31,465 bases of DNA, from positions 1 to 31,465 of IMG/VR virus record IMGVR_UViG_3300042557_000455. One strand, given 5' to 3'. This DNA comes from a virus. Made by a program: the position numbers and the translations under genes. Positions 1 to 31,465 of the stretch are shown here, piece by piece. The notes under the pieces are model-generated. The model did not search any database, was not told the origin of the DNA, and was given only the letters and a program-made list of their open reading frames with translations. The stretch's first letter is position 1, and every line of letters begins with the position of its first letter.

Positions 1-719
1 CACCAACTCCTACATTAACACCTACTTTAACTGCAACCCCAACTACTACACCAACTTTAACCTCAACTCCTACACCAACACCTACTTTCTTACCACCAAC
101 AGTAGATTATGTGGCTAATAAATTAAGTAGCACTAATAGTAGTAGTTATACATTTACAGGTTCTACTGGAGGTCCTGGATACCTTATATTTGGTATTTCT
201 AGTACTAGTGTGTCAGCAAGTACTTATTCAATTACAGGAATGACAATAGATGGTAATGCTGCTACTGAACTATCTGTAATACAAGATAATGGAACTTTAT
301 TAAGTTATTGGGGAGCAAATGTGGCTAATACAACCTCAACAATAATAGTAAATTTTAGTGATCAACAAACTTTCTGTGATATACAAATTTATAAAGTTGA
401 AAACTTACAATCAACCACACCTATAGATTCTGATAGTGTGAGTTTTGGATCGTCAGGGACAACAAATATAGATGTTAGTGTATTAACAGGGACAAATATT
501 ATTTTACAACTTTCAATACTTACCAACCAACCCTCAACCCTTACATTTTTAGATGTTCCTTCAGATATAACATTTGCTATTGGAGGTGATAGTAATGTTA
601 GAATAAGATCAGGAAGTGAATCATATGTATCGGGTATTAACGATAGTTATACTATGGGTACTACATTTTCGGTAAACCCATTGAAAACTAATTTAGTATT
701 AGGAATGAGTTTAAGATAA
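1..719 (+). CDS. C-terminal part of a Pro/Thr-linker tail adhesin (5' partial at window edge)
   Basis: The reading frame is open from base 3 to the stop at 717-719, so this is the 3' part of a longer gene. The first ~33 codons are a Pro/Thr/Leu-rich linker, followed by about 205 residues rich in Ser, Thr, Gly and Asn that look like a beta-sandwich fibre domain. I do not recognise a catalytic motif. A GTG at 111 could serve as a start, but the same frame continues upstream through the linker, so it is not the true start. The 30682 gene at the right edge carries the same linker, and joining the window ends fuses the two in frame into 500 codons. Its likely role is a tail-tip or fibre adhesin. 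The fold and role are inferred from composition and position. Confidence 0.7.
   Translation, partial: PTPTLTPTLTATPTTTPTLTSTPTPTPTFLPPTVDYVANKLSSTNSSSYTFTGSTGGPGYLIFGISSTSVSASTYSITGMTIDGNAATELSVIQDNGTLLSYWGANVANTTSTIIVNFSDQQTFCDIQIYKVENLQSTTPIDSDSVSFGSSGTTNIDVSVLTGTNIILQLSILTNQPSTLTFLDVPSDITFAIGGDSNVRIRSGSESYVSGINDSYTMGTTFSVNPLKTNLVLGMSLR
3..105 (+). repeat. Pro/Thr-rich linker repeat (left copy)
   Basis: These short degenerate repeats built from ACC/CCA/ACT codons encode a Pro-Thr-Leu linker. Bases 1-62 are identical to 31046-31107 near the right edge; after one mismatch about 16 more bases match. Confidence 0.85.
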
Positions 720-741
720 TAAAAATTAAAAACTACACACG

Positions 742-1200
742 ATGCCTGTAAAAGAATGTCAAGAAGAAAACAAACCTGGTTATAAATGGGGCGAACAAGG
801 AAAATGTTATACCTATAACCCTGATAATGAAGGTCAAAAAAGAAAAGCCAAACAGAACGCAATCATTCAAGGATACGCAGTAGGTGATTTTGCTGGTTTA
901 AGAGTATCTTTTGACTACGATGATACATTATCTACCCGAAGAGGAAAAGAGATGGCACAGAAGGAAATTGATAAGGGTAATGTGTTATATGTTATCAGTG
1001 CAAGAAACGATAAAACAGGTATGTTATCAACTGCATTATCATTAGGTATTCCCCAATCAAGAGTATTTGCCACAGGTTCAAACAAAGCAAAGATTGAAAA
1101 GATCAAAGAACTACGAATTTCAAAACACATAGATAACAATAGAGATGTTATCAATGAGTTGAATCAAAAAACAAAAGTAGAGGGAATTATATTTAATTAA
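742..1200 (+). CDS. HAD-like hydrolase-fold protein with Cys-containing N-terminal motif
   Basis: 152 aa. Residues 57-63 read FDYDDTL, which fits HAD motif I (DxDxT, D58/D60/T62). The strand VLYVISARND at 81-90 supplies a motif II Ser (S86). Lys residues near 115-117 could serve as motif III, and HIDNNRD around 129-135 could be motif IV, although it lacks the usual DD pair. Residues 1-45 contain two Cys in a PGYKWGEQGKCYTY context, a short motif I associate with phage head or protease proteins; its function is unknown. The gene sits between a tail adhesin and the tape measure, with gaps of about 20 nt and 11 nt, so it belongs to the late structural operon. It may be a phosphatase or nucleotidase, but the substrate cannot be told from sequence. 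Confidence 0.6.
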   Translation: MPVKECQEENKPGYKWGEQGKCYTYNPDNEGQKRKAKQNAIIQGYAVGDFAGLRVSFDYDDTLSTRRGKEMAQKEIDKGNVLYVISARNDKTGMLSTALSLGIPQSRVFATGSNKAKIEKIKELRISKHIDNNRDVINELNQKTKVEGIIFN

Positions 1201-1211
1201 AATAATTTACT

Positions 1212-4139
1212 ATGCAAACTGCAACTATAAATGTTAAAGTAGATACCGCTCAAGCACAGAAGAGTATTAATACTTTAAATCAATCTATCAATCAATTTGG
1301 AGGTTCTGCTGCATCATTAAAGACAGAATTAAGACAAACCATACAAGAATTACAGAACTTACAACCAGGTTCAGCAAGATTCCAAGAATTATCCATTAAG
1401 GCAGGTGAATTAAGAGATCAGATTGCCGATACTAACGCAGTTGTGGGTCAATTAGCTGGTAATATGGCTGAACGACTTACTCGTGGTATAACAGGTGTTG
1501 TATCAATTGGTGTTGCTGGTTTCCAAACCTTAGCGGCAAGTGTTGCTTTATTCGGGGGTGAGAGTGAAGAACTACAAAAAACAATGGTTAAACTTCAAGC
1601 CCTAATGAATCTATCACAAGCGTTAGAAACATTTTCAGGTTTGGATCAAAAGATAGTTGAGATCAGAGCATCATTCCAATCATTAACCATTGCGACCAAT
1701 ACACAAACGATCGCACAGGAGGGGGAGAATATTGCAACCGCACAAGGAACAGTGGCAACTACCGCATTAGGTGTTGCAATGAAAGCCCTACCAATTATTG
1801 CAATTGTTGCGGCTATTGGAACATTGGTATATGGGATTTATCAATATGTTAGTGCAAATGAAGAAGCTACTAAACAAGAAGAAAAAAGAAAGAAAGAATT
1901 AGAGTCAGCCAAAAAGGCACAGGAGGCTCAGAATAACGTCATCAAAGAAGGAGCAAAATTATTTGCAGGTCAAATATCAGGATTCATTTCTTTAACCGCA
2001 CAGGTTAGAAATTCATTACCAGGATCAAGAGAAAGATTAAAATTAATTAAAGATCTTAATAGTACTTATGGGACAACCATTAAGAACTTAAAAGATGAAA
2101 AATTATTCCAAGATCAAGTAACAAAATCTGTTTCTGATTATATTGCATATGCTCGTGTTAAATTTAGATTACAGGCTAGTGAAAAATCAATTGAAGATCA
2201 ATTTGCAAAACAAGAAGTTGCGATTAAAAAATTAGCAACTGAAACAGGGTTATTAACAGACGCACAAAGAAACTATATAACTAATTTTGCAAGACAAGTT
2301 CAAGCGGGTAAAGAATTAGGTAGTAATTTAGATTACTTAAAAGCTGGTTTATTCAATCAAAAAAAAGAATATCAATTATTAGCTAATCAAGTTCAGTCGT
2401 ATATTGGTGATATAACTCAATCAAATACCATTATCAATGGATATGGTTTAACGATTGATAAGTTAAATAAAGAAATAAATAATAACAAAAACGCATTATT
2501 TGTTGCCGCTGAACAAACAAAAGATCATACCGATGCGGTTGATAAAGATACTAAAGCAATTGAAGAAAATGTTGACGCAAGAAAAACATTTAATGATACA
2601 ATCAATGAAATTATTGATACATCAGAAGCGTTAACTCAAAAAGAAGAAGAAATACTTAAGGTAAGACAACAATCAGAAAAGTTAAGTAGGCTTCAAGGTG
2701 AAGCTATTGCTGAGGTTGAAAAAAATAGAGCTAACGGAATTTATAAAACTGCCGAAGCATATAAAAATGCTTTGAATAGTATTCAAACGGAAGAAGAAAA
2801 ATTACTTCAAAGTCAGTTAGAAATTATCAAGAAAGAAGGTGAGGCTCGTAGTAAGGCTAAACAACAAAGTGGTAATGTTAGAATTGGTGGAGGTGGTCAA
2901 GATCCTAAAGAAAAAGAAAAACAGAAAAAAAGAGAAGAACAACTTAAAGCTGAAATGGAATTGGTCAAAAAGAATTTTGATCAAGAAATAAAAGAGTTGG
3001 ATAGTTTTAATAAGTTTAAAGAAAGAGAAATTACAAGAATCAATGAAAAATATTTGGCTCAAACTGAATTGTTCAATCTTGAATTACAAAAAATACAATT
3101 AGATTCACAACAACAAGAGAAATTAAACTTAGCTGGAAGTGAAGATGAAAAATTAGAAATTCGTAAATCATACGCTGATAAGATCTTACAAAATGAAATT
3201 GATATTATTAACAAACAAAAAGAAATACAAGTATCTAATATAAAAATAAGTGAGGAAGAAAAGGTAAAAATAATTGCTGAATCTGAAAACAAAATTCTTA
3301 AGTTAAGAGAAAAATCAATTGATGATACTGTAACAACAACAGAAGAAAAGTTTGACATATTCACTGAAATGAGAATGGCGTTTGCCGAAAACAATGATGA
3401 GTTTCAAAAGAATTGGTCAGAGAATTGGATTACAACATTACAGGATCTTGTTGGTCAAATTGAACAGATTACTAGTCAGATTACAGATTTGTTTTCACAA
3501 GCATTCCAAGTAGCAGCAGACAATCAACTTGCATCATTAGAAAGATTGACGGCACAAGAGCAAGAACAATTAAACGCTTCATTGGTAAATCGTGAAATAA
3601 CCGATAAACAATATGAGGAGAAGAAAAAACTATTAGAAAAATCAGCTGAAGAAAGAAAAAAACAAATTGAAATCAAGGAGTTTAGGCGTCAGAAGGCATT
3701 GAACATAGTTAATGCGGTTATGAATACTGCGGTTGGTGTAACAAAAGCATTACCTAACCCTATTTTAATGGCATTGGCTGCGGTATTGGGTATCGCTCAA
3801 GTGGCGATCATATCATCACAACAATTCCGTGCTGCTCAAGGTGGGGTTGTACCACAAAATGGTCAATCAGGTAATGTAGATTCAGTTCCATCATTACTTG
3901 CACCTGGTGAGGTTGTAATCAATTCCAAATCATCACAGATGTTCCCTCAATTATTGAGTGATATAAACCAAGCTGGTGGAGGTAAAAGATTAGTTCCTGA
4001 AGTGGCATTCACAAACCCATACAATCAAACTAATGTATTCCAACCACAACAACAAATGGTTCAAGCTTATGTTGTTGAAAGTCAGATCACCAATTCACAA
4101 CGAAGAATAAGTAGAATGGAACGTGCAGCTAGTTTCTAA
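1212..4139 (+). CDS. Tail tape measure protein
   Basis: At 975 aa this is among the longest proteins here. Most of it is Lys/Glu/Gln-rich predicted alpha-helix and coiled coil (strongest around 425-700). A hydrophobic stretch lies near residues 185-210 and another Ala/Ile-rich stretch near 835-875. The C-terminal region has a GG-VVP segment followed by VPSLLAPGEVVINSKSS (near residues 895-915), typical of tape measure tails in siphophages of Gram-negative hosts. Tape measures set tail length at roughly 0.15 nm per residue, which would give a tail near 145 nm. It is followed 11 nt later by the protease gene, whereas in most siphophages tail-tip genes would follow, so the module order is unusual. 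Family assignment is strong from length and architecture. Confidence 0.9.
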   Translation: MQTATINVKVDTAQAQKSINTLNQSINQFGGSAASLKTELRQTIQELQNLQPGSARFQELSIKAGELRDQIADTNAVVGQLAGNMAERLTRGITGVVSIGVAGFQTLAASVALFGGESEELQKTMVKLQALMNLSQALETFSGLDQKIVEIRASFQSLTIATNTQTIAQEGENIATAQGTVATTALGVAMKALPIIAIVAAIGTLVYGIYQYVSANEEATKQEEKRKKELESAKKAQEAQNNVIKEGAKLFAGQISGFISLTAQVRNSLPGSRERLKLIKDLNSTYGTTIKNLKDEKLFQDQVTKSVSDYIAYARVKFRLQASEKSIEDQFAKQEVAIKKLATETGLLTDAQRNYITNFARQVQAGKELGSNLDYLKAGLFNQKKEYQLLANQVQSYIGDITQSNTIINGYGLTIDKLNKEINNNKNALFVAAEQTKDHTDAVDKDTKAIEENVDARKTFNDTINEIIDTSEALTQKEEEILKVRQQSEKLSRLQGEAIAEVEKNRANGIYKTAEAYKNALNSIQTEEEKLLQSQLEIIKKEGEARSKAKQQSGNVRIGGGGQDPKEKEKQKKREEQLKAEMELVKKNFDQEIKELDSFNKFKEREITRINEKYLAQTELFNLELQKIQLDSQQQEKLNLAGSEDEKLEIRKSYADKILQNEIDIINKQKEIQVSNIKISEEEKVKIIAESENKILKLREKSIDDTVTTTEEKFDIFTEMRMAFAENNDEFQKNWSENWITTLQDLVGQIEQITSQITDLFSQAFQVAADNQLASLERLTAQEQEQLNASLVNREITDKQYEEKKKLLEKSAEERKKQIEIKEFRRQKALNIVNAVMNTAVGVTKALPNPILMALAAVLGIAQVAIISSQQFRAAQGGVVPQNGQSGNVDSVPSLLAPGEVVINSKSSQMFPQLLSDINQAGGGKRLVPEVAFTNPYNQTNVFQPQQQMVQAYVVESQITNSQRRISRMERAASF

Positions 4140-4150
4140 TTAAACAAAAA

Positions 4151-5107
4151 ATGAATTTTAATAATTACAATATGGAAGGAAAAAAACCACAAGTATATTT
4201 GAACATTGACGAGGAGGACGAAAATAGTGGAATGTCCCGAATAAGTTTCGTAGACAAACCAGCAACTCAATTGGTGTGGAATATGTTTGCGGAGATTGAG
4301 GAATCGTATAATGACTATCCAAAGTCAGCTAAAGAAAATGCGTGTAGAGCCATTAAATACAGAGACAATAACCCCAATGTAGATTGTGGAACTCAAGTCG
4401 GTTGGGCAAGAGCAAACCAAATATGTAATGGTGAAAATATATCTGTAGATACTATTAGAAGAATGGCATCATTTAAGAGACATCAACAACATAAAGATGT
4501 ACCTTACGATGAAGGATGTGGGGGTTTAATGTGGGATGCTTGGTCAGGTGATGAAGGTATTGAATGGGCTATTCGTAAGATGGATTTTATTCGTAATAAT
4601 ATGAGTGAGGAGAACTTTGAAGAAAAGAATCTAAAACAGATTATTACCGCACCTGTTATGATCGCTGAAACCCCAATACCAAGATTTAATCCAATACTTG
4701 GTGAGTATGATGTTTTATTTAGTGAGGAAACAATCTTCAATATGATGAAGAAATACTTCATTGAAAATAAGATCAATAATATAAATGAACAACACGATCC
4801 TACAAAGGTTGTTGATGGTGTTTATATGATTGAATCGTTTATCGTTGGGGATAGAGCAAAATCAGAGTTATATCCAAACATACCAAAAGGATCTTGGATG
4901 GCAACATTCTACATTAAAGATAAGGAATACTACAATAAACTAATGATGGAGAATTTTAACGGATTTAGTTTAGAGGGAATGTTCATTGAGGAGTATGAAG
5001 ATAATATGATTGGTAAACTTTACGATCAGGTTAATAAGATTATGGATTCAGATCTATCAGATAAGGAGAAAGAAAATCAAATCAAAAAACTTTTGAACAT
5101 TAAATGA
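4151..5107 (+). CDS. XkdF-like prohead (head maturation) serine protease
   Basis: 318 aa. Residues 165-280 match the XkdF/peptidase S78_2 pattern: an ITAPVMIAETPI strand, an FSEETI helix start, NEQHD with likely catalytic His215, an IESFIV strand, GSWMATFYI, and GFSLEG with likely nucleophile Ser273. Residues 13-36 form the N-terminal strand pair of the domain (IDEEDENSGMSRISFVDKPA). Between them, residues ~54-146 are an inserted helical module (YPKSAKENACRAI..., GWARANQI, TIRRMASFKRH, GGDEGI-like ending) that I recognise as recurring in Bacteroidota phage proteases and head proteins; its function is unknown. The enzyme should cleave scaffold and capsid precursors, in keeping with the scaffold and capsid genes two and three places downstream. 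The stop overlaps the next start (ATGA at 5104). Confidence 0.82.
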   Translation: MNFNNYNMEGKKPQVYLNIDEEDENSGMSRISFVDKPATQLVWNMFAEIEESYNDYPKSAKENACRAIKYRDNNPNVDCGTQVGWARANQICNGENISVDTIRRMASFKRHQQHKDVPYDEGCGGLMWDAWSGDEGIEWAIRKMDFIRNNMSEENFEEKNLKQIITAPVMIAETPIPRFNPILGEYDVLFSEETIFNMMKKYFIENKINNINEQHDPTKVVDGVYMIESFIVGDRAKSELYPNIPKGSWMATFYIKDKEYYNKLMMENFNGFSLEGMFIEEYEDNMIGKLYDQVNKIMDSDLSDKEKENQIKKLLNIK

Positions 5108-5550
5108 AAAATCTATTAATACAATTTTGGGGGTGGATAGTTTTATTCTTCACCCCATTATTACCATTGATGTGTATTATCAGTATCGCAGTCATATTTG
5201 ATACCTTTGTTGGAAGGTGGTATGCAAAAAAACAAAATCAGGTAATTACATCTGAAAAAACAAGAAAAGGAATTACGAGTAAGTTGATGATTTATTTATC
5301 GGTGATCACTTTGTTCTTTTTAATTGATCAGTATATGGTCAATGAAATTACAAGAAAGTATATATGGTTTGAATTTGCCTTCACTAAATTTTGGACATCG
5401 TTCTTCGTTTGGGTAGAATATTCTTCAATAGATGAGAAGGTAAAATGGTCAACAGGTAAGGGAATCACAGATAGGGTAAAGGAGTATATTAAGACCTTAA
5501 AATCTATCGTATATACATCAAAGGACATTAAGGGTAAAATAAATCGTTAA
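5104..5550 (+). CDS. Holin-like membrane protein
   Basis: 148 aa. Hydrophobic segments lie at about residues 8-32 and 57-77, with a weaker aromatic one near 88-107. The motif DTFVGRWYAKK followed by ITSEKTRKGITSKL and a second membrane helix matches the layout of the phage holin 4-type family (Asp after helix 1, a basic Ser/Thr-Lys stretch, then helix 2). The C-terminal tail is basic. The start overlaps the protease stop by 4 nt, so translation is probably coupled. It would permeabilise the inner membrane at lysis, but no endolysin gene is adjacent. A role as a structural membrane protein cannot be excluded. Confidence 0.55.
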   Translation: MKNLLIQFWGWIVLFFTPLLPLMCIISIAVIFDTFVGRWYAKKQNQVITSEKTRKGITSKLMIYLSVITLFFLIDQYMVNEITRKYIWFEFAFTKFWTSFFVWVEYSSIDEKVKWSTGKGITDRVKEYIKTLKSIVYTSKDIKGKINR

Positions 5551-5566
5551 ACACTCTTAAAATAAA

Positions 5567-5574
5567 TATATTTA
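5567..5574 (+). promoter_or_regulatory. Weak Bacteroidota-type -7 box upstream of scaffold gene
   Basis: TATATTTA lies 13 nt before the scaffold start and differs from TAnnTTTG only at the last base. No TTG is found at the -33 distance (GTTA is present instead), so this is a weak call. Confidence 0.25.
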
Positions 5575-5587
5575 AATAAAAATTGTT

Positions 5588-6319
5588 ATGGATAAAAAAG
5601 GAATTTTATTAAAAATCAAAGAATTATTCACGGAACAAACTGAAACTAAAATGGGAATGGATTATAGAACTTTAGATGGTAGAATTATTCGTTGTTATGG
5701 TGAAGGTTTAGAAATAGGTGATGATGTTAAAGAAATTACTCCTGATGGAGAAATGGATTTAATTGATGGTGAATACACATTGGAAGATGGTATGACTTTA
5801 ACTATCGCTGATAGTAAAATTATGGAAGTAGCTGAAGTTAATGCTGAAGATGGAGAAGATGATGGAGAAGATGATGGTGAATCATTTGCTGAGTATCTTG
5901 AAACTGAATTGATGGATGGAACTAAAGTAAGAGTTGAAGGAAATGAATTAGTTGTTGGAGCTAAAGTTGAGGTGGAAACACCTGAAGGATGGGTACCAGC
6001 ACCTGAAGGACAACACAACTTAGCTGATGATAGAGTAATCTATGTTGATGCTGAAGGTAAAGTTAACGAGATTCAAACACCTGATACTAAAAAAGAAGAT
6101 GAGGTTGGAATGGAACAATTGTTTTCTTCAATTGAATCATTGGTAAATGAGGTAAAAGGAATGAGAAGTATTGTGGAAGGTTTAAAATTAGAAAACGAAG
6201 AATTGAAAACAAGATTCAACAAGTTTGCTGAGGAACCATCTGTAGAACCAATCAAAAAAACAATTGATTTAAAATCAAACAATAAAGAAGATAAATTGAA
6301 ATTCTTCGCAAACAGATAA
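5588..6319 (+). CDS. Probable capsid scaffold protein
   Basis: 243 aa, strongly acidic. There are two related modules, at about residues 25-80 and 105-160, each with a DG-x(R/K)-(I/V)-R start, a G-D/K-V-E turn, an ITPDG or ETPEG segment and an ending VIYVDAEGK- or LTIADSKI-like strand. A run of Glu/Asp/Gly (EDGEDDGEDDGE near 86-97) separates them. Residues ~175-215 form a predicted coiled coil (SIESLVNEVKGMRSIVEGLKLENEELKTR), and the C-terminus is Lys-rich, as in scaffold proteins that bind capsid through a basic helix. It lies directly upstream of the major capsid gene and two genes after the protease, the classic protease-scaffold-capsid order. The duplicated acidic beta modules are unusual for a scaffold, so part of it may stay in the head as decoration. 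Confidence 0.6.
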   Translation: MDKKGILLKIKELFTEQTETKMGMDYRTLDGRIIRCYGEGLEIGDDVKEITPDGEMDLIDGEYTLEDGMTLTIADSKIMEVAEVNAEDGEDDGEDDGESFAEYLETELMDGTKVRVEGNELVVGAKVEVETPEGWVPAPEGQHNLADDRVIYVDAEGKVNEIQTPDTKKEDEVGMEQLFSSIESLVNEVKGMRSIVEGLKLENEELKTRFNKFAEEPSVEPIKKTIDLKSNNKEDKLKFFANR

Positions 6320-6354
6320 ATAAAAAAAAATAAACTATTAAAAAATAAAAAAAA

Positions 6355-7287
6355 ATGAGTTTTAATGTTTCAGATTTAACGGCATATGTTGACCAAAACA
6401 AATTGGCGTTAATTAAAAAAGCAGTACTTGGTGGTAGAACAATCAAATACATCAAAGTACAACCAGGTATTAAATCATCTGCAGCTATCAACATAATCAA
6501 TTCTGATTTAGTTGCTCAAGCTGGATCTTGTGGATGGAATGCTGATGGTACAACAATCTTATCACAACAAGATTTGAGTGTATGTCCACTTAAAGTTAAC
6601 GAATCTTTGTGTTTAACAACACTTGAAGAGTATTGGACACAAACATTGATGAATCCAGGTTCATACAATACACAATTACCTTTTGAGCAAATCTTCGTTG
6701 AAGAGAAAGCTGACAAAGTATCTGCAATGGTAGACGATATCTTGTGGAAAGGTAATACTGCATCAGGTTCAGGTAACTTAGCATTATGTGATGGTATCAT
6801 CAGATTGTGTGATGTAACTTTTTCAGGTTCAGTTGTTGATGGTAATGTATCTAACTACACGGCAATCACATCAGGAAATATCATCGCATTGGTTGATGCA
6901 ATGGCTGCTTCGGTACCAACTGACATCATCAATATGGATGACTTGATCTTATTCTGTGGTTATGACTTCTACAGAACTTACGCAACTGCATTGAGAAACG
7001 CTAACTACTTCGCTTATAACGGAGCAGAGAATCAAGGTGAGGATTTCAGTCAAATGATCCCTGGTACAAACATCAGAATCGTAGCGGTAAGAGGTTTGAA
7101 CGGAACTAACAAATTAGTTTTGTCTTCAGCAGCTAACATCTACTACGGAACTGACTTGTTAAATGACCAAGAGAACTTTGAATTGTTCTACTCTGCTGAC
7201 TTTGACGAAGTAAGATTTAGAGTTAAATTCAAAATGGGTGTTCAATTCGCATTCCCTGAATTCGTTGTATACTTCAAATTGAACTAA
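6355..7287 (+). CDS. Major capsid protein (HK97-fold, probable)
   Basis: 310 aa. It begins MSFNVSDLTAYVDQNKLALIKKAVLGG and contains a long stretch with conserved capsid-like features: a helix VDDILWKGN around 125, a P-domain-like LVDAMAASVP helix near 180, the GYDFYRTYATALRN helix near 200, PGTNIRIVAVRGLNG and a C-terminal EVRFRVKFKMGVQFAFPEFVVYF strand, as in coat proteins of Bacteroidota siphophages. Codons are noticeably richer in C-ending forms (AAC, TTC, ATC) than in neighbouring genes, consistent with selection for high expression. The start is preceded by a nearly pure A/T leader. It is followed by a hairpin at 7302. No protease-removed N-terminal delta domain is obvious, consistent with a separate scaffold gene. 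Confidence 0.85.
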   Translation: MSFNVSDLTAYVDQNKLALIKKAVLGGRTIKYIKVQPGIKSSAAINIINSDLVAQAGSCGWNADGTTILSQQDLSVCPLKVNESLCLTTLEEYWTQTLMNPGSYNTQLPFEQIFVEEKADKVSAMVDDILWKGNTASGSGNLALCDGIIRLCDVTFSGSVVDGNVSNYTAITSGNIIALVDAMAASVPTDIINMDDLILFCGYDFYRTYATALRNANYFAYNGAENQGEDFSQMIPGTNIRIVAVRGLNGTNKLVLSSAANIYYGTDLLNDQENFELFYSADFDEVRFRVKFKMGVQFAFPEFVVYFKLN

Positions 7288-7301
7288 TAATTAAAAATTA
7301 T

Positions 7302-7325
7302 GGGGGATCTTGTTGATCCCCCTTT
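7302..7325 (+). terminator. Strong hairpin after the capsid gene
   Basis: An 8-bp perfect stem, GGGGGATC/GATCCCCC (7302-7309 with 7315-7322), has a 5-nt loop and only three Ts after it. It could be a partial terminator or a processing/stabilising hairpin that raises capsid mRNA level relative to the downstream gene. Confidence 0.6.
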
Positions 7326-7361
7326 GTAAAACTAAAATAAACAAATTAAAAATATAAAAAT

Positions 7362-7874
7362 ATGTCTTGTATAATTGATCAAGGTTGGACATTAGGTTGT
7401 AATACAATTGGTGGTGTTGAAAAAATGTGGATCGGTACTTGGTCTGCAGATGCTACTTATCAGTATGACGCAAACAACATCGTAACAGGTGTAACTAGTG
7501 GTGTAACTGTATATGAAATGGAAGGTGATATTGAGTTTTTCGGATTAGTTCAAACTGGAGCGTTTAGTCGTGAAAATGGAACTACATTCTACGAATCAGC
7601 ATTATCTACTAAATTTATCCACTTAACTGCAGAGTTAAGAAACTTAATCGTTGCTTTAGGAAACGCTCCATTATTCGCAGTAGTTAAATCTAACGCTGGT
7701 GAGTTCTATGTGTTAGGTGTTGAAACCGCAGGTAGAGCAACTGAAGGGATGGCTCAATTGGGAGTTTTGCTAGGGGATCTCAATGGTTCAACTATGACTT
7801 TCTCTTGGAAGTCAGCAGCAGGAGCTTACTTATTAGATCCAGCAGTTTTAGGAACAGATATTCCTATCGGATAA
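7362..7874 (+). CDS. Probable major tail tube protein
   Basis: 170 aa. The sequence alternates strands: VTVYEMEGDIEFFGLVQTGAFS, STKFIHLTAELRNLIVALGN, PLFAVVKSNAGEFYVLGVETAGRATEGMAQLGVLLGDLNGSTMTFSW. The order (FIHLT helix-strand, an ALGNAPLFAVVKSNAGEFYVLG hairpin, then G-x-L-L-G-D-L-N-G-x-x-M-T-F) matches proteins next to capsid genes in Bacteroidota siphophages that are usually read as tail tube or decoration proteins. No other tail tube candidate exists in the window, which favours the tube role. Codon use is capsid-like (C-ending Asn/Phe/Ile), implying high expression. A strong terminator follows. Assignment rests on pattern and context, not on a catalytic motif. Confidence 0.45.
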   Translation: MSCIIDQGWTLGCNTIGGVEKMWIGTWSADATYQYDANNIVTGVTSGVTVYEMEGDIEFFGLVQTGAFSRENGTTFYESALSTKFIHLTAELRNLIVALGNAPLFAVVKSNAGEFYVLGVETAGRATEGMAQLGVLLGDLNGSTMTFSWKSAAGAYLLDPAVLGTDIPIG

Positions 7875-7904
7875 TTAGGGAAAAAACTTTAACCCTATAT
7901 AATG

Positions 7905-7937
7905 ACCCCCCTCACCTAATAGGTTTGGGGGTTTTTT
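7905..7937 (+). terminator. Rho-independent terminator ending the capsid operon
   Basis: A GC stem ACCCCC/GGGGGT encloses a second small stem (ACCT AAT AGGT), followed by TTTTTT at 7932-7937. It lies between the converging tail-tube gene and the minus-strand gene; the T-run serves the plus strand. Confidence 0.85.
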
Positions 7938-7941
7938 ATAT

Positions 7942-8235
7942 TTAATCCCCCTTGTATTTTCCATATTCCCTGTAAGCTTCAGCAGTTAAATGAGATGGAC
8001 CTGTATAAACTTTTTCTTGTCGTAGGTATGAAGCTACTTTTAAGTTGATTTGGATGAGTTCATTGTAAGTTTTACCACGAAGTAATGGTACAATATCATC
8101 TTCAGTTGTAGAGTTCGTTACATCCATTAAGAATTGATATGCCATATCTGTGAACTCCATTCTGTAATCTTTCAACATCCCCATCGTCCCACGAATAAGA
8201 GAGTTTTTCATCATCATCATTTGTCTGTCTTCCAT
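7942..8235 (-). CDS. Hypothetical protein, the only minus-strand gene
   Basis: 97 aa, not recognised. The N-terminus is Met-rich (MEDRQMMMMKNSL), the middle is predicted helical (FTDMAYQFLMDVTN, KTYNELIQINLKVASYLRQEK) and the C-terminus carries basic and aromatic residues. No membrane segment or enzyme motif is visible. It is read against all other genes in the window and has its own strong Bacteroidota-type promoter at 8240-8269, so independent early expression or a regulatory role is plausible. With that promoter the transcript would begin at or just inside the ATG at 8235, so translation may be leaderless or may begin at a Met of the MMMM cluster about five codons in. The independent promoter makes a chance ORF unlikely. 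Confidence 0.6.
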   Translation of the reverse strand: MEDRQMMMMKNSLIRGTMGMLKDYRMEFTDMAYQFLMDVTNSTTEDDIVPLLRGKTYNELIQINLKVASYLRQEKVYTGPSHLTAEAYREYGKYKGD

Positions 8236-8239
8236 ATCA

Positions 8240-8269
8240 CAAATATATAAACTTTATTTAAATCGGCAA
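8240..8269 (-). promoter_or_regulatory. Bacteroidota-type promoter for the minus-strand gene
   Basis: On the minus strand, TTG (8269-8267), a 19-nt spacer and TATATTTG (8247-8240) exactly match the TTG-N19-TAnnTTTG pattern. The -7 box ends only 4 nt before the annotated ATG. Confidence 0.75.
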
Positions 8270-8311
8270 TGCATAAACAAAAATATCTTTTTAATATTTA
8301 TAACAAAAACA

Positions 8312-8683
8312 ATGGTTACAATATACAACTATAAAAATTCTGATTTGATATTCACGTTGAATGAAAATACAACCATTCCAAACGCTAATTATATTTTGAA
8401 TCTATTTTCAAATCAGAATCACGATAACAATTTGTTTTGGTTAACGGGGGATACAAGTCCAAATATAAACAGATGGAATGAATACCAATGGACATCAGGG
8501 ACGACCAGTAGTTTAATTGCGGGAACTTATGACTATTTTGTATATCAGACATCAGGATCAACTTTGAGTTTATCAGGTATGACAACAGAAGATATTGTGG
8601 AAAGTGGATTAGCTACGGTATATGGAACTACTCCAACACAAACAACTTATAATAACCCAGTACAAGAATATACATTTGAATAA
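8312..8683 (+). CDS. Small beta-rich virion-associated protein (hypothetical)
   Basis: 123 aa. It starts with VTIYNYKNSDLIFTLNENT and continues in alternating strands (FWLTGDTS, AGTYDYFVYQTSGSTL, IVESGLATVYG). The YDYFVYQTSG and VESGLATVYG segments resemble short Ig-like or beta-sandwich proteins that recur in Bacteroidota phage structural regions. The stop is one base before the portal start at 8685, so the two are almost certainly co-transcribed. It could be a head decoration or neck protein. It has no signal peptide and no enzyme motif. Confidence 0.55.
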   Translation: MVTIYNYKNSDLIFTLNENTTIPNANYILNLFSNQNHDNNLFWLTGDTSPNINRWNEYQWTSGTTSSLIAGTYDYFVYQTSGSTLSLSGMTTEDIVESGLATVYGTTPTQTTYNNPVQEYTFE

Positions 8684-8684
8684 T

Positions 8685-10004
8685 ATGGAAGAGATAGTAT
8701 CAACAGAAGAGAAAAAAACAACAAGATCATTTAAGATTTATAACTTTAATGAGGCTTATGTTATACCAGAATACACATTAAATAAGACACATCATTTTAT
8801 TGAGTGGGGATCCAATAACCTATACCCAATTTACCTATTGAATTTATACAATAACTATGGATCTACCACTCATAAAGCAATTATCAACAAGAAGGTAAAG
8901 TTATCAACAGGATATGGATTCAATGAAGTATTAGATCCAAACTTACTGCAATACATTAAGAAAAATAAACTTGAAAAGTTTATGAGACAGATATCTGCAG
9001 ACTTTGAGTTGTTCAATGGTTTTTGTTTTGAGATTATTTGGAACAGAGAAGGGACATCTTTTGATCTTCACTATGTTCCAATACATAAAATCAGAAGAGG
9101 TGTTCAGAATGAGGATGTAGATTTTGATCACTATTGGTTCTGTACCAATTGGGCATTATTTAAGAAGGAAGAATACAAACCTGAATTGATTAGAGCTTAC
9201 GATCCAAATGTTAGAATTGGAAGACAATTATATTATTATATTGAAGACAATCCTGTTGCAGATAATATTTATCCAATCCCAAACTATTCAACAGGTATGA
9301 ACTATGTTGAATTGGACTATGAGATATCTAAATTTCACTTAAATTCTGTTAAACAATCGTTTGCACCATCGTTCGTATTAAACTTCGCCACAGGGATTCC
9401 GACGCTAGATGAACAGGACGAATTTATGAGAGAGTGGCGCCGTAATTATCAGGGTTCTGGAAATGCTGGTAAGATAATTATTACTTATTCAGATGGTGGA
9501 GATCAGAAACCTGAACTAATTCCAATTGAAGCAAATAGTTCAGATGAAAGATTTGTTATCTTACAGGATATGGTAGAAAAAAACTTGGTTATGACTCACG
9601 AAATCCCACCACAATTGGTTGTATTAACACCAGGTAAATTGGGATCTACATCAGAAAGAAACGAATTGTTATCAGAGTTCCAATCATACTATATTACACC
9701 AAGACAAGAACAATTGGAGGAGGTAATAAATTCTGTATTAAAAGTATTAGGGTTCACAGAAGAGTTAACACTAAAAGAATACAAGGATGAAAATATTCAA
9801 GATGACATCCAACAAAGATCAAAAGAAGACATTCAAGGTATCTTGTTGGTTCAACAATCAGTTGCTTCAGGTATCACTACTTATGAGTCAGCAATCCAAA
9901 TGATGATATTACTATATGGATTTACAGATGAAGAAGCAAGATCAATAATTGGAGAACCAAAAGCTGCTGAACCAATAAAAGAAACAACACAAAATTATAT
10001 ATAA
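8685..10004 (+). CDS. Portal protein
   Basis: 439 aa. The start at 8685 is chosen because it lies one base after the previous stop and the protein then begins MEEIVSTEEKK; an in-frame upstream ATG at 8622 would add 21 residues that overlap the upstream gene and look unlike a portal N-terminus. Portal-like features are HHFIEWGSNNLYPIYLLNLYNNYGSTTHKAIINKK near the N-terminus, the DFELFNGFCFEIIWNREG core strand, PIHKIRR, SVKQSFAPSFVLNFATGIPT, and the C-terminal EIPPQLVVLTPGKLGSTSERNELLSEFQSYYITPRQEQLEEVINSVL (quoted in part), which is the portal stem/clip-to-helix region. It forms the dodecameric ring at the capsid vertex through which DNA is packaged. The connector gene starts at 10004, sharing one base with the stop. 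Confidence 0.85.
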   Translation: MEEIVSTEEKKTTRSFKIYNFNEAYVIPEYTLNKTHHFIEWGSNNLYPIYLLNLYNNYGSTTHKAIINKKVKLSTGYGFNEVLDPNLLQYIKKNKLEKFMRQISADFELFNGFCFEIIWNREGTSFDLHYVPIHKIRRGVQNEDVDFDHYWFCTNWALFKKEEYKPELIRAYDPNVRIGRQLYYYIEDNPVADNIYPIPNYSTGMNYVELDYEISKFHLNSVKQSFAPSFVLNFATGIPTLDEQDEFMREWRRNYQGSGNAGKIIITYSDGGDQKPELIPIEANSSDERFVILQDMVEKNLVMTHEIPPQLVVLTPGKLGSTSERNELLSEFQSYYITPRQEQLEEVINSVLKVLGFTEELTLKEYKDENIQDDIQQRSKEDIQGILLVQQSVASGITTYESAIQMMILLYGFTDEEARSIIGEPKAAEPIKETTQNYI

Positions 10005-10603
10005 TGGCAAATCCAAGAGTCAAATTTATAAGTACGACATACCTTAAAGAAAACACGGTAATTGAACCAAATGTTGATGACAACAAATTGGTTCCATTTA
10101 TCTATTCAAGTCAGGAAACGACGATCCAACAAGCATTGGGTACAACATTCTATAGACATCTACAGGATGCGGTTTTAAACAACACATTGAATAATGATGA
10201 GGAGAACTTCTTAAGGGACTACATCCAACCTTGTCTATGTCAATTTTCTTTTTATGAAGCTTTTCCGTTCTTAAACTATAAGACAACCAATAAAGCAATC
10301 AGTAAAGAAAGTTCTGAATATTCACAGGCATCAGATTTGGATGAGGTCAAGTATGTTAGAAATAGTATCTACAACTTGGCTCAATTCTATTTGAAGAGAA
10401 TGAATAAGTTTCTTCAGGATTACCCTAGTATGTTCCCACAATATCAGAATCCAGGATCACGAGTTAACTTACAGAAGAGTGGTAAATCATATTTTAGTGG
10501 TATATCCTTCCAAAAGAATAGTTATGGTATTAGATTGAGTATTCCTGTGTTTGATGATCCTACAATGCCAGGTGGATGTTATGATTGTGATAATGATTAT
10601 TAA
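10004..10603 (+). CDS. Head-tail connector-like protein (DUF6712-like)
   Basis: 199 aa. The N-terminus (VKFISTTYLKENTVIEPNVDD) followed by helical segments (IYSSQETTIQQALGTTFYRHLQDAVLNN, DYIQPCLCQFSFYEAFPFLNYKTTNKAISK) matches the DUF6712 type found next to portals in Bacteroidota phages, which is thought to be an analogue of gp6-like head completion proteins. The C-terminus ends in a Cys/Asp-rich tail (GGCYDCDND) that could bind metal. It starts on the last base of the portal stop, so its expression is coupled to the portal. Family is recognised by pattern; the connector role is inferred from position. Confidence 0.6.
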   Translation: MANPRVKFISTTYLKENTVIEPNVDDNKLVPFIYSSQETTIQQALGTTFYRHLQDAVLNNTLNNDEENFLRDYIQPCLCQFSFYEAFPFLNYKTTNKAISKESSEYSQASDLDEVKYVRNSIYNLAQFYLKRMNKFLQDYPSMFPQYQNPGSRVNLQKSGKSYFSGISFQKNSYGIRLSIPVFDDPTMPGGCYDCDNDY

Positions 10604-10611
10604 TTGAAGAT

Positions 10612-11043
10612 ATGAAATATACAATAGAAGAAATATTAGATCACAAAAGATTAACAGATAATTATAAATTTAATTATGTGTTAGAATATTTTGATATCCC
10701 CTCTGACACACTTTCAGATGATGAGGTATATAACCTTGTGGAATTTGAATTTAAGAAGTGGAGAGCAAACAATTTGAACTCATCTAACGTTCGTAGGGTG
10801 ATGTATAATGATGAATCAAGAGAAATGTTTATCCAATTCCAAGACAAATCAATCTACACGTATATGAATGTATCCTTTGATCTGTTTATGAAAATAGCCA
10901 ATGGTGATGCAACCTGTATCACAACAGGTGAAAATAAATATGGATCTTGGTTCGTTGGAAAGACACCTAGTAATGGTGCGGCAGTTCACAAATGGTTAAT
11001 TAAAGCTGGTGTGAGTTATAAAAAGGGTGGATCATTACAATAA
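10612..11043 (+). CDS. KTSC-domain protein
   Basis: 143 aa. Residues ~57-115 fit the KTSC domain: SSNVRRVMYNDESREMFIQF, then a K-S-I-Y-T-Y-M-N-V strand, a short helix (FDLFMKIANGD) and a KYGSWF end. KTSC domains are small beta-rich units found in phage and bacterial proteins, often beside nucleases or tail genes; their biochemical role is unsettled. The N-terminal ~55 residues are acidic and helical and not recognised. It lies between the connector and a small holin-like gene, 9 nt after the former, so it is part of the portal operon. Confidence 0.65.
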   Translation: MKYTIEEILDHKRLTDNYKFNYVLEYFDIPSDTLSDDEVYNLVEFEFKKWRANNLNSSNVRRVMYNDESREMFIQFQDKSIYTYMNVSFDLFMKIANGDATCITTGENKYGSWFVGKTPSNGAAVHKWLIKAGVSYKKGGSLQ

Positions 11044-11061
11044 ACAGAAATAAAAAAAATT

Positions 11062-11229
11062 ATGAAATTAACAAAAGAACAATTATTGGGAATCGTTAGA
11101 CACGCTCTAACATTCATTGGAGGTATTTTGGTAGTACAGGGTTATTTAAACCAAGATCTATTAACAGAACTAACGGCAGGTGTATTAACAAGTGCAGGAG
11201 CCATATGGTCAATTATTAATAAAAAATAA
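11062..11229 (+). CDS. Small holin-like membrane protein (Pam3-gp28-like)
   Basis: 55 aa, read directly from the sequence. It begins MKLTKEQLLGIVRHALTFIG and continues GGILVVQGYLNQDLL, an Ala/Gly-rich helix (TAGVLTSAGAIWSIINK), then a stop. The pattern 'IVRH-LTF-GG', then 'L-AGV-T-AGAIWS--NKK' is that of the Pam3-gp28-type putative holins: two short membrane helices (about residues 15-28 and 35-51) with a Lys-rich end. It is 18 nt after the KTSC gene and right before a strong terminator, so it is the last gene of the portal operon. It may act with, or instead of, the holin-like gene at 5104. Small size explains why automated calls could omit it. Confidence 0.7.
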   Translation: MKLTKEQLLGIVRHALTFIGGILVVQGYLNQDLLTELTAGVLTSAGAIWSIINKK

Positions 11230-11247
11230 ACTTACCTAAAACAACGA

Positions 11248-11280
11248 ACCCCCTATTCAGAACGAGTAGGGGGTTTTTCT
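11248..11280 (+). terminator. Rho-independent terminator ending the portal operon
   Basis: A perfect 8-bp stem ACCCCCTA/TAGGGGGT (11248-11255 with 11267-11274) has an 11-nt loop, followed by TTTTTCTTTTT. It isolates the portal operon from the early block. Confidence 0.9.
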
Positions 11281-11376
11281 TTTTAACCTGAATTATGGCA
11301 AAACAGGCTATGAACAAAAATAAATCTACTATAAATATATGTTGAAAAAACATATTAGTAAAATATTTTGACCCCA

Positions 11377-11407
11377 TTGAAACTTTCAAGATAAATCGTT
11401 ATATTTA
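11377..11407 (+). promoter_or_regulatory. Bacteroidota-type promoter of the structured RNA / DUF6291 gene
   Basis: TTG at 11377-11379, a 20-nt spacer, and TATATTTA at 11400-11407 (one mismatch to TAnnTTTG). Initiation would fall near 11412-11416, at the first arm of the structured RNA. Confidence 0.6.
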
Positions 11408-11413
11408 TGATAA

Positions 11414-11499
11414 TAGGTTGGCACCGAAAGATATTATATATAACTACCCCAGTTGAATTGATAGGATTGCCAACCCCTACTTTTTGACTGGGGTTTTTT
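11414..11499 (+). ncRNA. Structured leader or small RNA with interleaved arms and a 3' terminator
   Basis: Two perfect 8-bp complementarities are interleaved. Arm a (11416-11423, GGTTGGCA) pairs with a' (11468-11475, TGCCAACC); arm b (11446-11453, ACCCCAGT) pairs with b' (11487-11494, ACTGGGGT). The order a-b-a'-b' is that of an H-type pseudoknot, with connecting stretches of 22, 14 and 11 nt. A T-run (11494-11499) follows b', so b/b' is also a terminator stem. The promoter at 11377-11407 would start the RNA at the edge of arm a and the T-run would end it, giving about 85 nt. The ATG of the next gene is 2 nt beyond the T-run, so readthrough would give a structured leader. Together with the promoter and the terminator at 11248, this accounts for the gap between genes at 11230-11500. 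I cannot match it to a known RNA family. Confidence 0.55.
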
Positions 11500-11500
11500 A

Positions 11501-11950
11501 ATGAACAAAAATATGGAAAAAGAAATTGAAAGTTTTGTCGTTTATAAATCATTTTATGAAGCGATTAAAGATCTTGATAATCCTCAAGATCAGTTGAAGT
11601 TGTATAACTCAATGTTTAATTATTGTTTATATGGTGAGGATCCGGTATTGACTGGTGTCTGTAAAATTATGTGGACATTAATTAAACCACAACTAGATTC
11701 AAATATTAAAAGAAGAGAGGATGGTAAAAAAGGTGGAGCACCTAAAGGTAATAGTAATGCTAAAAAACAACCTAAAACAACCATAGTTGATTCAGAAAAC
11801 AACCATAGGTTAATTACAAAACAACCTAATGAGAATGTAAATGATAATGTTAATGTAAATGTTAATGTAAATGAAAATGTTAATAAGAATGAAAATGTTA
11901 ATAAGAATGAAAATCTAGAATTAGATTTTGGTCGTTGGAATAATTTATAA
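11501..11950 (+). CDS. DUF6291-like protein with Asn-rich repeat tail
   Basis: 149 aa. Residues ~5-75 (MEKEIESFVVYKSFYEAIKDL, then LYNSMFNYCLYGEDP, MWTLIKPQLDSNIKRREDGKKGG) match DUF6291, a domain at the N-terminus of many phage replication-region proteins. A basic linker follows, then an Asn/Val/Glu repeat (about residues 108-138) encoded by tandem AAT-rich units, and a short acidic/aromatic end (LELDFGRWNNL). This architecture (small helical domain, Lys-rich GAPKGNSNAKK linker, low-complexity Asn tail) is seen in replisome-organiser-like proteins, so a replication role is possible but not shown. The ATG at 11501 sits 2 nt after the T-run of a terminator-like hairpin; an alternative in-frame ATG at 11513 begins right at the conserved domain. 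Confidence 0.65.
   Translation: MNKNMEKEIESFVVYKSFYEAIKDLDNPQDQLKLYNSMFNYCLYGEDPVLTGVCKIMWTLIKPQLDSNIKRREDGKKGGAPKGNSNAKKQPKTTIVDSENNHRLITKQPNENVNDNVNVNVNVNENVNKNENVNKNENLELDFGRWNNL
11831..11915 (+). repeat. In-gene AT-rich tandem repeats
   Basis: These are short AATGTT/AATGTA-like units, ending with two exact copies of an 18-bp unit (11874-11891 and 11892-11909). They encode the Asn/Val/Glu tail of the DUF6291 gene and could act as iterons of an in-gene replication origin; that is an inference. Confidence 0.75.
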
Positions 11951-11986
11951 ATTCAAATTAATTGATTTTATCTTATACTTATTATA

Positions 11987-12673
11987 ATGGAATCAGTAAA
12001 AGAACTTTATAAACAATTAAGAAAATTATCAGTGACTATTCAACAATGTAATGGAATAAGTTATGAAGATAAAAAAGATATAATACAAGATACAATTATT
12101 TCAATGTTTCTTAAGTTGGAAGAAGGTAAGATAATAGATAATTTTGAGGATATAAAAGGGTATAGCTTTATTAATATTAGAAATAGATGTGTAGGGTTCA
12201 AACGTAAGTTAAAACCTACTTATACGGATGGTGAGGTAGAAGAGTTGGGAAATACTATTGAAGTAGATTTAGATAAGGAAGAACACAATTTATACCTACA
12301 CGGATTAATCAAACATTATATTCAACACGATAAGTACACTCATCTTCAAAAAGAGACCTGTAGATTACTTTTAGACAACAAGGACAACAAAGAGATTGCC
12401 GATGAGTTAGAAGTATCGCCACAGGAAGTTGCAAAGTTAAAATTCAATATTAAGAATAGGATGAAAGCTGACGCAAGAAGGAAGATACTCTATGTGGTAA
12501 AGAACAAGTATAATAAGAACCTTCAATATCCGTGTTATACAAGAGCGGACATTGGATATTTCTTTAAAGGATTATTCACATCAAGACAAGTTTCAAGCAT
12601 GATCTATGAAGGATTTGTCGCATATGATGGACATTACATTCAAAGAATATTTGAAAAAGAAAAAATAAAATGA
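11987..12673 (+). CDS. Sigma-70/ECF-like transcription factor
   Basis: 228 aa. Residues ~26-74 resemble sigma region 2: YEDKKDIIQDTIISMFLKLEEG, then FEDIKGYSFINIRNRCVGFKRK, i.e. the -10 recognition helix with conserved D-IIQDT-I-F and the basic end. Residues ~122-158 form a region-4-like helix-turn-helix (ETCRLLLDNKDNKEIADEL, then EVSPQEVAKLKFNIKNRM). About 65 C-terminal residues are unique, with an aromatic region (YPCYTRADIGYFFKGLF, SRQVSSMIYEGFVAYDGHYI) that looks like a second small DNA-binding fold. It could direct host RNA polymerase to phage promoters. A distant, degenerate sigma is the best reading; a HTH regulator of other type is the alternative. Confidence 0.6.
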   Translation: MESVKELYKQLRKLSVTIQQCNGISYEDKKDIIQDTIISMFLKLEEGKIIDNFEDIKGYSFINIRNRCVGFKRKLKPTYTDGEVEELGNTIEVDLDKEEHNLYLHGLIKHYIQHDKYTHLQKETCRLLLDNKDNKEIADELEVSPQEVAKLKFNIKNRMKADARRKILYVVKNKYNKNLQYPCYTRADIGYFFKGLFTSRQVSSMIYEGFVAYDGHYIQRIFEKEKIK

Positions 12674-12694
12674 AACTTTAACATATTTATTAGT

Positions 12695-13063
12695 ATGAAA
12701 AGACCAGACACAATATCTTTTATATTTGAGGATGTAACGGAACAAAATGTGGAACAACACCACCAAACAATGATCCAATTGTTAGATATGTTTGATTTAA
12801 CCTCTTCAATTCTAGATCATAATGAAGAATACAAACAGATAATAATTCAGTCCTTAATAGACATCTATGTGAGTTGTTTTTCAATGATTGAGATCTATAA
12901 CGAGCTTGAAAGATACGAATACTCCAAAGAGTTATACGACAAGTTAAAATTGATATATATCACAACGATGGACAGATTCCAAACAGAAGAAGATAATGAA
13001 GAAATATTTAACAAATTATTCAAAGATTTATCTGATCAATTCCGAGAGTATTTGAATGATTGA
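12695..13063 (+). CDS. Hypothetical acidic helical protein
   Basis: 122 aa, not recognised. It is acidic throughout and predicted largely helical (EQHHQTMIQLLDMFDL, IIIQSLIDIYVSCFSMIEIYNELERYEYSKELYDKLK). There is no membrane segment or metal-binding motif. The start follows the sigma-like gene by 21 nt and the stop overlaps the start of the next sigma-like gene (13056) by 8 nt, so all three are translated from one transcript. Position between two sigma-like genes suggests a partner such as an anti-sigma or a polymerase-binding protein, but this is speculation from context. Confidence 0.55.
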   Translation: MKRPDTISFIFEDVTEQNVEQHHQTMIQLLDMFDLTSSILDHNEEYKQIIIQSLIDIYVSCFSMIEIYNELERYEYSKELYDKLKLIYITTMDRFQTEEDNEEIFNKLFKDLSDQFREYLND

Positions 13064-13574
13064 TCAAATCCTAGTAGAAATATGTAAAAAAGGTTCAATA
13101 TATGACGAGATTATTGAGAACTTTATCGGTCATAAGAAGGAATATAAACTACCATTGATCAGTGAAATCAGTTTATCATACCTTGAAAATAGTCAAAAGA
13201 TAGAAAAGATCTATGAAGAGGGATGGTTCAAATACTATTTCTTGAATACAGTTAGAAACCAACTCTTTTCATCAACCTCATCATTCTTCAAGAACAATAG
13301 AATTAAGGACTATGGGGAGATTGAAATACCAGATGTGATAGATGATACCACAATTGAAGATAAGATTGATTTTGAGGAGAAATTGGATAGTGTGATGTAT
13401 GCATACACACAAGTTAAAAAGAATTGGTTTGACAATGAAATGTTCCAACAATATTATACCAACGGACTAACATACAGAGCAATAGAAAAAGAATATGGAG
13501 TTGACCATTGTCTAGCCTGGCATAACATAAATAGAACAAAAAATAAAATCAAAAAATATCTTAAAGTGAATTGA
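13056..13574 (+). CDS. Second sigma-like / HTH transcription factor
   Basis: 172 aa. The C-terminal ~48 residues (FDNEMFQQYYTNGLTYRAIE, then KEYGVDHCLAWHNINRTKNKIKKYLK) form a region-4-like HTH: an initial helix with Y-x-x-G-x-T-Y-R-x-I-x-x-x-Y-G-V, then a recognition helix ending in basic residues. The middle (EEGWFKYYFLNTVRNQLFSSTSSFFKNNR) resembles the end of sigma region 2 with its WFKYYFLNTVRNQ helix. The acidic DVIDDTTIEDKIDFEEKLD linker between them fits the usual sigma2-sigma4 connector. The gene starts inside the previous one (8-nt overlap). It probably acts on phage promoters together with, or downstream of, the 11987 gene. Strict assignment would need a profile search. Confidence 0.55.
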   Translation: MIDQILVEICKKGSIYDEIIENFIGHKKEYKLPLISEISLSYLENSQKIEKIYEEGWFKYYFLNTVRNQLFSSTSSFFKNNRIKDYGEIEIPDVIDDTTIEDKIDFEEKLDSVMYAYTQVKKNWFDNEMFQQYYTNGLTYRAIEKEYGVDHCLAWHNINRTKNKIKKYLKVN

Positions 13575-13601
13575 TTTTTCAAGAAGAAAGCACTATATTT
13601 G
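13571..13601 (+). promoter_or_regulatory. Bacteroidota-type promoter of the 13635-14546 operon
   Basis: TTG at 13571-13573 (overlapping the previous stop), a 20-nt spacer, then TATATTTG at 13594-13601: an exact TAnnTTTG match 33 nt before the ATG at 13635. Confidence 0.75.
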
Positions 13602-13634
13602 TAGTATAAATAAATCATTTAAAAACTAAAAATT

Positions 13635-13853
13635 ATGTGCATTATCGGAAACTTTATGGAAGATCAAATCTTTGATATTGAATATCAAGAATACTTCCGA
13701 AACAAACAAAAACAAATGAACGAACAGATGGAGTGGGAGTTCCATTTGGAACAACAAGCTTACGACCAAATGTGTCAACAACGATACGAAGATGAAAAAC
13801 AATTACAACAAGAAATGGAAGTAATGAGTGAGTTAGTTCACGTAGAATATTAA
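13635..13853 (+). CDS. Small Gln/Glu-rich hypothetical protein
   Basis: 72 aa, not recognised. After MCIIGNFMEDQIF it is almost wholly a charged helix rich in Gln, Glu and aromatic residues (EYFRNKQKQMNEQMEWEFHLEQQAYDQ in part), i.e. a likely coiled coil. It is the first gene behind the best-scoring plus-strand promoter in the window, with a 33-nt leader, so it should be strongly expressed and is probably an early host-interaction or regulatory protein. Gene status is supported by the promoter, the A-rich leader and the close spacing to the next gene. Confidence 0.6.
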   Translation: MCIIGNFMEDQIFDIEYQEYFRNKQKQMNEQMEWEFHLEQQAYDQMCQQRYEDEKQLQQEMEVMSELVHVEY

Positions 13854-13878
13854 AAAACAAAAATAAAAAACAAAAATT

Positions 13879-14091
13879 ATGGCAAACAACAAAGAACAAC
13901 AGATTGCAACACAATCAAACTTAAAATTTATCACAGAATATATGAAAGCTTGTGATAAATGTCTTACGATGGTAGAGATCATTCAAATAACAACGGTATT
14001 AAACGACTTCGTGGAGAATGGGTATTCAAAGTCTTTATCAGAAAGATTTGAAAAGATCGACCAAATAATCTTTGGGAAAAATGTTAAGTAA
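13879..14091 (+). CDS. Small hypothetical protein
   Basis: 70 aa, not recognised. It is helical, with a Cys-x-x-Cys spacing at ACDKCLTMVEI around residues 23-33, and no membrane segment. Its stop shares its last base with the start of the HNH gene at 14091, so the two are coupled. It is 25 nt after the previous small gene and belongs to the same promoter's operon. Function unknown. Confidence 0.6.
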   Translation: MANNKEQQIATQSNLKFITEYMKACDKCLTMVEIIQITTVLNDFVENGYSKSLSERFEKIDQIIFGKNVK

Positions 14092-14546
14092 TGAACAGGT
14101 TGGAAAAAATCCAATACGCAATAGAGAAGGGTTATAAGTATGACGCAGAAACAGGTAAGGTATTTGGAATAAGAGGTAGGGAGATTACAAGAAAAGATGA
14201 TAACGGTTATATCTGTATTAGAATAAACAACAAGAATTTTGGATTTAATCTACGAGCACATCTATTAGGTTGGTATTGGGTACACGATGAGATCGTAAAT
14301 GAGTTAGATCATATTAACAACGATCCATCAGACAATAGAATAGTTAACTTAAGATCTGTAACACACTCACAGAATGCATTTAATAAACCATCGGTCAAAG
14401 GTTATTACTTCAACAAGGCATCGGGTAAGTACCAAGTAAGAATAACGGTAAATCAAAAAACAACATATTTAGGCGAATACAAGACAGAAGAAGAGGCAAG
14501 ACAAAAGTATTTAGAAGAGAAAAGAAAAAGACATTTGTTTGATTGA
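14091..14546 (+). CDS. HNH homing-type endonuclease with C-terminal AP2-like domain
   Basis: 151 aa. The HNH core is at residues ~55-97: RAHLLGWYWVHDEI, then ELDHINNDPSDNRIVNLRSVTHSQNAFNK in part, with the metal and general-base residues D73-H74, N76/N77 and N95. Residues ~102-145 (KGYYFNKASGKYQVRITV, then TTYLGEYKTEEEARQKY) match the AP2-type three-strand-plus-helix DNA-binding domain often joined to HNH nucleases. Enzymes of this class make site-specific cuts or nicks and usually move as free-standing homing genes. It could also assist DNA packaging, but in that role the HNH gene is usually adjacent to terminase, which here is 2.4 kb downstream. It ends its operon at a strong terminator. 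Confidence 0.85.
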   Translation: MNRLEKIQYAIEKGYKYDAETGKVFGIRGREITRKDDNGYICIRINNKNFGFNLRAHLLGWYWVHDEIVNELDHINNDPSDNRIVNLRSVTHSQNAFNKPSVKGYYFNKASGKYQVRITVNQKTTYLGEYKTEEEARQKYLEEKRKRHLFD

Positions 14547-14561
14547 GTTAGGATCAGAATT

Positions 14562-14584
14562 GGGGGAGCAATCCCCCTTTTTTT
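14562..14584 (+). terminator. Rho-independent terminator after the HNH gene
   Basis: GGGGGA/TCCCCC (14562-14567 with 14572-14577) with a 4-nt loop, followed by seven Ts. Confidence 0.9.
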
Positions 14585-14591
14585 GTATTCG

Positions 14592-14621
14592 TTGATTTTT
14601 TATTAAACATTCTGATATTTA
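14592..14621 (+). promoter_or_regulatory. Candidate promoter of the methyltransferase-terminase operon
   Basis: TTG at 14592-14594, a 19-nt spacer, and GATATTTA at 14614-14621 (mismatches only at the first and last base of TAnnTTTG). It lies just after a terminator and 40 nt before the next gene, so a promoter is expected here. Confidence 0.4.
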
Positions 14622-14661
14622 TATAAATAAAACAAATAGTTAAACACCCTATTTATAAGAA

Positions 14662-15390
14662 ATGATCATACACGGAGATTGTATAGAAGAATTATCAAAA
14701 ATGGATAATGAAAGTGTGGATTGTATTATTACATCACCACCATATTGGAAAGGGTTTGCTTATGAGGCATACTTCAATTCATATGCCCAATATATAAGAT
14801 GGACTAAAAAATGGTTAACAGAATGTAAAAGGGTGTTAAAACCAAATGGAACAATGTGGTTAAATGTGATAAACGATAGTGAGGTAACGACAAGAGCATT
14901 TGAAATATTAAATATTGCCACAGAAGAATTGATGTATAAACTACACGATACGGTAATATGGTATAGATTCAACCAACAACCTTGTAATTCTAATAGACAA
15001 CTAACCAATCAGGTTGAATATGTTTTTATGTTGAGGCATACATCGGCAGGTGTTGAATTAAATAAGGAAGACGCATACAATCAAAATCCAACCATCTTCA
15101 AGACAAAAAATGTAGGTAATGTTTGGGAAATTCCTTTTAATCAGGGAGATAAAGTATCCAAGAATGATTTCGGTAGAAAAGAAACTAAATCATCATATGG
15201 ACATTCAGGATTCCCAACTGCGTTAGTAGAAACTTGTATGTTATTATCAACAAAAGAAAATGATGTTGTATTAGATTGTTTTGCGGGAACTGGAACGGTA
15301 GGATTAGTTTCACAAAGACATAAAAGAAATTATATTATGATTGAAAAAGATCAATCATATTATGACTTAATAAATGAAAGATTGCTATGA
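14662..15390 (+). CDS. DNA methyltransferase, beta-class (N4-cytosine or N6-adenine)
   Basis: 242 aa. The catalytic motif IV TSPPY is at residues 24-28 and the AdoMet-binding motif I (LDCFAGTGTVG) near 204-214. With the catalytic motif first and the AdoMet site last, this is the beta-class order. TSPPY (rather than DPPY/NPPY) favours N4-cytosine modification. RVLKPNGTMWLNV near 58-69 is the conserved segment after the catalytic motif. A target-recognition segment of roughly 100 residues lies between. No restriction enzyme gene is near, so it is an orphan methylase, most likely for evading host restriction. It is the first gene of an operon; the next gene overlaps its stop (ATGA at 15387). Confidence 0.88.
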   Translation: MIIHGDCIEELSKMDNESVDCIITSPPYWKGFAYEAYFNSYAQYIRWTKKWLTECKRVLKPNGTMWLNVINDSEVTTRAFEILNIATEELMYKLHDTVIWYRFNQQPCNSNRQLTNQVEYVFMLRHTSAGVELNKEDAYNQNPTIFKTKNVGNVWEIPFNQGDKVSKNDFGRKETKSSYGHSGFPTALVETCMLLSTKENDVVLDCFAGTGTVGLVSQRHKRNYIMIEKDQSYYDLINERLL

Positions 15391-15668
15391 ATGATCAAAA
15401 CAAACAGATTGAGTATCTAATAGGACTCAATAGAATAAAATCCACAGAGGTAAGACAAATGCAAGAAATGATCAGAGAATTTATTGATCCTAAATGTGTT
15501 ATTTGTACCACCTGTCCTGGTCAGATTAGATTCGCTCAGAAGAGATTAGCCACGTGGTATTATGAAAATGTGAATACAGAGGCTGAACAACAGATTGTAG
15601 TCCCTGATCCACCTGTAAAGAAGACCTGTCAGGCTTGTAAAAAGAAAACAAACACATCAAAGAAATGA
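15387..15668 (+). CDS. Small Cys-rich hypothetical protein
   Basis: 93 aa, not recognised. The Cys spacing is CVICTTC (residues ~37-43) plus CQACKK near 82-87, together compatible with a zinc-binding ribbon. The middle is basic and helical (GQIRFAQKRLATWYYENV). It overlaps both methyltransferase genes by 4 nt (ATGA at each junction), so it is likely co-translated with them. A DNA-binding or methylase-partner role is a possibility from position only. Confidence 0.6.
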   Translation: MNDQNKQIEYLIGLNRIKSTEVRQMQEMIREFIDPKCVICTTCPGQIRFAQKRLATWYYENVNTEAEQQIVVPDPPVKKTCQACKKKTNTSKK

Positions 15669-16720
15669 TAGATTTAAGATTAGGGGATTGTTTTGAGTTA
15701 ATAAAAACTCTACCAGATAATAGTGTAGATCTTGTGATCACATCACCACCATATGCGGATATCGTAAACTATGGTAAGAATATATCTATCAAGAAACCAC
15801 AAGATTATTGTGATTGGTTATTACCCATCTTCAACGAAATCCACAGAGTGTTAAAACCAAGTGGTAGTTTCATATTAAACATCAACGATAATTGTTCTAA
15901 TGGATTGAGAAACCCATTCATATATGAATTGGTATATAGAAGCCAGAAGGAAACAAAGATGAAGTTTTACGACACTTATATCTGGCATAAGTTAAATGGT
16001 ATTCCAAATGGATCTAAAAAGAGATTTAGAAATAATACGGAGTTCATATTCCATTTTGTAAAAGATCAAAAAGAATTAAAGTTCTATATGGATAGGGTAT
16101 TACAAGAACCGGCTGAAAGTTTTAAGGAAAGAAAAAAATATCCCTGGACTATTAAAACACACGGAGAAGTGATAAATGGTGAAAGGATTAAAAATAAATC
16201 CATAAACTATATTACAGGTTCAACCAATAAAACAAAAGAAGGATATGAAATTCCACAAACAAAAAGAACCTTACCAGATTTAGTTAGACCTGATAATGTA
16301 TTTAGATTTAAAACAGCGGGAACAGAAAGGGATAATCACATTAAACATCCTGCACCATTTAACCCACAATTACCTAAATACTTTATAAATCTACTTACAG
16401 ATGAGGGGGATGTGGTATTAGATGTATTTGCCGGTATTGGAACTACAGGATTACCTTGTAATGAATTAAATAGAACATTCATAGGATTTGAACTTAATGA
16501 AAAATATTGTGAGTTTGGAAACAAAAGAATAAATGGTGAAGAGCTAGAAGAATTATTGGTATGTGCCTATGATTTAGAAGACAACCTTGTAGGATGTTGG
16601 AAGAATAGAGATCAAGCATCAAAAGCCACCGGTGTAGAATCAGGTGATATAATGAGGACATATAATAGAACCAAATTTGAAACAAGAGGTGGTTATAAAT
16701 GGAAATTAGAAAAGATATGA
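15665..16720 (+). CDS. Second beta-class DNA methyltransferase with a NUMOD1-like C-terminal module
   Basis: 351 aa. TSPPY at residues 26-30 and motif I LDVFAGIGTTG near 252-262 give the same beta order as the first methylase, but the target-recognition part (about 80-240) is longer and unrelated to the other's. After the catalytic fold ends near residue 290, about 52 extra residues follow: VCAYDLEDNLVGCWKNRDQA, then SKATGVESGDIMRTYNRTKFETRGGYKWKL in part. This matches the NUMOD1 pattern (strand with Y-D-L, a helix with x-A-x-x-x-G-V, then a G-G-Y-x-W strand), a DNA-binding module normally found in homing endonucleases. It could improve target binding of the methylase. The operon continues into the membrane protein gene (ATGA at 16717). 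Confidence 0.82.
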   Translation: MIDLRLGDCFELIKTLPDNSVDLVITSPPYADIVNYGKNISIKKPQDYCDWLLPIFNEIHRVLKPSGSFILNINDNCSNGLRNPFIYELVYRSQKETKMKFYDTYIWHKLNGIPNGSKKRFRNNTEFIFHFVKDQKELKFYMDRVLQEPAESFKERKKYPWTIKTHGEVINGERIKNKSINYITGSTNKTKEGYEIPQTKRTLPDLVRPDNVFRFKTAGTERDNHIKHPAPFNPQLPKYFINLLTDEGDVVLDVFAGIGTTGLPCNELNRTFIGFELNEKYCEFGNKRINGEELEELLVCAYDLEDNLVGCWKNRDQASKATGVESGDIMRTYNRTKFETRGGYKWKLEKI

Positions 16721-16965
16721 AATACTTCATTATAGGATTATCAGCATTACTGATAGAAATCTGTTCAACATTCTACATTAGATCAGTAGCGGAATCAGAT
16801 ACACCTATGATGTTATTCTTTGCATCTATCAGTCCATTTTTAGGTTTACCGTTCATAGGTTATATGGTTGATTCAAAGAATTGGGGTGAAAGAATAAAAC
16901 AAGCACTGGCGTTGAGTATCGGTTATGGTATTGGAGCGTTAGTTGTAATAAATTTAATAAGATGA
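16717..16965 (+). CDS. Small integral membrane protein
   Basis: 82 aa with three predicted membrane segments (about residues 4-22, 30-50 and 61-80) separated by a short charged loop with the YMVDSKNWGERIKQ turn. The start at 16717 overlaps the methylase stop (ATGA), which fits the operon's other junctions; an earlier in-frame ATG at 16699 would lie deeper in the methylase and add six residues. Its stop overlaps the terminase small subunit start by 4 nt (ATGA at 16962). Similar 3-helix small proteins are found near terminase genes in environmental phages; function unknown. A third lysis or host-membrane role is possible. Confidence 0.6.
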   Translation: MKYFIIGLSALLIEICSTFYIRSVAESDTPMMLFFASISPFLGLPFIGYMVDSKNWGERIKQALALSIGYGIGALVVINLIR

Positions 16966-17348
16966 GTTTATCAGCAAAACACAAAGCATTCTGTGACGAG
17001 TATTTAAGTAATGGTCTTAACGCTACTCAAGCCTACAAATCTGTCTATAAAACAAATGATAAAGTATCTGAAGCATCGGCTTCTAGGTTGTTATTAAATG
17101 TTAAGGTGAAGGAATATATCCAAAAGGAACAAAATAAGACCTCACAGAAGTTAGAAATAACCCGTGAGTTCTTAATTAAAGAGTACCTTGAGTTGATTCA
17201 ATCAGCAAAGACAGACGAGAACTTTATTGACAGAGGGAATTGGAATAAGTCATTAGCCCAACTAGCAAAACTATTGGGATTGGACGCAGCAATCAAACAA
17301 GATATAACCATAACAGAACAACCATTATTCTTGGATGACGAAGAGTAA
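16962..17348 (+). CDS. terS: Terminase small subunit
   Basis: 128 aa. The N-terminal pattern LSAKHKAFCDEYLSNGLNATQAYKSVYKTN followed by EASASRLLLNVKVKEYIQ (quoted in parts) is the Terminase_2 signature: a helix-turn-helix that binds the packaging start site, with the N-A-T-Q-A-Y segment strongly conserved. The C-terminal half is helical and ends in acidic residues (PLFLDDEE). It overlaps the large subunit by 14 nt, giving tight coupling. Together the two start and drive headful or site-specific packaging of DNA into the capsid. Confidence 0.88.
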   Translation: MSLSAKHKAFCDEYLSNGLNATQAYKSVYKTNDKVSEASASRLLLNVKVKEYIQKEQNKTSQKLEITREFLIKEYLELIQSAKTDENFIDRGNWNKSLAQLAKLLGLDAAIKQDITITEQPLFLDDEE

Positions 17349-18525
17349 ATTTATATATACTTCAGCGTTAAGGAAGATTAGGAATATGAAATCCCGAATT
17401 AAAGTAATTCAGGGTGGGACATCTGCTTCCAAGACATTTTCCATATTGGCTATTCTAATTGATCGGGCAATCAAAACCCCCAACCTTGAAATATCTGTAG
17501 TATCAGAGAGTATCCCACACCTGCGCCGTGGAGCCAACAAGGATATGATTAAAATTATGAAGGAGACGGGTAGGTATATTCCAACTCACTATAATAAAAC
17601 CCTTCTACGATACGAATTTAGTAATGGGTCTTATATTGAGTTCTTTAGTGCTGATGACGAAAGTAGATTAAGGGGCGCAAGACGCAATATATTGTATTTG
17701 AATGAATCTAACAATATAAATTACGATGCATACCTTCAGTTGTCCATTAGAACGGATGGTGATATCTATTTGGATTACAACCCTACCAGTAAGTTTTGGG
17801 TTCATACAGAAGTAATAGGACAACCTGATACGGAATTATTGGTATTAACATATAAAGATAATGAAGCGTTATCAGAAGAAATAGTAAAACAACTTGAGGT
17901 AAATAGGGAAAAGGCAAAGACCTCAACATATTGGGAGAATTGGTGTAGAGTATATTTGGATGGGGAGATTGGACAGGTGGAAGGAACGATCTTTACTGAT
18001 TTCAATATCATTGATAAGATCCCTGAAGACGCAAGATTACTTGGATATGGGTTGGACTTTGGTTTTAGTCAGGATCCTGCAGCACTTATAGCGATATACA
18101 AATACAATGATGAACTTGTTGTTGATGAGGTGGTATATCAAACAGGACTATTGAATTCAGAACTATCCAACATAATGAAACAGAGTGGTGTAAAAGGTGA
18201 AATATTTGCTGACTCAGCTGAACCTAAATCAATACAGGAATTGAAGAGGTATGGTCATCAGGTTAAACCAGTGGAGAAAGGAAAAGATAGTGTTAACTAT
18301 GGTATTCAAATTCTTCAACAAAAACGTATGTTAGTAACAAGAAGATCAACTAATATATTAGATGAGTTTTCAAAGTATATGTGGAAGAAGAATAGAGATG
18401 GTGGATACGAGAAGACCCCAGTAGATTATGCGAATCACGCCTGTGATGCGTTAAGATATGTGGCAATGATGAAGTTGGGTGTAAGAAAAGAAAGTAATGG
18501 TACAAGACCATTTAGATTTGCATAA
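17335..18525 (+). CDS. terL: Terminase large subunit (PBSX-type ATPase-nuclease)
   Basis: 396 aa. ATPase motifs: Walker A-like GGTSASKT at residues 27-34 and Walker B ILYLNE at 119-124, with the catalytic Glu124. Nuclease motifs: LDFGFSQDP (Asp241), FADSAEP (Asp293) and HACDALRY (Asp371), the three acidic sites of the RNase H-like nuclease. The short length and GGTSASKT motif fit PBSX-type (Terminase_3) proteins. It is the packaging motor that cuts the DNA concatemer and pumps it into the prohead. The start lies within terS. Confidence 0.93.
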   Translation: MTKSKFIYTSALRKIRNMKSRIKVIQGGTSASKTFSILAILIDRAIKTPNLEISVVSESIPHLRRGANKDMIKIMKETGRYIPTHYNKTLLRYEFSNGSYIEFFSADDESRLRGARRNILYLNESNNINYDAYLQLSIRTDGDIYLDYNPTSKFWVHTEVIGQPDTELLVLTYKDNEALSEEIVKQLEVNREKAKTSTYWENWCRVYLDGEIGQVEGTIFTDFNIIDKIPEDARLLGYGLDFGFSQDPAALIAIYKYNDELVVDEVVYQTGLLNSELSNIMKQSGVKGEIFADSAEPKSIQELKRYGHQVKPVEKGKDSVNYGIQILQQKRMLVTRRSTNILDEFSKYMWKKNRDGGYEKTPVDYANHACDALRYVAMMKLGVRKESNGTRPFRFA

Positions 18526-18543
18526 ATTAAAATAATAAAAAAT

Positions 18544-19092
18544 ATGGTAAAGTTAGAGTTAGAAATTGATGACGAAATGACCGAGTATATGATCCCTGAA
18601 AGTTGGGATGAGGTTAACGTAAAACAATTCTGTGATTTGTTTTCTACAACAGGTGAGGGATTGAATGAAATACAAAACATCGTAAGGATTGTTAGTATAT
18701 TCACAAACATAAAAGTAGATGATTTATTGATGATGTCCCCCGATGACTTTCAAACGATTTCAAAGGTGATTACATTTATCACAAAAGATATTGAAGGAGA
18801 GATTGTAGATTCAATTGAGGTTGATGGTGAGGAGTATTTCTTAAAGAATGATTTTACTAAACTTACAATGGGGGAAATTCTATCTATTGATACATTACTT
18901 CAACAGAATGAGAACAACCTATTAAAAACATTTGATAAGTTGTTGTGTATCTTCTTAAGAAAAAAGAATAGTAAGGGTAATCTTGAAGCATTTAAGAATG
19001 AATTTATGTTGAGAGCTGATAAGTTTTCAACAATATCAATAACAAAGGTTCATAACTTAATATCACATTTTTCAAATGGCGGGAGTTTATAA
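18544..19092 (+). CDS. Tail assembly chaperone, short form (gpG-like)
   Basis: 182 aa, acidic and helical, with a beta-strand first segment (KLELEIDDEMTEYMIPESW) and helices thereafter (KQFCDLFSTT, LTMGEILSIDTLLQQNENN). This shape, size and position match chaperones that precede tail genes in Bacteroidota siphophages, which coat the tape measure during tail assembly. The reading frame ends with FSNGGSL-stop, but an open frame at -1 begins at 19056 and continues for 97 codons to 19349, overlapping it in the last 12 codons. That arrangement is the lambda G/GT layout. The tape measure gene, its expected partner, is not adjacent but lies across the window edge at 1212. Confidence 0.65.
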   Translation: MVKLELEIDDEMTEYMIPESWDEVNVKQFCDLFSTTGEGLNEIQNIVRIVSIFTNIKVDDLLMMSPDDFQTISKVITFITKDIEGEIVDSIEVDGEEYFLKNDFTKLTMGEILSIDTLLQQNENNLLKTFDKLLCIFLRKKNSKGNLEAFKNEFMLRADKFSTISITKVHNLISHFSNGGSL

Positions 19093-19349
19093 CCGACCAA
19101 TACCAGGGTATCTTTGGAAAACGAAAAGTTAAAGATGAAAAACCTAAAAGTAGGTATGAGAATATAAATGGGGCAACCAAGATTGATGAAAAATACTCAT
19201 CGTATCAAATGATCTTTAAGTTTATAACAGAACTCAATACGACAGAAGATAAAGTGTATGAAATGAACTATATCCATTGTTTGAATTGGTTATCATTCTT
19301 CTATCAACGGGACAAAGTTATAGAACAACAAATGAACAATCAGAAATAA
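19056..19349 (+). CDS. -1 frame extension of the tail assembly chaperone (gpT-like)
   Basis: This frame has no start codon in its first ~50 codons, but it encodes a coherent protein segment: FKWREFITDQYQGIFGK, a basic linker, KYSSYQMIFKFITELNTT and YEMNYIHCLNWLSFFYQRD near the end. Such a C-terminal segment is typical of the long form of tail chaperones. It should be made by a -1 frameshift near the T-run at 19068-19072, giving a fusion of about 268 aa. The zero-frame codons there are CAT TTT TCA; a slip of the TTT codon onto the previous T gives TTC AAA TGG. No canonical X-XXY-YYZ heptamer is present, so the exact site is uncertain. A hairpin terminator follows. The alternative is a one-base sequencing or assembly error. 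Confidence 0.7.
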   Translation, partial: LNITFFKWREFITDQYQGIFGKRKVKDEKPKSRYENINGATKIDEKYSSYQMIFKFITELNTTEDKVYEMNYIHCLNWLSFFYQRDKVIEQQMNNQK

Positions 19350-19355
19350 CTAAAG

Positions 19356-19381
19356 TCAGGTGGTTGATCCCCCTGATTTTT
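19356..19381 (+). terminator. Terminator-like hairpin after the chaperone genes
   Basis: TCAGG/CCTGA (19356-19360 with 19372-19376) continues with GG/CC across one mismatch, followed by TTTTT. Partial termination here would lower expression of downstream tail genes. Confidence 0.65.
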
Positions 19382-19434
19382 AGTTTATGGGAAAAAACAA
19401 ATACACATAAAAAATATTTATTAAAAAAATTGAT

Positions 19435-20715
19435 ATGAATATAATTTCACTAAACCAACTAATACAGATTTTCAAGGACTTTGCTGAAGCACATCTTCAG
19501 TTGAATGATTTTGGATATGGTGATACATCAATGATTGGAACATCAAGAAAGATGGATCCGGCATATATGTGGATTACACATAGAACCTCATCAACGATTG
19601 GGGTTACAAACAAGACACAGATTCCTGAAATGGTTTTGACATTCATTATTGTTGATAAAATCAATCAACAAAAGAACTATGAGGAAACTAATGGATATGA
19701 ATCAAATAACGAACAAGAAATACTATCAGATACATTCCAAATAATGCAGGATTTAATTAACTTCATATCCGTTTATTTGGGTAAGTTTGGGGTTATGTTG
19801 ACTGATGAACCAATCAACCCTGAGATCGTTCAGGATGAGACCACAGATAAGGTTACTGGTTGGATGTGTGATATCAGATTAAAGTTGATTCATTCAAATT
19901 GTATTAGTCCTGTTGGTAATATAACAATTAATGTCCCAACTCAACATCAGGTTCAACAAGAGTGGATAACTTGTAATAATTTGGGTGATTGTAATACATT
20001 TCAAACATATGCTTATACAGGTGGGACATTTACAGGATCAACCCTAACTCTTAATTCATTAAATGGTAATAGTTTTTCAGTATCAGGATTTACTGGTGGA
20101 GGTGGTACAGGTTTCACTTGGGTTGGAACTTGGACTTTATTTGGAACTTATGTTGTTGGCGATGTTGTAGAATATAATGGATCATCTTACATATGTATTC
20201 AAAATACAAATGGTCAAGCACCTACTGATACTGCTTATTGGTCTTTAATGGTTCAAGGGGCAACATATTTTTATGGTAGTTTTTATGATACAACAACACA
20301 AACAAATAGTGGTGCAACAATTGCGAATGTTATGAGATTCAATACTTTTGATTTTGCTAATGGAGTATCTATTGTTGATGGTTCTAAGATTACTATAGCT
20401 AATGCCGGTAAATATAACATTCAATTTTCCGCACAATTTGATAAAACAGATAGTGGAAAAGATGATGTTGAAGTATGGTTATCCGTTAACAATAGTGATT
20501 TAAGTGATAGTTCTACGATTTTATCTTTAGATGGAAATAATGCTAAAGTAGTTGCATCTTGGAATTTCTTTGTTAATGCATCCGCTAATGATTATTTTGA
20601 ATTGAAGTGGCATTCAAACGATACAGATTTAAGAATACTTTCAAGACCAAGTGGAAGTAATCCTACAAGACCTGCAATCCCATCAATTATATTAACGGTT
20701 AATAAAATAGGTTAA
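19435..20715 (+). CDS. Tail terminator-like protein fused to carbohydrate-binding and jelly-roll domains
   Basis: 426 aa with three parts. Residues 1-~155 (NIISLNQLIQIFKDFAEAHL, then an ITFIIVDK-like strand and ...WMCDIRLKLIHSN) resemble the small mixed alpha/beta tail-terminator/neck proteins. Residues ~226-272 (WVGTWTLFGTYVVGDVVEYN, then GSSYICIQNTNGQAPTDTAYWSLM) match the three-strand CBM5/12-type fold with conserved W, Y and the AYWSLM end. Residues ~325-426 (GKYNIQFSAQFDK, VEVWLSVNNSDL, WNFFVNASANDYFELKW, ILTVNKIG) look like a C1q/TNF-like jelly roll. A low-complexity Gly/Thr/Ser region lies between. So a neck-like core seems to carry outward-facing binding domains. The adjacent gp10-like gene starts at the stop (20715). 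Domain calls are from pattern only. Confidence 0.6.
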   Translation: MNIISLNQLIQIFKDFAEAHLQLNDFGYGDTSMIGTSRKMDPAYMWITHRTSSTIGVTNKTQIPEMVLTFIIVDKINQQKNYEETNGYESNNEQEILSDTFQIMQDLINFISVYLGKFGVMLTDEPINPEIVQDETTDKVTGWMCDIRLKLIHSNCISPVGNITINVPTQHQVQQEWITCNNLGDCNTFQTYAYTGGTFTGSTLTLNSLNGNSFSVSGFTGGGGTGFTWVGTWTLFGTYVVGDVVEYNGSSYICIQNTNGQAPTDTAYWSLMVQGATYFYGSFYDTTTQTNSGATIANVMRFNTFDFANGVSIVDGSKITIANAGKYNIQFSAQFDKTDSGKDDVEVWLSVNNSDLSDSSTILSLDGNNAKVVASWNFFVNASANDYFELKWHSNDTDLRILSRPSGSNPTRPAIPSIILTVNKIG

Positions 20716-21224
20716 TGGACAATAAAGATTTAATATATAATAGTCAGTTAGATCAATTTGGTAAGACATACATTAAAACTCTTATCCAACAATTGATCAA
20801 ACATAGAAAGAAGGCATCAGGAAAACTAATTAACTCATTGAAATATGAAGTTAGAAGGGACGCTGAAAAGATCTTATTTATTATTAAGTCAGAAGAATAT
20901 CTTAACTATGTGGATAAAGGGGTTAATGGAACTGAAAGATCAAGGGGATCACAATTTTCATATAAGACCAAGAAACCCCCAATTAGTGAAATATCCAAAT
21001 GGGCTAGATTAAAAGGTTTACCTAAAGGTGCTGAGTTCGGTATTAGGGAAAACATATTTAGATTTGGTATTAAACCAACCAATGTGATCAAAGAAACAAA
21101 CGATATAATGTATAGAGATTTTGATAAGACGATCGGTAGAATAATTGCCAACAATGCAGAGACCTACATTAGAAATGAATTTATAAAAAAGGGTGATATT
21201 AACACCACAATAACAACAATTTAA
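20715..21224 (+). CDS. HK97 gp10-like neck/tail completion protein
   Basis: 169 aa. An N-terminal helix pair (YIKTLIQQLIKHRKKASGKLINSLKYEV in part), a strand (EKILFIIKSEEYLNYVDKGVNG) with the signature VDKGVNG, and a C-terminal helix match the gp10/neck type-1 family, in which E-Y-x-x-Y-V-D-x-G is conserved. These form the ring between connector and tail. The start shares its first base with the previous stop, so translation is coupled. It lies 10 kb from the connector gene, showing that head-tail joining genes are split across the map. Confidence 0.65.
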   Translation: MDNKDLIYNSQLDQFGKTYIKTLIQQLIKHRKKASGKLINSLKYEVRRDAEKILFIIKSEEYLNYVDKGVNGTERSRGSQFSYKTKKPPISEISKWARLKGLPKGAEFGIRENIFRFGIKPTNVIKETNDIMYRDFDKTIGRIIANNAETYIRNEFIKKGDINTTITTI

Positions 21225-21235
21225 TAAAAATAACT

Positions 21236-23158
21236 ATGGGCTATTCAGCAATAACACAACCAAATATATATCAACACGGATATGCAGCAGTTCCATTAAG
21301 ATTAACGGATACTGAAGTTGATAATGTTGATAACTACAAATATATCGTCAATATTATTTGGGATAGAAAAGGTGCATTTTCAAATTCACAAGTAACATTT
21401 GGGTATAATGTATACACACAAATTACATTTTCATCAGCACATAACTACCTAATTGGTGATACCCTATTTTTTGATGATAACAATGGGTTTTACAGAGGTT
21501 ATTACAACATCATAAGTATTCCATCATCTACATCAATTATAATTGATCTAACACAAACACAATCAATATCAACACCACTATATGTATCAAGGGTAATCAA
21601 ATATAAATTCACACCCGATCCAAATGGTGAAGCAAGAATGGACTTATCTAATGTATTGAAGGATTTTGTAACACAGAACTTCCAAAATATTAATGAATGT
21701 TTCACGGGGAACAATACAAGATTTGATTATAGTTTATATTGTGGTAGTCAGAACACACCAGTATTCTTATTTGATGATAACTATTTTGTTAATGGTAATG
21801 TCGGATTTGTTAATAGTGGGATGACTTCAGTTAGTGAGGTAGATTTCAATATTGGAGATCAGATATTAGTTCAACAGAATCCACATTTTTGGAACTACAC
21901 AGGACTAACAAGTGAGATTGTATCTGGTGTTAATAAAATTAGATTGAATGGATCTGTGGTTCACGGATTTACTGCAGGTGATGTAGTATACTTACAGAAC
22001 ATTACTACCGCTCCAAGTTATAATGGATATACAACGGTGTTAAGTGTTCCGACAACAACGAGTATGATATTATCAAAGGACTATAGTTCAACGATACCAT
22101 CACAATCAGGAACATTATGGGGAACACCAATTCCACAATATAACACAACAGGTATAATCACAAATATCACTTATAGTGCGGGAACAGGAGTTATTATAAC
22201 AACGAATATTGGATGGGCAGGTTCATCACCAGCAATCAGTGGAACAATTACCCCAATCAATGATTTAACAACTTATGATTACAAGACATTAGTAATTACA
22301 GGTAAAAGTGTTTTCAACTCATACGTAACTATGTATGACTACACATTAACAGATATGAACCAATACGTATTATCAGGTAATACTAGTAAGTTATCAACAA
22401 TCTTAACACCATCACAATCATATAGAATTGAAAAGAGTGCTAAGTCGTGGTTGTTGGTTCATAACTCAACAGGATCTTATACAACAGGATTAAAATTTAC
22501 TTGGTATGACACAAATGGTAATACACTTGGCACTTCATTTATATCAAATGCTAGTGGAAATGTTAATGACTACTACGCTCCAATTGGGGTTGATCAATTA
22601 CTTAATTCAACAAACAGAACTGATAGTGTTTCTTTATCAACAATTTATGATCAAATTGCATCATATCAGGTATTCGCAACAACAAGTTTAGGTGGGTCAG
22701 CTAGATCACAAACATATAACTATGAAATCAACACAGATTGTAGTATGTATGATCTATTCCAATTGATTTGGAAAGATGCTCAAGGATCTTGGAATGTATA
22801 CCCATTCAAATATATGTCAACTGACTCTACTGATGTAGATAGAAAATCATATTACAAAACTGCAGGGAATTGGGATAACAATACATTTGGTTATAATACT
22901 TATGATCGTGGTGATAAGACATTCTTTGTTAGAAGTAGAGACAAAATTCTATTGAATACAGGATGGATCTATGACTATGAAAATATCCTTATAAAAGATC
23001 TTCTTCAATCTGCTGAGGTATATGTCCAAACACCTGATAATGGTGTGTATGCGTGTACAATAGACAATAATTCATTACAATTTGGTAAAGCGATTGATGA
23101 ACAAATATACCAATATAACTTAACGATCGTATACGCAAACAACGAAATTAGATTATGA
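21236..23158 (+). CDS. Tail tip/baseplate protein, probable (unassigned)
   Basis: 640 aa. It is rich in Ser/Thr/Asn/Tyr with many alternating strands and no membrane segment or enzyme motif. The N-terminus (SAITQPNIYQHGYAAVPLRLTD, in part) and a Cys pair in INTDCSMYDLFQLIWKDAQG (near residues 498-517) are notable. The latter pattern recurs in large siphophage tail proteins where a distal-tail or upper-baseplate part is expected. It overlaps the next gene by 4 nt (ATGA at 23155), so both are co-translated. Size and order (gp10-like, this gene, 1016-aa gene, fibres) suggest the Dit-like or tail hub role, without a diagnostic motif. Confidence 0.5.
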   Translation: MGYSAITQPNIYQHGYAAVPLRLTDTEVDNVDNYKYIVNIIWDRKGAFSNSQVTFGYNVYTQITFSSAHNYLIGDTLFFDDNNGFYRGYYNIISIPSSTSIIIDLTQTQSISTPLYVSRVIKYKFTPDPNGEARMDLSNVLKDFVTQNFQNINECFTGNNTRFDYSLYCGSQNTPVFLFDDNYFVNGNVGFVNSGMTSVSEVDFNIGDQILVQQNPHFWNYTGLTSEIVSGVNKIRLNGSVVHGFTAGDVVYLQNITTAPSYNGYTTVLSVPTTTSMILSKDYSSTIPSQSGTLWGTPIPQYNTTGIITNITYSAGTGVIITTNIGWAGSSPAISGTITPINDLTTYDYKTLVITGKSVFNSYVTMYDYTLTDMNQYVLSGNTSKLSTILTPSQSYRIEKSAKSWLLVHNSTGSYTTGLKFTWYDTNGNTLGTSFISNASGNVNDYYAPIGVDQLLNSTNRTDSVSLSTIYDQIASYQVFATTSLGGSARSQTYNYEINTDCSMYDLFQLIWKDAQGSWNVYPFKYMSTDSTDVDRKSYYKTAGNWDNNTFGYNTYDRGDKTFFVRSRDKILLNTGWIYDYENILIKDLLQSAEVYVQTPDNGVYACTIDNNSLQFGKAIDEQIYQYNLTIVYANNEIRL

Positions 23159-26100
23159 TAAATAGTTTTCAAATAGTTACCGATACCGCCATACTTGATA
23201 CCTATGGTAAGGATGATATTTCATTAAATTATCAGATTGATGATATATTGGATATCACAAAGAGATCAACAAATTGGTCAAAGACAATTACATTACCAGG
23301 AACCCCTACCAATAATCAGTTCTTTGAGTATATGTATGATGTGAATGTTGAAACAATTACATTCAATCCAATTAAAAGAACCCCTTGTGTAATTAGAGTT
23401 GGGGCAACTGATGTATTCAATGGTTATCTACAACTTATGAACATTGTTATTAACAATGGACTAATTGAGTATGAAGTATCGTTGGCAGGTGCATTCAAAA
23501 ACTTATTAACACAAATATCTGATTATGGTATGGATGAATTAGATTTATCCGAATATGACCACATTAGAAGTAGAGAAAACATAATTAATTCTTGGAGTTA
23601 TAATATCTACAAATCAGGTGTCTTATTTAACACTGGTGGACCTAACAATGTTGATGGGGGACAAGGATATGTTTACCCATTTATAATCAATGGAAACAAT
23701 GAAACCCCAAATGAAACTTGGAATATCTATGATGCCTTTCCTGCGATCTATGTTAAAACCGTTGTTGATAAGATTATTAAATTTGCCAATTACACATACA
23801 CATCAAAATTCTTTGAATCATCTTATTTTAAGAAATTGATTTTACCTTATTCAAAATCAATAATTGAGGTAGATGAAGAAACATATTCCAATCGTGAAAC
23901 TTTGGTTGGTATTCCAACTAGTACTACCTATCTTAATTTAACACAAGAAATATTACACGGACAGAATTATACGACACAGAATCAATCACCGGCATATAAA
24001 TTACAATTAACAAGGGAATCAGGTACTGGTGGACCTACCAATAATCCTACGGTATTCAAAGACCCTTCTAATCAATGGAACTCAAGTAATACTTGGACTT
24101 GTGCTAATACAGGAACATACGATATTGAATTTGTTGGTCAGTTGTTTGCACAATACAGACAATGGACTGGTATCTATCAACCAAACTATGATTCAGGATC
24201 ATTGAATTATTATTATAGAGTGTGGTTACATACACCTAGCACGGGTGCTTATGTTTTATTAGATCAATCATACGATAGTTTAGTTGGGACAATATGGATT
24301 CCATTTTCCCCATCAACAACATCTAACTGGCCTAGTAATCCCTGGACTGATTTAGGAACACAAATACAATGTAATCCTTCAGCAGAAAATGTCTTTATCT
24401 TAAACGGACAACAAGTAAAACTTGAATTTGGATTAAGTCATTCATCATCTGTTGATTGGGATGGTACTAATGGAAACTACTTGGCAAGATTGGTATTGAA
24501 ACAATCATTCAATGATCAGTTCACATACTTAAGTATTAAACCATCTGTTAATAATAGTTTTGGTAATGACCTAATTTCAATGAATCAAATATTAGCGTCA
24601 TATCCTGTTAAGATGTCAGATTTCTTCTTGGATATAATCAAGATGTTCAACCTGATTGTTGTGGATGATCCGAACGATCCTAATAACATTATAATTGAAC
24701 CAAGAGACGATTACTTCGCTTCCAAGAACAAAGTATTGGAATGGGATGATATCTTGGATAACGATAGTGATTTCACTATTACCCCAATGTCAGAGATTGA
24801 TGCTAAGACATATACATTTACTTATGCGACAGACGATGATTTCTATAACAAAGAGTATACTACTGAAACCAAACGAGTGTATGGGGATTATCAACTTGAA
24901 ATTGATAATGATTTTTCAACACAGGTAGTTAAATTAGAATTAAAAACATTGGCACCAACACCTGATGCTGAAAGATACTTAAAGGTAAGTACAACAGGTA
25001 GTGTGGATACAAGAGTTGCACCATTCTTTGTTGAATTGGATGGGGAGAATTTCAAACCAAAGAACACAAAACAAAGAATATTGTTCTATGATGGACTAAA
25101 ACCTTCATCAATTCAATTGAAATTACAGGATTATGTGAATGGTCCTAACACAATTATCTATGACTATCCTTATGCGGGTATGTGGGATGATCCAAAATCC
25201 CCACAATATGATTTAGGATTTGGTAGAACAGATAAAATTTATTGGGATTCAAACAATGTATTCCCAAATAGAAACTTATTTCAACAATTCCATAAGAAAA
25301 CATTAGCTAATATCGTTGATCCTAATTCAAGATTACTTGAGTGTAGTGTGTATTTGACACCCAAAGATATAGCTACATTTGACTTTAGGGATAAAGTGTT
25401 CTTAAAAGGGAGTTATTGGAGAGTTAATAAGATTAAAAACTACAATCCTGTTAATACAGATCGTTTGACTGATGTTGAATTATTCAAATTAACCGATATA
25501 GATACAACAATTCAATATACAGGGAATACCCCAACAGGTAATCAAGATCCTTGTCCTGTGGATATGATATCCAAGAAGTTAAAAGACGGAACAATTATAA
25601 CGGTATCACAATCAGGTCAATTTGTATCACAAGATTGTTGTACTTCATTTGGTGGAACATATCAAAATGGTGTGTGTTATTTGAAAATATTCCCACCTGT
25701 TGGACCGAGTAAACCTATTGGTAATGTAAAACCTTTAATATCAAAAGGTGGATTGGATGTTGTTCCTACAATACAGAAAACAGGACCTACCGTATTAGAT
25801 AGATTTGGGACTTCAAGAAATAGTTTGAACACTACGACTATTGGAAGTAATAACTATGTTCCAAACGGATCTAAAGGTGGATTTATTCTTGGTTCTAACT
25901 CATCTTTGGGTAGAGGATCATCAAACTCTGTTATCATTGGTGATAACATTACTGGTTCAGAGGATAACACATTATATTTGGGTAATTTTAAGATCAATCA
26001 GTTTGGTAATATTCTTGCAAGTGGATTGAACATAATTGATGGGGGTGAAGATGTGGTATTTTATCCAATGAAAACAAACCCTATTGAAATTGTGGATGGA

Positions 26101-26205
26101 ACAAAAGATAATGTTAGAAATCCTGGTGGTAGTTCATACGCTAGACCTGTGATTGATGGTAATCTATTGAATCCAAATACCATTATGCCAGTGGCACCTG
26201 AATAA
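23155..26205 (+). CDS. Large tail-tip protein (Tal-like), with beta-roll C-terminus
   Basis: 1016 aa. The first ~130 residues (DDISLNYQIDDILDITKRST, then WSKTITLPGTPTNNQFFEYMYDVN in part) match N-termini of tail proteins in Bacteroidota phages that cap the tail tube. The middle has many Tyr/Trp-rich strands and a conserved DYFASKNKVLEW-DILD segment (near 518-535). Residues ~884-957 hold short IGSNN/ILGSNS/IIGDN repeats spaced by about 14-17 residues, like the left-handed beta-roll of YadA-type head domains. No peptidase, lysozyme or other cell-wall enzyme motif was seen. It probably forms the tip to which fibres attach. A 4-nt overlap joins it to the previous gene. Confidence 0.6.
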   Translation: MINSFQIVTDTAILDTYGKDDISLNYQIDDILDITKRSTNWSKTITLPGTPTNNQFFEYMYDVNVETITFNPIKRTPCVIRVGATDVFNGYLQLMNIVINNGLIEYEVSLAGAFKNLLTQISDYGMDELDLSEYDHIRSRENIINSWSYNIYKSGVLFNTGGPNNVDGGQGYVYPFIINGNNETPNETWNIYDAFPAIYVKTVVDKIIKFANYTYTSKFFESSYFKKLILPYSKSIIEVDEETYSNRETLVGIPTSTTYLNLTQEILHGQNYTTQNQSPAYKLQLTRESGTGGPTNNPTVFKDPSNQWNSSNTWTCANTGTYDIEFVGQLFAQYRQWTGIYQPNYDSGSLNYYYRVWLHTPSTGAYVLLDQSYDSLVGTIWIPFSPSTTSNWPSNPWTDLGTQIQCNPSAENVFILNGQQVKLEFGLSHSSSVDWDGTNGNYLARLVLKQSFNDQFTYLSIKPSVNNSFGNDLISMNQILASYPVKMSDFFLDIIKMFNLIVVDDPNDPNNIIIEPRDDYFASKNKVLEWDDILDNDSDFTITPMSEIDAKTYTFTYATDDDFYNKEYTTETKRVYGDYQLEIDNDFSTQVVKLELKTLAPTPDAERYLKVSTTGSVDTRVAPFFVELDGENFKPKNTKQRILFYDGLKPSSIQLKLQDYVNGPNTIIYDYPYAGMWDDPKSPQYDLGFGRTDKIYWDSNNVFPNRNLFQQFHKKTLANIVDPNSRLLECSVYLTPKDIATFDFRDKVFLKGSYWRVNKIKNYNPVNTDRLTDVELFKLTDIDTTIQYTGNTPTGNQDPCPVDMISKKLKDGTIITVSQSGQFVSQDCCTSFGGTYQNGVCYLKIFPPVGPSKPIGNVKPLISKGGLDVVPTIQKTGPTVLDRFGTSRNSLNTTTIGSNNYVPNGSKGGFILGSNSSLGRGSSNSVIIGDNITGSEDNTLYLGNFKINQFGNILASGLNIIDGGEDVVFYPMKTNPIEIVDGTKDNVRNPGGSSYARPVIDGNLLNPNTIMPVAPE

Positions 26206-26244
26206 AAAACAAATTACTATAAATAATATTTAATAAAAAAAACT

Positions 26245-28257
26245 ATGTCAAACATTACCGAATATTCAAGATTGGTTTTTAAGAGATCTACCGTTGCAGG
26301 TATTGTCCCTACAATACCAACAGGAGATACGATCAATTCAACTTGGACAAATACAGATATTTTAATTGGTGAGGCTTTCTTAAATACACAAGACGATAAA
26401 CTATGGGTTAGAACTGACAATGGTTTATTAGATTTAACCGCATCAGGTGGAACAACAGGTTCTACAACTAACGCAAATGATGGATCAAACTCAGGTCGTT
26501 GGATATATGATATTTCAAAAGATCCTGCATTTGACCCTACTGCAAATTATTTTGCAACAGATTCATTTGATTTATCGGTAATGTCTGCAATAACCATATC
26601 AAACTACAATATTAACGGAACAGATTATTTAGAATGGTTTAATACATTGGAAGCCTTACACACTTTAGGTGGTGTTATGTATTTCCAAATAACCCAAGTA
26701 GGTGATAACTCTGTTATTGCAATCTATACAATTAAAAGTATATTCCAATATAGTGGAACACCAGGTTATGTATCAATATTATTAGATCCCCCATTAGTAG
26801 CAGATAACCAATTAAATAGTGATAGTCAATATACAATATCTTGGGATAGTGCAGGTGGTATCAATGGAACTTCAGGAACTAACGGAACATCAGGTACATC
26901 AGGAACTTCAGGTGTTAATGGGTCAACAGGATCTGCGGGTTCATCAGGAACAAGTGGTCTTGGACTTAATTGGTTAGGTGTATGGGATGATGCCTACACT
27001 TATCAAGAAAATGATGCGGTTAGTTTTATTGGAAGTAGTTATGTAGCATTAACAACAAATTCAAATAAAGCTCCTGATTCCTATCCAAGTGATTGGTCTT
27101 TATTAGCTGAAGCTGGTACAGATGGAACAAATGGAACATCAGGATCTAGTGGTAGTAGTGGTAGTTCAGGTGTAAACGGAACTTCAGGAACTAATGGATC
27201 ATCAGGTACAAGTGGAACATCAGGATCTAGTGGTGTGAATGGAACAGGAGGTAGTTCAGGAACAAGTGGTTTATCAGGTGTGAATGGAACATCGGGAACT
27301 AATGGTAGTTCAGGTGCTAATGGAACATCAGGAACAAGTGGATCCAATGGGACTTCAGGAACAAACGGAAGTAATGGTTCGTCAGGAACTTCAGGAGTTG
27401 GAACAAATGGAACAAGTGGAACATCAGGAGAAGATGGTTTACCTATCAAATGGTTAGGTGTTTGGGACGATGCTTATACTTATCAAGAAAATGATGCCGT
27501 TAGTTTTACTGGTAGTTCATATATTTCATTAACAACAAATACAAATAAAGCCCCTGATGCTAATCCAGGTGATTGGGGATTAATGGTTGAAGCGGCAACT
27601 GACGGGACATCAGGAACTTCAGGAGTTGGCACTAATGGAACTTCAGGAACAAATGGGGCGAATGGTACTTCAGGAACTGATGGTTCATCAGGAACTTCAG
27701 GTATTGGAACAAATGGAACATCAGGAACAAATGGAACTTCAGGAGTTAGTGGTGTTGGATTATACTTACCACTTTCAGGTGGAACTGTAACAGGTAATAC
27801 AATATTTACAAGTGATTTATTCTTAAGTGGTATAACAAGTGGACTATCATCAACATTTTTAACTATAGATGGTGATACAGGTCAAGTTTATTTTTCAACT
27901 AGTGGAGGTGGTGGTGGAACATCAGGAACGTCAGGTACAAATGGAGCTGCAGGATCAAGTGGAACTTCAGGTACAGGAGGTGGTGGAGGATCATCATTAG
28001 TAGTAGTAACAGGTGTAACATTATCTTCAACAGGATGGACATTTAATTCACCTTATTGGGAATATAGTGTATCAAATACAGGAATTACCTCATCAACATT
28101 GGTTGTAAGTTTCACACCATACAACTCATCTGTATTCAATGTATTGACTGCTCAGGTATACCCTTATATATTAGTAGAAGGATCATTGAATACGATAACA
28201 ATATATGCTGACTACGTGCCAGCAGGAGACATAACAGGAGATTTAATTATACAATAA
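26245..28257 (+). CDS. Collagen-like tail fibre with two carbohydrate-binding modules
   Basis: 670 aa. Residues 1-~205 are a globular N-terminal part that should attach to the tail. From ~206 on, stretches of Gly-X-Y triplets, nearly all G-T-S, G-S-S, G-T-N or G-V-N and almost without Pro, alternate with two copies of a ~48-residue module at about 243-290 and 403-450 (each WLGVWDDAYTYQENDAVSF, then GSSY..LTTN..KAP, then ending in DW). The module has the W-x-G-x-W/Y-x-x-G-D-x-V/S-x-x-x-G-S-S-Y pattern of CBM5/12-like carbohydrate-binding folds. The C-terminal ~160 residues form a final beta-rich tip. The Gly-rich parts probably make a triple-helix rod, and the modules bind surface polysaccharide. 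The next gene starts two bases after the stop. Confidence 0.7.
   Translation: MSNITEYSRLVFKRSTVAGIVPTIPTGDTINSTWTNTDILIGEAFLNTQDDKLWVRTDNGLLDLTASGGTTGSTTNANDGSNSGRWIYDISKDPAFDPTANYFATDSFDLSVMSAITISNYNINGTDYLEWFNTLEALHTLGGVMYFQITQVGDNSVIAIYTIKSIFQYSGTPGYVSILLDPPLVADNQLNSDSQYTISWDSAGGINGTSGTNGTSGTSGTSGVNGSTGSAGSSGTSGLGLNWLGVWDDAYTYQENDAVSFIGSSYVALTTNSNKAPDSYPSDWSLLAEAGTDGTNGTSGSSGSSGSSGVNGTSGTNGSSGTSGTSGSSGVNGTGGSSGTSGLSGVNGTSGTNGSSGANGTSGTSGSNGTSGTNGSNGSSGTSGVGTNGTSGTSGEDGLPIKWLGVWDDAYTYQENDAVSFTGSSYISLTTNTNKAPDANPGDWGLMVEAATDGTSGTSGVGTNGTSGTNGANGTSGTDGSSGTSGIGTNGTSGTNGTSGVSGVGLYLPLSGGTVTGNTIFTSDLFLSGITSGLSSTFLTIDGDTGQVYFSTSGGGGGTSGTSGTNGAAGSSGTSGTGGGGGSSLVVVTGVTLSSTGWTFNSPYWEYSVSNTGITSSTLVVSFTPYNSSVFNVLTAQVYPYILVEGSLNTITIYADYVPAGDITGDLIIQ
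26860..27765 (+). repeat. Tandem GGA-ACT/TCA-type repeats encoding Gly-X-Y, plus a ~145-bp duplicated module
   Basis: These are nine-base-like units (GGAACATCA, GGTTCAGGA and variants) encoding G-T-S/G-S-S/G-T-N. Two near-identical ~145-bp blocks (26971-27116 and 27451-27596, exactly 480 bp apart) encode the binding module. The repeats are coding and of variable unit sequence, not CRISPR. Confidence 0.85.
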
Positions 28258-28258
28258 T

Positions 28259-30448
28259 ATGGGATTTAACGTACCAAGTAATAACCAAATTTTAAGACGA
28301 CAACCAGTCAGTCCAGCAGTATGGACAAGACAAGGTGATTGGGTATCAATAACAGGAGTATCAACAGGTCAAATATGTTTTTTGGTAAGTAATGCAACTG
28401 ATGCTAAATATACGATTAGAACAACTTCAACAGGAGGTGGTAACATCTACATTGATTGGGGTGATGGAAGTTCACCAGATACAATTTCTTCAGGTGCAGC
28501 AACCGATACGGCACATACATATACAACAGGTGGAACTGCTTGTAGTTTGGGTTATAATACTTGGAAGGTTACAATCACATCGGATAGTGGAACAAGAATT
28601 ACCAATTGTAATATAATTACTAATTCAGGTCAATTTTCTGAATACCCATCAGGGTTATTGGAAGCTTGGTATGGTGATACAACAATTATAACTGCATCAA
28701 ACTATTTTAGTGAACAAGCGGGAACAACAACGCCTTGGTTTACATATTTGGAATATGTAAAATTACCAAATGGAATGACGGCAACAGATGCATTATTAAG
28801 AGTATTCTTTAATGGTTGTAGAATGTTAAAGAAAGTAGATATGCCAACATCTTGTCCTAATAACGAAACACTTCAAGAAACATTCTATGAATGTAATAGT
28901 TTAATTGAACCTGTTATTTTCCCACAGGATATGACAGGTGTTACAAGAGCGGATCAAACTTTCTTTAACTGCTATACATTACAAGGAGTTATATACCCAC
29001 CAACATTTCCAAATTGTACTACGATAAGTAGGGTTCATCAAAATAATTATAATTTGGGTCAATGTGTTCTACCTGATTTAGCAAGTTGTACCACATATTC
29101 ATTGGCATTTACAGGTTGTCAGGGATTAAAAAGTGTGGTTATGCGAAAATGGGCATCATCAGGAACACTTACAATGAGTTCTATGTTTAGTAGTTGTCAA
29201 TCATTAGTAAATGTATCATTACCTAATGATACACCAAGTACAACATCTATAGTTATAGATCAAATGTTTATAAATTGTTATTCATTGGAAAAGGTTATAT
29301 TCCCACCAAATGTTAAATTATCAGGATCACTTTCAGCTTTATTTAATAGTTGTACTGCATTATTATATGTGTCATTACCAATAGATGCAAGTGCCGTTAC
29401 TTTATTAACTAGTGTCTTTGTAGGTTGTAATTCATTGCAAACTATAACATTACCAAGTATACCTCCATCAGCAGGTGTAGCTATGGCAAGTATGTTTCAA
29501 AACTGCTATTCATTGGATCAAATTACGATACCATCAGGTTATACTATTACATCGTTATCAAGTACTTTTAGGGAATGTCGTAGTTTGAAAAGTATCGTAC
29601 TACCAAACAATGCACAAAATACTTTAACTCTTATGGATAATATGTGTACTGGATGTTTTAAGTTAAGAAGTATTGTGTTACCAACATCAATGACTGCACT
29701 TACAACATTAAATCAGGCATTTCAAAATTGTGTTTCATTGGAAACCATTTCGTTTCCATCATCATTATCTACATTAACAAACGTATCTAATATATTTACA
29801 AATTGTCAAAGTTTAGAAACAATAACATTACCAACAACATTAGGTGGTGTTGGTATTACTTTTGCATCAGCATTCCAAAACTGCTTTAGAATAAAAGAAA
29901 TTGTAATGCCAACATCATTTGGATCAATTACATCATTTTCGACAACATTCCAAAATTGTTATTCATTAAAAAATATAACATTTGGGACAACTCAATTAAC
30001 GGGTATAAATACTCTATCAAATGCATTTAATAATTGTTATGCTCTTACAGGTATAACAAATTCAGATTATATTGGTAATAACTCAACTTTAGTTGGTAAT
30101 ACTACTTATGTGAATGGAACAACAATGGCGACAGGTAGTAGATCACTACAAAGTTTATCATTTAGTTGTAAGTTTTCTAAATTAGAATTACAAGGAACGG
30201 GATCAGGATCAAATGCGTCACAATTAACATCTTTGAGGTTATTGAATAATGGAGCAGGTCAATACGCTGGAACATCCCCACAGATAAATGTATCATATAC
30301 ATCTATGGATGCAACGGCATTGAATCAATTATTTACCGATCTTCCAACGATTACATCAAAAACAATAACAGTAGTAGGATGTCCTGGAGCAGCGACTTGT
30401 AATACGAGTATCGCAACCGCTAAAGGATGGACTGTAACGATAGTATAA
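28259..30448 (+). CDS. BspA-like leucine-rich-repeat protein with N-terminal PKD-like domain
   Basis: 729 aa. Residues ~50-112 (IYIDWGDGSS... HTYTTGG... WKVTITSD) match a PKD-like beta-sandwich with the W-G-D-G motif. From about residue 180 to 610 there are around 17 repeats of ~23-26 residues of the form F-x-N/G-C-x-S-L-x-x-I-x-L-P-x-x, the LRR_5/BspA type. One Cys (FxNC, FxSC, FxGC) recurs in nearly every repeat, forming a Cys ladder along the solenoid. BspA repeats bind host surface proteins or glycans in bacteria; here a receptor-binding tail protein is the likely role. The start is two bases after the collagen-like stop. It could be a decoy or an acquired bacterial adhesin gene, but the position in the fibre cluster favours a virion part. 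Confidence 0.75.
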   Translation: MGFNVPSNNQILRRQPVSPAVWTRQGDWVSITGVSTGQICFLVSNATDAKYTIRTTSTGGGNIYIDWGDGSSPDTISSGAATDTAHTYTTGGTACSLGYNTWKVTITSDSGTRITNCNIITNSGQFSEYPSGLLEAWYGDTTIITASNYFSEQAGTTTPWFTYLEYVKLPNGMTATDALLRVFFNGCRMLKKVDMPTSCPNNETLQETFYECNSLIEPVIFPQDMTGVTRADQTFFNCYTLQGVIYPPTFPNCTTISRVHQNNYNLGQCVLPDLASCTTYSLAFTGCQGLKSVVMRKWASSGTLTMSSMFSSCQSLVNVSLPNDTPSTTSIVIDQMFINCYSLEKVIFPPNVKLSGSLSALFNSCTALLYVSLPIDASAVTLLTSVFVGCNSLQTITLPSIPPSAGVAMASMFQNCYSLDQITIPSGYTITSLSSTFRECRSLKSIVLPNNAQNTLTLMDNMCTGCFKLRSIVLPTSMTALTTLNQAFQNCVSLETISFPSSLSTLTNVSNIFTNCQSLETITLPTTLGGVGITFASAFQNCFRIKEIVMPTSFGSITSFSTTFQNCYSLKNITFGTTQLTGINTLSNAFNNCYALTGITNSDYIGNNSTLVGNTTYVNGTTMATGSRSLQSLSFSCKFSKLELQGTGSGSNASQLTSLRLLNNGAGQYAGTSPQINVSYTSMDATALNQLFTDLPTITSKTITVVGCPGAATCNTSIATAKGWTVTIV

Positions 30449-30464
30449 AATAAAATAGAACGAT

Positions 30465-30680
30465 ATGATTTGTAGATTATTTATTGAAGAGGGGGATTAC
30501 CTTGATATTGAAACAGGTGAAGAAAGAAACTTGTTTTGTGCTAATGTAATACACGCACCTGAAGGTGAATCTATCCATTGGCAGAACACTTTTAATACCA
30601 TAGAAGAAGCAATGGAGTTTTATAATATAGAACTTAAACCAATTCCTGAAGAGGATGAAGAAGAAGAAATTTTAAGATAA
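30465..30680 (+). CDS. Small acidic hypothetical protein
   Basis: 71 aa, not recognised. It has a central helix-like NTFNTIEEAMEFYNIE segment and ends in a Glu/Asp run (PEEDEEEEILR). It could be a chaperone for assembly of the preceding large fibre or the following adhesin, since small acidic proteins between fibre genes often play that part. The next gene's ATG follows its stop by one base, so all these genes are translated from one message. Confidence 0.55.
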   Translation: MICRLFIEEGDYLDIETGEERNLFCANVIHAPEGESIHWQNTFNTIEEAMEFYNIELKPIPEEDEEEEILR

Positions 30681-30681
30681 T

Positions 30682-31465
30682 ATGTCAACATCAAGACCAT
30701 TTGCATATAATACAGGATCAACAATATCAGGAACAATCCAAGTAGGATCATTGGCGGTTGGGACACCAACTACAGGATTTACAGGATCTATGGAATGGTG
30801 GAATGGACCTGATGAAGATTTGGGTTATGTAATTGCATTACCTGTACCTGATGATAGTCAACCTGCTCCTGATGGTAGAACTGCATCACTTGCTTTCAAT
30901 AGATCAACAGGTTTAACTGAATCATCTTTTGTTGAACTAACCAATTTATTATTTGGACAAAGTTTCACAACAGGTAATGACGCTTCATTTTGGTTAACAT
31001 CAAATGGATATTGGAATAGTTGGAATTTACCAACCCCAACACCAACACCAACTCCTACATTAACACCTACTTTAACTGCAACCCCAACTACTACACCAAC
31101 TTTAACCGCAACTCCTACACCAACTTTAACTTCTACACCAACTACTACACCTACTTTAACTTCTACACCAACTACTACACCTACACCAACTTTAACAAGA
31201 ACTGTAACCCCTACTAGAACTCCAACAAGAACACCAACACTTACACCAACAATTGGTATGACTAATATGGTTGTTGCGGGATCAAGTGGAACAAATGTAT
31301 TAGGTTATTCAACTAACAATGGAGCTAGTTGGAATGCAAGTACAAATGGTAATAGTTTAATTACTCAAGTTCAATCAATAGCAACAAATGGTTCTATATG
31401 GATTGCAGGTGGAAATGGAACAAACACATTACTATATTCAACAAATGGTATTACTTGGACTGCTT
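30682..31465 (+). CDS. Pro/Thr-linker tail adhesin with BNR-like repeats (3' partial at window edge)
   Basis: The ATG at 30682 opens a frame running off the right edge (261 complete codons). Residues 1-~115 (MSTSRPFAYNTGSTISGTIQ, then MEWWNGPDEDLGYVIALPV) form a globular domain seen in tail proteins of environmental phages. A Pro/Thr/Leu-rich linker follows (about 117-190), then a region with two BNR-like repeats, GYSTNNGASWNAS and YSTNGITWTA, each preceded by an AGxxGTN segment, as in propeller-type sialidases and photosystem-stability-like repeats. Joined to base 1 the frame continues into the 1-719 segment, giving 500 codons. It probably is a receptor-binding protein with a flexible Pro/Thr spacer; only two blades of a propeller are present, so either more sequence is missing or this is a short variant. 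Confidence 0.75.
   Translation, partial: MSTSRPFAYNTGSTISGTIQVGSLAVGTPTTGFTGSMEWWNGPDEDLGYVIALPVPDDSQPAPDGRTASLAFNRSTGLTESSFVELTNLLFGQSFTTGNDASFWLTSNGYWNSWNLPTPTPTPTPTLTPTLTATPTTTPTLTATPTPTLTSTPTTTPTLTSTPTTTPTPTLTRTVTPTRTPTRTPTLTPTIGMTNMVVAGSSGTNVLGYSTNNGASWNASTNGNSLITQVQSIATNGSIWIAGGNGTNTLLYSTNGITWTA
31030..31252 (+). repeat. Pro/Thr-rich linker repeat (right copy)
   Basis: These degenerate hexamer-like repeats encode Pro-Thr linkers. Bases 31046-31107 are identical to 1-62. Confidence 0.85.

Follow-up and report, generated by a model that had tools for sequence, protein, structure and literature searches.

Upstream of a DUF6291 gene in a phage genome, two pairs of complementary arms follow one another in the interleaved order a-b-a'-b' and end in a run of Ts. 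The question raised by this locus is whether the segment encodes a structured RNA and, if it does, whether that RNA controls the genes behind it or is a product in its own right. The window analysed here is the whole stretch of DNA, 31,465 bases with phage structural, lysis, terminase and replication-type genes; a first-pass annotation had read the segment as a short pseudoknotted RNA with its own promoter and terminator.

A terminator hairpin predicted to pair with the RNA 5' end

The two perfect 8-bp helices described in the first-pass annotation lie where it had placed them, at 11416-11423/11468-11475 (helix a) and 11446-11453/11487-11494 (helix b); the remaining features are given in Table 1. 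Folding extends helix b to 12 bp (11446-11457/11483-11494), two of them G-U pairs, and adds a 4-bp helix c (TAGG/CCTA) which encloses arm a' and closes a 10-nt apical loop holding it. The fold of the window RNA has a z-score of -2.69 with the pseudoknot left out. The intrinsic terminator that had been claimed is borne out: a G-C stem of 12 bp stands directly before six Us, the hairpin has a folding energy of about -22 kcal/mol, and it is kept in nine contigs. Within the window, this site is also the top-scoring match to a descriptor of the a-b-a'-b'-T order. As read from the sequence, the element is thus a putative H-type pseudoknot, in which the apical loop of the terminator hairpin (b and c) is paired to the 5' end of the RNA. 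In core members of the family, c and a' are separated by 1-2 nt and a' and c' by 0 nt; by known pseudoknot geometry, these lengths fit an H-type fold in which helix a would be stacked on helix c, with the RNA 5' end at the joint.

An alternative hairpin, AACCCC/GGGGTT (11472-11477/11491-11496), proved on inspection to be broken in L144 and L006, and was set aside as not conserved. A 13-nt direct repeat, ATGAACAAAAATA, flanks the promoter and RNA region at 11310-11322 and 11501-11513, and is possibly a chance occurrence or the trace of an insertion.

Table 1. Features of the leader and its surroundings. Positions are those of the window unless a contig is named.
Feature	Position	Strand	Remarks
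Terminator of upstream holin transcript	11246-11276	+	separates leader from upstream transcription
Bacteroidota-type promoter	11377-11407	+	-33 TTG 11377-11379, 20-nt spacer, -7 box TATATTTA 11400-11407
Arm a, GGTTGGCA	11416-11423	+	predicted RNA 5' end; partner a' (direct reading, covariation)
Linker L1, motif RAAAGAYATTT	11424-11445	+	sequence partly conserved
Arm b, ACCCCAGTTGAA	11446-11457	+	terminator stem, 5' strand
Arm c, TAGG	11462-11465	+	inner helix of terminator hairpin
Arm a', TGCCAACC	11468-11475	+	in apical loop of terminator hairpin; partner a
Arm c', CCTA	11476-11479	+	0 nt from a' in core members
Arm b', TTTGACTGGGGT	11483-11494	+	terminator stem, 3' strand
T-run of intrinsic terminator	11494-11499	+	TTTTTTAAT invariant across core family
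DUF6291 gene, first behind leader	11513-11950 (probable start)	+	PF19808, E=1.5e-18; start from homologues
Sigma-like gene, recurring in operon	11987-12673	+	PHROG 1740 'RNA polymerase sigma factor', E=3.1e-6
Second ORF-less stretch	L006 8838-9036	+	
Second ORF-less stretch	L128 798-1035	-	
Second ORF-less stretch	L102 2765-3005	-	
Second ORF-less stretch	L121 475-665	-	
Second ORF-less stretch	L098 1320-1515	-	
Second ORF-less stretch	L133 1779-1975	-	
Second ORF-less stretch	L106		similar

Distribution of the RNA

The architecture is carried by nine distinct contigs (the window and eight other phage contigs), all from one collection, whose hosts, inferred from promoter type and relatives, are probably Bacteroidota. 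A search with the portal protein led to L006, a phage nearly identical to the window up to position 11412. L006 keeps the promoter and has both the RNA sequence and the DUF6291 gene replaced; the same place is occupied by a different a-b-a'-b'-T arrangement (GATTGGAGT, ACCCCCTAC, ACTCCAATC and GTAGGGGG). Four more copies (L116, L118, L119 and L131) came from a descriptor scan of loci retrieved by holin and terminase protein searches, and L144, L145 and L148 were found by scanning for the 3' motif TTGACNGGGGTTTTTTAAT. Over 1.6 Mb of loci the descriptor gave nine distinct matches scoring at least 42; five passes over dinucleotide-shuffled sequence averaged 0.0 such matches, and a chance origin of the architecture is excluded. 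Each locus has one copy of the pseudoknot unit. A covariance model of 92 positions, built from seven sequences and restricted to helices b and c, matches seven sequences (the window and six others) at 88-102 bits, all of them the model's own; it does not reach L006 and L131, which have diverged too far.

No RNA family in Rfam 15 matched at its gathering score, in agreement with the first-pass annotation, which could name none; a permissive search returned chance-level scores only. We found no convincing copy of the RNA in the Bacteroidota phages Fpv5, GRNRAP2, TCUEAP1, BT12 and EMB1, and a model search of 792 Bacteroidota genomes gave none, which is weak evidence of absence as few candidates were scored per genome. 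Bacterial sequences with the same 3' terminator sequence turned out to be ordinary local terminators lacking the 5' arm, and a match to a looser pattern, L185, was a chance hit in GC-rich coding DNA.

Compensating changes in the interleaved helices

According to the first-pass annotation, its proposal would fall if homologous leaders did not keep the helices through compensating changes; the structure survived this comparison, and helix a/a' covaries. In an alignment fitted only to helices b and c, and so blind to helix a, six of the eight a/a' pairs are changed on both sides among seven phages, and 92.9% of the cells in the a/a' columns pair, although L142 is one base out of register. For the structure as a whole, 96.4% of cells are paired, a share that drops to 39-60% once partners are shifted by 1-3 columns, and there are 17 double-change cells, compared with 5.4 in shuffles and at most three in the shifted versions. 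Direct reading finds perfect a/a' arms of 7-9 bp in all nine RNAs. Each 5' end pairs over 7-9 bp with its own loop and over at most 5 bp with the loops of other phages; in shuffles, pairing of at least 7 bp has a probability of 0.0016 per pair of this cross matrix. The inner tandem U-G/G-U pairs of helix b are invariant in the core family, which argues for an RNA-level rather than a DNA-level element, because invariant G-U pairs are tolerated by RNA only. To judge from these comparisons, the claim of an H-type pseudoknot holds, the interleaved helices being kept by compensating changes, and we consider the predicted structure and its conservation firm.

Promoter, RNA start and gene start

The promoter, identified with TAnnTTTG as the -7 box consensus, has a -33 TTG and the 20-nt spacer that had been claimed for it (Table 1). 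The Bacteroides promoter consensus combines TAnnTTTG with a TTTG motif near -33 (PMC7366714), and the sigma-A box TAnnTTTG of F. psychrophilum occupies positions -12 to -5 relative to the start site (PMC9723704). The latter spacing, applied to the box in the window, puts the RNA start at about 11412, and we predict a start at 11412-11416, that is, 0-4 nt before arm a. The box lies 6-8 nt from arm a in core members, 13 nt in L006 and about 13 nt in L131 (read by eye); L118 is without a clear -33 TTG. Since the terminator of the holin transcript stands upstream, the leader's promoter would be the obvious source of downstream transcription.

The first-pass annotation also had the T-run touch the start codon of the DUF6291 gene, which now seems mistaken. 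The closest DUF6291 homologue, in L002, aligns with a start at window position 11513; the ATG is probably this one and not that at 11501, and therefore the T-run does not touch it. With this start, the gap between T-run and ATG is 13 nt, as it is in four other members. Seven contigs have 9-13 nt between the T-run and the next start codon and L131 has about 22 nt, which gives 9-22 nt for eight of nine; L006 has its next gene 246 nt beyond the RNA.

Genes behind the leader

The first gene behind the RNA is DUF6291 or DUF6291-like in the window, L144, L145 and L148, and in L142 it is truncated, with an N-terminus similar to that of DUF6291-like proteins. Elsewhere it varies: in L119 a 61-aa ORF precedes a DUF6291-like gene, in L141 a 119-aa unknown protein precedes an HTH replication-type protein, and in L131 a 62-aa protein precedes one of 746 aa that by eye resembles a primase/helicase. 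A sigma-like gene follows in the window, L006, L141, L144, L145 and L148, and thus in all six group contigs that are long enough, L131 excepted. The model of the sigma-like protein is of low confidence, its best fold matches being mostly ECF sigma factors at E 2e-3 or worse, and the L006 and L148 proteins match Sigma70_r2 below cut-off; we hold the sigma assignment with moderate confidence.

Together with 13056-13571, the sigma-like gene makes two different small sigma-/HTH-like proteins in one small phage genome; for the product of 13056-13571 the one match, a weak one, is to a PHROG of unknown function. At 26245-28257 a predicted protein has long GTSGTSG-type collagen-like repeats and is probably a tail or fibre protein. 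ORFs run off both ends of the record (3-719 and 30682-31464), and because both break within Thr-Pro repeats, this suggests a circular or permuted genome cut within a Thr-Pro repeat gene.

The leader is dispensable in related operons. Those of L002 and L122 run from a promoter without any such leader, and it is absent from L128, whose sigma-like gene is 90% identical to that of L145, and from L121, L122, L102, L106, L098 and L133, which also have the sigma-like gene. L128 retains the promoter and has another conserved, ORF-less stretch in place of the RNA and the replication-type gene. This second stretch of about 200 nt lies between the promoter (in L006, the pseudoknot RNA) and the sigma-like gene (Table 1). 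It contains a hairpin, AAGTTAT/ATAACTT or AAGTCAT/ATGACTT (a compensating change), around a pyrimidine tract and GGGGNNGGGGG; Rfam gave no match for it, and MAFFT with RNAalifold no consensus fold.

Proposed mechanism and alternatives

Our best reading, to which we give about an even chance, is that the element is a cis-acting, pseudoknotted leader terminator, or attenuator, of a phage operon that would also release a compact, end-locked short RNA. Transcription can start at the Bacteroidota promoter 0-4 nt before arm a, and the RNA would fold into the terminator hairpin (b and c, followed by U6), whose apical loop has stayed complementary to the 5' end of the same RNA through compensating changes. 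Most transcripts would stop at the T-run. The released RNA of about 85 nt would bury both its ends, one (5') by stacking on helix c and the other (3') within the terminator stem, while the read-through fraction would become mRNA for a replication-type protein and the sigma-like factor. Pairing of the 5' end with the loop may set how often read-through occurs, by stabilising or delaying the hairpin, and this may in turn be controlled by a factor that recognises the conserved linker together with the tandem G-U pairs. The downstream genes are probably reached by read-through, because the next start codon follows so closely in eight of nine contigs, and an attenuator is favoured because the holin terminator stands upstream and the 13 nt between the T-run and the ATG at 11513 are too few for another promoter. 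Three observations go against it: an attenuator would have no need of the 246-nt spacing seen in L006, the leader is missing from related operons (L002, L122), and no antiterminator was found. With a/a' forced, shuffled linkers paired with b/c as well as the real ones did (mean z -0.04; -2.69 in L006 alone). The two helices share no bases either, so the first-pass annotation was right that this is not a simple terminator/antiterminator switch.

The main rival is a trans-acting phage small RNA, in which the terminated 85-nt RNA would itself be the product, with pseudoknot-protected ends and a target in host or phage, and the operon behind would merely share its promoter. We consider this possible and clearly less probable than an attenuator: the 0-nt and 1-2-nt linkers suit a folded product with all its helices present at once, conservation of linker L1 is partial, and in L006 the RNA is retained with no gene next to it, but a start codon lies within 9-22 nt in nearly every contig. 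A riboswitch or protein-sensing aptamer, controlling termination through a ligand or protein bound by a conserved core (linker L1, the tandem G-U, GTTGRA and TAGG, with variable helices around), would account for conserved unpaired positions beside covarying helices. It seems improbable, since a search for a mutually exclusive alternative structure found no expression platform, the divergent L006 and L131 retain just part of the core, and the RNA was found here only in phage contigs.

The first-pass annotation had also suggested an autoregulatory site for the DUF6291 protein. DUF6291-like genes come next in the window, L144, L145 and L148 and second in L119, and the first gene of L142 has a similar N-terminus. 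Nevertheless, the two do not constantly occur together: the L002 gene, 82% identical, has no such leader, the RNA precedes other first genes in L141 and L131 and no adjacent gene in L006, and none of these three has a DUF6291 gene behind it. This leaves the suggestion with very little probability; as a search guide, too, DUF6291 homologues yielded only one close relative, without the RNA, and three distant ones. Slightly worse in our estimate is a DNA-level element, such as a replication origin or recombination site, palindromic by accident. Its location before replication-type genes would suit it, but the G-U pairs are invariant, the promoter and T-run are in register, and the symmetry is interleaved rather than nested. 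Chance complementarity around an ordinary terminator has a negligible claim: ordinary terminators with the same 3' sequence do exist in bacterial genomes, but nine matches against 0.0 in shuffles, the covariation and the cross matrix all stand against it.

Comparison with known systems

Like known intrinsic (Rho-independent) terminator attenuators, this locus combines a promoter, a short leader, a GC-containing stem with a U-run and the first gene of an operon; unlike them, it has the apical loop paired with the 5' end of the transcript and no competing antiterminator that we could find. The leader pseudoknot of T4 gene 32 mRNA, an autoregulatory protein-binding site and not a terminator, likewise lies in the 5' region of a phage mRNA, whereas the present knot includes the terminator and stands before differing first genes. 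PreQ1-I/II and SAM-II are H-type pseudoknot riboswitches with a similarly small, interleaved two-helix fold in a leader, but the present RNA has no useful Rfam score and no structural switch was found. The lambda pR' 6S RNA, the short terminated leader of the lambdoid late promoter, resembles it as a promoter-proximal terminator that needs read-through for the phage operon behind; here, in contrast, there is a conserved pseudoknot and no antitermination gene was identified. In type III toxin-antitoxin systems (ToxI, AbiQ), too, a protein gene is preceded by a terminator-bearing pseudoknotted RNA. There the pseudoknot unit occurs as tandem repeats (PMC8860590), whereas ours is a single copy, and the proteins here are replication-type or sigma-like, not ToxN-like (ToxN/AbiQ-type) endoribonucleases. 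A toxin-antitoxin reading was rejected, as the unit has no repeats and the genes downstream are DUF6291, HTH replication-type or sigma-like; no toxin or defence match was found among the proteins downstream of the RNA.

Significance

The locus yields a structured RNA with strong comparative support and no Rfam match, in phages that probably infect Bacteroidota; neither the phages nor the RNA regulators of that group have been studied much. We suggest only tentatively that a 5' end locking its own terminator loop through a phage-private pairing code represents a new class of phage regulatory RNA. If so, the lock would govern both termination of the replication/sigma operon and the lifetime of the released RNA, and the design predicts measurable effects on termination and RNA stability. 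The operon contains a sigma-like gene, and its sole evident promoter is where the RNA is found; the RNA may therefore govern the passage from early to later phage transcription.
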